This document shows, piece by piece, positions 1-64,000 of a stretch of 64,000 bases of DNA; the stretch's first letter is position 1; every line of letters starts with the position of its first letter. The stretch spans positions 62,001 to 126,000 of the forward strand of contig JAKPOP010000008.1 of NCBI GenBank assembly GCA_029547805.1, given 5' to 3'. The stretch comes from Deltaproteobacteria bacterium. Its GTDB lineage: Bacteria > Myxococcota_A > UBA9042 > DTJE01. Made by a program: the position numbers and the translations under genes. The notes beneath the pieces were generated by a model. The model was given only the letters and a program-made list of their open reading frames with translations. It ran no database searches and was not told where the DNA came from.

Positions 1-2
1 GC

Positions 3-596
3 GAGGCCGAGAGCCGCCGACTCATGGAGGAGCAGCGGCGCCGGGAGGAGGAGGAGGCCCGCCGGGCCCAGGCCGAGGCCGCCCGGAAGGCCGAGGAGGC
101 CCGCCTCCGGGGCGAGGCGGAACGCCAGCGACTCGAGGCGGCCCTCCGGGACTACGAGGCCCGCCAGCGGCAGCAGAAGGAGGCCGCCGAGAGACCCGCG
201 GTCGTCCCGGTCGCCACGTCGGTCTCGATGGCCGCGAAGAAGTCCCGGACGGGGATGGTCGTCGGGGTGGCCCTCTCCCTGGTGGTCGCGGGTGCCCTGG
301 TGGGTTTCCTGCTGTGGCCCCGGGGCGAACTGCCTCCCTTCCCGACCGACCGCCTGCCCGAGACGGCTCGCCCTGGCACCGTGATCCAGACTCCGGTTCC
401 CTATGGGGCGAGGTCTCTGGCCCAGACCCGCACGATCCCGGATCCGACCAAGGTGGTGGCCGTGGTCCGTCCGGCGCCCTACGAGGCCCCGGCGCCGGTG
501 GTCCGCACCGGGCCTCGGGGCGGCGAGGTTCGGAAGAAGCCCGTCCTGGACCTGAACACCGGCATCCTGGGTGGGGGGAAGAAGGTGGTCCACTGA
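3..596 (+). CDS. Membrane protein with charged coiled coil (5' end missing)
   Basis: The reading frame is open from the left edge of the window, so the true start lies upstream; an internal ATG at 24 has no convincing ribosome binding site. What is visible is a long Glu/Arg/Ala-rich segment of about 55 residues that should form a coiled coil, one hydrophobic segment (MVVGVALSLVVAGALVGFLL) near residue 80-100 of the visible part, and a Pro/Val-rich tail of about 90 residues ending LGGGKKVVH. This looks like a single-span protein with a cytoplasmic coiled coil and an exported tail. The family was not recognised. The preceding, unseen part may be a kinase or another signalling domain, but nothing here shows that. 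The stop lies 44 bases before cutA. Confidence 0.7.
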   Translation, partial: EAESRRLMEEQRRREEEEARRAQAEAARKAEEARLRGEAERQRLEAALRDYEARQRQQKEAAERPAVVPVATSVSMAAKKSRTGMVVGVALSLVVAGALVGFLLWPRGELPPFPTDRLPETARPGTVIQTPVPYGARSLAQTRTIPDPTKVVAVVRPAPYEAPAPVVRTGPRGGEVRKKPVLDLNTGILGGGKKVVH

Positions 597-640
597 ATCG
601 GGGCTCCGCCGGTCCAGGCTCCCGCAGGAAAGGAATCGAC

Positions 641-973
641 ATGGAGACGCGCGTGGTCCTGATCACGGCCCCCGCCGGGGAGGTCGCCCAGGGGATCGCC
701 CGGGTTCTCGTCGAGGATCGCCTGGCCGCCTGCGTGAACCGGGTTCCCGGGGTCTCCTCGACCTATCGCTGGAAGGGCGAGGTGGTCGAGGATGCCGAGG
801 ACCTGCTGATCCTGAAGACGACGCAGGACCGTCTGGAGGCCCTGCTGGCCCGGGTCCGGGAGATCCACCCCTACACGGTCCCCGAGGTACTGGCGCTGGA
901 GGTGGCGGCGGGGGCGACTTCCTACCTGGACTGGGTGATGGCGGAGACGCGGCCGTCTTCCCGGAACCCGTAG
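641..973 (+). CDS. cutA: CutA1-type divalent cation tolerance protein
   Basis: A 110-residue protein matching CutA in length and sequence. It begins METRVVLITAP and carries the family signature around ACVNRVPGVSSTYRWKGEV, where family members have the ACVN and Y.W.G.I motifs, then the conserved EILKTT-like (LLILKTTQ) and HPYTVPEVLAL segments. CutA proteins are small trimeric ferredoxin-like folds linked genetically to copper and other divalent-cation tolerance; the mechanism is unsettled. The ATG at 641 is preceded by AGGAAAGG at a suitable distance, which decides the start against longer in-frame options. It is followed after 30 bases by a DMT transporter on the same strand. Confidence 0.93.
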   Translation: METRVVLITAPAGEVAQGIARVLVEDRLAACVNRVPGVSSTYRWKGEVVEDAEDLLILKTTQDRLEALLARVREIHPYTVPEVLALEVAAGATSYLDWVMAETRPSSRNP

Positions 974-1003
974 TCCATTCTGCATCGGGGTGACGGGACC
1001 AAC

Positions 1004-1927
1004 GTGGAGATTCCCCACCGGGATTCGGCCTCCCCGCCTCGCCGGGACCTCCGGGGGGCCATCCTCTGGATGGTCGCGGCGGCGCTGGCCTTCGCGGTCA
1101 TGGGCGCCCTGGTCAAGGCCGCCACTGCGGGCCTCTCCTTCCTGTCGGCCCTCTGGGCCCGGGCGGCGGTGGGACTGGTCTTCCTGTCCCTGTGGATGCG
1201 GGCCGTCGGCCGTCGCCGGGACGGGCGCCGGAGGTCGCTGCTCCTCCTCCGGAGCCTCTTCGGCTGGTCTGCGATGTTCCTGTATTTCTTCGCCATCGAG
1301 CGGCTTCCGCTCTCGACGGCCACCGTGCTGAACTACGCGTCTCCGCTCTTCGTGGCCCTGCTGTCCGGGAGGGTCCTCCGGGAGGGCGCCACCTGGCGCC
1401 TGGTGCCCTGGATCGGGCTGGCTCTCGGGGGGCTCGTGCTGCTGGTCGGGGCCGTGCCGCCGGGGGACGTCCCGGCCGCCGCTCTGGGCCTGGCCTCGGC
1501 GCTGCTGGCGGCCCTGGCCTATCTGGTGGTGCGTCGGCTGTCGGCCACCGAGGCTCCGGATGTCATCGTCTGGCACTTCTCGGCCTGGTCGGTGCTCTTC
1601 GCCACGCTGACCTTCCCCCTGGCCTGGCTGGCCGGATACCAGGAGGTCCTGCGCCGCGACTGGGAGACCCTGGCGCGGGATCCGTCGCTCCTCTGGCCAT
1701 TGATCGGCGTGGGGATCGCCGCGACCCTGGGCCAGCTGGCCATGACCACCGCCTACGGCCGGGAACGGGCGGCGGTGGTGGCCCCCTACTCGTACCTGAC
1801 TCCCCTGGTGGCCTACGGGCTGGGGATCGCCTGGTTCGGGGACCCGGTCGCCTGGCGGTCGGTCATCGGCGGCGGGATGATCCTGCTGGCCTCGGTGGTG
1901 TTGACCATCCGGGCCAGCGTGGAATAG
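1004..1927 (+). CDS. EamA/DMT-family membrane transporter
   Basis: A 307-residue, very hydrophobic protein with about ten predicted membrane helices arranged as two EamA repeats (roughly residues 18-145 and 155-300). This is the architecture of drug/metabolite exporters such as RhaT and YdcZ relatives. The hallmark segment after helix four is present as LPLSTATVLNYASPLF, a version of the family's ..A....l....P.f motif, and is echoed near the end by AAVVAPYSYLTPLVAYGLG. Substrate cannot be told from sequence. The start is a GTG at 1004 because the frame closes just upstream; its ribosome binding site is weak. It may be co-transcribed with cutA. Confidence 0.88.
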   Translation: MEIPHRDSASPPRRDLRGAILWMVAAALAFAVMGALVKAATAGLSFLSALWARAAVGLVFLSLWMRAVGRRRDGRRRSLLLLRSLFGWSAMFLYFFAIERLPLSTATVLNYASPLFVALLSGRVLREGATWRLVPWIGLALGGLVLLVGAVPPGDVPAAALGLASALLAALAYLVVRRLSATEAPDVIVWHFSAWSVLFATLTFPLAWLAGYQEVLRRDWETLARDPSLLWPLIGVGIAATLGQLAMTTAYGRERAAVVAPYSYLTPLVAYGLGIAWFGDPVAWRSVIGGGMILLASVVLTIRASVE

Positions 1928-2001
1928 AAACCCCGCCGGGGCCGTCCCAGGGCCCGGTCCGGACGTCGCCGTCCGGGAAGTCTCTGGAGGAGGTGCGAAT
2001 C

Positions 2002-2604
2002 ATGACGTGCCGAGGGATGACGGGAGTGCTGGTGCTGGCCCTGACGCTTGGATCGGCGATGCCGGCGTCGGCACAGGGGCACCGGGGGGCCCAGGCGGAC
2101 CTGGAGGAGGCCCTCCAGTCGCTGGAGGATGCGGCCCGGGTCCTGGAGGGGATGCGGGGCGTTCGGGGCCGGTCGGTGCTGATGCGCCGGATCCTCGAGG
2201 CCCGGGATCGGGTGATCGACGCGATGGAGCGACTGGAATACCGGGGGCGGCGGCAGCCGCCGGGGCCCCCAGTGGCGGTCCCGGTGGGCCCTGTCCCGAT
2301 GGACCCGCAGCGATTCGCAGGGCTGCTGGGCGACCTGCGGAACCTCTCCTTTGCCAGCGAGCAGCTGGACCTGTTGCGGGACGTCGTCCGGCACCAGTGG
2401 TTCCTGACGGCCCAGGTCCGGGAGGTGATGGGGGTCTTCTCGTTCGACAGCGAGAAGGTCGAGGCGGCGGCGCTCCTCTACCCGAAGGTGCTGGACCGCC
2501 AGGACTTCTACCAGGTCTATGGGGACTTCACCTTCGACTCGGACCGGCAGAAACTGCGCCAGCGAGTGATGGAGATGGACCGGTCGCTGCCTCCGGTGCG
2601 CTAG
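2002..2604 (+). CDS. Secreted DUF4476-domain protein
   Basis: A 200-residue protein with a clear signal peptide (MTCRGMTGVLVLALTLGSAM then ASA cleavage), a helical region of about 60 residues rich in Glu, Arg and Leu, a Pro/Val linker, and a C-terminal domain of about 95 residues. That domain has the DUF4476 pattern: F..LL..LRNLSFASEQLDLL, a VMGVFSFDSEKVEAA segment, and YGDFTFDSDR near the end. DUF4476 is a domain of unknown role common in exported proteins of Myxococcota and Bacteroidota. The ATG at 2002 has a GGAGGAGG ribosome binding site. No function is proposed. Confidence 0.8.
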   Translation: MTCRGMTGVLVLALTLGSAMPASAQGHRGAQADLEEALQSLEDAARVLEGMRGVRGRSVLMRRILEARDRVIDAMERLEYRGRRQPPGPPVAVPVGPVPMDPQRFAGLLGDLRNLSFASEQLDLLRDVVRHQWFLTAQVREVMGVFSFDSEKVEAAALLYPKVLDRQDFYQVYGDFTFDSDRQKLRQRVMEMDRSLPPVR

Positions 2605-2643
2605 GAACCCGAGGCGCCCGGCGGCGGGCGGAAAGGCGGACCT

Positions 2644-3726
2644 GTGGAATCCTCCCTGGACGGGCCCCTGGAGATCCCGGTGGAGTACCGCCTGGAGTCC
2701 TGGCAGTACGACCTGCCCCCGGACCGGATCGCCCAGGTTCCGCCGCCCCGGCGGACGGCCTCCCGGATGATGGTCCTGCGGCGCCAGGAAGGGGCGCCGG
2801 AACATGGTTGGTTTGCCGACCTGCCCCGATGGGTCCGGCCCGGGGACGTGATGGTGCTGAACCGCACCCGGGTCCTGCCGGCGCGCCTGTTCGCCCGGAA
2901 GGAGACCGGGGGCCGGGTGGAACTGCTGGTGCTGGACCCGGGCGATCCCTTCGAGGCCCTCTACGGGACCCGGCGGGGTCTCCGGGTCGGGGCGTGCCTG
3001 GAACTGCTGGACCGACCCGGGAACCCGACGGGGGTCCGGGCCGAGGTGCTGGAGGTCCGGGACGGGGGACGGGCGATCCTGCGCCTGGACTCGGGCACGA
3101 TCCGAGAGGCCATGGACCGCTTCGGCCGGATGCCCCTGCCGCCGTACATCCGCAGGGAGGGCCAGGAACTGGAGGACCTGGACCGGGTCCGGTACCAGAC
3201 GGTCTATGCCCGGGAGGAGGGGGCCGTGGCGGCCCCGACGGCGGGACTCCACTTCGACGAGGCGATGATCCGACGCCTCCAGCAGGCGGGGGTCGAGATC
3301 GCCACGGTGACCCTCCACGTCGGTCCCGGCACCTTCAAGCCGGTGACCTCGCCGGACGTGCGGCTCCATGACGTGGGCGAGGAGCGTTACCGGGTCGAGG
3401 AGGAGGTGGCGGGGCGCATCAACCGGGCCCTCCGGGAGGGGAGGCGGGTGCTGGCGGTGGGGACGACCTCGGTGCGGACCCTGGAGACGGCCGGGGCCTC
3501 GGGGGAGGTGGAGCCCGGGGAAGGGGCGACCCGGCTGCTGATCACGCCGGGGTTCCGGTTCCGGGTGGTCTCGGGCCTGCTGACCAATTTCCACCTCCCG
3601 GGGTCGTCGCTGCTGCTGCTGGTCGGGGCCATGGTGGGGCGGGAACGCCTGCTGGGGGCCTACCGGGAGGCGGTGGACCGGGGATACCGCTTCTATTCCT
3701 ACGGGGACGCGATGCTGGTCCTGTGA
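2644..3726 (+). CDS. queA: S-adenosylmethionine:tRNA ribosyltransferase-isomerase QueA
   Basis: A 360-residue protein that transfers and isomerises the ribosyl group of S-adenosylmethionine onto 7-aminomethyl-7-deazaguanine in tRNA, giving epoxyqueuosine. Family motifs are present in order: YDLPPDRIAQ.P near residue 20, a MVLNRTRVLPARLF segment, VAAPTAGLHFDE in the middle, TLHVGPGTFKPV, VGTTSVRTLE, and the end motif LLTNFHLPGSSLLLLVGAMVG followed by YRFYSYGDAML. It has about 15 extra residues at the N-terminus compared with most QueA; the start is a GTG at 2644 after AAAGGCGG. Thirteen bases separate it from tgt, so the two queuosine genes form an operon. Confidence 0.97.
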   Translation: MESSLDGPLEIPVEYRLESWQYDLPPDRIAQVPPPRRTASRMMVLRRQEGAPEHGWFADLPRWVRPGDVMVLNRTRVLPARLFARKETGGRVELLVLDPGDPFEALYGTRRGLRVGACLELLDRPGNPTGVRAEVLEVRDGGRAILRLDSGTIREAMDRFGRMPLPPYIRREGQELEDLDRVRYQTVYAREEGAVAAPTAGLHFDEAMIRRLQQAGVEIATVTLHVGPGTFKPVTSPDVRLHDVGEERYRVEEEVAGRINRALREGRRVLAVGTTSVRTLETAGASGEVEPGEGATRLLITPGFRFRVVSGLLTNFHLPGSSLLLLVGAMVGRERLLGAYREAVDRGYRFYSYGDAMLVL

Positions 3727-3739
3727 TGGCGGGGGGCGC

Positions 3740-4909
3740 ATGGCGACGGGATTCAGGTTCGAGTTGCTGGCCAGGGACGCGGCGAGCGGGGCCAGGCGAG
3801 GGCGCCTGCGAACCCCCCACGGGGTGATCGAGACCCCCGCCTTCATGCCCGTGGGGACCCAGGCCACCGTGAAGGGGCTGCTCCCGGAGGCGGTGGCCGG
3901 CGCGGGATTCGGGATCATCCTGGGGAACACCTATCACCTGGCGCTGCGGCCGGGCCCCGAGGTCATCGCCGCCCACGGGGGCCTGCATCGGTTCATGGGG
4001 TGGGAGGGGGCGATCCTGACCGACTCGGGTGGCTTCCAGGTCTACAGCCTCGCTGCCCTGCGGCGCCTGGAGCCGGAGGGGGTGACCTTCCGGTCCCACA
4101 TCGACGGATCGGAACATCGCTTCACTCCCGAGGGGGTCATCGCCATCCAGGAGGCCCTGGGGTCCGACATCGCGATGGTGCTGGACGTCTGTCCTCCCTC
4201 GACGGCGGCCCGGCCGGAACTGGAGCGGGCGGTGGAGTGGTCCACCCGGTGGGCCCAAAGGGCCCTGGAGGCCCGCTGCCGGGAGGACCAGGCGGTCTTC
4301 GGCATCGTCCAGGGGGGGCTGGACCTGGAACTGCGCCGGCAACATGCGATCTCCATCGGGGACCTGCCCTTCGAGGGGATCGCCATCGGCGGCCTGTCGG
4401 TCGGGGAGCCGCCGGACCGCATGCACCCCGTCGCGGCGGCCACCGCCGGCTGGCTGCCCCCGGAGAAGCCGCGATACCTGATGGGGGTCGGGATGCCTCC
4501 GGACCTTCCTCGGGCGGTCCTGGGCGGGGTGGACCTCTTCGACTGCGTCTTCCCGACCCGGGCCGGACGGACCGGGATGCTGCTGACCCGCCAGGGGCGC
4601 GTGATCATCAAGCATGCGCGATACAAGGACGACCTTTCGCCGCCGGACCCCCTCTGCGACTGCCCGGTCTGCCGGCGGTTCACGAAGGCCTACCTGCGGC
4701 ACCTCTTCGTGGCCCGGGAGATCCTGGCATCGGTGCTGAACACCCTCCACAACCTCCACTACTACGCCTGGCTGATGGGGGAGGTCCGCCGGGCCATCGG
4801 CGACGGCACCCTGGAGGCCCTGGCTCGGGAGGTGGAGTCCCGCTATCCCAGAGACGAGGCCGGAGAGCCTCCCGGGGAACTCGGGGAAGGGCCGGGAACG
4901 GATGGTTGA
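3740..4909 (+). CDS. tgt: tRNA-guanine transglycosylase Tgt
   Basis: A 389-residue enzyme that swaps guanine 34 of GUN anticodons for preQ1, the step before QueA. The catalytic features are clear: LTDSGGFQVYSL with the nucleophile/base Asp, the GIVQGG loop, IGGLSVGE for substrate binding, the second Asp in VDLFDCVFPTRAGRTG, and the zinc site CDCPVCRRFTKAYLRHL (Cys-x-Cys-x2-Cys plus a later His). Length is normal for bacterial Tgt. The tail after YPRDEAG is Gly/Glu/Pro-rich and probably disordered. It follows queA by 13 bases. No other queuosine gene lies in the window. Confidence 0.97.
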   Translation: MATGFRFELLARDAASGARRGRLRTPHGVIETPAFMPVGTQATVKGLLPEAVAGAGFGIILGNTYHLALRPGPEVIAAHGGLHRFMGWEGAILTDSGGFQVYSLAALRRLEPEGVTFRSHIDGSEHRFTPEGVIAIQEALGSDIAMVLDVCPPSTAARPELERAVEWSTRWAQRALEARCREDQAVFGIVQGGLDLELRRQHAISIGDLPFEGIAIGGLSVGEPPDRMHPVAAATAGWLPPEKPRYLMGVGMPPDLPRAVLGGVDLFDCVFPTRAGRTGMLLTRQGRVIIKHARYKDDLSPPDPLCDCPVCRRFTKAYLRHLFVAREILASVLNTLHNLHYYAWLMGEVRRAIGDGTLEALAREVESRYPRDEAGEPPGELGEGPGTDG

Positions 4910-4964
4910 CGGCCCGGGGCCCCTGGGGGGATAGTTGCTCGACACCGGCCCGGGGTGGCGATCG

Positions 4965-7121
4965 ATGGATGCGGAGCGGGGATTCTGCCCGGGGTGTGAC
5001 GGGGAGGGGCCCGTGGGATCTCCCTGTCCGGAGCGGGCGTGCAGCCGGCGGGGGCTCCACCGGATCCCCGAGGAGTGGCACCGGAGGCACCAGGGCCGGG
5101 GGCCGGACCGGATCGACCCGGTCATTGGCAGGCGGATCGACGACCATCTGGTGGTGGACCTGCTCGGTCGGGGCGGGTTCGGGAAGGTCTATCTGGTCCT
5201 CCAGGCGCCCCTGTGGATGAAGGCCGCCCTGAAACTGATGGAACCGGTTACCGAGGACCCGGAGATGGCCCGGGCCCTGGCCCGGAAGTTCGAGGGGGAG
5301 GCCCGTGCCCTGGCTCGCCTGTCCCATCCCAACGTGGTGCGGCTGCACAAGTACGGAACCGTCGGGGACCTTCCCTACCTGGTCATGGAATACGTCGAGG
5401 GCCGGACCCTGACGTCGGAGATGGGACGCCTGACCGCCCGTGGCGAGAGGATGCCTCCGGCGGTGTTGCGGCACGTGCTGGAACAGGTGATCAATGCCCT
5501 GGAGGCGGCCCATTCCCTGGACATCATCCACCGGGACATCAAGCCGGACAACGTGATGATCCAGGCGGTCCCCGGGGACCCTCACTTCGTCCGGGTGCTG
5601 GACTTCGGACTGGCCAAGTTCCTGGAGTCGCAACGGGACACGAGCCTGTTGCTGGGGACTCCGACCTTCATGGCCCCGGAGCAGATCACCCGGGAGGCCG
5701 TCGGGCCCTGGACCGACCTCTATGCGGTGGGGGTGCTGGCCTTCGAACTGCTCACCGGGAAGCGCCCCTTCGAGGGGGAGACGCCCCAGGAGATCATCGC
5801 GAAGAAACTGGACCCGGACCATGACCCCCTGGACCCCGGCGCCGGGCCGGAGGTCCCCGATGCCCTGCGGGAGTTCCTGCGCCGGGCCATCCACCGGGAC
5901 CCGGAGAAGCGGTTCCGGCAGGCGGCCCGGTTCCGGGAGGCGATGGAGGAGGCGTTTCGGCAGTGGGCCGAGGGGCCCGCCGACGATCGGACCGGGGGGA
6001 AGATCACGGTTCCCGCCGGGGAGGGGGCCGGGGCGGTGGCCGGTCCGGGGACGACCGGGAGGGTTCCCGAAGTTCGGGAGACGGTGTCGGCACCCCCGCG
6101 GGAGCCCCGGCCGAACTCCGAGGCCTCCCCTCGCCGACGGAGGGGAGGGGCGGCGGCCGGCCTGGCGATCCTGGCGACGGTTGCCGTCGCCGGGGTGATC
6201 GCTTGGAGACTGGGAGTCTTTCGGGGGCCCTCGGGACCGGAGGCTGCGTCTCCGGCGGCCGCGGCGGTCGTCGATGCAGGGCCCGATGGCACGGAAGGGG
6301 CGTCGGGAGCCATCGGTGCGGCGTCCCCGACCGAGGCGGGCGTGGACGCGCCCCCGGGATTCGTGGAGGTCCCTGCCGGGGAGTTCCTGATGGGGTCCCC
6401 GGACGACGAGGCCGGGCGCAAGGCGGACGAAGGACCGCAGCGATGGGTCCGGATCCCGCGGCCCTTCTGGATCCGGAAGACGGAGGTGACCCAGGGGGAG
6501 TGGCAGGCCCTGATGAAGAACAACCCCTCCTCGTTCCGGTCCTGCGGCCCCGATTGTCCGGTGGAGAACGTGTCCTGGTGGGACGCGGTGGCCTGGTGCA
6601 ACGCCCTGTCCCGCCGGGACGGCCTCGAGGAGTGCTATCGCCTGAAGGGCTGTCGCGGGCGGCCCGGCGAGACGGCCTACCGGTGTGCCGAGGCCCGATT
6701 CCTGGGGCCCCGGTGCAAGGGGTACCGGTTGCCGACGGAGGCCGAGTGGGAATACGCCGCCCGGGGCGGGTCCATCGGCCCCCACTACGGGGAGATCGAC
6801 GCCGTGGCCTGGTACCAGGGGAACAGCGGGGGCGCCCCGCGGCCCGTCGGGGGCAAGAGGCCCAACGCCTTCGGGCTGTACGACATGCTGGGCAACGTCT
6901 GGGAGTGGACCCAGGACGGCTACCGGGACTCCTACGAGGGGGCTCCGCTGGACGGTAGCGCCGTCGAGGCGTCCCAGGCGGGGGCGCGATCCCACCGGGG
7001 TGGGTCCTGGATCCTGGAGGCCCGGTCGGTGCGCGCCGCCGTCCGTCACGGCGGGGATCCGGATCTGCGCTACTACGGCCTGGGGCTGCGTCCCGTCCGG
7101 TCGATCCCCGGGCCCCCGTGA
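4965..7121 (+). CDS. Ser/Thr protein kinase fused to an FGE-sulfatase domain
   Basis: A 718-residue transmembrane kinase. Residues 8-26 hold four Cys in a zinc-ribbon-like pattern (CPGC then CPERAC). Residues 56-330 are a Hanks-type kinase domain with glycine loop GRGGFGKV, the lysine of AALK (about 90), HRDIKPDN (189-196), DFG (213-215) and GTPTFMAPEQ. A membrane helix lies at about 396-415 after a Pro/Arg linker. The exported C-terminal part from about 455 is a formylglycine-generating-enzyme/SUMF1-like domain with MGS, TEVTQGEW, ENVSWWDAVAWCN, RLPTEAEWEYAARGG and GNVWEWTQD. In this architecture the domain is usually thought to act as an extracellular sensor or binding module. The ATG at 4965 is preferred over an in-frame TTG at 4935. 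Confidence 0.93.
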   Translation: MDAERGFCPGCDGEGPVGSPCPERACSRRGLHRIPEEWHRRHQGRGPDRIDPVIGRRIDDHLVVDLLGRGGFGKVYLVLQAPLWMKAALKLMEPVTEDPEMARALARKFEGEARALARLSHPNVVRLHKYGTVGDLPYLVMEYVEGRTLTSEMGRLTARGERMPPAVLRHVLEQVINALEAAHSLDIIHRDIKPDNVMIQAVPGDPHFVRVLDFGLAKFLESQRDTSLLLGTPTFMAPEQITREAVGPWTDLYAVGVLAFELLTGKRPFEGETPQEIIAKKLDPDHDPLDPGAGPEVPDALREFLRRAIHRDPEKRFRQAARFREAMEEAFRQWAEGPADDRTGGKITVPAGEGAGAVAGPGTTGRVPEVRETVSAPPREPRPNSEASPRRRRGGAAAGLAILATVAVAGVIAWRLGVFRGPSGPEAASPAAAAVVDAGPDGTEGASGAIGAASPTEAGVDAPPGFVEVPAGEFLMGSPDDEAGRKADEGPQRWVRIPRPFWIRKTEVTQGEWQALMKNNPSSFRSCGPDCPVENVSWWDAVAWCNALSRRDGLEECYRLKGCRGRPGETAYRCAEARFLGPRCKGYRLPTEAEWEYAARGGSIGPHYGEIDAVAWYQGNSGGAPRPVGGKRPNAFGLYDMLGNVWEWTQDGYRDSYEGAPLDGSAVEASQAGARSHRGGSWILEARSVRAAVRHGGDPDLRYYGLGLRPVRSIPGPP

Positions 7122-7203
7122 GGGCTGGTCGCATCCCCACTTCCCTGGCCGGAGGAGTTCTCCGGATCGCAACGGCCCATTCGCCTCCGGACGACGTCGG
7201 GCA

Positions 7204-7233
7204 TTGACGGAGGCATCGGGAAACCGGCAGACT
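7204..7233 (+). promoter_or_regulatory. Candidate sigma-70 promoter of the first MopE-repeat gene
   Basis: TTGACG at 7204-7209, an 18-base spacer and CAGACT at 7228-7233 stand 24 bases upstream of the start codon at 7257. The spacer end and the bases after the -10 are nearly identical to those upstream of the second MopE-repeat gene at 35716, which is the main support that this is a real control element. Confidence 0.55.
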
Positions 7234-7256
7234 TTCGCTGCGGTGGGGAGGGCTTC

Positions 7257-9713
7257 ATGACGCATCACGTCCGCTGGCTCGGGATCGGGATGGTGGCCTG
7301 GGCCGCCTGTGGCGGGGGAGGAGCCGGCGACGCCGGGACCGACGCGGTCGAGATCCCCGTGGTCGTGGACCGGGACCTCGGCGGGCAGGACCGGTGGGCC
7401 TCCGACCCGGACCCCGGCGAGGGGCCGGACCAGTTCGAGGTCCGGGACTCCCTGGAAGAGGACACGGCGGAGGCCTGTGCGCCGGGATTCGCCGAGGCGG
7501 GATGCCCTTGTCGGGCCCCGAGCGACTGCCTCTCGGGGCTCTGCGTGGACACCCGGGATGGCCTGCGGTGCACGCTGGCCTGCCAGAGTTCGGACCCCTG
7601 CCCCCGGGGGTGGATCTGCGCGGTGATCTCCAACACCGGCAGCGACGTGGTCTATGGGTGCATCGACCCCTTCGCCCGGATCTGCCAGCCCTGTCGGGAG
7701 AACCCCGAGTGCGTCCCTGCCGTGGCGGCCCCGGGGGTGCGCTATTCGTGCATCCCCTTCGGGCCCGAGGGGGCCTTCTGCGGGGCCTCCTGCACAGGGG
7801 ACGGGGACTGCCCCGAGGGCTTCTTCTGCCGGGACACCGGAGGAACCGTCGGCAAGGCCTGCCTGCCCCCCGAGGGGAGCCCCTGTCCCTGCACCGAGAA
7901 GTACCGCCTCCAGGGAAACCTGACCGAGTGTTATGTCGAGAACACGTTCGGGACCTGCCGGGCCACCCGCACCTGTGACCAGGAGTGCCCGGCGAAGGAG
8001 CCCGAGGCCGAGACCTGCAATGCCGTGGATGACGACTGCGACGGGCAGACCGACGAGGAGGTGCCGCCGGAGAACTGCACGGTCCAGACGGAATACGGCC
8101 TCTGCCCCGGCACGACGGTCTGCGAGGGCGGTGGCCGGACGGTCTGCCAGGGGCAGGCCCCCTCGGAGGACGTCTGCGATGGCCTGGACAACGACTGCGA
8201 CGGCCTCACGGACCCCGAGGGGGCCAGGGGGTGCGTGACCTACTTCCGGGACGAGGACGGCGATGGTCGGGGCGTGACGGGGGACACGAAGTGCCTGTGC
8301 GCCCCGGACCCGCCCTACCGGGGGCTCTCGGGCGGGGACTGCGACGACCAGGACCAGTCGGTGTTCCCGGGGGCCCAGGAGCGGTGCAACGGCAAGGATG
8401 ACAACTGCAACGGGAAGACCGACGAGACCGGGGCCCAGGGATGCCGGACGTACTACCGGGACGAGGATGGCGACCGCTACGGGGTCGAGGAGGACGGCTG
8501 GTGCGAGTGCGGGCCCTTCGATGTCTACACGGCCACGCTCAAGGGCGACTGCAACGACCTGGTGCCCGAGGTGAATCCCGGCGCCATCGAGTCCTGCAAT
8601 GGCCGGGACGACGACTGCGACGGGCTGACCGACGAGGACGACGCCCAGGGGTGCACGCTGTACTACCAGGACCTCGACGGGGACCAGTTCGGCAAGAGCG
8701 ACGTCTTCGCCTGCAAGTGCCGGAAGACGCCCCCGTTCACGGCGACCCAGGGAGGGGACTGCAACGACAACGACAAGATGATCCGCCCCTCGGCGGTGGA
8801 GATCTGCAACGGCCTGGACGACAACTGTGACGGGCTGACCGACTCGACCGCCGTCGGCTACGAGGACCTGATGGGCTGCACGAGGTACTGGAAGGACCAG
8901 GACCGGGACGGCTACGGCAACGGGATGGATTCCAAGTGCCTGTGCAGCCCCCGGGACGACTACCAGGCACCCCAGCAGGAGCCGGTCGATTGCGACGACC
9001 GGGACAACCAGCGGTTCCCCGGGGCCACGGAGATCTGCAACGGCAAGGACGACGACTGCGACGGGTCCGTGGACGAGGCCGGGGCCGAGGGATGCAACCG
9101 GTACTACTACGACAGCGACCGGGACGGCTACGGGGTGACCAACAACAGCCAGTGCTACTGCGGGGGGTCTCCCAACGGCTGGTACACGGCGGTCCAGGGG
9201 GGCGACTGCGACGACACGAACCCCCTGGTAAGGCCGGGGGTCAGCGAGCGGTGCGACACCTCCTGGGACGACAACTGCAACGGGGAGGCCAATGAGGAGG
9301 GGGCCGCGGCCTGCCAGTGGTACATGCTGGATCAGGACGGCGACGGGTACGGCGTGGACGGCCCCCAGAAGTGCCTCTGTGGGCCCAAGGCGCCCTATAC
9401 CGGGATCGACGCCTCGGGGGATTGCTGCGACACCGACCCCAACGTCCACCATGGGCAGACGGGCTGGTTCACCCGACCGAGCAGGTGCGGCAACTTCGAC
9501 TACAGTTGCGATGGCCGGGAGGACAGGCAGTACAACGCCGTGGTCCGATGCGGCAGTTTCCCGGACTGCGGCAACAACGTCACGGCCGGCTGGAAGGGGT
9601 CCTCGATCCCCGAGTGCGGGCAGAGCGCCACCTGGTCCACCGACTGCTCGGGGTTCCTGGGGTTCAACTGCGAGGGGGACTCCTCCGGGACCCGCACCCA
9701 GGGCTGCCACTGA
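7257..9713 (+). CDS. MopE-repeat (putative metal-binding) surface lipoprotein 1
   Basis: An 818-residue exported protein. The N-terminus is a short signal peptide ending in AWAAC followed by GGGG, a plausible though imperfect lipobox. A Cys-rich region (about residues 75-250) precedes seven copies of the MopE-type motif CNGxDDxCDGxTDE, alternating with short modules that contain YYRDEDGDRYG-like and GGDCDD/GDCND segments, i.e. Asp-rich calcium-binding-like loops. The motif is known from the Methylococcus MopE copper-binding protein and is widespread in Myxococcota, where function is mostly untested. The C-terminal domain of about 75 residues ends TRTQGCH and is shared with the protein at 35774-38197. 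The start has a GGGGAGGG ribosome binding site. Confidence 0.9.
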   Translation: MTHHVRWLGIGMVAWAACGGGGAGDAGTDAVEIPVVVDRDLGGQDRWASDPDPGEGPDQFEVRDSLEEDTAEACAPGFAEAGCPCRAPSDCLSGLCVDTRDGLRCTLACQSSDPCPRGWICAVISNTGSDVVYGCIDPFARICQPCRENPECVPAVAAPGVRYSCIPFGPEGAFCGASCTGDGDCPEGFFCRDTGGTVGKACLPPEGSPCPCTEKYRLQGNLTECYVENTFGTCRATRTCDQECPAKEPEAETCNAVDDDCDGQTDEEVPPENCTVQTEYGLCPGTTVCEGGGRTVCQGQAPSEDVCDGLDNDCDGLTDPEGARGCVTYFRDEDGDGRGVTGDTKCLCAPDPPYRGLSGGDCDDQDQSVFPGAQERCNGKDDNCNGKTDETGAQGCRTYYRDEDGDRYGVEEDGWCECGPFDVYTATLKGDCNDLVPEVNPGAIESCNGRDDDCDGLTDEDDAQGCTLYYQDLDGDQFGKSDVFACKCRKTPPFTATQGGDCNDNDKMIRPSAVEICNGLDDNCDGLTDSTAVGYEDLMGCTRYWKDQDRDGYGNGMDSKCLCSPRDDYQAPQQEPVDCDDRDNQRFPGATEICNGKDDDCDGSVDEAGAEGCNRYYYDSDRDGYGVTNNSQCYCGGSPNGWYTAVQGGDCDDTNPLVRPGVSERCDTSWDDNCNGEANEEGAAACQWYMLDQDGDGYGVDGPQKCLCGPKAPYTGIDASGDCCDTDPNVHHGQTGWFTRPSRCGNFDYSCDGREDRQYNAVVRCGSFPDCGNNVTAGWKGSSIPECGQSATWSTDCSGFLGFNCEGDSSGTRTQGCH
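8016..9303 (+). repeat. Seven coding MopE-type Asp/Cys repeats
   Basis: The segment encodes seven imperfect copies of CNGxDDxCDGxTDE spaced by about 45-70 residues. The sixth copy has SVDE and the seventh (CDTSWDDNCNGEANEE) is the most divergent. Each copy offers Asp/Asn side chains suited to calcium binding and a conserved Cys pair. Confidence 0.85.
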
Positions 9714-9714
9714 C

Positions 9715-9730
9715 CCCCGCACGACCGGGG
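9715..9730. other. Short hairpin between convergent genes
   Basis: CCCCG (9715-9719) pairs with CGGGG (9726-9730) over a 6-base loop in the 57-base gap between the convergent MopE-repeat and topoisomerase-helicase genes. There is no T-run on either side, so a factor-independent terminator is not supported. Confidence 0.25.
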
Positions 9731-9770
9731 CAGGGGGCCACGTCGGGGGCTGCTCCCGCCTCCTGATGCC

Positions 9771-12700
9771 TCAGTCCTCGGACCGGGCCAGGACCTCCAG
9801 CAGTTCCCGGCCGTGTCGCTCCATGAATCGCCCGCCGATTCCCGGGATGCGATAGAGGGCCTCCAGGGTCCTGGGCCGCTGGTCTGCCAGGGCGTGGAGG
9901 GACCGGTCCGTGAGGATCCGGAAGGCCGGGACCTCCTCTCGCCGGGCGACCTCCAGGCGCCATGCCCGCAGGGCCTCCAGCACCTCCCGGGCCGGTCCCG
10001 CCAGGGGGGCGGCCGGGACCCGAGCCTTCCTTCGCCCGGAGGAGGCCGGGGAGGCCTCGGGATGGACCTCGATGGGGAGGTGCAGGTCTTCCGGGGAGGA
10101 GGGCAGGGGGGCCCGGGGCATCCGGTGGGCCCGGCGGAAGGCGATCCGTCGGCCCTCCTTCTCCATCGCATCCTCGGCCAGGGCCAGCAGCCGGGCTCGC
10201 TGCATCGCCGACAGGAGGCGTTCGAAGTCGCTCCGGCTCGCTTGCTGGTTCGGACACACGGCCTGGTACAGAACCCCGGTCGCCTGCCCGTCCCGGCGAT
10301 GGAGGTGCTGCAGGACCGCGAAGGCCAGGGCCTTCTCCCGGTCATCGGCCTCCCGGAAGGTCCGGACCAGGCAGGCCGACGGGGCGCAGGTGTCGCAGAC
10401 CCCACAGGGGGGCGACCCCCGTTCCCCGAAGTGCGATACGAGGCGGGCCATCCGGCAGGACCCGGACCGGGCCACGTCGAGCATCTCGTCGGCCTGGGCC
10501 TCCCGGTGCCGCCGGACCTCCTCGTAGGAGGGCCGCCAGGGACCGTCGGCCCGGGTCACGAGGTCGTTGCCGTCCACCGACACCCCCTGGTGGATCCACA
10601 GTTTTTCCAGGGCGTTCTGGGCCACCTCCGGCTCCAGGCCGCAGAGGTCCAGCAGGTCCTCCCGGGGAATCCCGTCCCGGGGCACCATCTCCCGCAGGCG
10701 CGCCAGGACCTCCGCCGGGGGATAGTTGGCGGCGAAGAAACTCTCGTGGACCTTCAGGTCCGAGTACCCGTAGAAGAGCAGCGCCCGGGCTCCCTTCCCA
10801 TCCCGCCCGGCCCGGCCCACCTCCTGGTAATAGGCCTCGATGGACCCCGGCATGGCCAGGTGCACGACCGTGCGGACGTCCGCCTTGTCGATGCCCATCC
10901 CGAAGGCGACGGTGGCCACCACGGCCTCCAGGTCCCCTCGCTGGAAGGCCTCCTGGACCTCCTTGCGCCGGGCCGGGGGCATGCCGGCATGGTAGGGCGC
11001 CGCCGGGATCGCTTCCCGGAGGGTCTCGGCCACCTGCTCGGCGGTCTTCCGGGTCGGGCAGTAGAGGATCGCGGGTCGTCGGGCCGGGTCCCGGAGGATG
11101 CGGATCGCCTCTGACAGGCGCTGCGATGGGGGACGCTCCACCATCTCCAGGGCCAGGTCGTCCCGGCGGAAGCCCCGGACGAACCGTCGGGCCTTCGGGA
11201 CGTTCAACTGCTCGCAGATGTCCTGCTGGACCTTCACGGTGGCCGTCGCGGTCAGGGCCACCACCGAGGTGGGCATCAACAGCGGGAGTCGGTCCTTCAG
11301 CAACCGATAGTCGGGCCGGAAGTCGTGGCCCCAGTGGCTGATGCAGTGGGCCTCGTCGATGGCGATCAGCACCGGCCGTCGCTTCGCCAGCATCTCCGGG
11401 AATCCCGGGACCGCCAGGCGCTCCGGGGCGATGAATAAAAAGTCCAGTTCCGCCCGGAGGTACCGGAAACAGGTCTCCCGGCTGTCGGCCCGGTCGCGGC
11501 CCGAATGGATGCAGGCGGCCCGGATGCCCCGGCCTGCCAGGTGGGCCACCTGGTCCTCCATCAGGGCGATGAGGGGGCTGACCACCAGCGTGGTCCCGCC
11601 CCGGGCCAGGCCCGGCAACTGGTAGCAGAGGGACTTGCCGGCCCCCGTCGGCATCACCACGAGGGCATCCTCTCCCCGGGCCACCGCCTCGCAGACCTCC
11701 CGCTGTCCCTCCCGGAAGGACGACAGGCCCAGGCGGGACTGGAGCAGCCGGTCCAGGGAGTCCCCCTCCGGGACGGACATCCCCTTGGCGGGGGTCCCCG
11801 GGCCCGTGTCCTGCGCTGGGGTCTTCTCGGCGGGCCGCCGCGAGAGTCCCGAACCTTCCTGGTCCCCAGGCATCTGCCCGGTGGCGGCGGGTCGGGAGGT
11901 CCCGGGGGGACTGGCGGCGGAGGTCCCGGTCCCCGGGCCGCCGGGGCGCATCCCCTTCACCAGGTTCACCACCTCCACCACGTAGGCCTCGATCTCCGCC
12001 ATGAAGGCCTCGAGGGTTCCCTCCCCCCGTTCCATCCGTTTCAGGCGCAGTTCCCACTCGCCGGTCATCGCGGGGGACTTCACCTTCTCGTGGACCACGT
12101 CGATCAGGGCGATGCCCTCCTCGGTGGCCCGGAGGGTCTTGCCCTTCCGCTCGACATAGCCCCGCTGGATCAACGTCTCCAGGATCGCGGCCCGGGTGGC
12201 CGGCGTCCCCAGGCCACGCTCCTTCATGGCCTCTTCCAGTTCCCGGTCCTCCAGGACCCGGCCGGCGGTCTCCATGGCCGTCAGCAGCGTGGCGTCGGTG
12301 AAGCGTTTCGGCGGCGAGGTCTCCTTCCGCTGGACCTCGCATGCCGTCACCGTCCACCCGGGCCCGGGGGCCAGGCCGTCAGGCAGTTTCCGGGCCTCCT
12401 CCTCGGGGAACTCGTCGCCTTCGCCGCCGGAGTCCGGGCCTGAGGGCGCCTTCCGCTTCCGGGTCTTCTTCCCGCTGCCCTCGGCCCGGGTCCCCTGGGG
12501 ATCCAGCACCTTCCAGCCCACCTGGGTGACCAGCGTGCCGGTGGACCGGAAGTGGTCCCGGAGGCCTCCCTCTGAATCCACCGCCGTGATCACCGTCGTG
12601 ACCCGGGTCCGGTGATCCCCGTGCCAGGCCATCAGCAGGCGCCGACAGACCAGGTCGTAGATGCGGGCCTCGTCCTGTGACAGGACCTTCCCATCAGGAC

Positions 12701-13877
12701 TGGTGGCCGTCGGCAGGATGGCGTGGTGGTCCGTGACCTTGCCATCGTCCACGAACCGGGGTCCGAGGGGGCGGACTCCGGTGCCCGGGGCCACCGCATC
12801 GCCGTAGCGCGGCGCGATGCGGTCCGTCACCGCCTGGAGGCGTTCCGCCACGGTCCGGGAGATGTGCCGGGAGTCGGTCCGGGGATAGGTGATCAGCTTG
12901 TGGCGCTCGTAGAGGGCCTGAGCCGCCGCCAGGGTCTCGTTGGCCGTCAGCCCGTAGAGGCGGTTCGCGTGGCGCTGCAGCTCCGCCAGGTCGTAGAACT
13001 GGGGAGGCGGCTGAGACCGGTCCTGGCCGCTCAGGGACAGGACCTCCGCCGGGCGACCGATCACCCGATCCCGGATTTCCTGCGCCGGGGCCGGATCCGC
13101 CGGCAGCCGGGAGGCCAGGCGCACGTCTCCTCCCTCGCCTCCGGCCCGGGCGGGGTCGAACCAGAGACCCTGGAAGGAACGCGGTCCCTCCCCGAAGGTG
13201 GCCAGGACCTCGTGGTAGGCCTCGGGGACGAATGCCTGGATGGCCTTCTCCCGCTCGACGATCATGGCCAGGGTCGGGGTCTGGACCCGGCCCACCGATA
13301 GCAGGCGCCGCTGGTCCTCGCCGGGTCTCCGGCCGAACCGCAGGCTGTAGGCTCGGGTGAGGTTCATGCCCACCAGCCAGTCGGCCCTGGCCCTGGCCTC
13401 GGCGGCTCGGGCCAGGGCGTCGTATTCGGCCCCAGGGCGCAGGTCGTCGAAGGCCTCGCGGATCGCCTCGGGGGTCAGGGACGAGACCCAGAGGCGCTGG
13501 ACCGGCGCGGTGGCCCCCGAGAGGCGGTAGATGTAGCGGAAGATCAGTTCCCCCTCCCGGCCGGCGTCGGTGGCGCACACGATCCGCTCCGTGTCCGGTG
13601 CGGTCAGGATCCGGACCACCTGGTCGAAGTGGTCCTTCGTCTGGGGGATGGGGGTCAGGGGCCACTCCCGGGGCAGGATCGGGATCCGGTCGAAGCGCCA
13701 GGCCTTCCACTCGGCCTGCATCTGGCCGGGTTCGGAGATGCCCACCAGGTGGCCCACGGCCCAGGTCACCAGGTACCCGTTGCCGGAGATGGCCGACGGG
13801 CTGCGGCGGGAGGCCCCCAGCACCGCCGCCAGGTCCCTCGCCACCGACGGTTTTTCCGCCACCACCACGACGGCCAT
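9771..13877 (-). CDS. topB-recQ: Fused DNA topoisomerase III - RecQ helicase
   Basis: A single 1368-residue frame. Residues 1-140 are a TOPRIM domain (VVAEKPSVARD at the start, TDAGREGE at 103-110). Residues 150-640 are the type IA topoisomerase body with GRVQTPT at 196-202 and the catalytic tyrosine at about 331 in LITYPRTDSRHIS. A low-complexity Gly/Pro/Ser linker spans about 643-705. From 710 follows a RecQ helicase: Walker A MPTGAGKS (742-749), DEAHCISHWGHDFRP (841-855), the second helicase lobe with YYQEVGRAGRDG, a RecQ zinc site (CRMARLV...CGVCDTC), and a C-terminal HRDC domain (about 1290-1368). RecQ and topoisomerase III act together to dissolve crossed DNA strands; here they are one chain. 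All key residues look intact. Confidence 0.95.
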   Translation of the reverse strand: MAVVVVAEKPSVARDLAAVLGASRRSPSAISGNGYLVTWAVGHLVGISEPGQMQAEWKAWRFDRIPILPREWPLTPIPQTKDHFDQVVRILTAPDTERIVCATDAGREGELIFRYIYRLSGATAPVQRLWVSSLTPEAIREAFDDLRPGAEYDALARAAEARARADWLVGMNLTRAYSLRFGRRPGEDQRRLLSVGRVQTPTLAMIVEREKAIQAFVPEAYHEVLATFGEGPRSFQGLWFDPARAGGEGGDVRLASRLPADPAPAQEIRDRVIGRPAEVLSLSGQDRSQPPPQFYDLAELQRHANRLYGLTANETLAAAQALYERHKLITYPRTDSRHISRTVAERLQAVTDRIAPRYGDAVAPGTGVRPLGPRFVDDGKVTDHHAILPTATSPDGKVLSQDEARIYDLVCRRLLMAWHGDHRTRVTTVITAVDSEGGLRDHFRSTGTLVTQVGWKVLDPQGTRAEGSGKKTRKRKAPSGPDSGGEGDEFPEEEARKLPDGLAPGPGWTVTACEVQRKETSPPKRFTDATLLTAMETAGRVLEDRELEEAMKERGLGTPATRAAILETLIQRGYVERKGKTLRATEEGIALIDVVHEKVKSPAMTGEWELRLKRMERGEGTLEAFMAEIEAYVVEVVNLVKGMRPGGPGTGTSAASPPGTSRPAATGQMPGDQEGSGLSRRPAEKTPAQDTGPGTPAKGMSVPEGDSLDRLLQSRLGLSSFREGQREVCEAVARGEDALVVMPTGAGKSLCYQLPGLARGGTTLVVSPLIALMEDQVAHLAGRGIRAACIHSGRDRADSRETCFRYLRAELDFLFIAPERLAVPGFPEMLAKRRPVLIAIDEAHCISHWGHDFRPDYRLLKDRLPLLMPTSVVALTATATVKVQQDICEQLNVPKARRFVRGFRRDDLALEMVERPPSQRLSEAIRILRDPARRPAILYCPTRKTAEQVAETLREAIPAAPYHAGMPPARRKEVQEAFQRGDLEAVVATVAFGMGIDKADVRTVVHLAMPGSIEAYYQEVGRAGRDGKGARALLFYGYSDLKVHESFFAANYPPAEVLARLREMVPRDGIPREDLLDLCGLEPEVAQNALEKLWIHQGVSVDGNDLVTRADGPWRPSYEEVRRHREAQADEMLDVARSGSCRMARLVSHFGERGSPPCGVCDTCAPSACLVRTFREADDREKALAFAVLQHLHRRDGQATGVLYQAVCPNQQASRSDFERLLSAMQRARLLALAEDAMEKEGRRIAFRRAHRMPRAPLPSSPEDLHLPIEVHPEASPASSGRRKARVPAAPLAGPAREVLEALRAWRLEVARREEVPAFRILTDRSLHALADQRPRTLEALYRIPGIGGRFMERHGRELLEVLARSED

Positions 13878-13994
13878 GACCGCCTCCCGGCCGGGAGTCT
13901 AGACGGCCCCTGCATCGACGGCAACCGAGCGGTCGTTCCATCGGGGAATCGCGGAGCCGGGCCCGAGGACCCGGTCCCATCCTCCCGCTCCAAG

Positions 13995-14030
13995 TTGACA
14001 AAGGCGATAAAAAATCCATCCATTATCTTC
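13995..14030 (+). promoter_or_regulatory. AT-rich promoter candidate upstream of the MORN-repeat gene
   Basis: A perfect TTGACA at 13995-14000 is followed by an unusually AT-rich stretch. No -10 sits at the standard 17 bases; CATTAT at 14021-14026 needs a 20-base spacer. The start codon is at 14050. It is the most AT-rich intergenic spot in this part of the window. Confidence 0.4.
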
Positions 14031-14049
14031 GGTCACGCGGGAGAATCGC

Positions 14050-15717
14050 ATGTCGCATCGATCTCATCGCCCCGGCCTCGGGCCCCGTGTCTTGCCAGGT
14101 CCGTGCCGATCCCCCAGGGTGGGCCTCCTGCTGGGGTGCGGCCTCTTCGGCCTGCTGGCCTCCTGTGGCAAACAGTCGCCATGCCCGGCGGACGCCACCC
14201 TGGTCGAGACGGTCCAGGGAAACCTGTTGGTTCGATGGTGCCAGGACGCGGCAGGCCTGCCCCACGGACCCTTCCGTGGCTTTGAACTGGCCGACGACCC
14301 CGACACGGCGGTCCCTCGGGAGGAGGGAACCTTCCATCGGGGCGATGCCGATGGCGTGTTCCTCTACCGATTCGACCGGGCCACACTGGCGGCCCGAGAG
14401 CCTCTCGCGGCCGATGACCCGCCGGACCCCATCCGGTATCGCCAGGAATACCTCCAGGGACTCTGGCACGGGACGTGGGAGGAGCGGGACATCTACGGCC
14501 GCCTGGTGGCCCAGCAGCACTATGACCGCGGGCGCCGCTGTGGCACCTGGCTGGTGGCCTCCGGGGGAGACCAGCCCCAGCAGCAGTCCTATCCTGCCTG
14601 TGAGGACCTCCCGGAACCCGACCCGGCGGAGACCACCGACCTGCCGCCCAGCCGGTCCTCGGCATGGAACGGCGCGACCTGTCCCTCCGGGAGCCTGGTC
14701 TCGGACGAGGGGGAGTCCTGGTGCGAGGAAACGGGTGTCCGTTCGGGTCCCTTCCTGGGGGTGTACGGGGACTACGAGGTCGTCGGGAACTACCGGGAAG
14801 GCCTCCCGGACGGGCGCTTCGTGGTGTTCTTCCGGGGCCGGGCTCTCCGGGAGTGGCAGGCCCAGGCTGGACGACTGGAGGGGAACTCCCGGCGCTGGCA
14901 TCCCGACGGCACCCTGGCCGAACGGGGTACCTACCAGGACGACCAGCGACAGGGGACCTGGGAGCGGTGGTACTCCTCGGGGCATCTGCTGGAGCGCCAG
15001 GACTGGGACCGGGGCCTTCGTGATGGCCTGCAGCGGAGATTCGTGCCCGGGGGGACGGTGGTGGAGGAGACCACCTGGTCCGAGGGGCTCCGGGAGGGGC
15101 CTGCACGGACCTTCTACGACGACGGGGCCCCCGAGTGCGAAGGGACCTATCAGGGAGACCTGAGGCAGGGCCTCTGGACCTGTCTGCACCCGAACGGCAG
15201 GAAGGCGCTGGAAGGGGCCTATGACCGGGGGTCTCGGGAGGGGACCTTCCGGGCCTGGACGATGGATGGAGAGCGGCTGTTCGAGGGCACCTACCAGGGT
15301 GGACTGGCAGAGGGGACCTGGCGATTCTTCAGTGAATCCCGCATGGAAGACCCGGAGGACCAGGGCCTTCTGGTCTTCGAGGGAGTCTATCTCCGAGGCG
15401 AGCGGGGGGGCTGGTGGGAGCAGCGGTGGGAACGGGACGGGGTGCTGTCGGCACGCCTGTTCTTCCAGGACGACGTGCGACATGGTCCCTCGAAGACCTA
15501 CTACCACAACGGCCAGGTCGAGCTGGAGGGCGACTACGTGGACGGCCAGCAGCATGGGCCATGGCGTCTCTACTATCGATCAGGGGCCATCCACATCGAG
15601 GCGGTCTTCTTCCAGGGCGTGCTGGACGGGCCCTACGTGGAGTACGCCCCTGACGGCACGATCCTCCGGAAGGGTCGCTACGTGAACAACTACTTCATCC
15701 CGGACTCCGGATCTTGA
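14050..15717 (+). CDS. MORN/YwqK-repeat lipoprotein
   Basis: A 555-residue protein with a long N-terminal leader whose hydrophobic core (VGLLLGCGLFGLLASC) ends in a lipobox, so a lipid-anchored exported protein is likely. The rest is about a dozen repeats of roughly 23 residues with the pattern EGTYxxGxxxGxWxxYYxxG, as in MORN repeats and in the antitoxin-like YwqK family. Examples are RGTYQDDQRQGTWERWYSSG and GDYVDGQQHGPWRLYYRSG. Such repeats form extended beta-hairpin solenoids; no enzyme motif was seen. The following gene begins 11 bases after the stop, so the pair is an operon. A later start near the hydrophobic core is possible. Confidence 0.82.
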   Translation: MSHRSHRPGLGPRVLPGPCRSPRVGLLLGCGLFGLLASCGKQSPCPADATLVETVQGNLLVRWCQDAAGLPHGPFRGFELADDPDTAVPREEGTFHRGDADGVFLYRFDRATLAAREPLAADDPPDPIRYRQEYLQGLWHGTWEERDIYGRLVAQQHYDRGRRCGTWLVASGGDQPQQQSYPACEDLPEPDPAETTDLPPSRSSAWNGATCPSGSLVSDEGESWCEETGVRSGPFLGVYGDYEVVGNYREGLPDGRFVVFFRGRALREWQAQAGRLEGNSRRWHPDGTLAERGTYQDDQRQGTWERWYSSGHLLERQDWDRGLRDGLQRRFVPGGTVVEETTWSEGLREGPARTFYDDGAPECEGTYQGDLRQGLWTCLHPNGRKALEGAYDRGSREGTFRAWTMDGERLFEGTYQGGLAEGTWRFFSESRMEDPEDQGLLVFEGVYLRGERGGWWEQRWERDGVLSARLFFQDDVRHGPSKTYYHNGQVELEGDYVDGQQHGPWRLYYRSGAIHIEAVFFQGVLDGPYVEYAPDGTILRKGRYVNNYFIPDSGS

Positions 15718-15728
15718 GGAGGCGCATC

Positions 15729-18700
15729 GTGAGTCGCCATTCATGCTGGCAGCCGTCGGCAGCATTCTGGGTCGGCATCGTGGCCCCTGCCACGGCCCTG
15801 GCCCTGGACTTCGCCATCCCCGGTCGCATCGACGTGTACCGGGACCTTCCGGCAGAGAATGAGTCGCCCCTGGACCAGGTCGTCGGGATGGACAGACCCG
15901 GCGCCGAGGGGCACTACCTGCTCTATAGCCAGTCCGGCGGGGCCGAGTGCGTCTCGAAGGACCGCCGGACGCGAATCCCGGTCTGGCCCAGCGGGGGGAT
16001 CGACCGGGCCATGCGGAAGCCTACCGTTGCGGCGGACAGTGACGTCGTCTACGCGGACCAGCGGTACTACCAGGGGACCCAGTACAACCGGGACGGTTTC
16101 GACGTGTTCCGGTTCCGTTGCACCGATCCCCTGAAGCAGTCGGGCAACCTGTCCTATCTGGACCCTTCCAGGGTGCGCCTGTCCTATGACCCCGCCTTCA
16201 CGGAGTTCGAACCCGTCGGGCCCATGATCGCCTGGGACCGCAGGGTGTGCGTGGTGCGCCGCGATGCCATCGGATGTGCCTCGCTGGACGATCCGCAGCC
16301 CACCCTGCGGACCCTGGTGACGGCGAAGGAGGTGGCGGCAGGAATCGCCCACCCGCCCTTCTATGACGTCCCGGACTGGGACTGGAGCATGGGCACCCAG
16401 TCCACGTTCCAGGACCTCTTTCCAGGCCAGTACGCCTTCCAGGACCAGCCCTGGGGTTTCCATGCCGCGGTGGCGTTGCCGGACGGGGGCATCGTGGTGT
16501 TGCTGAAGAGCGAGTTCCAGGAGCCGCTTCCGGCCCGGGCGGCCTACCTGCTGCGCCTGGAGCCCGATGGGCGGATCCGGGAGGTCCTGCATGGACCATC
16601 CACCGAGTGGCGGATGTCCCGCGCCGTGATCCAATCGCAAACCAATGCCCGCTTCCCCTTGCTGGGGGTGACCGGCCTGGCCTGGGACCCGGAACGGAAG
16701 GCCGTCTGGATCTGGCCCCTGATGCAGTGGGAGTGGACCTCCCAGAAGTCCTTCGGAGAGTTCGGGGAGGCCATTCCTGGCTGGGGGGGGACCGGGGCCC
16801 TCGCGATCCGGTTGGACCCCTTTGGTCTCTTCTATCTGCCGTTGTCGGCGGCCCTGGTGGACTCCGCCTATGAACGCATCCGGACCGATCGGGCACAGGC
16901 CAACGTCGTGCCGGACCTGCGGGAGTTCGTTCTGCTGGACGGAAACCGGGCCCGGATCGCCCACGGCCGTCCCACCAACGAGACCTTCGTGAGGTGGGAT
17001 CCCGACAGCCTGGATCGAGACCAGGACGGGCTGTCCTCCCTGGAGGAGGCGGCCCTGGGGACCGACGACTGGCGATGGGACAGCGACGGGGACGGCATCG
17101 CCGACGGTGTCGAAGCAGGCCTTGGAAGGGATCCGACACGGGACGAGGGCTACCTGGCCGACCGGGCCTTTGACGATGACCCGGCTGGTCTTGCCGAATC
17201 CCCCTGGTTTGCCACCTTCCAGTTGCCCGAGGCGATGCCCGCCTGGGTGGGCCAGAAGCATTTCGCGTCCAATCCCGGCATGAACGGGCCGTTCTGCATC
17301 GACCGGACATGCCATTTCCGGGACGGAACGGCCCTCACCCTCCCCCATGAGGTGCGCGCGGTGTCGCTGGACGGGCGGTGGGCCGTCGATTCCGGAGGAG
17401 CCATGCGCACCGACCTCTGGACCGGCCAGACGACCCCGTGGCTGGACCCACCATTCGACCCGGTCCGCACCGGGCTGGCCTGGTACATCGAGGATGCCGA
17501 TTCGGCCTACGTGGTCGTGGCCCCTGGCAATGTGGCCTTCCGCGACGTTGTCCACATTGACGGTCAGGGGCAGAGGAGGACTCTGTTCCACCTGGACCCC
17601 GAGGCCGAGGCGGCGCAGTATGCCTCCCTGCCGGACCCGGGACCCTATCCGGCGCCCCATCGCGGGGCCTCCTCCTTGTGGCCCATCGGTTTCCACCAGG
17701 AGTCCGGAAGGCTCATCGTGGGTGTCCATGGGGCCTGGGAGGCCTGGATCGTGGCCCTGTCGTCAGACCATCCTCCGACGATCCTGGAGCGGGCCCAGGG
17801 CATGACCCGCCTGAACCGACACGTGGACCATGGCACCTTCGGCACGGCATGGGCCATATTGCTGGCCGGTTCCTTCCCCAACGGCATGCCCTTCCCCTGG
17901 ACCCTCCATCCCAACGGCCGCGGGGACTACCTGTCCGATCGGTGGGTCTACGGACGATGGTTCGAGGATGGTCGCCTCGGTGCGGCCCTGGACTACCTCG
18001 GGGCCGATCCCCTGCCGGCCCTGAATCTGGTCGGAGGTTTCGGAGACGTGTTGCTGGACGCCAATACCGGCAGCGAGATCGTGTCGATTCCCCGTCGGGT
18101 GGAGCCAGGGGACGTGCTGGCCCTGGGGGCGATTCCCGGGGAAGGCATGATGCTCTACCGGGTGGGGCCTCGGGGGGGGATCGCGACCCTCTGGCCGAGT
18201 GCGCGCCAGGGGTACACCTTCAATGCGATGGGGGCCTCGGCCACCGGGCGCGTCTGCCTCGTCGCCGGAGCGCCGGGGGAGGCATGTCCCGAAGGCTGCG
18301 TGGCCGAGTTCTCGCCCTCCGAGGAATCCCGAATCCCCGACGTGCTGACCGGCCTCATCACCGGGCGCGATTACAGGGACTGTGCCTACGCCGATGACGA
18401 TACGCTGCTCCTGTGGCGCGTGCAGGCTGGCGTGCCGGCGGAGGAGGCCTCCCGGCTGGAACGCTGGCGACGGCAGGGACCGAACTTCGTGAAGGAGGCC
18501 GAAGAGGTGGTGACGGAGATCGTCTCGCCACAGGGTCTTGCCGAGGGACCCGATGGGCCCTCCTTCGTTCCCGGGGACCAGTCCGTGTGGGTCCGGATGG
18601 ACGATGGAAGCACTGTGGAACTCTCGAACCGGAGCGACGGACCTTTCCTGCCGCGACTGGCAAGTGAACTGTCCCTCAACGGCCTCTGGGTGAAGGATGC

Positions 18701-19103
18701 GGTGGCCCGCCCCGACGGGTTCGTCATCGCACTGGTCTCAGTGCTGTCGTCCCAGGTCTATCCGGAAGGAAACTACCTGGTCGCCTACCGGCCCGACCAG
18801 GACCGGCTCGCTCGGGTTCTTCGCTATGGGGCAGGGGAAGGGATCGCAGCCATCGCCCGGGTGCCGGGCGGGGTCGGACGGAACCCCTGGGGCGACGCGG
18901 TGCTTCCCGTGGGGAGTGGCGTTGACCCGGGGCCGGGGGAGACGGCGCCTCTCGGTCCCGAGGTGCCGTCCTTCGGTCCGGGGCAACCGGTCGCGACCTC
19001 CAGGTCCGGGTGTCGGGCCGGCCCCTCGCCGGTGCCCCTCCCGGTGTTCCTGCTGCTCCTGTGGGGGCCGTGGTGGGCCTGGCGGCGCCTGCGGGCAGGA
19101 TGA
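15729..19103 (+). CDS. Large secreted protein with MYXO-CTERM-like anchor
   Basis: A 1124-residue exported protein. GTG at 15729 is chosen because GAGGAGG lies 6-7 bases upstream; an in-frame TTG at 15714 would overlap the preceding stop. The signal peptide ends ALALDF. The body is rich in Trp, Asp and Gly and resembles a repeat or propeller of unknown family. Around residues 425-470 a thrombospondin type-3-like calcium segment is seen (DRDQDGLSSLEEAALGTDDW, then DSDGDGIADGVEAGLGRD). The last 32 residues are SGC, a hydrophobic helix with PVFLLLLWGPWWAW, and RRLR, the layout of a MYXO-CTERM sorting signal. No catalytic motif was found, and no specific function is proposed. Confidence 0.82.
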   Translation: MSRHSCWQPSAAFWVGIVAPATALALDFAIPGRIDVYRDLPAENESPLDQVVGMDRPGAEGHYLLYSQSGGAECVSKDRRTRIPVWPSGGIDRAMRKPTVAADSDVVYADQRYYQGTQYNRDGFDVFRFRCTDPLKQSGNLSYLDPSRVRLSYDPAFTEFEPVGPMIAWDRRVCVVRRDAIGCASLDDPQPTLRTLVTAKEVAAGIAHPPFYDVPDWDWSMGTQSTFQDLFPGQYAFQDQPWGFHAAVALPDGGIVVLLKSEFQEPLPARAAYLLRLEPDGRIREVLHGPSTEWRMSRAVIQSQTNARFPLLGVTGLAWDPERKAVWIWPLMQWEWTSQKSFGEFGEAIPGWGGTGALAIRLDPFGLFYLPLSAALVDSAYERIRTDRAQANVVPDLREFVLLDGNRARIAHGRPTNETFVRWDPDSLDRDQDGLSSLEEAALGTDDWRWDSDGDGIADGVEAGLGRDPTRDEGYLADRAFDDDPAGLAESPWFATFQLPEAMPAWVGQKHFASNPGMNGPFCIDRTCHFRDGTALTLPHEVRAVSLDGRWAVDSGGAMRTDLWTGQTTPWLDPPFDPVRTGLAWYIEDADSAYVVVAPGNVAFRDVVHIDGQGQRRTLFHLDPEAEAAQYASLPDPGPYPAPHRGASSLWPIGFHQESGRLIVGVHGAWEAWIVALSSDHPPTILERAQGMTRLNRHVDHGTFGTAWAILLAGSFPNGMPFPWTLHPNGRGDYLSDRWVYGRWFEDGRLGAALDYLGADPLPALNLVGGFGDVLLDANTGSEIVSIPRRVEPGDVLALGAIPGEGMMLYRVGPRGGIATLWPSARQGYTFNAMGASATGRVCLVAGAPGEACPEGCVAEFSPSEESRIPDVLTGLITGRDYRDCAYADDDTLLLWRVQAGVPAEEASRLERWRRQGPNFVKEAEEVVTEIVSPQGLAEGPDGPSFVPGDQSVWVRMDDGSTVELSNRSDGPFLPRLASELSLNGLWVKDAVARPDGFVIALVSVLSSQVYPEGNYLVAYRPDQDRLARVLRYGAGEGIAAIARVPGGVGRNPWGDAVLPVGSGVDPGPGETAPLGPEVPSFGPGQPVATSRSGCRAGPSPVPLPVFLLLLWGPWWAWRRLRAG
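19005..19103 (+). other. MYXO-CTERM-like sorting tail (coding)
   Basis: The segment encodes a Cys in SGC, a hydrophobic helix and a terminal Arg cluster. This pattern defines C-terminal anchors processed by myxosortases in Myxococcota. Two further proteins in the window share it (21509-21637 and 31802-31921). Confidence 0.7.
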
Positions 19104-19219
19104 CCCGGAGGTCCTCAGGGCGTCTCCCCTCGGGGATGCCGGGCAAGACCCGACGGGCCTGGGAATCCGGTCCAGGTCGCGTGAGTTCCGTTTCAGGGAG
19201 GGGGGACGGTGGGCCCCGG

Positions 19220-19705
19220 TCAGCCGCGCTTGGCAGCCTGGTGGTCCAGCTGAAGCAGTCCGCCCTTGCTCTCGCCCACCATCCGCAGTTTCTGGACCCA
19301 CTCGTCGGTGGTCTTCTCCTCCTCGACCTGCTCGGTGATGAACCAGTTCAGGAAGGCGATGGCCGCGTAGTCCTTCGCCTCGTGGGCCTGATCCATCATC
19401 TTCTGGAAGCACGCGGTGATGTGCTTCTCGTGGGCCAGGGCCGCCTCGAAGACCTCCAGGGCGCTCTTCCACTGATGGGGGGGCTCTGCGATGCCCTGGA
19501 GCAGGGGCTGATGCCCACGGTCCTGGACGAACTCCAGGATCTTCATCGCGTGCTTCGCCTCCTCGGTGGCCTGGACCTTCATCCAGTGGGCGAAGCCCTG
19601 GAGATTCTGGTTCTCGAGCCAGGTGGACATGGAGAGATAGAGCCACGCCGAGTGGAACTCCTCGCGGATCTGGTCGTTGAAGGCCCGGAAGATCTGGTCG
19701 TTCAT
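19220..19705 (-). CDS. Non-haem ferritin
   Basis: A 161-residue four-helix protein matching bacterial ferritin (Ftn) along its length. Ferroxidase-type ligands are visible as E in NDQIREEFHSAWLYLSM, the ATEEAKHAMKILEF helix with Glu and His, and EEKTTDEWVQKL late in the chain. No haem-binding Met of bacterioferritin is evident. Ferritin stores iron as a mineral core in 24-subunit cages in the cytoplasm. AACCAGGAGG lies upstream of the ATG. It is monocistronic, convergent with the MYXO-CTERM gene, and separated from the next minus-strand gene by about 120 bases. Confidence 0.95.
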   Translation of the reverse strand: MNDQIFRAFNDQIREEFHSAWLYLSMSTWLENQNLQGFAHWMKVQATEEAKHAMKILEFVQDRGHQPLLQGIAEPPHQWKSALEVFEAALAHEKHITACFQKMMDQAHEAKDYAAIAFLNWFITEQVEEEKTTDEWVQKLRMVGESKGGLLQLDHQAAKRG

Positions 19706-19828
19706 GGGGAACCTCCTGGTTTTCAGAAAGACCTGTGAGGGAACGAAGCACCGAGGCTCAAGATAAGGCGCGCAGGGAAAATGGGAAGGGGGATCCGGGC
19801 CGGGGCGACCGGGAGTGGTCCGCCGGCA

Positions 19829-20386
19829 TCAGTTGGTCGGGATCTCGATGACCTCGTTCACCTCGCTGGAGATGCGCAGTTCGAAGGGCAGCGTGGCGCC
19901 GCTCCCGGCGTAGCCCCGGGCCCGGGCGAACCACCACCGTCGGGACCCGTCCCGGATCCAGGGGCCCTGGGGGCTCGGGGGCGGGACCGTGTCCCCTGGG
20001 GCCCATCCGATGGTCACGTACTGGAACCAGGTGTCGGGCGTGGTCGGGGAGATGCCCAGGGCGCAGAAGCCCTGGATGGCCTGGTTGGGCGGATTCGTGC
20101 AGTCCCAGCTGGTCATGCCGCCGAGCCACGGGTAGGGGATGTAGGGCATCGGGTCCGGGTAGAAGGAGTCCGGCGTGGGGCCCGTGTCCACGTACCGGGA
20201 GTAGGTCATGAAGTAGGTCTCCTGCTTCATCTTGATGTCCATCAGGAAGGCCACCGCCTCCCCGGTCCGGGCCTTCCGGAGGTAGGACTTGTACGAGAAC
20301 AGGGCCACGGTGGCCAGGACCCCGAGGATCACGACCACCATCATCAGTTCGATCAGCGTGAATCCGCCCCTGAGATGCCTGTTCAT
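19829..20386 (-). CDS. Type IV pilin-like protein
   Basis: A 185-residue protein with a class III signal: short positive leader MNRHLRGG, cleavage before FTLIELMMVVVILGVLATVA, and the conserved Glu five residues into the mature protein. The globular part has one Cys pair (about residues 100-115) and an unusual run of Trp and Pro near the C-terminus (PWIRDGSRRWWFARARGYAG). The ATG at 20386 follows GGAGGCGGTCACC and is preferred over an upstream in-frame ATG. No pilus assembly gene is nearby, so it may be a minor or orphan pilin, or a secretion pseudopilin. Confidence 0.88.
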   Translation of the reverse strand: MNRHLRGGFTLIELMMVVVILGVLATVALFSYKSYLRKARTGEAVAFLMDIKMKQETYFMTYSRYVDTGPTPDSFYPDPMPYIPYPWLGGMTSWDCTNPPNQAIQGFCALGISPTTPDTWFQYVTIGWAPGDTVPPPSPQGPWIRDGSRRWWFARARGYAGSGATLPFELRISSEVNEVIEIPTN

Positions 20387-20471
20387 GGTGACCGCCTCCA
20401 TGCCCGCCGGATCCAAGCATACGGGAAGGGCCGAGGCAGGGTCAATCGACCGGGGTCCGGGCGACGGCTGG

Positions 20472-21509
20472 CTACAGGCAGGTCCACCGGTCCCGGGGGA
20501 AGACCCGGCTCACCGGCGGCGCCTGGGGGGCCAGGACATGGATCGTGCGGCGATTGCGGGCCTCGGGGGTCTCGTCGGGGGTCGGCACCGCCAGGGCATC
20601 CTCCCCGAATCCCTGGTAGCAGGCCCGGACGTGCAGTCCGTGGGCCAGGAACCAGGAGGCGATGGCCCGGGCCCGGCGGTCCGACAGGTCCTGGTTGGAC
20701 TCCCGGCTGCCCACCGTGTCGGTGTAGCCCCCGATGTAGAGCCGGGCCTTCAGTTCGCTGCCGAACTTCGCCAGGGCCTCGTGGACCCGCTGGAGGGTTC
20801 GTTCCAGTTTCGGGGCCTCCTCGGGGCGGATGTCGGCCTTGCCGAACTCGAAGGTCACCTCCTCGTGGGGGACCTCGATGAAGAAGGGCTGGATCTCCAC
20901 CCCGTTGTAGAAGCCGTCGGGGTCGTGGACCCGCAGCGAGATGGAGGTGATGGCCGGGAGTCCCGCAGGGAAGGTGACGGTGACCGGGACGCCGGGTTCC
21001 GAGGGGCGGTCCTCCTCGGCCTGATGCAGGACCTTGCCCTCCTCGCCGCGGACCGTGATCGAGACCCGGGCAATGGCCTCCGAGGGGGTGAACACGATGC
21101 GTCCCTCCTCGAGGTCCACCGTGTCCTTCGAGAGGGCGATCTGGAGGGGGCGGGCCACCACGACCGGGATCTCGAAGACCTCCGGCTCCTTCAGGGCCCG
21201 GGACCGGACCTCCAGCCGGGCGGTCCAGTGGCCGGGCGTCGCCGGCAGCGGAACCTCCCGGGAGGCGCCCATGCCCAGGTTGCCCAGGCGCATGGCCTTG
21301 CCGGTGCCGTCAGCCAGCGTGACCCGCACCGTGACGTCCTGGAGCGGGCGCAGGGCCGTCAGGACCACCGTCGGGCGGCCCTGTCCCGCCAGCACCCGGG
21401 TCTGGCCCGAGATCTCGATGGCCGGGTCTTCCTGGGCTCGGGCCTCCTGGGTGCTCCCGATCACCAGGGGGATGACCCACAGGGCCCAAGGCCAGCCATG
21501 CCGTGTCAT
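20472..21509 (-). CDS. Exported OmpA-domain protein
   Basis: A 345-residue protein with a signal peptide (MTRHGWPWALWVIPLVIGS, cleavage after ARA). Residues about 30-215 form Ig-like beta domains, and residues about 225-330 an OmpA/MotB peptidoglycan-binding domain: VTFEFGKADIRPEEAPKL, then YIGGYTDTVGSRESNQDLS and DRRARAIASWFLAHG. The OmpA domain normally binds diaminopimelate of peptidoglycan in the periplasm. Its ATG overlaps the TGA of the matrixin gene (ATGA, 4 bases), implying translational coupling and a shared task at the envelope. Confidence 0.9.
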   Translation of the reverse strand: MTRHGWPWALWVIPLVIGSTQEARAQEDPAIEISGQTRVLAGQGRPTVVLTALRPLQDVTVRVTLADGTGKAMRLGNLGMGASREVPLPATPGHWTARLEVRSRALKEPEVFEIPVVVARPLQIALSKDTVDLEEGRIVFTPSEAIARVSITVRGEEGKVLHQAEEDRPSEPGVPVTVTFPAGLPAITSISLRVHDPDGFYNGVEIQPFFIEVPHEEVTFEFGKADIRPEEAPKLERTLQRVHEALAKFGSELKARLYIGGYTDTVGSRESNQDLSDRRARAIASWFLAHGLHVRACYQGFGEDALAVPTPDETPEARNRRTIHVLAPQAPPVSRVFPRDRWTCL

Positions 21510-22333
21510 GGTGTCCTCCCGATGTCGTCCAGGTTCCGGCCGGCGGGGGCCGGGCGCCGTCGGCGGACCCACCACAGACCAGCCATCAGCAGGGCGATCC
21601 CGAATCCCGAAGACCGGGCGGAGGCGTCGCAGCCTCCCGAGGACGACTCGGGGTCCGGAACGCCGCAGGCCCCGTCCTCGCTCCACGGCTGGGCATACAG
21701 GGTGCAGATCCCCTCCCGGTCGTCCGCCTCCAGGGTCCGCTTGGCCACCTCCCCCGAGGGGGCCGAGAAGCACATGGTCGGGGCGTCGGGACGCTGGCAG
21801 CCCTCGGTCGAGTGGTCCAGGGCCAGCACGTGGCCGAACTCGTGGGTCAGGGTGTTCTGGATGTCCATGTCCCGGAGGGCCCCGGTGGTGCCGAAGCGGA
21901 AGTCCCCGTCGTTGACCTCCAGCGCGAAACTGTTCACGGCCCCGGTCCGGGTGTCGTAGAGGATGGTCGTCAGGGCGATGACCCCCGGGACCTTGCCGTC
22001 GCCGGTGCGCCAGGCCTCCGCCTCCTCGAAGAGGACCAGGTTGTTCGCGGACTGGTGGGGCGGATCTCCCTGGAAGGGCGGGACGCCCTGGACGCCGCCG
22101 CCCTCGACCAGCCGGGGATGGGGGCAATCGATGGCGTTCCAGGCCTGGAGGCTGGCCCGGATGGCCCCTTCGGCCTCCGTGGCCGGGACGTCATTGCAGA
22201 GGGCCTGGTCCCAGAAGACCGGGACCTCCTCGCAATACCATCGCAGGGGGGTCTGGTCCGGGAGCCGGTACCACGTGTAGCCGGTCTGGAGCCAGGCCGC
22301 CAGCACCAGCACAGCGCATCGGGTGCGGGTCAT
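21506..22333 (-). CDS. Matrixin-type zinc metalloprotease with MYXO-CTERM-like anchor
   Basis: A 275-residue exported protease. After a signal peptide (MTRTRCAVLVLAAWLQTG) comes a domain with the metzincin zinc motif HEFGHVLALDH (HExGHxxxxDH), followed by a TMCFSAPSG segment that supplies the Met-turn. The prodomain is short or absent. The tail is GGC, a hydrophobic helix GFGIALLMAGLWWV, and RRRR, matching a MYXO-CTERM-like anchor, with about 15 residues beyond it. Both ends overlap neighbours by four bases (ATGA): its start overlaps the upstream gene's stop and its stop overlaps the OmpA-domain gene's start. Substrate is unknown. Confidence 0.9.
   Translation of the reverse strand: MTRTRCAVLVLAAWLQTGYTWYRLPDQTPLRWYCEEVPVFWDQALCNDVPATEAEGAIRASLQAWNAIDCPHPRLVEGGGVQGVPPFQGDPPHQSANNLVLFEEAEAWRTGDGKVPGVIALTTILYDTRTGAVNSFALEVNDGDFRFGTTGALRDMDIQNTLTHEFGHVLALDHSTEGCQRPDAPTMCFSAPSGEVAKRTLEADDREGICTLYAQPWSEDGACGVPDPESSSGGCDASARSSGFGIALLMAGLWWVRRRRPAPAGRNLDDIGRTP
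21509..21637 (-). other. MYXO-CTERM-like sorting tail (coding)
   Basis: This is the C-terminal coding segment of the matrixin gene. It encodes GGCDASARSS, a 15-residue hydrophobic helix and four consecutive Arg, followed by about 15 more residues, longer than the usual end after the Arg cluster. Confidence 0.65.
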
Positions 22334-22905
22334 CGTCCCGCCTCCCGGAGCGATCGCAGGGCCTGACGCAGTTCCTCCAGCGTTGCCGGGAGGGGCGGGA
22401 GGTCGAGGCCGTCGGGGACCGCAAGCCCCCGGAGGTCCCGGTGCAGCACCGTCCGGTCCGGCAGATGGCGCACCGTCAAAACGCCCGCCGCGAGGGCGAC
22501 CGGCAGGTACCGGGCCACCAGCGACGGGGGACCCGGGCGGGCCAGGAACAGCACGACCTCCTGGCCGCGGGTCAGGTCGGGGGTTCCCGGCACCCGCTGT
22601 CCCTGGCCGTCCAGTTCCCCGCCGGGCCAGAGGACGGACACCGTCTCCGGCGCGTCGCCCTGCAGGGACTCCCGGACCTGTACCACGGCCTCGGTCACGA
22701 GTCGTCCGGAGGACTCTCGGAAGGTCTGAAGGGTCTGGACCTCTCCCCGGACGACGAGGTCCGATGCCAGGGACATCATGGTCAGGTCCCAGGGGGCCAC
22801 CGTGGTCGCCCGGAGAGACACCGGTACCAGCATGATCGCGATCCCCATCATCGCCGGCAGGAGACGTCCCACCCCATCCTCCGGGGCTGCGGCCCGGCGA
22901 AGCAT
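22330..22905 (-). CDS. Exported protein of unknown function, first gene of a coupled operon
   Basis: A protein of up to 191 residues. The hydrophobic segment PAMMGIAIMLVPVSLRA is a signal peptide or anchor. The body begins TTVAPWDLTMMSLASDLVVRGEV, a pattern seen in exported proteins that precede matrixin-like proteases, followed by beta-rich sequence (VVQVRESLQGDAPETVSVLWPGG). The first ATG at 22905 lacks a good ribosome binding site. A GTG at 22872 after GGAGGATGGG is an attractive alternative and would give a cleaner signal peptide. The stop overlaps the next start by ATGA. The family was not recognised with certainty and no activity is claimed. Confidence 0.72.
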   Translation of the reverse strand: MLRRAAAPEDGVGRLLPAMMGIAIMLVPVSLRATTVAPWDLTMMSLASDLVVRGEVQTLQTFRESSGRLVTEAVVQVRESLQGDAPETVSVLWPGGELDGQGQRVPGTPDLTRGQEVVLFLARPGPPSLVARYLPVALAAGVLTVRHLPDRTVLHRDLRGLAVPDGLDLPPLPATLEELRQALRSLREAGR

Positions 22906-22989
22906 ACCAGAAAGGACCGGACGGTTCCTCGGGGCATGTCGTCAGAAGACCGGGCCCGGGCGGTCCCCCAGGCAGCGGCCTGCGTCGGA

Positions 22990-23018
22990 TTGACGGTCGG
23001 CGGTCCCGGGGCAATACT
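22990..23018 (+). promoter_or_regulatory. Sigma-70-type promoter of the LEA14-like gene
   Basis: TTGACG (22990-22995), a 17-base spacer and AATACT (23013-23018) lie 30 bases before the ATG at 23049. This is one of the best promoter matches in the window. Confidence 0.65.
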
Positions 23019-23048
23019 GGAGCCGACGCCTGCCGGGAGGGAGCGGAG

Positions 23049-23510
23049 ATGTCCAGGAGAATCGGGGTCGGGATCGTGGCCTTGCTGGTACTGGGCCTTG
23101 GGACGGGGTGCAACGCCCTTCAGAAGCGCCTGGCCTTCGCCAACACCCGCTTCGAACTGAAGTCCGTCGGGCTCCGGTCGGTGGACCTCTCGGGGGTCAC
23201 CTTCGAGGTGCGCCTGGAGGTCTTCAACCCGAACGACATCGCTGCGCTGCTGGACGGAATGAACGTCGATTTCGGACTCGACGGGCGATCGCTGGTGTCG
23301 ATGAGTTCGACCCAGCGGGTGAACGTCCCGGCCCGGGAGCGCCGGGCCATGTCCCTGGACCTCCGGGTGGGGATCTCGACCATCGCCGGGATGCTGCAGC
23401 ACGTGCGATCGGCGGTCCCCAAGACCTATCATGTCCGGGGAGTCGCCTTCTTCGACACCGACATCGGGCGGTTCGACGTCCCGGTGAACCTCACGGGCCA
23501 GTTCCGCTAG
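23049..23510 (+). CDS. LEA14/WHy-domain lipoprotein
   Basis: A 153-residue lipoprotein with signal MSRRIGVGIVALLVLGLGTG and the lipidated Cys at about 21. The rest matches the LEA type 2 (WHy) fold: SVGLRSVDLSGVTFEVRLEVFNPNDIAALLDGMNVDFGLDG, with the typical NPN turn, then a second strand pair ending FDVPVNLTGQFR. In plants and bacteria this single-domain beta-sandwich is linked to stress tolerance, but in Gram-negative bacteria the role of lipid-anchored copies is not defined. A GGGAGGGAGCGGAG ribosome binding site and a strong promoter precede it. The GH92 gene follows after 49 bases. Confidence 0.85.
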   Translation: MSRRIGVGIVALLVLGLGTGCNALQKRLAFANTRFELKSVGLRSVDLSGVTFEVRLEVFNPNDIAALLDGMNVDFGLDGRSLVSMSSTQRVNVPARERRAMSLDLRVGISTIAGMLQHVRSAVPKTYHVRGVAFFDTDIGRFDVPVNLTGQFR

Positions 23511-23513
23511 ACT
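23508..23513 (+). promoter_or_regulatory. Candidate -10 element before the GH92 gene
   Basis: TAGACT overlaps the stop codon of the LEA14-like gene and lies in the context GCTAGACT, the same octamer found before the MFS gene at 30366. A convincing -35 is missing, so the call rests on the repeated octamer. Confidence 0.35.
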
Positions 23514-23559
23514 ACCGCTCGCCCGGGGACCTGCCTGCGGACCAATGCAAGGAGCGCTC

Positions 23560-25896
23560 ATGATTCGCCGATGGAGGATGGGACTGCACGGATGGCTGCT
23601 GCTGGGCATCGCCTGCGCCGGAGGGACGACCGGTCCGTCGGACCTCCGGGACGCCGCGGACGCGCCCTCCCTGGACCTGGGTTCCGAAGCGACCGCCGAC
23701 GTGCCTTTCGAGGTGGAATGGCCCGATCGGACCCCGCTCGTGAACCCCTTCATCGGGACGCAGGGCGACGGCAATGCCCTGCCGGGGCCCCTGGTGCCCC
23801 GGGGCATGGTGAAGGTCGGACCGGACACGGCCAGCGGCGTCGGCACCATCGAGTCCTACGAGTGGAACGACGACCGGATCGAGGGCTTCTCCCACACCCA
23901 CCTGGAGGGCCCCGGGGGCAGCAACAACGGCTACAGCCAGGTGCTCGTCACGGCCACCACCGGTCCGTTCTCTCCCGAGCCGACGGCCTGGGTCTCCCGG
24001 TATGCCCACGACCGGGAGGAGGCCCGCCTGGGCTACTACCGGGTGGACCTGCTGGACTTCGACGTCCAGGCGGAACTGACGGCGGGGCTGAAGTGCGCGG
24101 TGCACCGCTACCGCTTCGACAAGGCCGGTTCCGCCCGGGTGCTGGTGGACACGGCCCACAACCGGGGGGAGTCCCTGGAGGGCCGGGTGGTCCTGAAGGG
24201 ACCCGACGGGGCCGAGGGGACCGGCCGCTATCAGGTGAATCCCCTGATCGCCATCGGCCTGGCCGACACGAATCCGGGGACCGGGGAGATGACGGTCCAC
24301 TTCGCCATCCGGGCCTCCCGGCCCTACGACCCGGAGAACTCCGGGGTCTTTCCCATCGGGGCCGGGGCCCAGGGGGCCCGCCTGGAGTACCAGGTCGAGG
24401 CCGGGGAGGTGGTCGAGGTCCGGGTCGGGATCTCCTACCGGTCCGTGGAACAGGCCTGGGCCAACCTGGAGGAGGGGTGTTCCGGGACCTTCGAGGAGGT
24501 CCGGGAGGCCGCGGTCCGGGAGTGGAACCGACACCTGGGACGCATCGACGTGACGGGGGGCACCGAGGCGGAACGGCGGGTCTTCTACACGGCCCTCTAC
24601 CGGACCTGGTTCCAGCCGGCGGACATCACCGAGGGCGGGGCCTTCTTCAGCGGGTGGGATGGCGTGGGCCGGGAGGTGCCGGCGGACGGCTGGCGCTATC
24701 TCTCGGACGACTGGTGCGGCTGGGACACGGGCCGGGTCACCCACCCCCTCCATGCCCTGGTGGACCCCGCCTCTCGCAGCGACGTGGTGCGGTCCTTCCT
24801 CCAGTCGTACCGGGACGGCGGCTTCATGGCGAAGGCGACCTGGAATGCCCTGGGGGACTCCCGGTGCATGACCGGGAACTTCCAGTTCTGCGCCGTGGCC
24901 GACGCCTTCGTGAAGGGATTCCGGGAGGGGTACGACGCGGCGGAGGTCTTCGCGGCCCTGCGGAAGGGCTCCCTGGAGGACTCGGAGAACGCCCTGCAGG
25001 ACGGGCTCTGCGGCTACCTGGGGCAGGGGACCCCGCCGGACTACGTGGATCGAGGGTACGTCAGCATCGAGTGCGACTCCCTCCAGGGGGCCAGCATGAC
25101 CCTGGAACATGCCCAGAACGACGCCTGCGTGGCGCACTTCGCCCAGGCCGCGGGCTTCGACGCCGACGCCGCCTTCTTCCAGGAGCGGTCGGGCAACTGG
25201 CGCCACGTCTTCGATGCCTCGACGGGCTTCTTCCGACCCCGGCACCGGGACGGGCGGTGGCAGGACCCCTTCGACCCGACGGCCTACGACCAGGGCTTCA
25301 CCGAGGCCAGCGCCTGGATCTACCTGTGGTCGGTCCCCCACGACGTCTGCGGGCTGGTGGACATCCTCGGGGGGGCCCGGGCCTTCGAGGACCGCCTGGA
25401 TGCGTTCTTCGTCCAGGGCCTCTTCGACATCACCAACGAGCCGGACTACCACGCCCCGTACCTCTATGCCTACGTGGGACGGGCGGCGACGACCCAGCGG
25501 CTGGTCCGGGACCTGCTGGCGCGCCATTTCCCCGATGACCCGGGCGGGCTTCCAGGGAACGACGATGCCGGGGCCACGTCGGCCTGGGTGGTCTTCTCGA
25601 TGCTGGGCCTTTATCCGGTGATGCCCTCGGGGGAGGGCTACGTGATCGGGTCGCCGGTCTTTCCCCGGGCGGTGGTCCACCTGGATCCGGACAGGCCGGG
25701 GACCCGGGACCTGGTGATCGAGGCCTCCGGCACCGCTCCGGATCATCCCTACGTCCAGTCGGCCACGTGGAACGACGTGCCGCTGGACCGGCCGTTCCTG
25801 ACCTGGGAGCAGGTCCGCCTCGGCGGCGTGCTGCACCTGGAGATGGGCCCCGAGGCCTCGTCCTGGGGCAGCGCCCTCTGCCCCCCGGGGTCCTGA
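23560..25896 (+). CDS. GH92 alpha-mannosidase, lipoprotein
   Basis: A 778-residue enzyme of glycoside hydrolase family 92, calcium-dependent exo-alpha-mannosidases that act on N-glycan and yeast-mannan type chains. Family landmarks: VNPFIGTQGDGNALPGPLVP and GMVKVGPDT near the start, GFSHTHLEGPGG, and late in the chain GNDDAGATSAWVVFSMLG with YPVMPSGEGYVIGSP. The signal ends in a lipobox (LLLGIAC), so it is probably surface or periplasm anchored. ATG at 23560 has AAGGAG at good spacing and is preferred over an ATG 15 bases upstream. Catalytic acid/base assignment was not traced in detail. Mannan foraging or prey glycoprotein degradation is an inference. Confidence 0.95.
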   Translation: MIRRWRMGLHGWLLLGIACAGGTTGPSDLRDAADAPSLDLGSEATADVPFEVEWPDRTPLVNPFIGTQGDGNALPGPLVPRGMVKVGPDTASGVGTIESYEWNDDRIEGFSHTHLEGPGGSNNGYSQVLVTATTGPFSPEPTAWVSRYAHDREEARLGYYRVDLLDFDVQAELTAGLKCAVHRYRFDKAGSARVLVDTAHNRGESLEGRVVLKGPDGAEGTGRYQVNPLIAIGLADTNPGTGEMTVHFAIRASRPYDPENSGVFPIGAGAQGARLEYQVEAGEVVEVRVGISYRSVEQAWANLEEGCSGTFEEVREAAVREWNRHLGRIDVTGGTEAERRVFYTALYRTWFQPADITEGGAFFSGWDGVGREVPADGWRYLSDDWCGWDTGRVTHPLHALVDPASRSDVVRSFLQSYRDGGFMAKATWNALGDSRCMTGNFQFCAVADAFVKGFREGYDAAEVFAALRKGSLEDSENALQDGLCGYLGQGTPPDYVDRGYVSIECDSLQGASMTLEHAQNDACVAHFAQAAGFDADAAFFQERSGNWRHVFDASTGFFRPRHRDGRWQDPFDPTAYDQGFTEASAWIYLWSVPHDVCGLVDILGGARAFEDRLDAFFVQGLFDITNEPDYHAPYLYAYVGRAATTQRLVRDLLARHFPDDPGGLPGNDDAGATSAWVVFSMLGLYPVMPSGEGYVIGSPVFPRAVVHLDPDRPGTRDLVIEASGTAPDHPYVQSATWNDVPLDRPFLTWEQVRLGGVLHLEMGPEASSWGSALCPPGS

Positions 25897-25923
25897 TCCC
25901 GATCCAGAGGCCACCACGGCCGA

Positions 25924-27597
25924 TCAAGGGAGACAGTCGGGATCGACGCCGGTGCCGGGGGCCCGGCGGCCTCCCCAGGGGCGCAGCACGAGGCGGTGTT
26001 CGGCCACGTCGGGCCGGGTGGTCCAGACCAGCAGGTCCGGGTCCCCGGGGGCCCAGCGCCACTGGCCATCCGAGAGGTCGATCGTGAACTCCGGCGCCTC
26101 GGTGGAGTCGTCGTCCCGGAAGACCGAGAACCGGGGGATGAAGACCAGCGTGTCGGCCGTCGAGGACCCCTGGCGGAAGGCCAGGGTGAAGGTGTCCGTG
26201 TTGCGGACCTCCTCCCCCCCGTGATGCCGGTCCCGGTCTCCGCCCTCGTCGTAGGAACGGTCGAAGGACCACCGGACGTCGGTCCCCGCCACTCGGACCG
26301 GGAAGGGGCGGACCAGGGCCGCCGCAAGGCACCGGGGACGGACCGAGCTCCCGGAAGGACGCCCGAGGAGGGGGGTTCCCACGAAGGCCGAGGCCCCGGC
26401 GTCCTCGATGTCCACCGCCTGATGGAAGAGGCCCTGGATCGCCCCGGGTCGTCCCGGGGAGGTCCCGTACCCCACCAGGACCCGGGGGCCCTGGAGCCGT
26501 TCCTCGGCCAGTTCCCGGGTGGCCTCGAGGAAGGCGTCGAGCCGGCACTCGGACCGGCGCCAGGGTGACGAGTCGGGCCGCCGGAGGTCCGGCCGATCGG
26601 GGGCCACCGCTGCCAGGGCGATTCCCTCGAGGTCCGGCCTGTCCAACGATGGGCCCTCCGGGTCGGTCGGGGACTCCCCGTCGGGCAGGTTCAGGAAGAT
26701 CAGGGCGTCCCGGTCCACGTTCCGGATGGCCTGGGCGAAGCGCCGCTGGAAATCGGCGAGGACGGTCCCGCAGGGCTGCTCCGCCGGGCCCAGCCACCGC
26801 TGCCATCCGGAAGGGCAGGGGATGCCCCCGAGCGTCTCGAATCCCAGCAGGGCCGGATGGTTGTAGAAGACCTCGGCCAGTTTCTGCCAGGTGTCGATCA
26901 GGTGGTCCTGGAGGGAGAGGTCGTCGGGGGTCCACCGGGCTTCGGTGAAGTCGGTCCACCAGCGCCAGCGCCGGGCGGCCTGTCGGATCCCTCCCGGGTC
27001 CACGGCCCGGCAGTCGGCGGCCAGCATCTCCTCAGGGACCACGCCCGGGCGGTGGGTCCAGGCCGGGGCACCCACGCCGCCGAGGCACCGGGAGACCCGA
27101 TCCTGGTAGGGGACCAGGACCACCGCCATTCGGAACCGCCAGGCCTGATCCAGGAACCACCGGAGGTATTCCAGGTGGTCCCGGTTGAACCGCCGGGGTT
27201 CCGGCTCCAGGGCCTCCCAGGGGACCAGCAGCCGGATCCCGTTGAAGCCCCAGGCGTCCCATTGCTCGAAGGGCCCCAGGTCCCCGAAGGGGACGGGCCG
27301 GAAGGGCGGTTCGAGGTCCTCGGCGCCCACCTCCAGGCCCCGGAGGATGACCACCCGGTCCATCTCGTCGAGGACCTGGAAGGAGTCACCCGCCCGGGCC
27401 ACCCGGTAGCGAGGTGGCGGGGCCCATCGCGGCGGGGGCGGGGCCGGGGGAAACTCGACGAGGGGGACGACCTGGTCCGGGACCTGGACCTGCCGGAAGT
27501 GGTGCCGGGCGGCGACCAGGATCGCGCCGGCGATCAGGGTCCCCAGGACCACCCCCAGGACCCCTCCGATGACCAGCCGGCGCAGTGGTTGCCTCAT
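25924..27597 (-). CDS. GH5 endoglycoceramidase-like membrane protein lacking catalytic Glu residues
   Basis: A 557-residue protein with one N-terminal membrane helix (about residues 8-29) and a proline-rich linker, then a GH5-like barrel. The barrel shows the endoglycoceramidase-type start RGLEVGAEDLEPPFRPVPF, WGFNGIRLLVPWEALEP and VVLVPYQDRVSRCLGGVGAPAW. Where the acid/base motif NEP is expected the sequence reads FETLGGIP (about 253-260), and where the nucleophile motif GEFG is expected it reads LVGYGTS (about 374-380). Both catalytic Glu are thus absent, so it is probably a binding protein or inactive relative. ATG at 27597 is set by GGGGGG six bases upstream. It converges with the GH92 gene at 27 bases. 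Confidence 0.72.
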   Translation of the reverse strand: MRQPLRRLVIGGVLGVVLGTLIAGAILVAARHHFRQVQVPDQVVPLVEFPPAPPPPRWAPPPRYRVARAGDSFQVLDEMDRVVILRGLEVGAEDLEPPFRPVPFGDLGPFEQWDAWGFNGIRLLVPWEALEPEPRRFNRDHLEYLRWFLDQAWRFRMAVVLVPYQDRVSRCLGGVGAPAWTHRPGVVPEEMLAADCRAVDPGGIRQAARRWRWWTDFTEARWTPDDLSLQDHLIDTWQKLAEVFYNHPALLGFETLGGIPCPSGWQRWLGPAEQPCGTVLADFQRRFAQAIRNVDRDALIFLNLPDGESPTDPEGPSLDRPDLEGIALAAVAPDRPDLRRPDSSPWRRSECRLDAFLEATRELAEERLQGPRVLVGYGTSPGRPGAIQGLFHQAVDIEDAGASAFVGTPLLGRPSGSSVRPRCLAAALVRPFPVRVAGTDVRWSFDRSYDEGGDRDRHHGGEEVRNTDTFTLAFRQGSSTADTLVFIPRFSVFRDDDSTEAPEFTIDLSDGQWRWAPGDPDLLVWTTRPDVAEHRLVLRPWGGRRAPGTGVDPDCLP

Positions 27598-27669
27598 CCG
27601 CATCCCCCCAGGCATGGACAAGGGTAGCCGCCCCTTTCCGGGGAGACAACGGCCCCGTCAGGCCTGGCC

Positions 27670-28038
27670 TCAGTTCGCCTCTCGGTCCTCGACGGGGCCA
27701 TCCCGGCCGAAGACCGCCTCCCATCCCCGACGGTAGGCGTCGGTGGACCCCAGGAAGGTCCGGGAGGAAGGGGCCTCGTCGTCCGAGGGACCCCGGGGAG
27801 CCCGGGCATCGGGGTGGCGCAGCACGGTGCGCATCCGGGCCAGGATCGGGACCTGGGGCAAGGGTTCCAGGCGCACCATGTCCCCCAGCAGCGGTTGCCC
27901 GGGCTGCACGGGCTTCAGCACCGACGCGACAACCCCCTCGGGGGTCGGGCGCACCACCGTGACGTCCCGGGACTCGGGGTTGGCGTCGGCGATCACGACG
28001 AGGTCGCCGGGCTCCTCGATGTCCTCCTTGCGATCCAT
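27670..28038 (-). CDS. Small hypothetical protein
   Basis: A 122-residue soluble protein without signal peptide or membrane helix. The first 70 residues look like a compact beta-rich domain (DLVVIADANPESRDVTVVRPTPEG, then MVRLEPLPQVPILARMRTVL), followed by an Asp/Pro/Ser-rich linker and a C-terminal SSRTFLGSTDAYRRGWEAVFG segment. No family was recognised. The coding frame keeps the codon bias of its neighbours, which supports a real gene. The gap to the next minus-strand gene upstream is 94 bases. Confidence 0.6.
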   Translation of the reverse strand: MDRKEDIEEPGDLVVIADANPESRDVTVVRPTPEGVVASVLKPVQPGQPLLGDMVRLEPLPQVPILARMRTVLRHPDARAPRGPSDDEAPSSRTFLGSTDAYRRGWEAVFGRDGPVEDREAN

Positions 28039-28132
28039 GGACTCTCATCCGGCCGCACCTGGTCCCAGGATAAACACGGACGCGGGGAAATGCGAGGGGG
28101 ATGGTTGCGCCGGGGGGCCTCGGGGGCCGGGA

Positions 28133-28804
28133 TCACCAGAGGCCAGGCACCAGGCGGCGGACGTGTCGGCGATAGTCCTGGTACTCCGGATGCGCCGCCG
28201 CCAGGACCTGTTCCTCCACCAGGGCCCGATAGACCTGGATGGGGATCCACGCCACCAGGGCCGCCAGGGCCACGGGACCGAGGTGCAGCAGGGCCAGGGC
28301 GATGGCCGCCAGGATCTCGCCCAGGTAAAGGGGATGACGGACCACTCGGTATGGGCCCGAGGTGACCAGCCTCCGGGCCTCGGGGAAGATGCTGAAGTTC
28401 CGACCGAGCCAGGCCAGGGAGACCACCATCCAGCCGTGGGCCAGCAGGCTCACTGCGGCGGCGGTCCAGACCACCCATGTCTCTTGCCTGGGCGGCAGGT
28501 AGCCCAGTCCCAGGAGTCCAAAGGCCCCCAGGAAGGCCGCCACCCGGGGCACGACGCCGGGGGCCTTCCGGGCCGGGACCCGGCGCACCAGGAAGATCAC
28601 CGCGACCATGACGTAGAACAGGACGTCCACCAGCAGGGGGACCAGGGCGCCGACCATCCGGCTGCTCCAGTCCGGGTCGCCCAGGAGGGGGCGGACCCGC
28701 ACATGGACCATGCCGCCCGCCAGGAAACCGAACCATGCGAAGCCCAGCACCCGGGCCAGGAGGTCCCCGGCCCGAGACGTCGGGGAAAAAGAGGCGGCGG
28801 GCAT
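28133..28804 (-). CDS. Isoprenylcysteine-methyltransferase/NnrU-like membrane protein
   Basis: A 223-residue protein with about five membrane helices. The C-terminal half holds the ICMT/PEMT signature: SGPYRVVRHPLYLGEIL, and EEQVLAAAHPEYQDYRRHVRRLVPG. In this superfamily these segments bind S-adenosylmethionine and the lipid substrate. Bacterial members methylate isoprenoids or phospholipids, or are uncharacterised, so no substrate is assigned. ATG at 28804 follows CGGAG by 8 bases and removes a long unlikely N-terminal extension. It is divergent from the calpain-like gene. Confidence 0.82.
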   Translation of the reverse strand: MPAASFSPTSRAGDLLARVLGFAWFGFLAGGMVHVRVRPLLGDPDWSSRMVGALVPLLVDVLFYVMVAVIFLVRRVPARKAPGVVPRVAAFLGAFGLLGLGYLPPRQETWVVWTAAAVSLLAHGWMVVSLAWLGRNFSIFPEARRLVTSGPYRVVRHPLYLGEILAAIALALLHLGPVALAALVAWIPIQVYRALVEEQVLAAAHPEYQDYRRHVRRLVPGLW

Positions 28805-28958
28805 CCAGGACTCCGGGACATGGCCGACCCCTGGTGTAGCATGAAACTCGGAGCGATGGGACCGCCAGGTCTCGGGGACCGGCGGGATCCCGTCGGAGGG
28901 ATGGGCGGAATGGTTCTTGCTAGGTTCCCGTTCACAACCAGGGAACCAGGAGGGCTCG

Positions 28959-29885
28959 ATGGAGCGGATTCCCCAGGAGGCGCAGCGAGGCACCTCGTCC
29001 CGAAAACCGGCTCCCGGTCCGGTGCCGCCTTCTTCGAAGGCGCCGCGGTCCCCCCGGGGGGACTCCCTTCCCCGGCAACCGGCGGAGCCCGATGTCCTGA
29101 AGGACCAGAAGCCCGTGGGCCGGATCGAGGGGCGTGCCTTCGTGAAGGGTTCTGGGGACCTTCAGGACGTGGACCCGAACGACGTCGCCCAGGGCCAGCT
29201 GGGGGACTGCTACCTGCTGGCGGCCCTGGCGGCGGTGGCCAAGACGGACCCGGACGTGATCCGGAAGATGGTCCGGGACAACGGCAACGGAACCTGCACG
29301 GTGACCTTCCACCTGCCCCGGCTGGGGCTGTCCTTCCTGGGTCGGGAGGTCCGGCAGGTGGTCGTGACCCCCGATGTCCCGGTGCAGGGAGAAGGATCCT
29401 CCCAGCCCCGTTACGCTCAGGTCGGGGACCGGGAGGTCGAGGGAGAGGGGCCCTCCCGCAAGGAGGTGGCCGAACTCTGGGTGCTGCTGGTGGAAAAGGC
29501 CTGGGCCCAGGTGAAGGGGAGTTACGGCGCCATCGAGGGGGGACATCCGGGCCAGGCCATGGAGGCCATCACCGGCCAGGCATCGGACTCCTTCCGGACC
29601 GCTTCGAAAGGCGAGGCGGACCTGTTGAAGGACCTGGAGGCGGCCTCGAAGGCCGGCCATCCGGTGACCGCCTTCACACCCCCGGACTCCCAGGTCGAAC
29701 AGGACGAGACCTGGCAGAAACTGGCGAAGGACAAGGTGGTCCATGGGAACCACGCCTACACGGTGATGGGGGTCGAGGGGCGGGAGATCCGATTGCGGAA
29801 TCCCTGGGGCATGCGCCACCCGAAGCCATTGTCCGGGGCGGAATTCAAGACGTTGTTCCTGGAGGTCAGCATCAACCGGGCGTGA
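28959..29885 (+). CDS. Calpain-family (C2) cysteine protease
   Basis: A 308-residue protein with a disordered basic/Pro-rich N-terminus (about 1-45) and a calpain catalytic domain. The full triad is visible: Cys at about 84 in QGQLGDCYLLAALAAVA, His at about 265 in HGNHAYTVMGV, and Asn at about 281 in RLRNPWG. There is no calcium-binding C-terminal domain and no signal peptide, so it is cytosolic or exported by a non-Sec route. Calpains make limited cuts in regulatory proteins; bacterial ones are scattered and little studied. ATG at 28959 is set by AGGAGGG at 4-5 bases. A small lipoprotein gene starts 10 bases after the stop. Confidence 0.9.
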   Translation: MERIPQEAQRGTSSRKPAPGPVPPSSKAPRSPRGDSLPRQPAEPDVLKDQKPVGRIEGRAFVKGSGDLQDVDPNDVAQGQLGDCYLLAALAAVAKTDPDVIRKMVRDNGNGTCTVTFHLPRLGLSFLGREVRQVVVTPDVPVQGEGSSQPRYAQVGDREVEGEGPSRKEVAELWVLLVEKAWAQVKGSYGAIEGGHPGQAMEAITGQASDSFRTASKGEADLLKDLEAASKAGHPVTAFTPPDSQVEQDETWQKLAKDKVVHGNHAYTVMGVEGREIRLRNPWGMRHPKPLSGAEFKTLFLEVSINRA

Positions 29886-29895
29886 AGGAGGGGAC

Positions 29896-30273
29896 GTGAG
29901 GGTCATCGTGCTGGCGTTGCTGCTGGGGGCGTGCCAGGCGGGTCGGGCTGAGGGAGGCCCGACGAAGGAGGCGCCGATGGATGCGTGCAAGGGGGTCCGG
30001 ATCCGGGTGGGAACCGTGGCCGGGATCGGGGAGTACCGGGTTGGACTGGAGGGCCTGGCTCCCGGGGAGCCGGGGACCTTCAAGGCCCGGCTGGTCTTCG
30101 TGGACCCCCGGGCCGGGGAGGAGGCCCCACCGGCCTTCGAAGGGGAGGTGGGGGCCGGGGAGACCGTCCAGGTCGGAGGACGCCGCTTCCGGGTGACCGA
30201 AGTGCGGCGGGTCCCGTCGGCCTCGGACCTGCCGGGTTCCGACCCGAGTTTCGCCTGCATCGATCCCCTCTGA
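29896..30273 (+). CDS. Small lipoprotein downstream of the calpain-like gene
   Basis: A 125-residue protein starting with GTG (AAGGAGGGGAC upstream) and carrying a lipobox after a short signal: MRVIVLALLLGAC. The mature part has one Cys pair and a beta-sandwich-like pattern (YRVGLEGLAPGEPGTFKARLVFVDP, VGAGETVQVGGRRFRVTEV). No family was recognised. Its 10-base distance from the calpain-like gene suggests joint expression; whether it restrains or presents that protease is unknown. Confidence 0.75.
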   Translation: MRVIVLALLLGACQAGRAEGGPTKEAPMDACKGVRIRVGTVAGIGEYRVGLEGLAPGEPGTFKARLVFVDPRAGEEAPPAFEGEVGAGETVQVGGRRFRVTEVRRVPSASDLPGSDPSFACIDPL

Positions 30274-30301
30274 CCCGGCTCGCCGGCCATTCCCTGGGGT
30301 T

Positions 30302-30334
30302 TCGAGGCCCCATCCAGGGGTGTCGAGGCCCCAT
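30302..30334 (+). repeat. Two 12-base direct repeats 21 bases apart
   Basis: TCGAGGCCCCAT occurs at 30302-30313 and 30323-30334. The start-to-start distance of 21 bases is two helical turns, as expected for an activator or repressor bound on one DNA face. They lie about 35 bases upstream of a TAGACT -10 candidate (30368-30373) for the MFS gene. Confidence 0.6.
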
Positions 30335-30367
30335 GGGGTGCCCGAGGGCCCGGGCCCTGGAATCTGC

Positions 30368-30373
30368 TAGACT
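30368..30373 (+). promoter_or_regulatory. Candidate -10 element of the MFS carrier gene
   Basis: TAGACT in the context TGCTAGACTCGCGCC lies 61 bases upstream of the start. No good -35 is visible at 16-18 bases, which would fit an activator-dependent promoter using the direct repeats upstream. Confidence 0.4.
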
Positions 30374-30434
30374 CGCGCCGCAGTCTCCCGGGGCGGGCGG
30401 CTGCAACGGTCTTCTTCCTCGGGAGGAACCCGCG

Positions 30435-31832
30435 ATGGTGGATGCCTTGCGACAGTCCCTGCGGCACTCGGAGACGGCCCGCTGGACCGCGATGGGGATC
30501 GTCTCCTTCGGGATGTTCTGCGGCTACTACATGGCCGACGTGGCCTCGCCGCTGAAGCCCTTCCTGGAGCAGCAACTGGACTGGACCAGTTCCGAGTACG
30601 GCTTCTTCACGAGCGCCTACGCCTGGTTCAACGTCTTCCTGGGGATGCTGGTCATCGGGGGCATCCTCCTGGACCGCTTCGGGGCCCGCTTTGCCGGCAC
30701 CCTGGCCTCGGTGTTGATGCTGGGGGGCGCCCTGTTGAAGGGCTGGGCCATCGGGACCCATGCCCTGGACCAGGCGATGTGGTTCGGCGTGAAGGCCCAG
30801 GTGCTGGCCGCCTCCTTGGGCTTCGCCATCTTCGGCATGGGGCTGGAACTGCTGGGGATCACGGCGAGCAAGATCGTGGTCCGGTGGTTCAAGGACTACG
30901 AGGTGGCCCTGGCGATGGGGCTCCAGGTGGCCGTGGCCCGGCTCGGGACGGGCCTGGCCCTCGGGACGGGGGGCGTGATCGCGAAGTCCTTCTCCGTGGC
31001 GACTCCGATCCTGGTCGGCGCGGCACTGCTGGCCATCGGGCTGGCGGCCTTCGTGGTCTATTGCGCGATGGACCGGCGCCTGGACGCCTCGGAGCCCGGC
31101 GGAGGCGAGAAGGATCCCGAGGAGCAGTTCCGGCTGTCGGACATCGGGGCGATCCTGACGAACCGAGGCTTCTGGTACCTGGCGATCCTCTGTGCGCTGT
31201 TCTACTCGGCGGTCTTCCCCTTCCTGAAGTATGCACCGGACCTCATGGTGCAGAAGTTCGGCGTCCGGGAGGACCTCTCGGGGATCATCCCGTCGCTGCT
31301 CCCCTTCGGGACGATCCTCCTGACCCCGTTCTTCGGCAGCCTCTACGACCGGAAGGGACACGGGGCCACCATCATGCTGCTGGGGTCCGGCCTGATCACC
31401 CTGACCCACGTGATCTTCGCGATGCCCCTGCTGTCCCACTGGATCGTGGCGATGGGGGCGATGCTGACCCTGGGCGTGGGCTTCTCGCTGGTTCCCTCGG
31501 CCATGTGGCCGTCGGTGCCGAAGATCATCCCGGACCGGCAGCTGGGCACGGCCTACGCATTGATCTTCTTCATCCAGAACCTGGTGGCGATGATGGGAAT
31601 CCCCTACCTCGTGGGGTGGATTCTGGACCGGTTCGGGGTCATCGGCCGGGAGGTGATCACCGAGGTGGTCGACGGGGTCGCCCGGGAGGTCACCAAGGTG
31701 CAGTATGACTACACCTGGCCCATGATCGTCTTCGTCGCCTGCGGGGTGCTGGCCGTCGGAGCGGCCATGCTGTTGAAGGGCGAGGATCGCCGGAAGAACT
31801 ACGGCCTGGAACGGCCCTGCCACCAGCGATAG
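30435..31832 (+). CDS. MFS transporter, OFA (oxalate/formate antiporter)-like
   Basis: A 465-residue carrier with about twelve membrane helices. Early features are SFGMFCGYYMADVASPLKPF in helix one and GGILLDRFGARFAG after helix two, a version of the MFS loop motif G...DR.G.R; a second copy appears as GSLYDRKGHGA mid-chain. The overall pattern resembles the OFA family and related anion or organic-acid carriers. Substrate cannot be fixed; formate, lactate or sugar-phosphate-like anions are possible. ATG at 30435 follows GGGAGG. Its last 34 bases overlap the 3' end of the M6 protease gene on the opposite strand. Confidence 0.85.
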   Translation: MVDALRQSLRHSETARWTAMGIVSFGMFCGYYMADVASPLKPFLEQQLDWTSSEYGFFTSAYAWFNVFLGMLVIGGILLDRFGARFAGTLASVLMLGGALLKGWAIGTHALDQAMWFGVKAQVLAASLGFAIFGMGLELLGITASKIVVRWFKDYEVALAMGLQVAVARLGTGLALGTGGVIAKSFSVATPILVGAALLAIGLAAFVVYCAMDRRLDASEPGGGEKDPEEQFRLSDIGAILTNRGFWYLAILCALFYSAVFPFLKYAPDLMVQKFGVREDLSGIIPSLLPFGTILLTPFFGSLYDRKGHGATIMLLGSGLITLTHVIFAMPLLSHWIVAMGAMLTLGVGFSLVPSAMWPSVPKIIPDRQLGTAYALIFFIQNLVAMMGIPYLVGWILDRFGVIGREVITEVVDGVAREVTKVQYDYTWPMIVFVACGVLAVGAAMLLKGEDRRKNYGLERPCHQR

Positions 31833-34066
31833 CGGCCCCTCGCCACCCAACCCGCCAGCAGCCACCCCACCAGGACCAGGGGACCTGGAGCCGCGTTGCC
31901 CGCAGTGCACCCGCCACCCCCGATGCCACCGGGACGGGAGGCATCGGTGCCTGCGTCTCCGTCTGGGGACTCCGGGGGAGTGCCGTCCTCGGCCTCCCTG
32001 GACGTGGGATCCCAGGAGGCCGGGACGTCGGGGCCTGGCACGGTGGAGTCCGTGCCGGTCGCCAGGTCCTCTGCCTCGGAGAGGGTCTCCTCGGCCGATG
32101 CGTGGTCGGCCGGTTCCGGGACCGTGTCCACGGCATCGGGCGCCTCTTCCGGGTTCGTATCGGGAACCGCGCAGGCGGGGTCCGGAAGGCCCCGGCAGGT
32201 TCCCTGGTCGTCGCAGGCATCGTCCCGGGTGCAGGGGTCCCCGTCCTGGCAGGGCGACCCCTCGGGAAGCAGGTCGTATCGGCACTGGCCGGTGGCCGGG
32301 TCGCATGTCCCGGCCTCCCGGCATGGCCCCGGTTCCGGGCACACCGCCGGCACACGACCACACTGGGCCTGGCAGGCCTCGTCGTCCTCGGGGCAGGCAG
32401 CGAGGCAGGCCGCGTAGGTGTCGCACCGCTGCCGGTCCCGGCACTGGCCGTCCTCGCAGACCGCCTGCCAGGGGCATTCCCCGCAACTGCCGCCGCATCC
32501 GTCGTCGCCGCACCGGTTCAGGAAGCAGGTCTGATAGGCCATGCAGACCGTGAAGCCCATCACGTCGCCCCCGGCGGCGGTGATGTCGGTGATGCGCAGG
32601 CCGACGGGCGTGCCGTACTGGCTGAAGGGGAAGGGGTCAGTCCCGGGATCGAAGGACGTCCGTCCGTTCTGGGCCGAGAAGGGAGCCTGTCGCACCTTGC
32701 CGTCCTGGGAGGGGCTGCCGCCGGGCCGGAAGACATACAACTCGTCGGGAGGCCCGTCGGGATTGCCCCACCAGCGTTCGTCCACGCGCCAGATCAGCAG
32801 CCCCTCGTCCGGGAGGCTCGCCTCGAAGGGCCCGGTCCGGCGTCGGTATTCCACCAGGAAGTGCTGCTTCGGCTCCCCCGGGATCGGGAGTCGCCACCCC
32901 TGTCCCTCGGAGGCCGTCAGGGGCCGGACCAGATAGGTGCCGCTCTCGGTGATCATCGGAGGATCGGGCACCCATCGTCCCCATCGGACCTTCATGTGCA
33001 GTGACATGTGCTGGGGGATGGGCAGGTCCCACTCCATCAGGTCCCAGGGGCCCGCGGGGGTCATGCCGTCATCGGAGTAGTGGTAGAGGTCCGGGGCCCC
33101 CAGGGTGTGGAACAGTTCGTGGGCCAGGACCCCGACCCGGGATCCGTCGGCCAGCATGTCATGCAGTTGCAGGTTGTAGGTCAGTACGATCAGGTCGTCG
33201 TCCAGGTAGATCAGGTCCGCCAGTTGCAGGGTCATGTGGGGCCACAGGAGGTCGCTCCAGCCGTCGGGCTGTCCGCTGATCACGACCGCGAGGTTGTCCA
33301 CGAACCCGTCATCGTCCCCATCCAGGTCGATGCCCGGCGGGAGGTCGTGGATCGTGGCCTCGAGGGCCCGCCGGACCATCTGCTGCTCCCGGACCATGGC
33401 CTCGCCGGCATCCCGGTAGCCACCGGGGTTCGTGGTGGCCTGGTACTTCTGGTAGAAGGACCGAGGATGGATGTCCTGGTAGGTCAGGATCGTCTCCCCG
33501 GTGGGCCTCGGCAGCAGGTGCGACTGGACCGTCAGGGCCCCGTAGGACGCCTCCAGGTAGTAGTCCCGCAGGGAATTCCGGACCTCCGGGGTGCCGTTCA
33601 GCATGGCCTCCCAGGTGGCGGTCCTGGAGGTCAGGGGCGCCTCGTCGGCGAAGCGGACGAACAGCACGAGGTTGTTCAGGGTGCCTCGGTTCGGGGCGCT
33701 CCGCCGGGGCCGGGGCAGCCAGGAGGTCCAGGCCTGCCGCGCCTCCCGGAAGCGGGCCACCGATGGTCGGACCCCCGGGTGGAGACCTGCGAGCCGGGGG
33801 TCGTCCCGGCCGACCCGCCAGGGCGTGGGCGCCAGGTCCCCGTCCCGGAGGTCTGCATAGACCACCTCGCCGGAGTCCGGGTCCCGGACCACCGTGAACC
33901 CGTCCCGGTCCATGACCAGGCGGAAGAACTCGTCGCCGGTGGCCCGGAGGTGGAGCACCCGGCCGTCGGGGGTCGTGACCTCGACCGGCACGTCCCGGAG
34001 TGGAGCGGCCTGGAGCGGCAGGCCCGCCACCAGAATTCCAATCAGCGGCAGAGGACGGAGGGACAT
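31799..34066 (-). CDS. M6-family secreted metalloprotease with MYXO-CTERM-like anchor
   Basis: A 755-residue protease. Signal peptide MSLRPLPLIGILVAGLPLQA; propeptide-like region to about 125; peptidase M6 catalytic domain with zinc motif HELFHTLGAPD (about 316-326). A calcium-like GIDLDGDDDGFVDN segment precedes it. After about 510 comes a Cys-rich region with short EGF/disintegrin-like modules, a Glu/Asp/Pro-rich spacer, and a tail GGGGC, hydrophobic helix LVLVGWLLAGWVA, RGRYRWW. M6 proteases such as immune inhibitor A degrade host or prey proteins. The tail suggests sorting to the cell surface. It converges with the MFS gene and overlaps its end. Confidence 0.93.
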   Translation of the reverse strand: MSLRPLPLIGILVAGLPLQAAPLRDVPVEVTTPDGRVLHLRATGDEFFRLVMDRDGFTVVRDPDSGEVVYADLRDGDLAPTPWRVGRDDPRLAGLHPGVRPSVARFREARQAWTSWLPRPRRSAPNRGTLNNLVLFVRFADEAPLTSRTATWEAMLNGTPEVRNSLRDYYLEASYGALTVQSHLLPRPTGETILTYQDIHPRSFYQKYQATTNPGGYRDAGEAMVREQQMVRRALEATIHDLPPGIDLDGDDDGFVDNLAVVISGQPDGWSDLLWPHMTLQLADLIYLDDDLIVLTYNLQLHDMLADGSRVGVLAHELFHTLGAPDLYHYSDDGMTPAGPWDLMEWDLPIPQHMSLHMKVRWGRWVPDPPMITESGTYLVRPLTASEGQGWRLPIPGEPKQHFLVEYRRRTGPFEASLPDEGLLIWRVDERWWGNPDGPPDELYVFRPGGSPSQDGKVRQAPFSAQNGRTSFDPGTDPFPFSQYGTPVGLRITDITAAGGDVMGFTVCMAYQTCFLNRCGDDGCGGSCGECPWQAVCEDGQCRDRQRCDTYAACLAACPEDDEACQAQCGRVPAVCPEPGPCREAGTCDPATGQCRYDLLPEGSPCQDGDPCTRDDACDDQGTCRGLPDPACAVPDTNPEEAPDAVDTVPEPADHASAEETLSEAEDLATGTDSTVPGPDVPASWDPTSREAEDGTPPESPDGDAGTDASRPGGIGGGGCTAGNAAPGPLVLVGWLLAGWVARGRYRWWQGRSRP
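31802..31921 (-). other. MYXO-CTERM-like sorting tail (coding)
   Basis: This is the C-terminal 40-codon segment of the M6 protease: a Gly run and Cys, a hydrophobic helix, and a basic end (RGRYRWWQGRSRP). Part of it is encoded in the overlap with the MFS gene. Confidence 0.7.
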
Positions 34067-34093
34067 GGAGGCTCCCGCAAGACTTCCTGGGGG

Positions 34094-34122
34094 ATGCTAC
34101 GGAGATCCATGGCGATCGTAAA
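34094..34122 (-). promoter_or_regulatory. Candidate promoter of the M6 protease gene
   Basis: On the minus strand TTTACG (34117-34122), a 17-base spacer and TAGCAT (34094-34099) lie 27 bases before the start at 34066. Confidence 0.5.
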
Positions 34123-34237
34123 CAGGGACCTCTGCCAAAGACCAAATCCATGGCCCCGAATCGTTCGTCGGCCGGAGATGTCGTGTGATACCCTTGCGAT
34201 GCCGTCGGCCACAGGTGCCCGGCCCCGGGAGGTCCCG

Positions 34238-35719
34238 ATGCGCGAATGGACGACCTGTTTTCCCCCACCGCCCCCTCCGGCCCGGAGGCTCTGGTGCAAC
34301 CGGACCTTGAACCTCCGGTCCATCCGGGTCTTCGGCTACGACATGGACTACACGCTCATCCACTACCGGGTGGATGCCTGGGAGCGTCGGGCCTACGAGC
34401 ACCTGCGGCGGCTGCTGGCGGACCAGGGCCTCCCGGTGGAGGGCCTCTCCTTTGACCCCCATGCGGCGATGCGGGGGCTCGCCATCGACCAGGAGACCGG
34501 CAATCTGGTCAAGGCCAACCGGTTCGGCTACGTGAAGCAGGCCGCCCACGGGACGCGGATGCTCTCCTTCGAGGAGTTGCGGAGGACCTACGGGCGTCTG
34601 GTCGTGGACCTCGGGGAGCCCCGGTGGGAGTTCCTGAACACCTTCTTCAGCCAGTCCGAGGGGTGCATGTACGCCCAGCTGGTGGACCGGATGGACCGGG
34701 GGGAGGTCCCCGGGTCCCTGGGCTACCAGGGCCTCTACCGACTGGTGCGGCGGACGCTGGACCAGGCCCACATGGAGGGCCGCCTGAAGGCCGAGATCAT
34801 CGCCCAGCCCGAGGTCTTTGTGGAGGCGGACCCGGACCTCCCGAGGGCCCTGGAGGACCAGCGGGCCGCCGGGCGGAAGACCGTGCTGATCACCAACAGC
34901 GAGTGGTCCTATACCGATGCGATGATGCGCCATGCCTTCGACCCCTTCCTGGCCGATGGGAGGGGATGGCGGGACCTGTTCGACCTGGTCCTGGTGTCGG
35001 CCCGGAAGCCCGCCTTCTTCACGCAGTCGATGCCGGTCTTCGAGGTGGTCAGCCCCGATGGGTTGTTGCGGCCGGTCCAGGGCCTGCGGGAGAACGGGGT
35101 CTTCGTCGGCGGGGATGCTCGGGGCGTCGAGAGGACCTTCGGAGTGGAGGGAGAGGAGGTCCTCTACGTCGGGGACCACCTCTTCACGGACGTCCACGTG
35201 AGCAAGGAGGTGCTGCGCTGGCGCACGGCCCTGGTGGTCCGGGAACTGGAGGAAGAGATCGCGGCCGTCGCGGCCTTTCTGCCGACAGAGGCGGAACTGG
35301 AGACCCTGATGGCCCAGAAGGAACGCCTGGAGCACGCCCACGCCCAGGCCCGGATGCAGATCCAGCGCCTGAAGGCAGGCGGCCCGGCCCCGGATGTTCC
35401 TCCTGCCCGGCTCCACCAGGCCCTGACCGAGTTGCGGGAGGCCCTCGATGCCCTGGACCAGAGGATTGCGCCGCTGGCCCAGGCCTCGGCGGCCCTGGGG
35501 CATCCCCGGTGGGGCCTGCTGATGCGCACCGGCAACGACAAGAGCCTCTGGGCCCGGCAGGTGGAGCGCTACGCGGACCTCTACACCTCCCGGGTCTCAA
35601 ACTTCCTCCTCCACACGCCCTACGGCTATCTGCGATCCTTCCGGGGCAGCCTGCCCCATGACGCCTCAGTGCCCGCGGCGGGTCTCTCCGGCGCAACGGA
35701 CGAAGGCGATCCGGCTTGA
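34238..35719 (+). CDS. HAD-superfamily 5'-nucleotidase (cN-II-like)
   Basis: A 493-residue protein of the HAD-IG/cytosolic 5'-nucleotidase family that hydrolyses nucleoside monophosphates, usually IMP or GMP. HAD motifs: FGYDMDYTLIHY with nucleophile Asp at about 35 and the second Asp two residues on, motif II ITNSEWSYTD, a Lys region around SARKPAFF, and motif IV YVGDHLFTDVHVSK. The C-terminal third has the helical coiled-coil region (MAQKERLEHAHAQARMQIQ) and an end LLHTPYGYLRSFRG typical of the family. ATG at 34238 follows GGGAGG. The stop codon TGA lies inside the -35 of the downstream MopE-repeat gene. Confidence 0.93.
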   Translation: MREWTTCFPPPPPPARRLWCNRTLNLRSIRVFGYDMDYTLIHYRVDAWERRAYEHLRRLLADQGLPVEGLSFDPHAAMRGLAIDQETGNLVKANRFGYVKQAAHGTRMLSFEELRRTYGRLVVDLGEPRWEFLNTFFSQSEGCMYAQLVDRMDRGEVPGSLGYQGLYRLVRRTLDQAHMEGRLKAEIIAQPEVFVEADPDLPRALEDQRAAGRKTVLITNSEWSYTDAMMRHAFDPFLADGRGWRDLFDLVLVSARKPAFFTQSMPVFEVVSPDGLLRPVQGLRENGVFVGGDARGVERTFGVEGEEVLYVGDHLFTDVHVSKEVLRWRTALVVRELEEEIAAVAAFLPTEAELETLMAQKERLEHAHAQARMQIQRLKAGGPAPDVPPARLHQALTELREALDALDQRIAPLAQASAALGHPRWGLLMRTGNDKSLWARQVERYADLYTSRVSNFLLHTPYGYLRSFRGSLPHDASVPAAGLSGATDEGDPA

Positions 35720-35744
35720 CGCCGCGCCCTGGAAACCGCAAACT
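35716..35744 (+). promoter_or_regulatory. Candidate sigma-70 promoter of the second MopE-repeat gene
   Basis: TTGACG (35716-35721), a 17-base spacer and CAAACT (35739-35744) lie 29 bases before the ATG at 35774. GGAAACCG plus the -10 and its downstream bases (CARACTKTCGCYGC) are shared with the promoter at 7204. Confidence 0.55.
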
Positions 35745-35773
35745 GTCGCCGCATTCCAGTTGGTGGAGGGGCC

Positions 35774-38197
35774 ATGCGCCGGTCGATCCCCTGGGTGGTC
35801 GTGTTGGCAATCTCGTGCGGGGATGGCGGGACCACGCCGTCGGGTCAGGACCTGCTTCCAGGGGACCCCGGCGGACGGGACCTCTCGGCTCAGGACCCCG
35901 GGCCCGGGGAGGACCCGGGACGGGACCCGGGCATGCCCGACCCCGGGCGGGACGTGGCCGACATCCCGGCGCTGGACAACGGGGGCGACGTCGGAGGGAC
36001 CGATGAGGGCCCCGGATGTCCGGGCAACTTCGGCTGCCCCTGCACCGGCAACAACGAGTGCATCAGCGGCTTCTGCATCGAGTCGATCGGGGGCCGGCAG
36101 TGCACCCGGGTCTGCGTCACCGAGGACTCCTGCCCGACCGGCTGGTCGTGCAGCCAGAACACGCTGGGCGGCGAGACGATCTACCTGTGCGTGGACCCCT
36201 TCAGCACCTTGTGCCGTCCGTGCCGCACCGACCGGGACTGCGTGCCCTCGGTCGGGACCGGCTCCGGGCGCTACGCCTGCCTGCCCTTCGGCAACGAGGG
36301 GTCGTTCTGCGGGACGGGCTGCACCGGTACGGCCGGGTGCCCCGATGGCTACGAGTGCCTGGAGGTCTCGGGGGTGGGCGGTGGCCGCTGGTGCGTGCCC
36401 GCGGACGGGGGCGCCTGCCCCTGCACGGACTACATGCGCCAGGAGGGCTTTCTGACGGACTGCCAGAACGAGAACGAGTCCGGGTCCTGTCCCGGCACCC
36501 GGACGTGCGCCCAGGCGTGCCAGGGACGGATCCCCGCGGCCGAGACCTGCAACGCCATCGACGACAACTGCAACGGGGCCACCGACGAGGGAACCGCGGG
36601 GCGCCCCTGTGACCTGACCAACGAGCACGGGACCTGTCCAGGCACGACATCCTGCAAGAACGGCGAGATCTTCTGCGAGGGGACGCCCCCGAAGACCGAG
36701 GTCTGCAACGGCGTGGACGACAACTGCGACGGGGTCACCGACCCCGAAGGGGCTGGACAGTGCACGACCTGGTACCGGGACGGTGACGGGGACGGGGCGG
36801 GGGTGACCGGCGATGGCCGCTGCCTCTGCTCCCCCCAGAGCCCCTACACGGCCACCGTGCCCGGGGACTGCAATGACCAGAACGCTCAGGTGAAGCCCGG
36901 TGCCCTGGAGATCTGCAACGGCATCGACGACAACTGCGATGGCCGGACCGACGAGGAGGGGGCCTCCAACTGCCTGCGTTTCTATCGCGATGACGATGGG
37001 GACGGGGTCGGGGCGCCAAGGACGGACCGGTGCCTCTGTGCGGCCCAGAGCCCCTGGACCTCCTCCCGGGGCGACGACTGCAACGACCAGGACGCCGCGG
37101 TGTCGCCCCTGAAGGCGGAGGTCTGCAACGGCGTCGATGACAACTGCGACGGGCAGACGGACGAGGGGACCGCCGGGCGGGCCTGTTCGGTGGACAACGA
37201 GTACGGGTCCTGTCCCGGGACATCGACCTGCGATTCCGGGACCCTTGGCTGCTCGGGGCGCCTCCCGGCGCCCGAGTCGTGCAACGGCGTGGACGACGAC
37301 TGCAACGGCCAGACCGACGAGGCCGGCGCCGCAGGCTGCTCCGACTGGTACATGGACAACGACGGCGACGGTTGGGGCGTGGCGGGGGATTCCCGCTGCC
37401 TCTGCCAGGCCGAGGGGAACTACCGGGTTCGGGGGGACCACCTGGGAGACTGCAACGACCGGGACGGGGGAGTCCATCCCGGCGCGCCGGAGGCGTGCAA
37501 CGGCAAGGACGACAACTGCGATGGCCGGACCGACGAGGAGGGGGCGACGGGATGCTCCACCCTCTATCTGGACCTGGACGGCGACTCCTGGGGCGCCGTG
37601 GGCAGCAACAAGTGCCTCTGTCCCCTGGGGGGACTGCCGGGATATACCGCCACCCGCGGCCAGGACTGCGACGACCAGGACGCCGCAGTGAACCCCGGGG
37701 CGTCGGAGCGGTGCACGCTGGCGGGAGGCACGACCAAGGACGAGGACTGCGACGGTTTCACCGACGAGGAGGGCGCCGCCGGGTGCGTGAACTACTTCCG
37801 GGACCAGGATGGCGACTCCTGGGGCAGCCAGAGCGAGGTGAAGTGCCTCTGCGCGGCCCAGGGGGAGTTCACCGCGACCCGGTCGGGCGACTGCTGCGAC
37901 CTGGATGCCCGGGCACTGCCGGGCCAGACGGGCTGGTTCACCCAGGCCAACGTCTGCGGCAGTTTCGACTACGACTGCAGCGGCGTCGCCGAGAAGCAGT
38001 ATGGGTCGGCCAACGGCCGCTGCACGGACTGGGCCATCGGGACGGGGTGTCAGCTGGAGCCGGGCTGGCAGGGGGCGACGGTGCCAAACTGTGGCCAGAC
38101 GCAGAACTACGTCACCGGTGGCTGCGGCTATTGCTGCATCGCGTGGGTCTGCTGCTGCGACCCCGAGTATTCCAGCCGCACTCAAGGGTGCCATTGA
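35774..38197 (+). CDS. MopE-repeat (putative metal-binding) surface lipoprotein 2
   Basis: An 807-residue paralogue of the protein at 7257-9713. Signal MRRSIPWVVVLAISC gives a lipobox, followed by an Asp/Gly/Pro-rich spacer. A Cys-rich region has the same order of blocks as the paralogue (CPCTGNNECISGFC, then CLPFGNEGSFCGTGC). Seven MopE-type motifs follow, with short YRDGDGDGAGVTGDGRCLC-like modules between them. The seventh motif is split by an insertion (CTLAGGTTKDEDCDGFTDEE). The final domain ends SSRTQGCH and has an extra Cys cluster (CGYCCIAWVCCC) absent from the paralogue. Export and metal or calcium binding are expected; the true ligand is unknown. Confidence 0.92.
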   Translation: MRRSIPWVVVLAISCGDGGTTPSGQDLLPGDPGGRDLSAQDPGPGEDPGRDPGMPDPGRDVADIPALDNGGDVGGTDEGPGCPGNFGCPCTGNNECISGFCIESIGGRQCTRVCVTEDSCPTGWSCSQNTLGGETIYLCVDPFSTLCRPCRTDRDCVPSVGTGSGRYACLPFGNEGSFCGTGCTGTAGCPDGYECLEVSGVGGGRWCVPADGGACPCTDYMRQEGFLTDCQNENESGSCPGTRTCAQACQGRIPAAETCNAIDDNCNGATDEGTAGRPCDLTNEHGTCPGTTSCKNGEIFCEGTPPKTEVCNGVDDNCDGVTDPEGAGQCTTWYRDGDGDGAGVTGDGRCLCSPQSPYTATVPGDCNDQNAQVKPGALEICNGIDDNCDGRTDEEGASNCLRFYRDDDGDGVGAPRTDRCLCAAQSPWTSSRGDDCNDQDAAVSPLKAEVCNGVDDNCDGQTDEGTAGRACSVDNEYGSCPGTSTCDSGTLGCSGRLPAPESCNGVDDDCNGQTDEAGAAGCSDWYMDNDGDGWGVAGDSRCLCQAEGNYRVRGDHLGDCNDRDGGVHPGAPEACNGKDDNCDGRTDEEGATGCSTLYLDLDGDSWGAVGSNKCLCPLGGLPGYTATRGQDCDDQDAAVNPGASERCTLAGGTTKDEDCDGFTDEEGAAGCVNYFRDQDGDSWGSQSEVKCLCAAQGEFTATRSGDCCDLDARALPGQTGWFTQANVCGSFDYDCSGVAEKQYGSANGRCTDWAIGTGCQLEPGWQGATVPNCGQTQNYVTGGCGYCCIAWVCCCDPEYSSRTQGCH
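36548..37780 (+). repeat. Seven coding MopE-type Asp/Cys repeats
   Basis: The segment encodes copies of CNGxDDxCDGxTDE at about 45-70-residue spacing. Copies one and four are followed by a different linker (GTAGR.C....E.G.CPGT) that suggests an internal duplication of a larger unit within this gene. Confidence 0.85.
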
Positions 38198-38240
38198 CGG
38201 TTCCCGACGGCTTCGGCCGCGAGATACCAGGGGATGATGG

Positions 38241-39047
38241 ATGTTCCTGCCCTTCGGGGATGCCCCCAATCCGAGGCGGTTTCGGCCCTGGGTGACCTGG
38301 TGCCTGATCGCCCTCAACGTGGGCATCTACCTGGTTGTCTCGCTTCCGCTGTCGTTCACCGAGGCGGACCCTCGGGACCCGCTGCTGCGGGAGTACCTCC
38401 GCCTGATCGCCCGGTCCCTGCCTCCGGGGATCTCCCTGCGGGAGGCGATGCAGCAGGTCAGCGCCTATGACCTCTTCGTCCTTCGCTGGGGCTTCAAGCC
38501 AGCCGCCCCCGAGGTCCGGGACCTGATCGCGAGCCTCTTCCTGCATGGGGGGCTGGCCCATCTGGCGGGGAACATGCTGTTCCTCTGGATTTACGGGGAC
38601 AACGTGGAGCAGCGCCTGGGGCGCCTGGGCTATCTGGCGGCCTACCTGGGCACCGGCGTCCTCGCCACGGTGGCCTTCGCCCTGTTCAATCGCCACTCGT
38701 TGATGCCTCTGGTGGGGGCCTCGGGGGCGATCTCGGGGGTCCTGGGGCTCTACTTCGTCCTGTTCCCCCGGAACGTCGTGAAGGTCTTCGTGTTCCTGTT
38801 CCCCTTCGTCATGACCACGGTGCTGCTGCCGGCCCGGCTGGTCCTGCTGGGGTTCCTCGTGCTGGACAACCTGTTGCCGGTCTTCCTGGGGGCTGAGAGC
38901 GGCGTGGCCTATGGCGCCCACATCGGCGGATTCGTGGCCGGCTGGGGGATCGCCCGCATTGGCGAGGCCCTGGCCCAAAGGACCACCTGGCGGTGGCCTG
39001 GGGATCGGCGCATGGGGTCTTTCTGGCCCTGGCAGGAAGAAGACTGA
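38241..39047 (+). CDS. Rhomboid-family intramembrane serine protease
   Basis: A 268-residue protein with about six membrane helices. Catalytic features: HGGLAHLAGNMLFLWIYG (about 102-119) with the conserved His and Asn, nucleophile Ser at about 161 in GASGAISG, and catalytic His at about 227 in YGAHIGGFVAG. A long loop after helix one (residues about 38-90) is family-typical. Rhomboids cut membrane-spanning segments of other proteins. It starts 43 bases after the second MopE-repeat gene on the same strand, so co-expression is possible. It is larger than typical rhombosortases, and nothing specific ties it to the MYXO-CTERM proteins. Confidence 0.93.
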   Translation: MFLPFGDAPNPRRFRPWVTWCLIALNVGIYLVVSLPLSFTEADPRDPLLREYLRLIARSLPPGISLREAMQQVSAYDLFVLRWGFKPAAPEVRDLIASLFLHGGLAHLAGNMLFLWIYGDNVEQRLGRLGYLAAYLGTGVLATVAFALFNRHSLMPLVGASGAISGVLGLYFVLFPRNVVKVFVFLFPFVMTTVLLPARLVLLGFLVLDNLLPVFLGAESGVAYGAHIGGFVAGWGIARIGEALAQRTTWRWPGDRRMGSFWPWQEED

Positions 39048-39060
39048 CGGGGAAGGGGCC

Positions 39061-40446
39061 TCAGCGGAAGATCGGGATGTAGGTCTTCACGATCACGTTC
39101 CAGTAGTTGTCCATCACGATGGCGTTGTAGCCGTCCACGACCTTGCGCCACGAGAACGAGATGTCCAGCGGGATGTACACCGGCAGCAGCGACAGGGCCC
39201 CGCCGACCTGGATGGCATGGATGGTCTGCTGGCCCAGCAGCTGCAGCCCCTTGGCCATCTGGATGAAGTAGTAGTCCCCGTCGATCTCCGGTTCCTGGGA
39301 GTGGATCACGCCATAGCCCACCGTGACCCCGAGCAGCGCCAGCTGGATCTGCAACTGGGCCGTCCACTGGAGGCCGAAGCCGGGGGTGTAGGAGTAGGAC
39401 CCCTTGTCCTTGAGGTGCCGCAGGTCCGGGAAGGAATTGAAGACGCTGTAGTCGTCGTCGGCGGTCCCCCGCTTGCCGTCGTCGCCATTGGCCAGGGTCT
39501 GGAGGATGGCCCGGTTGGGCTCGGTGGCGAAGTTGGTCGGGTAGCGCCGCTTGTGCTTGAAGCCGTAGGAGAGGGTGAACTCGCTGCTGGCGATGATGTC
39601 GATCCAGTAGGAATACTTGAAGATCCGGAGGTCGTAGCCCTGGGTGAAGCCCAGGCCCCAGCCCCCCATGCCGGTGTCCAGTTCGGGGCCCGTGCCCAGC
39701 ATCAGGCTGCTGTTGGGATTGGCGATGCGGCCGGTGGGGAAGAAGATGCGGCCGGTGAAGGCCGCGGACATCCGTTTCGTGCGCCAGGGATTCCAGGAAA
39801 AGCCGGTGTTGATGTCCCCCAACACCCACTCGGCGTCGTACTGGAGTGCCGGGACGGGGCGTCCCAGCATCGGGAGCAGTTGGGAGGCCTTCCGGATTCC
39901 CTCCTTCCGGGCGAAGTCCGGGTCCGGGTCCCCGTTGGGCAGGTTCCCCTGGACCGGCTCCCCGTCGGCCCCCAGCAGGCGGGGATGGAAGCCCAGGTGC
40001 ATGTACTGGTAGGGCAGTTCGAAGTACCAGTCGAAGTTGCCCAGGATGCCGTAGGAGGCCTGGAAGACATGGCCGCCACCGGCGCCCCGGACCCCCAGGT
40101 CCAGTCTCTGGCCACCGCCGATGCCGATGGGGGCGATCAGGGGAGTCAGCTGGTGCTTGTCGTTGTACCGCTGGCTGGCCTTCAGGGTCGTGTAGTCCCA
40201 CTTCACCGAGGCGTAGCCCTTGGGCAACTGGGCCGTGACCCCGTAGAGGTCCGCCTTGCCCACCTCGTCCAGTTCCCGGTCGATGAAGCGGGTCCACCGC
40301 TGCCAGGCATTGGCGGGCGGCGCCTGTTCCTTCTTCTCCGTCTCCCCGCCAACCAGTTCCCGGCCCGTGGCCCGGTCGGCCCGGGAGGCTGCGGGAAGCA
40401 GCAGGGACGCCAGTACCAGCACCGACCCAAGGGTGTGCCGCGTCAT
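39061..40446 (-). CDS. Outer-membrane beta-barrel-like protein
   Basis: A 461-residue exported protein. Signal peptide MTRHTLGSVLVLASLLLPAA, cleavage near SRA. The mature chain is dominated by alternating hydrophobic/polar strands with many aromatic residues at strand ends (FDWYFELPYQYMHLG, YSYWIDIIASSEFTLSYGF, YGVIHSQEPEIDGDYYFIQ), which suggests a barrel of perhaps 12-16 strands. The C-terminus is IPIFR, close to the usual terminal Phe but with one extra Arg. No substrate is evident. It follows a Cys-rich lipoprotein gene by 15 bases, so the two are probably co-expressed. Confidence 0.75.
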   Translation of the reverse strand: MTRHTLGSVLVLASLLLPAASRADRATGRELVGGETEKKEQAPPANAWQRWTRFIDRELDEVGKADLYGVTAQLPKGYASVKWDYTTLKASQRYNDKHQLTPLIAPIGIGGGQRLDLGVRGAGGGHVFQASYGILGNFDWYFELPYQYMHLGFHPRLLGADGEPVQGNLPNGDPDPDFARKEGIRKASQLLPMLGRPVPALQYDAEWVLGDINTGFSWNPWRTKRMSAAFTGRIFFPTGRIANPNSSLMLGTGPELDTGMGGWGLGFTQGYDLRIFKYSYWIDIIASSEFTLSYGFKHKRRYPTNFATEPNRAILQTLANGDDGKRGTADDDYSVFNSFPDLRHLKDKGSYSYTPGFGLQWTAQLQIQLALLGVTVGYGVIHSQEPEIDGDYYFIQMAKGLQLLGQQTIHAIQVGGALSLLPVYIPLDISFSWRKVVDGYNAIVMDNYWNVIVKTYIPIFR

Positions 40447-40461
40447 CGTCTCGTCTCCTGG

Positions 40462-41103
40462 CTATTCCGGACAGGCTTCCGGACAGTAGGGGTCCTTCGG
40501 TTCCGCCGCGCACTTGCCCTGATCGCAGACCAGCAGGCCCACCAGTTTCGCCGGCAGGCAGGTCTTGACCGGGTTGCCCTGGCCGTCCTTGGCGCCGAAG
40601 TCCGGGCAGACGTAGCCCTCCCGGCATTCCTGGTCTGCCGCGCAGGGCCAGGCGCACAGGCGGGGGATGTCGTTCCCCAGGGAGGTGGCATCGAGGCAGA
40701 TGGACCCGTCGCCGGGTCCGCACTCGCTGTCGTCTCCGCAGCCGATCAGGCTGCACATGCCACCCGGGACCTCCAGATTGGGATTCAGGATCTGCACGAA
40801 CTCCGTGGTCAGGCACTGCTCGGTCCAGCACTGTTCGTTGGTCTCGCAGGGGGAGCCGGTCCGCCGGTTCGTGTCGGGGAGCGGGGCGTCGGTCACGACG
40901 TCGGCTCCCGGGTCGGAACCGGGATCCTGGGCCTGGTCCGACGGAAGGTCCACCGGGCCGGTCTCGCTGCCCGGGTCGGGAGTGCCCATGTCCTGAAAGG
41001 TGTCCAGGAACCAGAGGTCCGGATTGGAGGTCCGTGCCTCGTAGCAGCCCGGCAATGCCAGAAGGAACAGCAGCCATCCCACCGTCGCGATCCGTCCAGT
41101 CAT
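40462..41103 (-). CDS. Cys-rich lipoprotein, partner of the barrel-like protein
   Basis: A 213-residue lipoprotein with lipobox LALPGC after [15 protein letters not shown] Pro/Asp/Gly-rich spacer of about 60 residues follows, then about 16 Cys in a pattern with [15 protein letters not shown] and [13 protein letters not shown], resembling the Cys-rich N-terminal regions of the two MopE-repeat proteins. No MopE motif is present. It is the first gene of a two-gene unit with the barrel-like protein, and may be an outer-membrane partner of it. Function is unknown. Confidence 0.78.
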
Positions 41104-41128
41104 GGGATCCCCCTCAGGCGCTGGCCGG

Positions 41129-41158
41129 ATTTGAACCCGGCACGATCCGGAAAGTCAA
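41129..41158 (-). promoter_or_regulatory. Candidate promoter of the Cys-rich lipoprotein gene
   Basis: On the minus strand TTGACT (41153-41158), an 18-base spacer and TCAAAT (41129-41134) lie 25 bases before the ATG at 41103. The same stretch can fold into two short hairpins. Confidence 0.5.
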
Positions 41159-41315
41159 GGATCGTTTCCTGGCCCGGGAACCGGGAACAACGGCGAATGC
41201 CCCCCCGGGGGATTTTTCCCGATCCCACCCCCTTGCGCTTTCTGCTATCTTCCGCCCCCAGGAACCGCGGGGTCCCGGGGACGCCGCGTCGCTTGCCCTG
41301 TCAGAGGAGGGGACC

Positions 41316-42320
41316 ATGCGCCAGCACGAGTTGATCCATTCGTTCCGCACTCAGGCCCGCAAGTCGATCCAGCACGTCGTGCTTCCCGAGGGCACCGAGC
41401 CCCGGACCGTGCAGGCGGCGGCGCAGGTCGCCGAACTGGGCGTCGCCCGGGTCACGCTGCTGGGGGACGAGGCGGCGATCCGGAAGGTGGCGGCCGAGAA
41501 CCGGGTGGACCTGAAGGGCGTCGGGGTGATGGACCCGGCGACCTCGGACCTGTTGGAGAAGTACGTGGCCGCCTACTACGAGATCCGTCGTCACAAGGGC
41601 GTCACCCCCGACCAGGCCCGGGAGGCCTGCCTGGACCCGATCGTCTTCGGGACCATGATGGTGCACCTGGGGGACGCCGCGGGACTCGTCTCCGGCGCCG
41701 AGCACTCCACCGCCCACACGATCCGGCCGGCCCTGCAGATCATCAAGACGGCGCCGGGGATCTCCATCGTGTCGTCGGCCTTCATCATGCTGGTGCCCGA
41801 CTGCGAGTACGGCGATGACGGCATGTTCGTCTTCGCCGACTGCGCCGTGACGCCCAACCCCACCGCCGAGGAACTGGCGGCCATCGCCCTCTCCTCGGCC
41901 CAGACGGCGCGGGTGCTGTGCCGGATGACCCCCCGGGTCGCGATGCTCTCCTTCAGCACGAAGGGGAGCGCCGAGCACGAACTGGTGGACAAGGTCCGCA
42001 AGGCCACCGAGATCGCGAAGGCCCAGGCCCCGGATCTGGAGATCGACGGGGAGTTGCAGGCCGACGCGGCCCTGGTGCCCAAGGTCGGACAGAAGAAGTG
42101 CCCGGGGTCGCCGGTGGCCGGGCGGGCCAACGTCCTGGTCTTCCCGGACCTCCAGGCGGGCAACATCGCCTACAAACTGGTCGAGCGCCTGGCCAAGGCG
42201 GCCGCCATCGGCCCCTTCCTGCAGGGCCTCAAGAAGCCGGTCAACGACCTCTCCCGAGGCTGCTCGGTGGAGGACATCGTCAACGTGGTGACCATCACCG
42301 CGGTGCAGGCCCAGGGCTGA
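41316..42320 (+). CDS. pta: Phosphate acetyltransferase
   Basis: A 334-residue enzyme converting acetyl-CoA and phosphate to acetyl phosphate and CoA. Family features: [21 protein letters not shown] at the start, [55 protein letters not shown], and [17 protein letters not shown]. The chain is the short form of Pta without the N-terminal BioD-like domain. ATG at 41316 follows GAGGAGGGG. ackA follows after 57 bases, so the pair works together to make ATP and acetate or, in reverse, to activate acetate. Confidence 0.96.
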
Positions 42321-42377
42321 GTCGAACGGCCCCGGCGGGCGGATGGCGCCGCCGGTTCGCCAGAGGGAGGCATCCCC

Positions 42378-43721
42378 ATGATCATCCTGTCGCTGAATTC
42401 CGGGTCCTCGTCGCTGAAGTTCCAGGTCTTCGACTACGAGAAGGGCGAGACGCTCTCGACGGGGATCGTCGAGCGGGTCACCATCGGCGGGTCCTTCATC
42501 AAGTTCTGCCGGCGGAATGGCGAGGCCCAGAAGGTCCAGCACGAGTGTCCGGACCATCGGGCCGCGATGAAACTGATCCTGGGGGTGCTGACCGATCCGC
42601 AGGACGGGGTCGTGAAGGACCTCAAGGAGATCGCGGCGGTCGGTCACCGGGTGGTCCACGGGGGCGAGTACTTCGCCCGATCGGTCCGCATCGACGCCGA
42701 CATCATCCGCATCCTGAAGGACCTGTACCACCTGGCGCCCCTGCACAACCCGCCCAACGTGCTGGGCATCGAGGCGGCGATGGAGGCGATGCCCGACGTT
42801 CCCCACGTCGCGGTGCTGGACACCGCCTGGCATCAGACGATGCCGCGGCACTGTTATCTCTACGCATTGCCCCACGAGTGGTACGAACAGCACGGCATCC
42901 GGCGCTACGGGTTCCACGGGACGTCCCTGCTCTACTGCACGAAGCGTGCGGCGGTGCTTCTCGGAAAGGACCCCCTGGCCGTCAACCTGGTCGTCCTGCA
43001 CATCGGCAACGGTGCCAGCGCCAACGCGGTGAGGGAAGGGCGTTCCTACGACACCTCGATGGGCCTCACGCCCCTGGAGGGCCTGGTGATGGGAACCCGG
43101 GCCGGGGACCACGACGCGGCCATCGACCTGGCGATGATGGAGAAACTGGGCAAGACCCCCAAGGAGATGAACGACATCCTGAACAAGAAGTCGGGGCTCC
43201 TGGGGATCACCAACGGGCGGTTCGCCGATCGGCGGGACATCGAGGAGTCGGCCCGGAACGGCGACGACCTGGCCCAGGCGGCCATCGACATCGAGGTGCA
43301 CCGGCTGAAGAAGTACGTGGGGGCCTACATGGCTGCCATCGGTGGGGCGGATGCCCTGGTCTTCACCGCCGGGGTCGGTGAGATGTCGGCGCTCATCCGG
43401 GCGAAGGTCTGCGAGGGCCTGGAGTTCCTGGGCATCCGGCTGGACCCCGAGAAGAACCGCCTGGCCCGCACGCGGAATGCCGAGGTCTGCATCAGCCGGG
43501 ACGACTCCCCGGTCAAGGTCTTCGTGATCCCGACCGACGAGGAGCGGGTGATCATCGAGGACACCGTGGCCATCATGAACGGGACCTACGACGACCACAC
43601 CCGGTTTGTCTATCCCTTCCAGAAGCCCGACTACGTGAACCACCAGCGTCGCCTGGAGTTCGAGCGGGAGTGCGAGCAGAAGCCGGAGTTGAGGGCCCTG
43701 GAGGTCCGGGCTCCCCGGTAG
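42378..43721 (+). CDS. ackA: Acetate kinase
   Basis: A 447-residue kinase of the acetokinase family that makes ATP from acetyl phosphate. Motifs: LSLNSGSSSLKFQVF at the N-terminus, VGHRVVHGGEYF, RRYGFHGTSLLY, LHIGNGASANAVREG, TSMGLTPLEGLVMGTRAGD, and VFTAGVGEMSALIR. It is somewhat longer than typical AckA (about 400), with an extra C-terminal segment of about 40 residues after VAIMNGTYDDHT. Ribosome binding site AGAGGGAGG. It belongs with pta and could draw on acyl-CoA from the 2-oxoacid:ferredoxin oxidoreductase at 48-51 kb. Confidence 0.96.
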   Translation: MIILSLNSGSSSLKFQVFDYEKGETLSTGIVERVTIGGSFIKFCRRNGEAQKVQHECPDHRAAMKLILGVLTDPQDGVVKDLKEIAAVGHRVVHGGEYFARSVRIDADIIRILKDLYHLAPLHNPPNVLGIEAAMEAMPDVPHVAVLDTAWHQTMPRHCYLYALPHEWYEQHGIRRYGFHGTSLLYCTKRAAVLLGKDPLAVNLVVLHIGNGASANAVREGRSYDTSMGLTPLEGLVMGTRAGDHDAAIDLAMMEKLGKTPKEMNDILNKKSGLLGITNGRFADRRDIEESARNGDDLAQAAIDIEVHRLKKYVGAYMAAIGGADALVFTAGVGEMSALIRAKVCEGLEFLGIRLDPEKNRLARTRNAEVCISRDDSPVKVFVIPTDEERVIIEDTVAIMNGTYDDHTRFVYPFQKPDYVNHQRRLEFERECEQKPELRALEVRAPR

Positions 43722-43771
43722 GCCAGGGGACGGATTCCGGTCCTGGACCCCGCCAGTCAGGCCAGGCCCGA

Positions 43772-44443
43772 TCAGGCGAGGTCCAGCAGGGCCGCCACCG
43801 CTGCGTCGATGCCGGTCCACAGTTCGCCGATGCCCGACGCCAGCATGTAGGCCGGTGACGTGACGACCCGGTGGGCCGGGTCGGCGACGAAGGACGTGGC
43901 AGGGCAGGGAACGTGGGTCTGACCCAGGGCCTCGATCACCCCGGCGGTGCCCGGGTCGTTGCCGATGGTCAGGCGCACGCCCCGGACCCCCGCGTCGTGG
44001 AAGACCTTTGCGAGGATCGGCGGGGCGATGCAGAGGGCCCCCAGGGCCTTGCGGGCCTTGCGGGCGTCCTCCAGGAAGCGGGCCAGCGACGGATCCAGCG
44101 TCATGGCCGCCCCGGCCCGGGCCAGGGTCGAGAGATTCAGGGCGGCGCCGTAGCCCCCGGGGATCAGCACCGCGTCGATCTGCTCGACCCGCAGGTCCTC
44201 CACGGCTCGAACCGGCCCCCGTGCGATCCGGGCGGCCTCGGTCCGGACGTTCCGGGTCTCCCCGGGGACGTCCTGCCCCTGTTGGTGGTCGTGGACTCGG
44301 GTCTGGGGGATGTCCGGGGCCGCGACGATGACCGAGGCGCCCCGCCGGTCCAGGGCCAGCAGGGACAGGGTCGCCTCGTGGATCTCCGAGCCGTCGAAGA
44401 CTCCGCAACCGGACAGGATGACCGCAACGCGTTTCTGGGACAT
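43772..44443 (-). CDS. elbB: ElbB-type DJ-1/PfpI-superfamily protein (glyoxalase)
   Basis: A 223-residue protein matching ElbB (isoprenoid biosynthesis protein with amidotransferase-like fold). Visible are VAVILSGCGVFDGSEIHEA at the start, LIPGGYGAALNLS, and GALCIAPPILAKVF with the nucleophilic Cys of the DJ-1 superfamily. E. coli ElbB has weak glyoxalase III activity; its isoprenoid link is indirect. A TTGACA-led promoter (44472-44501) and GGGAGGAAACC ribosome binding site precede it. It converges with ackA at 50 bases. Confidence 0.93.
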   Translation of the reverse strand: MSQKRVAVILSGCGVFDGSEIHEATLSLLALDRRGASVIVAAPDIPQTRVHDHQQGQDVPGETRNVRTEAARIARGPVRAVEDLRVEQIDAVLIPGGYGAALNLSTLARAGAAMTLDPSLARFLEDARKARKALGALCIAPPILAKVFHDAGVRGVRLTIGNDPGTAGVIEALGQTHVPCPATSFVADPAHRVVTSPAYMLASGIGELWTGIDAAVAALLDLA

Positions 44444-44471
44444 GGTTTCCTCCCGTGACGACTCGACCGCA

Positions 44472-44501
44472 ACCTTACGAAGGGGGAGGGATCGCTGTCA
44501 A
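44472..44501 (-). promoter_or_regulatory. Candidate promoter of elbB
   Basis: On the minus strand a perfect TTGACA (44496-44501), an 18-base spacer and TAAGGT (44472-44477) lie 28 bases before the elbB start. The -35 overlaps the stop codon of the hydrolase gene upstream, so elbB can be expressed apart from it. Confidence 0.5.
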
Positions 44502-45520
44502 CGGGACTCGGGAAAACCGGCGTTCCCTGGCGGTGACGGCTCCGGAGTCCTCCGGGTTCGGGGCCTCGAGGCCCGGGGTCGGCGATGCGAGGACGGCTCC
44601 CGGGGTTGCAGGGGGGCGAAGGCCTCCGGGTCCACCTCCCGCAGGAACTCCTCCAGCACCCGGTGCATTCGGTCGGGCATCTCCATCTTCGTGTAATGGG
44701 TCCCCCCCTCGAACACCACCAGGCGGGCCCCAGGGATCCGCTCCCGGGCCCTCCGGGCGACCGAGGGCGGGGTCATCACGTCTCGGGAGCCGGCGGTGAT
44801 CAGCGTCGGGCATCGGATCTCACCGAGCCAGGCCTCGGTGCTGTGGCGGCTCAACTGTTCGATCATCCGCAGGTAGCGCGGGAAATCCATGTGGCTGAAG
44901 GCCTCCAGGACCTCCGGGAAGACCCCCTCCCGGGCAGCGACCAGTCCCAGCCGGTTCAGCAGAGGGAGCGTCTCGGGCCGCCGGAACAGCGGGCCAAGGA
45001 CCGGCTGGAGGCAGGTCGAGAGTGGGATCAGGGTCGCCAGGGTGGCCCGGAACACCGGTTCCATCGGGGGCAGGTCGAGGACGTCCCGGAGGAGGTGACC
45101 CGGATGGCCATGAATCAGCAACAGGGCCCGGGGCATCCGGTCCGGGTGACGGTGAATGTAGGTGATGGCGATCTGGACCCCCATGCTCCAGCCCCCGAGG
45201 ACGCATCGGGTCACCCCGAGGGCCTCCATCACCGCCTCCAGGTCGTCCACGTGGTCCGGCACGGTGATGCGGTTCGGGTCGTTCGGGGCGGCCGAGAAGT
45301 AGGTGCCACGGGGGTCCCAGGTGATCATCCGGTACACTCCCTGGAACCCCTCCAGCACGTGCTTCCAGCCTAGCAGATTGCCTCCGAGGCCAGGGCACAG
45401 CACCATCGCCTCCCGACCCCGGCCTGCCTCATAGGCCGTCAGGGAGGTGCCATCCCGGGATCGGACCTTCAGGACGCGAATCGGAGCATCGATGCGGGCG
45501 GCCAGGGTCTCGGCGGTCAT
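44498..45520 (-). CDS. Alpha/beta-fold hydrolase
   Basis: A 340-residue alpha/beta hydrolase. Nucleophile Ser at about 112 in GGWSMGVQ; the oxyanion strand is VLCPGLGGNLLGW; Asp in TAGSRDVMTPPSVARRARE and His in FEGGTHYTKMEMPDR complete the triad. The last 30 residues are Pro/Arg-rich and likely disordered. Substrate class (ester, lactone, lipid) is not readable. Its start overlaps the stop of the diguanylate cyclase gene by ATGA, so it is translated with that protein and with the binding lipoprotein before it. Confidence 0.88.
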   Translation of the reverse strand: MTAETLAARIDAPIRVLKVRSRDGTSLTAYEAGRGREAMVLCPGLGGNLLGWKHVLEGFQGVYRMITWDPRGTYFSAAPNDPNRITVPDHVDDLEAVMEALGVTRCVLGGWSMGVQIAITYIHRHPDRMPRALLLIHGHPGHLLRDVLDLPPMEPVFRATLATLIPLSTCLQPVLGPLFRRPETLPLLNRLGLVAAREGVFPEVLEAFSHMDFPRYLRMIEQLSRHSTEAWLGEIRCPTLITAGSRDVMTPPSVARRARERIPGARLVVFEGGTHYTKMEMPDRMHRVLEEFLREVDPEAFAPLQPREPSSHRRPRASRPRTRRTPEPSPPGNAGFPESR

Positions 45521-46872
45521 TCGTGTGCCTCCTCCGGGGGTCTTGCCAGCATCACGCGGTCACGCCCGGCGTCCTTGGCCCGGTACAGAGCGGTGTCCGC
45601 AGCCTTCAGCACGGCCTCGGGGTCCTGGCCGTGGATCGGGAAGCAGGCGACCCCGATGCTGATGGTCAGGGAGGTGCTGTCGGTCCCGGTCTCCTGAGAG
45701 AAGTCCTCTTCCTTGACCCGCTGCCGGATCTCTTCCGCAACCCGCAGGGCCGCTGGCGGATCCGTGTCCGGGAGGATGACGGCGAACTCCTCGCCCCCAT
45801 ACCGGCAGGGGATGTCGGTGACCCGGAGGCGTTTCTTGAGGATCTCGGCAATGCCCTGGAGCACCCGGTCGCCCGCCGGGTGACCGTACCGGTCATTGAA
45901 GTGCTTGAAATGATCCACATCCAGCATCAACACCGAGAGGGAACTTTTCTGCCGGCTCGCCCGGTGCATCTCCATCTCCAGCGTCTGGCGCAGGTAGCGG
46001 AAGTTGTAGAGACCCGTCAGGCCGTCAGTGACCGCCAGGCGCTGGAGCCGCTCGTTGGCATCCTGGAGCTGGCGGTTGGCCCGCTCCAGTTCCCGGGTTC
46101 GCTGGCGCACCTGTTTTTCGAGCCCATGGGTCTGCCGTTCCAGGGCCTCGGCCATCTGGTTGAAGGTGCGCCCCAGCACCGCGAGGTCGTCCTCCTGGGA
46201 CGACGCGGGGACTCGGGCAGACAGGTTGCCGCTTCCCAGTTCGCCGGCCACCTCCGTCAATCGCTGGACCGGGCGCACCACCTGCCCGTCCAGCAGCAGC
46301 ATCGCCAGTCCAGCCGACAGCAGGGCGGCCACCAGGATCAAGGCCAGTGACCCGATCAGGGTCCGGGTCCAGGCCTGCTGGGCCTCGGTGAGGTCGAACC
46401 CGGCAATGAGCGTGCCCCAGCGGATCCCGGGATGGTCCGGGACCCGGGTGACGACCGGGAGACTCATGACCAGCATCTCCCGGTCCCCGTCCCGTTCCTG
46501 ATCCAGCTGGACCTGGTCCTGTTCCGTGAATCGGCGGCTGCGGGCGTCGTCGAGCACCGACCCGAAGAGGAGGGGGTCCGTGTGGCCAAGCACCCGACGC
46601 TCGGGGTCCAGCACCGCCAGGAACCGCAGGTCCAGGTCCTCGAGGCGGTGCTCCCGGACCTCCGAGACCAGGCGATCCAGGTCCGTGACCCGCTGCTCGG
46701 CCATCATCGGGAGGACGCCGACCTGGACGGCCTCCAGGAAGGCCCGGGCCCTCAATTCCATGCCTCGGGTGTCCCGGTCCCGCTGCAGGGACAGCAGCAG
46801 CAGGCCCAGGCCCAGACTGGAGAACAGTGCCAGCATCGCCCCCAGGCCCAGGATCCGGGTTCGCAGTCTCAC
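45517..46872 (-). CDS. Membrane-bound diguanylate cyclase
   Basis: A 451-residue sensor enzyme. Membrane helices at about 8-28 and 171-194 flank a periplasmic domain of about 140 residues. A HAMP domain spans about 196-248, then a coiled coil, and the GGDEF domain from about 278. The active site is GGEEF (359-363), which is functional in this family. RVTD at 350-353 is a canonical product-inhibition site five residues before it. It should make c-di-GMP. Both ends overlap neighbours by ATGA. The preceding gene encodes a PhnD-like lipoprotein that could present a ligand to the periplasmic domain. Confidence 0.94.
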   Translation of the reverse strand: MRLRTRILGLGAMLALFSSLGLGLLLLSLQRDRDTRGMELRARAFLEAVQVGVLPMMAEQRVTDLDRLVSEVREHRLEDLDLRFLAVLDPERRVLGHTDPLLFGSVLDDARSRRFTEQDQVQLDQERDGDREMLVMSLPVVTRVPDHPGIRWGTLIAGFDLTEAQQAWTRTLIGSLALILVAALLSAGLAMLLLDGQVVRPVQRLTEVAGELGSGNLSARVPASSQEDDLAVLGRTFNQMAEALERQTHGLEKQVRQRTRELERANRQLQDANERLQRLAVTDGLTGLYNFRYLRQTLEMEMHRASRQKSSLSVLMLDVDHFKHFNDRYGHPAGDRVLQGIAEILKKRLRVTDIPCRYGGEEFAVILPDTDPPAALRVAEEIRQRVKEEDFSQETGTDSTSLTISIGVACFPIHGQDPEAVLKAADTALYRAKDAGRDRVMLARPPEEAHE

Positions 46873-47816
46873 CGGGTCCTCCCCGAGTCCATCAGGACCG
46901 ACTCCGCCACCCTCCGAACGTCATCGTAGAAGGAGTCGTCCGTGGGGACGAAGCCGTCGTAGTGCACGAGGGCCGCAAGGACCCGGCGCCCCTCGGGGGT
47001 CGTGGTGTCCAGTACCGAGAGGGCTTGCAAGAACGACTCCGCCAGGGGGGCGGGGACCTCGGGGGAGACCACGACCGCGTCGTAGGGGATTCGCCCTCCC
47101 AGGGCCACCAGGGAAAGGGAGGCCGTGTCCCAGCCGACCTGCTGTGCCGCCACGATGGCCGCGTCGAAGGTCGCTCCCACATCGCTTTTACCTTCGAGCA
47201 CGGCCTCGATCACCGCCGCGTGGGACCCGACGAAACGGACCTCCGCCAGGTCCTTCCAGGGGTCCATTCCGGCCTCCTGCAACCGGCGCCAGGCGAAGAG
47301 CCATCCCGAGGCCGAGTCCGGGGACACGAAGGCCCCTCGGGCCCCCCGGAGGTCTTCCAGTCGCCGGATGCGGGAGTCCTTTCGGGCCACCAGGAACGAG
47401 GAGTAGCGGACGCTGCCGCCCACCACCGAGGTCAGCCTGGCGGCGATGCACGGGTTCCGGTCATGAGTCCGGATGTACTCCAGCGGTGGAAGCATCGCCG
47501 CCTCCAGGGTCCCCTGGAGCATCCGGCTTCCCAGGTCCTCGTAGCGGTCCAGAACCTCCACCCGGGCGGGGATGCCGATTCGTGCCCCGATCCAGGACCC
47601 CAGGTCGTCCAGGTCCGGGACGGAACGGACCACGCTCGCCAGGACTCCGAAGCGGAACTCCGCGGGGGCCACGGTGGTCCGGTCGCAAGCCGGTGCGGGG
47701 GAGGGGACCGGCCGGGGAACCGGGAGCGGTCGGGGGGCCTCGGTGCAGGCCGACGCTGCCACCAGGGACAGCCAGAGGGCGATCCCCACAGGCCGAAGTC
47801 CGGCTCTCCCGCGCAT
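46869..47816 (-). CDS. PhnD-like phosphonate/phosphite-type substrate-binding lipoprotein
   Basis: A 315-residue binding protein of the PhnD/PF12974 type. The start at 47816 gives a standard lipoprotein signal MRGRAGLRPVGIALWLSLVA ending SAC. A longer start at 47852 has a GGAGG ribosome binding site but an acidic leader, so the start is uncertain. Fold landmarks: FGVLASVVRSVPDLDDLGSWIG, then YSSFLVARKDSRIRRLEDLRG, FVSPDSASGWLFAWRRL and AVLEGKSDVGATFD. No ABC permease or ATPase adjoins it. It leads a coupled operon with a diguanylate cyclase, so a sensing role is more likely than uptake. Confidence 0.85.
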   Translation of the reverse strand: MRGRAGLRPVGIALWLSLVAASACTEAPRPLPVPRPVPSPAPACDRTTVAPAEFRFGVLASVVRSVPDLDDLGSWIGARIGIPARVEVLDRYEDLGSRMLQGTLEAAMLPPLEYIRTHDRNPCIAARLTSVVGGSVRYSSFLVARKDSRIRRLEDLRGARGAFVSPDSASGWLFAWRRLQEAGMDPWKDLAEVRFVGSHAAVIEAVLEGKSDVGATFDAAIVAAQQVGWDTASLSLVALGGRIPYDAVVVSPEVPAPLAESFLQALSVLDTTTPEGRRVLAALVHYDGFVPTDDSFYDDVRRVAESVLMDSGRTR

Positions 47817-47949
47817 GCTGTCCGTCTCCGGCAGGACCATCGGGGGGGCCATGGCGCCTCCGCCCTCCTGGGGCGAGTGTAGCCGAACCGATCGGGTTCG
47901 GAAACCGTCCCACCGGGGCACCACGAGTCCCGTCGGAGCCGCTTTTGGG

Positions 47950-47977
47950 TTGACTTCCCGCCAGCCGCCAGCCTAAT
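47950..47977 (+). promoter_or_regulatory. Candidate promoter of the 2-oxoacid oxidoreductase operon
   Basis: TTGACT (47950-47955), a 16-base spacer and CCTAAT (47972-47977) lie 26 bases before the first gene of the operon at 48004. No other promoter-like site was noticed inside the operon, where gaps are at most 41 bases. Confidence 0.5.
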
Positions 47978-48003
47978 GTTTCGCCAGGCCCTCGGGTAGG
48001 ACC

Positions 48004-48717
48004 ATGTTCCGGAAATCTCTCACCATCCTGGTCGGGCACTTCGGCAGCGGCAAGACCGAGGTGGCGGTGAACGCGGCGATGGGGATGGCCCGGGATGGCG
48101 AGCGGGTGGCCCTGGCGGACCTGGACGTCGTGAAGCCCTATTTCCGGAGCCGGGAGGCGGCGGACGCCCTGGCCCGGGTCGGCGTGGATCTGGTGGCCCC
48201 GGAAGGGGACCTGGCCACTGCGGACCTCCCCATCCTGCTGCCCCGGGTCCGGGGACTGTGCACCGGCTTCTCCGGTCGGGTCGTGATGGACGTCGGGGGG
48301 GACGAGAACGGGGCTCGGATCCTGGGGGCCCTGTCGGACCTGCTGCAGATGGCGGACCACGACCTGATCCTGGTGGTGAACTTCCGGCGCCCTTTCACGC
48401 CGGACCCCGAGTCGGCGGTGGCGATGGCCCGGGAGATCGAGCAGGTCTCGCGGCTCAGGATGACGGGGGTCTTTTCCAACACCCACCTGATGGACCGGAC
48501 GACCCGGGAGGTTGTCGAAGAGGGGCTCCAGATGGCCCGCCGGACCGCCGGGATGCTGGGGGTGCCCGTCGTGGGGGTCGGTGTCGAGGCGGGGCGGGAG
48601 CAGGACCTGGCCCCCGACAATCCCGGATGCGGGGTCCTGTCCCTGCGGCGGGTCGTCCAGCCCCCCATCGAGGGGCCCCGGGTGCCCCGGAGCGGGCCGC
48701 TGTTCGTGCTGCGCTGA
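48004..48717 (+). CDS. MinD/CobB-like P-loop ATPase
   Basis: A 237-residue nucleotide-binding protein. Walker A is GHFGSGKTE (about 11-19), followed by ALADLDVVKPYFRSREAADAL, a switch-like segment, and VMDVGGDENGARIL as the Walker B-like part. This family often sits beside 2-oxoacid:ferredoxin oxidoreductase genes in anaerobes; its role there is unknown, with cofactor assembly or regulation among the options. It is the first gene of the operon and is followed by the ferredoxin subunit after 33 bases. No membrane segment or signal peptide is present. Confidence 0.82.
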   Translation: MFRKSLTILVGHFGSGKTEVAVNAAMGMARDGERVALADLDVVKPYFRSREAADALARVGVDLVAPEGDLATADLPILLPRVRGLCTGFSGRVVMDVGGDENGARILGALSDLLQMADHDLILVVNFRRPFTPDPESAVAMAREIEQVSRLRMTGVFSNTHLMDRTTREVVEEGLQMARRTAGMLGVPVVGVGVEAGREQDLAPDNPGCGVLSLRRVVQPPIEGPRVPRSGPLFVLR

Positions 48718-48750
48718 ACGGGCCCCGGTCGGGGCCAGGAGGGAGGCAAC

Positions 48751-48984
48751 ATGCCTCGGATCGTCGTGGAGCCGGATCGCTGCAAGGGATGCGAACTCTG
48801 CGTCCGGGCCTGTCCCCGGCAGGTGCTGGAGATGGGCCGGGACCTCAATGCCAAGGGCTACTTCTTCGTGAAGGTGGCCCGGCAGCGCCACTGCATCGGT
48901 TGCCGTGTCTGCTGCATCACCTGTCCCGACGTCGCCCTCTCGATGGAGGTGAACGGGACCCTGGTGCATTACTTCCGCTACTGA
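48751..48984 (+). CDS. Ferredoxin-like delta subunit of 2-oxoacid:ferredoxin oxidoreductase
   Basis: A 77-residue protein with two [4Fe-4S] sites: CKGCELCVRACP and CIGCRVCCITCPD. It matches the KorD/VorD subunit that passes electrons out of the thiamine-diphosphate centre. AGGAGGGAGG precedes the ATG. The alpha subunit begins 12 bases after the stop. Confidence 0.93.
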   Translation: MPRIVVEPDRCKGCELCVRACPRQVLEMGRDLNAKGYFFVKVARQRHCIGCRVCCITCPDVALSMEVNGTLVHYFRY

Positions 48985-48996
48985 GGGCGAGGCGTC

Positions 48997-50085
48997 ATGG
49001 CCAGAAAACTCATGAAGGGGACCGAGGCCATCGCGGAGGCGGCCATCCGGGCCGGCTGCCGCCTCTTCTTCGGCTATCCCATCACCCCCCAGAACGAGAT
49101 CCCCGAGTATCTCTCCCACCGCCTGCCGCAGGTCGGGGGGACCTACGTCCAGGCCGAGTCGGAGGTGGCCGCCTCGAACATGCTCTATGGGGCCTCCGGA
49201 GCCGGGGTCCGGGTGCTGACCTCCTCGTCGAGCCCCGGGATCAGCCTGATGCAGGAGGCCGTCTCCTACATGGCCGGGGCGGAACTCCCGGTGGTGATCG
49301 TGAACATCATGCGGGCGGGGCCGGGCCTGGGAGGCATCCTGCCGTCCCAGGCGGACTATCTCCAGGCCACCAAGGGGGGAGGCCACGGGGACTACCGGGT
49401 GCCGGTGCTGGGTCCCTGGTCGGTGCAGGAGGCGGCCAACCTGACGATGGAGGCCTTCGACATCGCCGACCGCTATCGGACTCCGGTGATGGTCCTGGGT
49501 GACGGCCTGATCGGCCAGATGATGGAGCCGGTGGAACTGCCCGACGAACGGCCCCCGGCCCCGGACCTGCCGCCCAAGACCTGGGCCTCCACCGGCTGGA
49601 AGGGCGATCGGCCCCGGGCGGTCATCAACAGCCTCTACCTGGACGCCGACACCCTCGAGGCCCACAACCGCCACCTCCAGCAGAAGTACCGGCAGATCCG
49701 GGAACGGGAGCGGCGTTTCCAGATGCGCTTCGAGGAGGGCGACTACGACCTCCTGGTGGTGGCCTACGGCACGGTGGCCCGGGTGGCCCTCAGCGCCATC
49801 GAGGAACTCCGGGAGCAGGGGCGCCGGGTGGCCCTGTTCCGCCCCATCAGCCTCTATCCCTATCCGTACCGGGAACTGGCCGCGGCGGCAGAGAAGGCCC
49901 GGGCGGTGCTGGTGCTGGAACTGTCGGCGGGACAGATGCTGGAGGACGTCCGGCTGGCTCTGGGGCGGTCCCGGCCGGTCCACTTCCACGGGCGGACGGG
50001 GGGCCACCTGATCTCGCCGGAGGAGGCCGCAAACAGGATGGTCGAGGTGCTGGAGGGGCGTTCGCAGGAGGTGGCAGATGTCTAG
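48997..50085 (+). CDS. vorB: 2-oxoacid:ferredoxin oxidoreductase alpha subunit (VorB-like)
   Basis: A 362-residue subunit. The N-terminal part reads KGTEAIAEAAIRAGCRLFFGYPITPQNEIPEYL, the signature of pyrimidine-binding domain I. VQAESEVAASNMLYGASGAG and GLGGILPSQADYLQATKGGGHGDYR follow, as in 2-oxoisovalerate (VorB) and 2-oxoglutarate enzymes. The closest remembered label is VorB, which would mean branched-chain 2-oxoacids, but substrate preference within this family cannot be decided from sequence alone. It overlaps the beta-subunit gene by eight bases. The enzyme makes acyl-CoA, CO2 and reduced ferredoxin. Confidence 0.9.
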   Translation: MARKLMKGTEAIAEAAIRAGCRLFFGYPITPQNEIPEYLSHRLPQVGGTYVQAESEVAASNMLYGASGAGVRVLTSSSSPGISLMQEAVSYMAGAELPVVIVNIMRAGPGLGGILPSQADYLQATKGGGHGDYRVPVLGPWSVQEAANLTMEAFDIADRYRTPVMVLGDGLIGQMMEPVELPDERPPAPDLPPKTWASTGWKGDRPRAVINSLYLDADTLEAHNRHLQQKYRQIRERERRFQMRFEEGDYDLLVVAYGTVARVALSAIEELREQGRRVALFRPISLYPYPYRELAAAAEKARAVLVLELSAGQMLEDVRLALGRSRPVHFHGRTGGHLISPEEAANRMVEVLEGRSQEVADV

Positions 50086-50905
50086 TCCCGCGGTGCTGGA
50101 AGAGACCCCGGCAGCAGCGTCGGAACGGACCCGCGCCCCGGTCTTCGGCCACCCCGAGTCCCTGCGGCAGGTCATCACCCACTACTGCCCGGGATGCACC
50201 CACGGGGTGATCCACCGCCTGATCGCCGAGGTGCTGGACGAACTGGGGGTCCGGGAGCGGACCGTCGGCGTCTCCCCGGTCGGGTGCGCGGTGCTGGCCT
50301 ACAACTACTTCAACACGGACATGCACGAGGCGAGCCACGGTCGGGCACCGGCGGTCGCCACCGGGATCAAGCGGGGCCGGCCGGATCTGGTCGTGTTCAC
50401 CTACCAGGAAGACGGGGACCTGGCCTCCATCGGCCTCAGCGAGATCCTCCACTGCGCCAACCGGGGCGAGAAGGTCACGGTGATCTTCGTCAACAACGCC
50501 ATCTACGGCATGACCGGCGGCCAGATGGCCCCGACCACGATGCCCGGTCAGGTCACGACGACCTCCCCCCTGGGGCGGGACGTCTCCCTGGCGGGCCATC
50601 CCCTCCGGATCGCCGAACTGGTCAGCGCATTGCGGACCCCGGCCTTCATCGCCCGGGGGGCCGTGCACACGCCGCTCCACGTCGTGGAGGCCCGCCGCCT
50701 GGTGCGCCGGGCCTTCCAGTACCAGGTGGAGGGGTGCTGCTTCAGCCTCGTGGAACTCCTCTCGACCTGCCCGACCAACTGGGGGATTCCTCCCCACGAG
50801 GCCTGCGCCTGGGTCGAGAAGAACATGGTGCCCTACTACCCCCTGGGGGTTTTCAAGACCCCCGACGGCGGGGACCGGGCCCCGAGGCCCCTGGGTCGGG
50901 AGTGA
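50078..50905 (+). CDS. 2-oxoacid:ferredoxin oxidoreductase beta subunit (thiamine diphosphate)
   Basis: A 275-residue thiamine-diphosphate subunit. The cluster/cofactor region HYCPGCTHGVIHRLIAEVLDEL and the ThDP motif GDLASIGLSEILHCANRGEKVTVIFVNNAIYGMTGGQ are clear. SPVGCAVLAYNYFNTDMHEASHGRAPAVATGIKRGRP gives the GRA..A.G.K segment of the family. The overlap with the alpha subunit and GGAGGTGGCAG before the ATG indicate coupled translation. Confidence 0.95.
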   Translation: MSSPAVLEETPAAASERTRAPVFGHPESLRQVITHYCPGCTHGVIHRLIAEVLDELGVRERTVGVSPVGCAVLAYNYFNTDMHEASHGRAPAVATGIKRGRPDLVVFTYQEDGDLASIGLSEILHCANRGEKVTVIFVNNAIYGMTGGQMAPTTMPGQVTTTSPLGRDVSLAGHPLRIAELVSALRTPAFIARGAVHTPLHVVEARRLVRRAFQYQVEGCCFSLVELLSTCPTNWGIPPHEACAWVEKNMVPYYPLGVFKTPDGGDRAPRPLGRE

Positions 50906-50923
50906 GGCAGGAGGGGACGGCCG

Positions 50924-51499
50924 ATGCAGTACGAGATGGTCATCGCGGGATTCGGCGGCCAGGGCGCCCTGCTGATCGGCAAGATGCTGGCCTACGCCGG
51001 GATGAAGGAGGGCAAGGAGGTCTCCTGGTTCCCCTCCTATGGCCCCGAGATGCGGGGTGGCACGGCGAACTGCACGGTGGTGATCTCGGACCGGCCCGTC
51101 GGGTCGCCGGTGGTGCAGCGCCCCCGGGCCCTGCTGGCCCTGAACCTGCCCTCGCTGGACCGCTTCGAGGACGCCGTGCGTCCCGGGGGCGTCATCCTCT
51201 ACAACACCTCGCTGGTGAACCGGGAGTGCCGCCGGACCGACGTGGTGGTGGTGCCGGTGGCCGCCAACGACCTGGCCAATGCCCTGGGCAATCCCAAGGG
51301 CGCCAACATGGTGGCCCTGGGGGCCTTCGTCGGGGCCACGGAGGTGGTTCCGATGACCCAGGTGGAGGCCCTGGTCCGGGAGACCTTCGCCCGGAAGCCT
51401 GCCCTGGTGGACGTCAATCTCCAGTGCCTCCAGGCCGGGTTTGGCGAGGCGCGGCGGTGCGTGGAAGGACGGGATCGCCCGGCGGCGCCGGGGATGTGA
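50924..51499 (+). CDS. 2-oxoacid:ferredoxin oxidoreductase gamma subunit
   Basis: A 191-residue subunit with the family motifs MVIAGFGGQGALLIGKMLAYAG and EVSWFPSYGPEMRGGTANCTVVIS, which form the CoA-binding domain. Late sequence NPKGANMVALGAFVGAT is also typical. It completes the four-subunit set (delta-alpha-beta-gamma order, as in many KorDABC/VorDBAC operons). The NuoE-like gene begins eight bases after the stop, so the electron-acceptor module is part of the same transcript. Confidence 0.94.
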   Translation: MQYEMVIAGFGGQGALLIGKMLAYAGMKEGKEVSWFPSYGPEMRGGTANCTVVISDRPVGSPVVQRPRALLALNLPSLDRFEDAVRPGGVILYNTSLVNRECRRTDVVVVPVAANDLANALGNPKGANMVALGAFVGATEVVPMTQVEALVRETFARKPALVDVNLQCLQAGFGEARRCVEGRDRPAAPGM

Positions 51500-51507
51500 G
51501 GGAGACG

Positions 51508-51990
51508 ATGGAGCATTCGAGCCGTGCGGTGGCCTGCGTGGACCTGGCCCCCCTGGAGGAGATCCTGCAGCGGTATCCCCGGGAGGAGCCGTCCCTGATC
51601 CAGGTGCTCCAGGACGTGCAGCGGGCCTATCACTATCTCCCCTGCGAGGTGCTGGAGCGCGTCGCCAGGGAACTAGGGGTCCCCCTGTCCAAGGTCTTCC
51701 AGGTCTCGACCTTCTACCGGGCCTTCAGCCTGACTCCCAAGGGGAAGGTCGTGATCAAGGTCTGCACCGGGACCGCCTGCCACATCCGGGGCGCGCCCCA
51801 GATCATCGACGAGGTGCACCGGCGCCTGGGCATCGGGCCGGGAGAGACGACGGCGGACCTGGGATTCACGCTGGAGACCGTCAACTGCGTCGGGGCCTGC
51901 GCGATGGCTCCGGTGGTGATCGTCAACGACCGATACCACGGCGGTGTGCGGCCGGCCTCGGTCGGGGACTACCTGGAGCCCAAGGAGTAG
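51508..51990 (+). CDS. nuoE: NuoE-like [2Fe-2S] subunit
   Basis: A 160-residue thioredoxin-like [2Fe-2S] protein. LEEILQRYPREEPSLIQVLQDVQRAYHYLP is the NuoE/HndA helical start; the cluster ligands are in VCTGTACHIRGA and VNCVGACAMAPVV. It should pair with the flavoprotein encoded two bases downstream. The full respiratory complex I is not here, so it belongs to a soluble NADH-linked unit. ATG at 51508 follows GAGGGAGACG. Confidence 0.94.
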   Translation: MEHSSRAVACVDLAPLEEILQRYPREEPSLIQVLQDVQRAYHYLPCEVLERVARELGVPLSKVFQVSTFYRAFSLTPKGKVVIKVCTGTACHIRGAPQIIDEVHRRLGIGPGETTADLGFTLETVNCVGACAMAPVVIVNDRYHGGVRPASVGDYLEPKE

Positions 51991-51992
51991 CC

Positions 51993-53894
51993 ATGCGGAT
52001 CGCGTCGAGGCAGCACTTCGAGGAGGCGGTGGCCGCGGCCCGGGATCGCCGGGAGGCCCGGACCCGGGACATCTGGGTCTGCTGCGGCACCGGGTGCCTG
52101 GCCAATGGATCCGCCGCGGTCGCCGAGGCCTTCCGGTCCCGGATCGAGGCCGAGGGGCTGCAGACGGGCCTGGGGGTCTATACCAAGACGACCGGGTGCC
52201 ACGGCTTCTGCCAGCGGGGTCCGCTGGTGGTCATCCAGCCCGAGGGGATCCTCTACACGCGGGTCCAGGCCCGGGACGTTCCCGAGATCCTGGAGAAGAC
52301 GATCGGCCGGGGCGAGGTGGTGGAACGGCTGCTCTACCGGGACCCGAACACCCGGACTCCGGTGGCCCGCTACGAGGAGATTCCCTTCTATCGCCACCAG
52401 ACCCGGATCGCGATGCGGAACATTGGCCGCCTGGACCCCGGGGACCTGGACGACGCCCTGGCCCTGGGTGCCTACGGGGGGCTCGTGAGGGCCCTCTTCG
52501 AGAAGACGCCGGAGGAGGTGATCGAGGAGGTCCGGAAGGCGGGTCTCCGGGGGCGTGGAGGGGCCGGGTTCTCGACGGCCCGGAAGTGGGCCGCGGCCCG
52601 GAAGGCCCGGGGGGACCGGAAGTTCGTCCTCTGCAACGGCGACGAGGGGGACCCGGGGGCCTTCAAGGACCGCAGCATCCTGGAGGGGGACCCCCACAGC
52701 GTCCTCGAGGGGATGATCATCGGCGCCTACGCCGTCGGGGCCCACGAGGGCTACATCTACGTCCGGGACGAGTACCCTCTGGCGGTGGTCCATGTCCAGA
52801 AGGCCATCGAGGATGCCCGGGAACGGGGCCTCCTGGGGCGGGACATCCTCGGCAGTGGCTTCGACTTCGACCTCCGGGTGAGCCGGGGGGGCGGGGCCTT
52901 CGTCTGCGGCGAGTCGTCGGCCCTCATGCGGAGCATCGAGGGCAAGGTCGGGGAGCCTCGGGCCAAGTACATCCACGCCAGCGACCGGGGCCTCTTCGAT
53001 CTACCCACGGTGCTGAACAACGTCGAGACCTGGGCCGACGTCGGGGCGATCCTGACCCACGGCGGCGAGTGGTTCGCCGCCTACGGCACCGCGAAGTCCA
53101 GGGGGACCAAGGCCTTCTCGCTGGTGGGGAAGGTCAAGAACACCGGCCTCATCGAACTGCCGATGGGCGAATCGCTCCGGCGCATCATCTTCGACATCGG
53201 TGGCGGGATCCTGAAGGACCGACCCTTCAAGGCCGTCCAGACCGGGGGCCCCTCGGGCGGGTGCCTGCCGGCCGACAGACTGGACCTGCCCGTGGACTAC
53301 GAGGTGCTGACCGAGAACGGCAGCATGATGGGGTCCGGCGGCATGATCGTGATGGACGACCGGACCTGCATGGTGGACGTCGCCCGCTACTTCCTGAAGT
53401 TCCTGTCGGAGGAGTCCTGCGGCAAGTGCGTGCCGTGCCGGGAGGGCCTGCGGCAGATGCTCCACATCTTCGACGACCTCTGCGAGGGCAGGGGACGGCC
53501 CGGCGACATCGAGCGGATCGAGCGCCTGGCCCGGGGAATGCAGTTGGGGAGCCTCTGCGAACTGGGCAAGTCGGCCCCGAACCCGGTCCTCTCGACCCTG
53601 CGCTACTTCCGGGACGAGTACGAGGCCCACATCGATCGCAAGGCCTGCCCTGCGGGGATCTGCCGGACCCTGACGACCTACCGCATCATCGAGGACCCCT
53701 GCACCGGCTGCCACCAGTGCACGAAGGTCTGCCCGGTGGAGGCCATCGAGGGACGGCCCCGACAGAAGCACCGGATCCTGCCCGAGAAGTGCATCTCCTG
53801 CGGGTCCTGCTACGACGTCTGCCCCGAGAACTGCATCGAGTTCCTGCCTCGGGGCGGGAGGGAGGAGGCGATTCATGGCCACGCTGACCATTGA
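51993..53894 (+). CDS. nuoF: NuoF-like flavoprotein with extra iron-sulfur domains
   Basis: A 633-residue subunit. Residues 1-115: extra thioredoxin-like [2Fe-2S] domain (WVCCGTGCLANGS, TTGCHGFCQRGP). Residues about 135-540: NuoF core with RGRGGAGFSTARKW and NGDEGDPGAFKDR for FMN/NADH, YIYVRDEYP, GAFVCGESSALMRSIEG, and the [4Fe-4S] site ESCGKCVPCREGL. Residues about 565-620: two further [4Fe-4S] motifs CTGCHQCTKVCP and CISCGSCYDVCP. This layout is that of HndC/HydB in NAD(P)-linked and bifurcating hydrogenases, not of respiratory complex I. It starts two bases after the NuoE stop and its end overlaps the next gene by 20 bases. Confidence 0.94.
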   Translation: MRIASRQHFEEAVAAARDRREARTRDIWVCCGTGCLANGSAAVAEAFRSRIEAEGLQTGLGVYTKTTGCHGFCQRGPLVVIQPEGILYTRVQARDVPEILEKTIGRGEVVERLLYRDPNTRTPVARYEEIPFYRHQTRIAMRNIGRLDPGDLDDALALGAYGGLVRALFEKTPEEVIEEVRKAGLRGRGGAGFSTARKWAAARKARGDRKFVLCNGDEGDPGAFKDRSILEGDPHSVLEGMIIGAYAVGAHEGYIYVRDEYPLAVVHVQKAIEDARERGLLGRDILGSGFDFDLRVSRGGGAFVCGESSALMRSIEGKVGEPRAKYIHASDRGLFDLPTVLNNVETWADVGAILTHGGEWFAAYGTAKSRGTKAFSLVGKVKNTGLIELPMGESLRRIIFDIGGGILKDRPFKAVQTGGPSGGCLPADRLDLPVDYEVLTENGSMMGSGGMIVMDDRTCMVDVARYFLKFLSEESCGKCVPCREGLRQMLHIFDDLCEGRGRPGDIERIERLARGMQLGSLCELGKSAPNPVLSTLRYFRDEYEAHIDRKACPAGICRTLTTYRIIEDPCTGCHQCTKVCPVEAIEGRPRQKHRILPEKCISCGSCYDVCPENCIEFLPRGGREEAIHGHADH

Positions 53895-54654
53895 CGGAAG
53901 GCGGGTGGAGGCCCCGGCGGGGACCTTCCTGCTCCAGGCCTGCCGGCAGGCCGGGGTGTCGGTGCCGACGCTCTGCGATCACCCGGCGGTGGAGCCATAC
54001 GGCGGCTGCCGACTCTGCGTGGTGGACGTGACCCGGCCCGAGTGGGACGGCTGGCGGAAGATGGTGGTCTCGTGCCTCTACCCGGTCGAGGACGGGTTGA
54101 TCGTCGATACCCGGTCTGACCGGGTGATCGAGACCCGGCGGGTCGTGCTGGACCTGCTGCTGGCCCGCTCGCCTCGGACGCCCCTGATTCAGCGCCTGGC
54201 CCGGGAGTACGGCATCGAGCGGACCTCCTACGAGCCGAATCCGGAGCCGACGGACTGCATCCTGTGCGGCCTCTGCGTCCGGATCTGCGACCGCCTGGGC
54301 CACTCGGCCATCGGGACCGCCGATCGGGGCGCCGGGCGAGTCGTTGCGCCGCCGTTCCACGAGCCCCCGGAGGCCTGCGTGGGGTGCCTGGCCTGTGCCG
54401 AGATCTGTCCGACAGGCTTCATCCGCTTCGAGTCGGGTCCCGACCGGCGCCGGATCTGGAACCGGGATTTCGAGATGGTCCGGTGTCCCCGGTGCGGCCG
54501 GGCCCACGTCACGAAGGCCCAGGCCGCGTGGTACGCCCGCCGGATGGGGTGGCCCGAGGCGGAGTTCGAGGTGTGCGATTCGTGCAGGCGGCGCGACATG
54601 GCCGCGACCACGGTGAGACTGGGAGAGGGGCCGACGGGGAACGCCGCCTCGTGA
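53875..54654 (+). CDS. NuoG/HoxU-like short iron-sulfur subunit
   Basis: A 259-residue protein. N-terminal [2Fe-2S] domain with CDHPAVEPYGGCRLCVVDV and a later Cys in VVSCLYP; then two [4Fe-4S] motifs CILCGLCVRIC and CVGCLACAEICPTG; then a C-terminal zinc-ribbon-like part CPRCGRAH ... CDSCRRRD. It lacks the H-cluster of [FeFe] hydrogenase, the molybdopterin domain of NuoG, and the usual His-Cys3 cluster between the [2Fe-2S] domain and the ferredoxin pair. It should wire the NuoEF unit to ferredoxin or to the oxidoreductase. Overlap of 20 bases with the NuoF-like gene implies tight coupling. Confidence 0.9.
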   Translation: MATLTIDGRRVEAPAGTFLLQACRQAGVSVPTLCDHPAVEPYGGCRLCVVDVTRPEWDGWRKMVVSCLYPVEDGLIVDTRSDRVIETRRVVLDLLLARSPRTPLIQRLAREYGIERTSYEPNPEPTDCILCGLCVRICDRLGHSAIGTADRGAGRVVAPPFHEPPEACVGCLACAEICPTGFIRFESGPDRRRIWNRDFEMVRCPRCGRAHVTKAQAAWYARRMGWPEAEFEVCDSCRRRDMAATTVRLGEGPTGNAAS

Positions 54655-54695
54655 GGACGCAGACCCGGGAGGCCGGGGAGACCAGAGGGGAGACG

Positions 54696-55163
54696 ATGGA
54701 CCGCATCTACCGGGTGACACCGCAGTCCTGCATCGCCTGCGGCAAGTGCGAACTGGCCTGTTCCTTCGCCCACGGCAGCGACGGCCGCCCTGCCCAGAGC
54801 CGGATCCACATCTTCCGCCGGGGGCCCGAGGCCGGGACTCCGGTCGTGTGCCTCCAGTGTGACGATGCCGCCTGCCTGGCCGTCTGTCCGGTGGGGGCCC
54901 TGTCCTGGAACCTGCGGACCGGTGCCATCGAGGTCTCCCAGGAGACCTGCATCCGATGCCGGATGTGCGTCGTGGCCTGCCCCTTTGGAAACATGCACTG
55001 GGACGAGGGGCGCCACGAGGTGGCCAAGTGCGACCTCTGCGGCGGCGATCCCCGGTGCGTCCCCTTCTGTCCCACCGGGGCACTGGCCTGGCTGACCCCT
55101 GCGGCGGCCGTGCGGCCGGCCGAACCGACGGCGACCCGGGACGGATTGCCGGGGGACCGCTGA
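54696..55163 (+). CDS. CooF/HycB-like four-cluster ferredoxin
   Basis: A 155-residue electron carrier with four [4Fe-4S] motifs: CIACGKCELACSFAH, CLQCDDAACLAVCPVGA, CIRCRMCVVACPFG and CDLCGGDPRCVPFCPTGA. This is the DmsB/HycB/CooF fold that links an oxidoreductase to a partner. No twin-arginine signal is present, so it acts in the cytoplasm. It follows the NuoG-like gene by 41 bases and precedes a ferritin-like gene by 33. Its position suggests it is a bridge between the oxidoreductase and the NuoEFG-like module or another acceptor. Confidence 0.92.
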   Translation: MDRIYRVTPQSCIACGKCELACSFAHGSDGRPAQSRIHIFRRGPEAGTPVVCLQCDDAACLAVCPVGALSWNLRTGAIEVSQETCIRCRMCVVACPFGNMHWDEGRHEVAKCDLCGGDPRCVPFCPTGALAWLTPAAAVRPAEPTATRDGLPGDR

Positions 55164-55196
55164 GCCCACAAGGGCGTCGGGTCGAAGGAGGTGACC

Positions 55197-55700
55197 ATGC
55201 GACCGGAGATTCGCGAGATCCTGTCCCGGGCCTGGCAGATCGAGAACGACGGCCTGACCTTCTACTCGATGGTGGCCCAGCGGACCGACAAGGACGCCGT
55301 CCGGGAGGTCTTCGAGCGACTGGCCCGGGACGAGGTCCAGCACAAGGCCTTCCTGAAGGACATCGCCGCCCGCCATGATCGGGAGGGGGCCGCCGCGTTC
55401 CTGGTTCCCCGATCCGACCCCGGTGCCCGGGTCTTCGTGGACCGCGTGCTCACGGATCGGTTCCGTGCCCAGGCCCGGGAGGCCACCTTCGAGGTCTCGG
55501 CCCTCTCCATCGGCCTGACGCTGGAGTCCAACGCCATCGCCCTGTTCCAGGGGCAGGCTCAGGAGGCAGCCGAGGCCGAGGTCCGGGACTTCTACCGGTT
55601 CCTGGCCGAGTGGGAGCAGCAGCACTACGACACGCTCCGGGAACTCTTCCAGGACCTTCGGCGAGACCTCTTCGACGGTGGCGGATTCGATCCGTTCTGA
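55197..55700 (+). CDS. Rubrerythrin/ferritin-like di-iron protein
   Basis: A 167-residue four-helix protein. Probable di-iron ligands: E in IENDGLTFYSMVAQ, E and H in RDEVQHKAFLKDI, E in FEVSALSIGLTLESNAIAL, and E and H in LAEWEQQHYDTLREL. There is no rubredoxin tail. Members reduce peroxide or handle iron in anaerobes. The ribosome binding site AAGGAGGTGA is a near-perfect match to the 16S end, the strongest in the window, and fixes ATG at 55197 against a GTG six bases earlier. It closes the operon and may protect its oxygen-sensitive enzymes. Confidence 0.85.
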   Translation: MRPEIREILSRAWQIENDGLTFYSMVAQRTDKDAVREVFERLARDEVQHKAFLKDIAARHDREGAAAFLVPRSDPGARVFVDRVLTDRFRAQAREATFEVSALSIGLTLESNAIALFQGQAQEAAEAEVRDFYRFLAEWEQQHYDTLRELFQDLRRDLFDGGGFDPF

Positions 55701-55725
55701 CGAGGGCCGCGAGTTCCGACGACAT

Positions 55726-58332
55726 TCACTCCGGAGGGACCTTCGGGCGAACGGGGGCCGTTCCGGTCCCCTGGAGCTTCTGCTGCAGATAGGCCAGGGA
55801 TTCCTCGACCTGGTCGATCAGGATCAGCCCCACGTCTCCAGACCCCAGCCGGGAGAGCCCCGTGTCGATGGCCTGGAACTCTCCTCGGACCTCGGCGACG
55901 ACCCGGGCCCGAGGCGCTCCCTGGAGCCCCTGGCGCAGCAGGGCGATCACCTCGCCGTCGGCCCGTCCCCGCTGGCAGCGGTCCTGGTAGAGCACCACCT
56001 CGTCGAAGAAGGCCCCGATGATCTGTCCCTGGCGGACGATGTCCACGTCCCGTCGATCCCCGGCAGCGCTGATCACGACGACCCGCTTGCCGGCCGGCAG
56101 GTTCGCGATGGCCCGGGTGAGGGCCTCGATGGCATCGGGATTGTGGCCGTAGTCGGCGATCACCGTCGCCCCGTTCCACTCCATCCAGTTGAAGCGCCCA
56201 GGGGTCATTGCCGGCGTGCTCTGGAAGGTGGCGAGCCCTTGAAGAATGACCTCCCAGGGGACCCCCAGGGCCCAGCAGGCCCCGATGGCCGCCATGGCAT
56301 TTTCGACCTGGAAGGGGAGGCGACCCTCCCGGGTCAGGGGGATCCGGGACAGGGGGACCTCGATCTCGTCGTCGTCTCCCCGGACGGCCCGCAGGGAATC
56401 ACCGTCCCGGAAGAGGGCGCGCCCATCCCGGGCCCGGTGCCGTTGAAGCACCGGGTTGGCGGGGTCCGTGGCGAAGTAGAGCACCGACCCCCGGCAGGCG
56501 TCGGCCATTCGGACCACCAGGGGGTCCATCGCGTTGAGCACCGCCGTGCCATGGGGGGCCACGGCCTGCACGATGACCCGTTTCACGACCGCCAGGTCCT
56601 CGACGCTGTCGATGAAGGCGAGGCCCAGGTGGTCCCCCTGTCCGACGTTGGTGACCACCGCGACGTCACAGAAATCGAACCCGAGGCCTTCCCGGAGGAT
56701 CCCTCCCCGGGCGGTCTCCAGCACCGCCGCCTCCACGTCGGGGTGGGACAGGACGTTCCGGGCGCTCCGGGGCCCACTGCAATCGCCACGCTCGATGAGC
56801 CTCGCGCCGATGGAGATGCCGTCGGAACAGGTCATGCCGACCGTGCGGCCCATCGCGGAGAGAATGTGGGTCACCAGGCGGACCGTGGTCGTCTTGCCGT
56901 TGGTTCCGGAGACCGCCACCACGGGGATCCGGCCGTCGTCCCCCGGCCCGAAGAGCAACGACACGATGGCCTCCCCCACCGGTCGTCCCTTGCCATAGGA
57001 GGGGTCCAGGTGCATGCGCAGCCCTGGGGCGGCATTGACCTCCACGACCGCCCCCCGGGTCTCCTGGAGCGGACGGTCGATCCGGGGGGCGATGATGTCC
57101 ACGCCGCAGATGTCCAGGCCAATCATGTGGGCCGCCTCGACGGCCTGCGTTGCCACGTCCGGATGCACCTCTTCGGTGACGTCCGTGGCCGTGCCGCCAG
57201 TGCTCAGGTTCGCGTTGCGCCGCAGCAACACCTCCTGTCCCGGTTCCGGCACCGAGTCGGGGGTCAGCCCCTGTTGCGACAGCAGTGCCAGGGCGATGTC
57301 ATCCAGCCGCACCTTGCTCAGGGACGTCGCGTGGCCCTCGCTCCGTCGGGGGTCGGCGTTGATCTTCTCCACCAGGGCCCGGACAGATCGCACCCCGTCA
57401 CCGACCGCCACCGGGGCATCCCGCCGGGCCGCGGCCACCATCCGGTCCCCAACGACCAGCAACCGGTAGTCGTGCCCGTGGACATAGCGCTCGACCAGCA
57501 CCGTGTCATCGAAGGCCCGTGCGACTCGGAAGGCCTCCTCGACCTGCTCCCGCCGGGAGAGGTTCACGCTGACGCCCTTGCCCTGGTTGCCGTTTCGGGG
57601 CTTCACCACGACCGGGAAACCGACCTCCAGTGCAGCGTGCCAGGCCTCCTCCGGGCTCTCGACCGACCGCCCCTCGGGGACCGGGACCCCTCCGGCAGCC
57701 AGCAGGTCCTTGGTCAACTGCTTGTCCTGGGCGATGCCCTCGGCGATGGCCGGCGTGTGGTCCGTTTCGGCGGCCAGGATCCTCCGCTGTCGGACCCCCC
57801 AGCCCAGGCGGACCAGACTCCCCCGGGTCAGGCGCTGGACCGGGATGCCCCGCTTTCGGGCGGCTCGGACAATGGCCCCCGTGCTGGGGCCCAGTCGAAC
57901 CTCCTCGTCGAGGGAACGGACCTCATCGACCAGCATGGTGACGTCCAGGAATCCCCCGGAGGCACATTCCCGACAGGCCTTCTGCGCCAGGTCCATTGCC
58001 AGCCGTCCGACCTCCTCGTCCACGTACTCCACGACCACGCGGAAAGTGCGGTCCGGTCTGGCCGGGACGACCTTGCAGAAGGACACGGGACACCCGGCCC
58101 GGACCATCAATCCCAGGGCGATTCGCCCCAGCAGGTGCGCCGGCGTTCGTGGAAGAATGGTTCCCCCGTTGGTGCCTTCCAGTGCGGCCAGCAGGTCCCG
58201 GCCGTGCTCGTTCATCGCCGAGGCGTCGCCCCCCGGGAGTTCCTGTGGGTCCAGGGTGACCATGGCCTCGATCACTGGGTGTCGAGACCAGATGTTGGGT
58301 CCGTGAAGGGCCCGGATGCGCTCGACCGTCAT
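55726..58332 (-). CDS. cphA: Cyanophycin synthetase
   Basis: An 868-residue enzyme that builds the arginine/aspartate polymer cyanophycin. The N-terminal domain spans about 1-160. The ATP-grasp domain follows (QDKQLTKDLLAAGGVPVPEG near 202-221, VVVKPRNGNQGKGVS, EVNAAPGLRMHLDPS near 431-445). The Mur-ligase-like domain has the P-loop SGTNGKTTT at about 475-483, then ETARGGILREGLGFD, VTNVGQGDHLG and YGHNPDAIEAL. All three domains look complete. Start at 58332 overlaps the stop of the upstream paralogue by ATGA. No cyanophycinase gene is in the window. Confidence 0.96.
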   Translation of the reverse strand: MTVERIRALHGPNIWSRHPVIEAMVTLDPQELPGGDASAMNEHGRDLLAALEGTNGGTILPRTPAHLLGRIALGLMVRAGCPVSFCKVVPARPDRTFRVVVEYVDEEVGRLAMDLAQKACRECASGGFLDVTMLVDEVRSLDEEVRLGPSTGAIVRAARKRGIPVQRLTRGSLVRLGWGVRQRRILAAETDHTPAIAEGIAQDKQLTKDLLAAGGVPVPEGRSVESPEEAWHAALEVGFPVVVKPRNGNQGKGVSVNLSRREQVEEAFRVARAFDDTVLVERYVHGHDYRLLVVGDRMVAAARRDAPVAVGDGVRSVRALVEKINADPRRSEGHATSLSKVRLDDIALALLSQQGLTPDSVPEPGQEVLLRRNANLSTGGTATDVTEEVHPDVATQAVEAAHMIGLDICGVDIIAPRIDRPLQETRGAVVEVNAAPGLRMHLDPSYGKGRPVGEAIVSLLFGPGDDGRIPVVAVSGTNGKTTTVRLVTHILSAMGRTVGMTCSDGISIGARLIERGDCSGPRSARNVLSHPDVEAAVLETARGGILREGLGFDFCDVAVVTNVGQGDHLGLAFIDSVEDLAVVKRVIVQAVAPHGTAVLNAMDPLVVRMADACRGSVLYFATDPANPVLQRHRARDGRALFRDGDSLRAVRGDDDEIEVPLSRIPLTREGRLPFQVENAMAAIGACWALGVPWEVILQGLATFQSTPAMTPGRFNWMEWNGATVIADYGHNPDAIEALTRAIANLPAGKRVVVISAAGDRRDVDIVRQGQIIGAFFDEVVLYQDRCQRGRADGEVIALLRQGLQGAPRARVVAEVRGEFQAIDTGLSRLGSGDVGLILIDQVEESLAYLQQKLQGTGTAPVRPKVPPE

Positions 58333-60458
58333 GGGGCGGCCTCCTCCATCCAGGGTTGCAGGCCGGTCCGGATGGTCTCCGGGTCCAGGCCCAGGGCCCA
58401 GGCCGTGGCCGCGGCAGCCAGGATCGGGGTGGGGTCCTCGGGGCCGATCCGACCAAGGTCCGTTTCGGACTCGTCCTGGAGCATCAGGCGGCCCTCGCGG
58501 AGCGTGACCACCAGTCCCTCCCGTTGCCGGTGATCCTGCAGCGACGGCGCCTCGGCGTCCCGGGCGAACAGGATGACGCCTCCATCGGAGAGGCGGGCCA
58601 TGTCGGCCGCCTGGGGGTCCTCGGCGTTGAGCACGGCATAGCCCAGCGCCGACACGACATCCACGGGACACCGCAGCACGCCGTAGAAATCGTCGGAGGT
58701 CCGGATGGATTCCCGCTCCAGCCCTTCGGGCTCGCCCACGTCGGTCACCACCGCGATCCGGCACCGATCGAAGCCCAATCCCTCCCGGAGGATGCCCTCC
58801 GGGTCGGCCTCCAGCAGGGCGAGGTCCACCTGGGGGTTTCGAAGCACCTTCCGGGCCCCCAGGGAATCGGCCCGCGGCGACGGGTCCAGCATCCGCCTGC
58901 CGACCCGGACCCCATCGCTGGAGGCGATTCCCAGGCGCTGTCCCGTGCCTTCCAGGATGCTGGCCACCATCCGGGTCGCCAGGTGTCTCCAGCGGTTTCC
59001 GGTGATGCAGATCACAGGGATTCGGCCGTTCTGGCCGTTCGGGAAGACCCAGTCGACGATGGCCTCCCCCACGGGGCGCGGGGTTCCCGTTGCCGGACGC
59101 AGGTGCATCAGGAGCCCGGGGCCCGCGTTGACCTCCACGACCGCCCCCTGTTGTTCCTGCAAGGGACGGGAGATGTCCTCGGCCACCAGATCGATCCCCG
59201 CAATGTCCAGGCCGATGACCCTGGCGGCCAGCACTGCCGTCGCCGCAACGTCCGGATGGACGTGGTCAGTACAGTCGTGGATGGCGTTGCCGTTCCGCTG
59301 CACCATCACCCGCTGCCCTGCAGCCGGAATGGCATCGGGTCCCGACAGGCCCTGGCGGCGCATGTCGAAGAGGCAGACCGGGTCATCGATCAGGCGAATG
59401 AGATTGTACGGAGCGTCCTCCTGGGTTCCCCGCCAGGGGACCTGATTCAGTTGGGCGTCGATCAACTGTTGGATCGTCGAGGTCCCGTCACCGACCACCC
59501 AGGCGATCTCTCCGCGGACGGCCGCCTGGACCTTCGACCCGACGACCAGCAGGCGATGCTCGACGCCCGGGATGAAGCGCTCCACCATCACTCCGGACCC
59601 CTCGGCCTCGGCCAGACGCCAGGCCTCCAGCACCTCCTCCCGCGTCCGGAGGTCCAGGCACACGCCTCGCCCGTGGTTCCCGTCCACCGGCTTCACCACC
59701 ACCGGGAGGCCGATGTCCTCCGAGGCGACCTCCCAGGCCTCCTCGGGGCTGCCCACGACGCGTCCCTCCGGGACCGGAACCCCTGCTGCCGCAAGCAGGG
59801 ATCGGGTCAGGTGCTTGTCCCGGGAGATCGTCTCGGCAATGGCCGAGGTCCGGTCCGTTTCCGCGGTCCAGACGCGGCGTGCCTTCGCTCCGTGGCCCAG
59901 TTGCAGCAGGTTCCCTTCATTGAGACGCTGCCACGGGATGTCCCGGGCCTCGGCGGCCTCGGCGATGGCCCGGGTCGAGGGGCCGATCCAGTGTCGGTCC
60001 ACCTGGTCCCGCAGGTTCCCCAGGGTGGCCTGAATGTCGAAGGGGCGGTCGTCGATGGCCGCCTTCAAGAGGTCCATGGCCGCCTGGAAGGCCGCTCGAG
60101 CCACGGCCTCGTCTCGGTATCGAAAGGCGACCTTGTAGATGCCCGGGTCGTAGGTCTCTCGGGTCTTGCCGAAGCCCACCGGGGTTCCGGCCAGGCTCTG
60201 GAGTTCCAGCACCACGTGCTCCAGCACATGGCCCATCCAGGTCCCCTCCCGGAGCCTCAGCACGAACCCTCCCCGTTCCCCGACGCCGCATCGATGCTCC
60301 TCCAGGGAGGGCAGCCAGCGAAGCAGGCGATCGTTGAACCCTGGGAGGGAGTTGCTGGGCGAGTCCCGCAGTTCCTCCAGGTCAACCAGGGCTTCCATGC
60401 AGGTCCGCCGAGACCAGAAGTTCGGCCCTCGGAGTGCCCGCATCCTCAAGACCTTCAT
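58329..60458 (-). CDS. Cyanophycin synthetase paralogue with degenerate Mur-ligase domain
   Basis: A 709-residue relative of CphA. The start at 60458 is set by AGGAGAGGACGG. The N-terminal and ATP-grasp parts match (SRDKHLTRSLLAAAGVPVPEG near 212-232, VVVKPVDGNHGRGV, EVNAGPGLLMHLRP). At the position of the second P-loop the sequence reads TGNRWRHLA (about 486-494) instead of GTNGKTTT, so this domain should not bind ATP in the usual way, and the C-terminus is shorter by about 160 residues. It resembles the cphA-prime or CphA2 type found next to cphA in some proteobacteria and cyanobacteria. It is translationally coupled to cphA. Confidence 0.9.
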   Translation of the reverse strand: MKVLRMRALRGPNFWSRRTCMEALVDLEELRDSPSNSLPGFNDRLLRWLPSLEEHRCGVGERGGFVLRLREGTWMGHVLEHVVLELQSLAGTPVGFGKTRETYDPGIYKVAFRYRDEAVARAAFQAAMDLLKAAIDDRPFDIQATLGNLRDQVDRHWIGPSTRAIAEAAEARDIPWQRLNEGNLLQLGHGAKARRVWTAETDRTSAIAETISRDKHLTRSLLAAAGVPVPEGRVVGSPEEAWEVASEDIGLPVVVKPVDGNHGRGVCLDLRTREEVLEAWRLAEAEGSGVMVERFIPGVEHRLLVVGSKVQAAVRGEIAWVVGDGTSTIQQLIDAQLNQVPWRGTQEDAPYNLIRLIDDPVCLFDMRRQGLSGPDAIPAAGQRVMVQRNGNAIHDCTDHVHPDVAATAVLAARVIGLDIAGIDLVAEDISRPLQEQQGAVVEVNAGPGLLMHLRPATGTPRPVGEAIVDWVFPNGQNGRIPVICITGNRWRHLATRMVASILEGTGQRLGIASSDGVRVGRRMLDPSPRADSLGARKVLRNPQVDLALLEADPEGILREGLGFDRCRIAVVTDVGEPEGLERESIRTSDDFYGVLRCPVDVVSALGYAVLNAEDPQAADMARLSDGGVILFARDAEAPSLQDHRQREGLVVTLREGRLMLQDESETDLGRIGPEDPTPILAAAATAWALGLDPETIRTGLQPWMEEAAP

Positions 60459-60565
60459 CCGTCCTCTCCTGTGAACGAGACAGGCCTCGGAATCGGGACG
60501 CAATCTTACGCCTGGACTTTCCGGGACACAAACGACCCGCGTCTCCTTTGGTTGCCGGCAGGGAC

Positions 60566-60571
60566 TTGACC
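60566..60571 (+). promoter_or_regulatory. Candidate -35 of the superoxide dismutase gene
   Basis: TTGACC is followed by a spacer that ends in the AT-rich Fur-box-like region. The exact -10 is unclear: TACTTG at 60589 fits the distance but poorly the consensus. Confidence 0.4.
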
Positions 60572-60592
60572 GGGCCGGGAAGGGGACTTACT

Positions 60593-60607
60593 TGATAAAC
60601 GTTCTCA
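60593..60607 (+). promoter_or_regulatory. Fur-box-like operator of superoxide dismutase
   Basis: TGATAAACGTTCTCA matches the 7-1-7 Fur consensus TGATAAT-N-ATTATCA at 11 of 14 fixed positions and is centred where the -10/start region of the promoter should be. It ends 20 bases before the start codon at 60628. Repression by Fur of a Mn-type superoxide dismutase is known in E. coli. Confidence 0.5.
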
Positions 60608-60627
60608 ACTGAAAAGGAGACCCTACC

Positions 60628-61326
<699 letters not shown>

Positions 61327-61396
61327 CGGTCCGGGGCCCTCCGCCACGCACTCCGAGGGTGGAGCGCCGCCATCTTCCCGTGTACACTGGCCCCGG

Positions 61397-63694
61397 GTGG
61401 CACCAGGGCGGCTCGTGACTGGGAAGGAGCACGGAACCCGGAATTCCCGGGAGGCCTTGCAGCAGGCGCTGGCGAGGACCCTGGGGAGCCTGCCGGCGCG
61501 GACCCTCTGGCTGGACCTGGACTCCCGACGGCGCTTCCGGGGGACCCTGCTGGCCCTGACCGCCGGGGAACTGGTGGCCGTCGAGGCCGACGACGGCGGC
61601 GGTGTTGACATCCGGCGCCTTTCCCGGAGCGACATCGTCGAACTGGCAGGCCGGGACCGCGCCGGACTCGGGACGCTGGAGGCCCGTTCCCGGGACCGTC
61701 TGCTGGGGCGCTGGCACTACACGGTGGCCGTGGCCCGGGACGTGGGGCGATTTGTCGAGGACTTCCGGCGCCACGGCCCTGAAGGGGAGGGGGCAGCCCC
61801 GGGGATGCCCGGCGAGGAGGGCGGGGAACCGGAGGACCTGGTTCCCGTCGAGAAGCCTCGGGTTGGCGTGCTGTTCCGGTTGCTGCCCTTCGCCCGGCCC
61901 CATCTGGCCTCCCTGGCCCTTGGGGTCCTTTTGACGCTCGCATCGACCGGCATCGGGCTGGTGCCTCCGCTTCTCACCTGGCCCCTGGTGGACGAGGTCC
62001 TGACCCCCTATCAGGAGCAGACCCGGGGCATTCGCGAGGATGCCTCGAAGAGCCCGGAGGAGGTCCGGCAGTCGCTGGAGACCCTCCGGGAGAGCGGTAC
62101 CTCGACCTTTGGCCGGGTGCCCTGGCTGCTGGCCGGCATGCTCGGGGCGGCCGTCGCGGCCTGGCTCCTGTCCTGGGCCCAGGGATGGGTCCTGGCCAGC
62201 CTCTCGGAGCGCGTCAGTGCGGGCCTTCGAAACCGGACCTACGCCCATCTCCAGACCCTCTCCATCGACTACTTCACCGCCCGGCGAACCGGGGACCTGG
62301 TCTCCCGGATCAGCAGCGACACGGACCGGATCTGCTATTTCCTGTCGGACACCCTGACCGACTTCACCACGGACCTGCTGATGCTCGTGGGGTCGGCGGG
62401 AATGCTCTTCTACATGGACCCGGTGCTGGCCGCCGCGACCCTCGGGACCTTGCCGATGGTCTTCCTGACCACCTGGGCGACCCGCAAGCGCCTGTCGGAA
62501 GGCTTCCTGCGGAGCAGCCGCACCTGGGCCGAGATGACGGCGATGCTGGCCGACACGATTCCCGGGATCAAGGTGGTGAAGGCCTTCGCCCAGGAGCGCC
62601 GGGAGGTCCGGCGCTTCGAGGAGGCCAATGCCCGGATCGTGGCGACCAACAACCAGGTGAACCGGCTGTGGACCTTCCTGTGGCCCACCGTCGGGATGGT
62701 GAACCAGCTGGGGGTGGTGGTTGCCTGGGCCTTTGGGGCCTGGCGGGTCTGGGACCAGCAGATCACCGTGGGCGTCCTGACGGCCTTCCTGGCCTACATC
62801 GCCCGGTTCTACTCGCGGATCGAGGCGATGACCCGGATGGGGGGATCGACCCAGCGGGCCGCCGCCAGTGCCCAGCGGATCTTCGAGGTCCTGGACCGGA
62901 CACCGGGAGTTCCGGACCCCCCGAGACCCGTGGCGGTCTCCTCGATCCGCGGCGAGGTGGAACTGGACCGGGTGGGGTTCCGCTACGGCAGCCGCCGGGT
63001 CCTGGAGGACGTGACCCTGCGCATCCGCCCCGGGGAGATGGTGGGCATCGTGGGGCCCACCGGGGCGGGGAAGACCACCTTGCTGGACCTGATCTGCCGT
63101 TTCCGGGACCCCACCGAGGGCACGATCCGGGTGGACGGCATCGACCTGCGTTCGATGACCGTGTTGGACTACCGGCGCCACATCGGCATCGTGCTCCAGG
63201 AGCCCTTCCTCTTTTACGGGACCATCGCCGACAACATCGCCTACGGACGGCCCGAGGCGACCCGGGACGAGATCGTCGCCGCCGCTCGGGCCGCTCGGGC
63301 CCATGACTTCATCCTCCAGTTGCCCGAGGGCTACGACTCGATCGTGGGGGAGCGGGGACAGACCCTCTCGGGGGGGGAGCGGCAGCGGATCAGCATCGCC
63401 CGGGCCATCCTGATCGACCCCCGGATCCTGGTCCTCGACGAGGCGACGTCGTCGGTGGACACGCGGACCGAGATGGAGATCCAGGAGGCCCTGGACCACC
63501 TGGTTCAGGGACGGACGACCATCGCGATCGCCCATCGCCTGAGCACGTTGCGCAAGGCGGACCGGCTGGTGGTGCTGGAGGGGGGGCGGGTCGTGGAGGA
63601 GGGGACCCACGAGGCCCTGCTGGCTGGTGGAGGCCTCTACAAGACCCTCTGGGAGGCCCAGGTCCACCAGGAGGAGCAGCGGAGGAAGGCATGA
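61397..63694 (+). CDS. ABC exporter, cyanophycin-cluster type
   Basis: A 765-residue fused ABC transporter. An N-terminal extension of about 150 residues (PARTLWLDLDSRRRFRGTLL and a later GRWHYTVAVARDVG) is not part of standard exporters. The six-helix membrane domain spans about 155-480, and the nucleotide-binding domain follows with Walker A GPTGAGKTT, Q-loop, signature LSGGERQRISIARAIL, and Walker B ILVLDEATSSVD. The start is uncertain: GTG at 61397 is used, with a TACACT -10-like sequence just 9 bases upstream. The next gene encodes DUF1854. ABC-DUF1854 pairs neighbour cphA in some proteobacteria, so a role in cyanophycin handling is inferred. Confidence 0.88.
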   Translation: MAPGRLVTGKEHGTRNSREALQQALARTLGSLPARTLWLDLDSRRRFRGTLLALTAGELVAVEADDGGGVDIRRLSRSDIVELAGRDRAGLGTLEARSRDRLLGRWHYTVAVARDVGRFVEDFRRHGPEGEGAAPGMPGEEGGEPEDLVPVEKPRVGVLFRLLPFARPHLASLALGVLLTLASTGIGLVPPLLTWPLVDEVLTPYQEQTRGIREDASKSPEEVRQSLETLRESGTSTFGRVPWLLAGMLGAAVAAWLLSWAQGWVLASLSERVSAGLRNRTYAHLQTLSIDYFTARRTGDLVSRISSDTDRICYFLSDTLTDFTTDLLMLVGSAGMLFYMDPVLAAATLGTLPMVFLTTWATRKRLSEGFLRSSRTWAEMTAMLADTIPGIKVVKAFAQERREVRRFEEANARIVATNNQVNRLWTFLWPTVGMVNQLGVVVAWAFGAWRVWDQQITVGVLTAFLAYIARFYSRIEAMTRMGGSTQRAAASAQRIFEVLDRTPGVPDPPRPVAVSSIRGEVELDRVGFRYGSRRVLEDVTLRIRPGEMVGIVGPTGAGKTTLLDLICRFRDPTEGTIRVDGIDLRSMTVLDYRRHIGIVLQEPFLFYGTIADNIAYGRPEATRDEIVAAARAARAHDFILQLPEGYDSIVGERGQTLSGGERQRISIARAILIDPRILVLDEATSSVDTRTEMEIQEALDHLVQGRTTIAIAHRLSTLRKADRLVVLEGGRVVEEGTHEALLAGGGLYKTLWEAQVHQEEQRRKA

Positions 63695-64000
63695 TGGACC
63701 CGGTGCGGCCGGACTTCGAGGTCTTCGTCGATGCCCTGGGACGCCTGGTCCTCCGGAGGCCCGACGGAACCGAGGAGGTCGGGGTGATGCCTGTCCGGGC
63801 CTTTCCCCTGTCGGACCCCGGCGGACTGGTGACCTTCTGCGATGCCGACGGTCGGGAGGTGGCCTCGGTGCCCCGGCTGGACCGGCTCCAGGGCGACGAT
63901 CGGCGCCTGGTCGAGGCCGAGATTGCCCGGTGGGAGTTCCTGCCGGTGATTCGCAGGGTCCGTTCCATCTCCCCGGTGGACTATCCCTCGGTGTGGGAGG
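63691..64000 (+). CDS. DUF1854 protein, start only
   Basis: The frame is open from ATG 63691 to the window edge, giving 103 residues, so the gene continues beyond. Its ATG overlaps the stop of the ABC exporter (ATGA), with GGAGGAAGG upstream. The visible part starts MMDPVRPDFEVFVDALGRLV and has VMPVRAFPLSDPGGL, FCDADGREVASVPRLDRLQ and EIARWEFLPVIRRVRSI, which match the start of DUF1854 proteins known beside cyanophycin synthetase genes. The domain's biochemical role is unknown. The tight coupling suggests it forms part of the transporter system. Confidence 0.85.
   Translation, partial: MMDPVRPDFEVFVDALGRLVLRRPDGTEEVGVMPVRAFPLSDPGGLVTFCDADGREVASVPRLDRLQGDDRRLVEAEIARWEFLPVIRRVRSISPVDYPSVWE

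Follow-up and report, generated by a model that had tools for sequence, protein, structure and literature searches.

The topoisomerase III–RecQ fusion gene occupies positions 9771–13877 on the minus strand of the 64,000-nucleotide stretch analyzed here ('the window'), and comprises 1368 codons plus a stop in a single unbroken frame. The same frame on the plus strand of 9771–13877 is interrupted by stops. The encoded polypeptide begins with a topoisomerase III at its N-terminus, continues through a linker rich in Pro and Ala, and ends in a RecQ helicase that carries a zinc site and an HRDC domain. The Pfam domains follow in the order Toprim, Topoisom_bac, DEAD, Helicase_C, RecQ_Zn_bind and HRDC, all above cut-off. 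GC content at the three codon positions (0.73/0.51/0.91) displays the coding pattern typical for real genes here. The gene is solitary: its flanking genes on both sides lie on the opposite strand and bear no relation to DNA repair. The features of the gene are:

13479–13868, minus strand: Toprim domain, residues 4–133, with E8 and TDAGREGE (13548–13571); Pfam PF01751, residues invariant in 29 fusions
12000–13424, minus strand: type IA topoisomerase core, residues 152–626, with catalytic Tyr331 in YPRTDS (12870–12887); PF01131 at 334 bits, NCBIfam topo 3, AF2
11760–11951, minus strand: flexible linker, approximately residues 643–706, rich in P, A, S, G and T; 18–129 residues in relatives
11223–11711, minus strand: RecQ RecA-like domain 1, residues 723–885, with Walker A GAGKS and DEAH; PF00270
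10797–11099, minus strand: RecQ RecA-like domain 2, residues 927–1027, with motif VI GRAGRDG; PF00271
10545–10724, minus strand: winged-helix-like insertion before the zinc site, approximately residues 1052–1111; AF2 secondary structure and alignment
10386–10523, minus strand: RecQ zinc-binding subdomain, residues 1119–1164, with four invariant cysteines; PF16124
10122–10358, minus strand: diverged winged-helix-like fold where an RQC domain would lie, approximately residues 1174–1252; AF2 and structural alignment to RecQ cores
9789–9986, minus strand: HRDC domain, residues 1298–1363; PF00570, 9.7e-20

Two complete enzymes in one frame

The topoisomerase half scores above both NCBIfam topoisomerase III cut-offs (PRK07726, 634.9 versus 597; TIGR01056, 529.1 versus 515.75), and the Toprim acidic residues and active-site tyrosine of the type IA core are present and invariant in 29 fusions. 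An AF2 model of this half (pLDDT 84) has E. coli topoisomerase III as its best match in the PDB, with a TM score of 0.79. The decatenation loop is a feature of E. coli topoisomerase III that is absent from topoisomerase I; the segment aligned to it is present in the fusions, and is variable among them in both sequence and length.

The helicase half matches the RecQ family model TIGR00614 with a score of 378 (cut-off 219.8), and contains the SF2 core motifs, Walker A and B, motif VI and a four-cysteine zinc site, the residues checked being invariant. Its AF2 model, generated separately from that of the topoisomerase half, has a pLDDT of 88.8 and matches the RecQ cores of D. radiodurans, E. coli and human with Z scores of up to 33.8. 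Pfam returned no match to an RQC domain in this half; it missed a winged-helix-like fold that the AF2 model places at the RQC position, identified from the order of its secondary structure elements, and the structural alignment to RecQ cores 4q48 and 1oyy reaches model residue 577–578, thereby covering that position. The insertion preceding the zinc site is absent in Bacillus RecQ and longer in Bacteroidota RecQs in our alignment. The order of helices and strands suggests that the insertion and the segment at the RQC position are both winged-helix-like. At least four fusions (G069, G225, G245 and G091) lack the HRDC domain.

A first-pass annotation of this DNA had placed a continuous 1368-residue frame at 9771–13877, which is correct (it did not state that the gene lies on the minus strand), and had described both enzymes as intact. 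That description holds for the type IA topoisomerase, in which TDAGREGE (residues 103–110) and YPRTDS (residues 331–336) are both present, and equally for a RecQ with zinc site and HRDC domain, given that DEAD, Helicase_C, RecQ_Zn_bind and HRDC each exceed their Pfam cut-offs.

We read and aligned 29 fused frames (this one included), the 28 others coming from independent assemblies; in neither half does any of the catalytic and zinc-site residues checked vary among them. The annotation's suspicion that similar fusions exist in related genomes is thus borne out. Its other concern, a frameshift or stop in the linker region (approximately 11760–11950), is ruled out by comparison with a congener (86–87% protein identity), since the frame is intact, every indel in the aligned proteins is a whole number of codons, and the dN/dS pattern (approximately 0.17 for the topoisomerase half, 0.64 for the linker and 0.14 for the RecQ half) indicates that purifying selection acts on both enzyme halves. 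The 28 additional frames, together with the whole-codon indels, likewise exclude a sequencing artefact. Judged by these further open frames from independent genome assemblies, the fusion is far beyond chance.

The fast-evolving linker is 18 to 129 residues long across fusions, and approximately two-thirds of it consists of P, A, S, G and T. A disordered segment of this kind is a plausible protease target, and a methionine (Met700) sits at its end, so that the gene might conceivably yield two proteins by linker proteolysis or an internal start and amount functionally to an operon in one frame. We regard this as quite improbable: Met700 is neither accompanied by a Shine-Dalgarno match nor conserved, the fusions share no internal start with a ribosome-binding site, and two of them lack any candidate start codon in the linker. 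The gene is presumably translated as one polypeptide.

Distribution and evolutionary history

Under even sampling, the fusion is present in 19 of 141 Myxococcota genomes (families f1, f3, f8, f18, f21, f30 and f39) and in 5 of 119 Acidobacteriota genomes. The Myxococcota count includes one genome (G003) in which a contig break cuts the fusion within its linker. In protein searches, fused genes turned up in other members of the family to which the genome examined here belongs and in more distant Myxococcota, as well as in genome_contigs records with the titles Acidobacteria, Bryobacterales and Competibacteraceae, the last being a single MAG assigned by record title only. The viral contigs searched contained no relative of the fusion; the plasmids searched contained only stand-alone topoisomerase III (35–38% identity), none of whose records spanned 80% of the query; and PHROGs produced matches to the separate halves only, none to the whole fusion.

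The genome examined here (4.08 Mb in 32 contigs, 97% complete) has Topoisom_bac matches in two genes, the fusion and a TopA (by NCBIfam), and a single gene, the fusion, scores above the RecQ cut-off. Neither a stand-alone topB nor a stand-alone recQ, for which the first-pass annotation had proposed a search, was found, and by this census the fusion is the genome's sole source of topoisomerase III and RecQ activities. The same arrangement prevails among the 21 fused genomes surveyed. In 19 of them the fusion is the sole RecQ, the exceptions being G019, with two additional RecQs, and G091, with one. All 21 carry a single type IA gene besides the fusion, apparently TopA; a few extra hits represent fragments or split matches. 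One genome (G006) contains, at a contig edge (G006:C459:4-705), a second partial N-terminal topoisomerase half of the fused type with 69% identity to P0001, representing either a strain mixture or a duplicate.

Relatives that lack the fusion fall into several patterns. Three genomes of the same family (G004, G007 and G010, of which G004 and G010 are incomplete) and two nearby ones (G013 and G018) have neither RecQ nor topoisomerase III. Seven genomes from families f9, f15 and f18 (G020, G027, G033, G059, G078, G081 and G085) have a stand-alone RecQ of the same subfamily and a single type IA gene, with no topoisomerase III match. In f6, the genomes surveyed carry, as a second type IA gene, a member of another topoisomerase III clade. 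Three stand-alone topoisomerase IIIs (L160 in G080, L162 in G221 and L163 in G088) lie in open frames of 1148–1937 codons with no RecQ match; these long frames may reflect extensions of another kind, or may be open by chance because the DNA is GC-rich.

The topoisomerase halves of all fusions group in a single clade that excludes stand-alone topoisomerase IIIs (SH-aLRT 99, rising to 100 with more taxa). A single clade of fused RecQ halves was rejected (AU p 6e-5). Because the fused topoisomerase halves are monophyletic and the RecQ halves are not, the topoisomerase half has probably been lost repeatedly. The clearest case, from its position in the tree, is an apparent recent loss within genus g61 (f18), where one genome (G245; L150, G245:C75) is fused and another (G081; L119, G081:C12) has a RecQ without the topoisomerase half. 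The two RecQs are 77% identical over their shared part, and an unrelated gene lies upstream in G081. No topoisomerase remnants were found upstream of the stand-alone RecQs. The simplest reading of the trees would be one fusion event, with horizontal transfer or deep inheritance accounting for its spread between phyla and with repeated loss of the topoisomerase half thereafter; alternatives are several fusions from one topoisomerase lineage, or domain exchange.

Within family f1 the neighbors of the fusion locus are constant (a MopE-repeat gene, a ferritin and a pilin), which indicates vertical inheritance of the fusion there. In the window, the MopE-type metal-binding repeat protein that is a conserved neighbor in several f1 genomes is encoded at 7257–9713, and a second gene homologous to it lies at 35774–38197. 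A Ser/Thr protein kinase fused to a formylglycine-generating-enzyme-like (FGE-sulfatase) domain is encoded at 4935–7121.

Reverse gyrase and DpdF as candidate identities

Two other identities were considered for a protein of this composition. Reverse gyrase, which introduces positive supercoils, is likewise a fusion of a type IA topoisomerase and an SF2 helicase, so that the two broad enzyme classes are identical (PMC8185306), and the fusion weakly matches the rgy model. The score (111.8) is nonetheless far below the cut-off of 471.7, and the domain order is opposite: reverse gyrase has an N-terminal, non-RecQ helicase without zinc site or HRDC domain, whereas the helicase here is C-terminal and a true RecQ with both, joined to an N-terminal topoisomerase III. 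We therefore reject this identity, and consider a reverse-gyrase-like enzyme very improbable.

Fainter still is the prospect that the protein belongs to a Dpd (7-deazaguanine-in-DNA) defense system. The suggestion derives from the PADLOC-DB model PDLC02865, labeled 'DpdF' and 1499 positions long, which matches both halves of the fusions end to end, and from a tgt gene nearby. That tgt and a nearby queA are canonical tRNA enzymes, however, no other Dpd gene is present among eight neighbors, and the NCBIfam DpdF model scores only 200.5 against a cut-off of 550; the identity was rejected on these grounds. Since the PADLOC model itself spans the topoisomerase III half, it appears to have been built from topoisomerase III–RecQ fusions, which it would wrongly label as defense genes under a defense-helicase name that reflects neither that half nor the dissolvasome-like composition. 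It also follows that such sequences are already in public databases under the misleading name DpdF. A search of the open-access literature found no published natural topoisomerase III–RecQ fusion, a scope that makes this weak evidence of absence.

A probable tethered RecQ–topoisomerase III unlinking enzyme

The fusion joins the same two enzymes as E. coli TopB and RecQ, its topoisomerase half matching E. coli topoisomerase III structures and its other half RecQ cores. In E. coli these are separate proteins, whereas here they are covalently joined and each is the sole copy. The E. coli enzymes reportedly do not interact physically, and PMC7140829 describes the evidence for their joint action as weak and argues that a toposome is not established in that species. 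The eukaryotic dissolvasomes (Sgs1–Top3–Rmi1 and BLM–TOP3A–RMI1/2) similarly hold a RecQ helicase with an HRDC domain together with topoisomerase III, a likeness that supports analogous unlinking, but do so with separate chains bridged by RMI proteins rather than in a single chain; Pfam detected no OB-fold RMI domain in the fusion. In dissolution, RecQ and topoisomerase III are reported to cooperate, with the helicase branch-migrating and opening DNA and the topoisomerase unlinking the strands (PMC8191776).

Encoded as one continuous frame, RecQ and topoisomerase III would be physically associated, and the gene product is probably a covalent RecQ–topoisomerase III unlinking enzyme, in which a decatenating topoisomerase III is tethered to a 3'-5' RecQ. 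The RecQ half would load on a junction, gap or converging-fork intermediate, then unwind and branch-migrate it, supplying single-stranded DNA to which the tether would bring topoisomerase III. The latter would cut one strand via Tyr331, pass the other strand and reseal, such that the last links of hemicatenanes, double Holliday junctions or precatenanes would be removed without crossover. The linker would ensure 1:1 delivery, in place of the weak or SSB-mediated partnership in other bacteria. Catalysis, coupling and which of these three substrates matters in the cell are what we infer. The first-pass annotation's interpretation of a natural fusion of complete topoisomerase III and RecQ stands, while its 'minimal dissolvasome', like double-Holliday-junction activity, is putative. 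The absence of the HRDC domain from four fusions (G069, G225, G245 and G091) implies that the function common to all of them may be general unlinking and not specifically double-Holliday-junction dissolution.

Fusion might instead be a mere convenience that provides equal amounts of two independently acting enzymes with no mechanistic coupling. The long, disordered and unconserved linker (18–129 residues) would suit such an arrangement, as would the history of f18, in which the RecQ of one genome was kept and its topoisomerase half lost (G081) while a member of the same genus remains fused (G245). Yet two phyla retain a fusion that apparently arose once, fused genomes contain almost no stand-alone copy of either activity, and close f1 relatives lack both activities rather than one of the two; we therefore consider mere convenience unlikely. 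The stand-alone RecQs without topoisomerase III in f9, f15 and f18 indicate that RecQ does not need the topoisomerase half everywhere, and together with the HRDC-less fusions they suggest that covalent coupling is favored, not indispensable. On balance we lean toward a single-polypeptide bacterial dissolvasome: obligately coupled, formed apparently once and common to Myxococcota and Acidobacteriota, serving as the cell's only decatenating topoisomerase III and only RecQ, and later deprived of its topoisomerase half in some lineages.

Because the bacterial topoisomerase III–RecQ 'toposome' is disputed, a conserved fusion with intact active sites matters, and it constitutes strong genomic evidence for a functionally meaningful pairing in bacteria. 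As a single gene encoding a single protein, the fusion also offers a reagent with which helicase–topoisomerase coupling can be measured in the absence of RMI proteins, and the genus-mates G245 and G081 provide a natural comparison with and without the topoisomerase half. With relatives of the fused gene in at least two bacterial phyla, the question of whether the two enzymes act as one machine becomes directly testable in bacteria.
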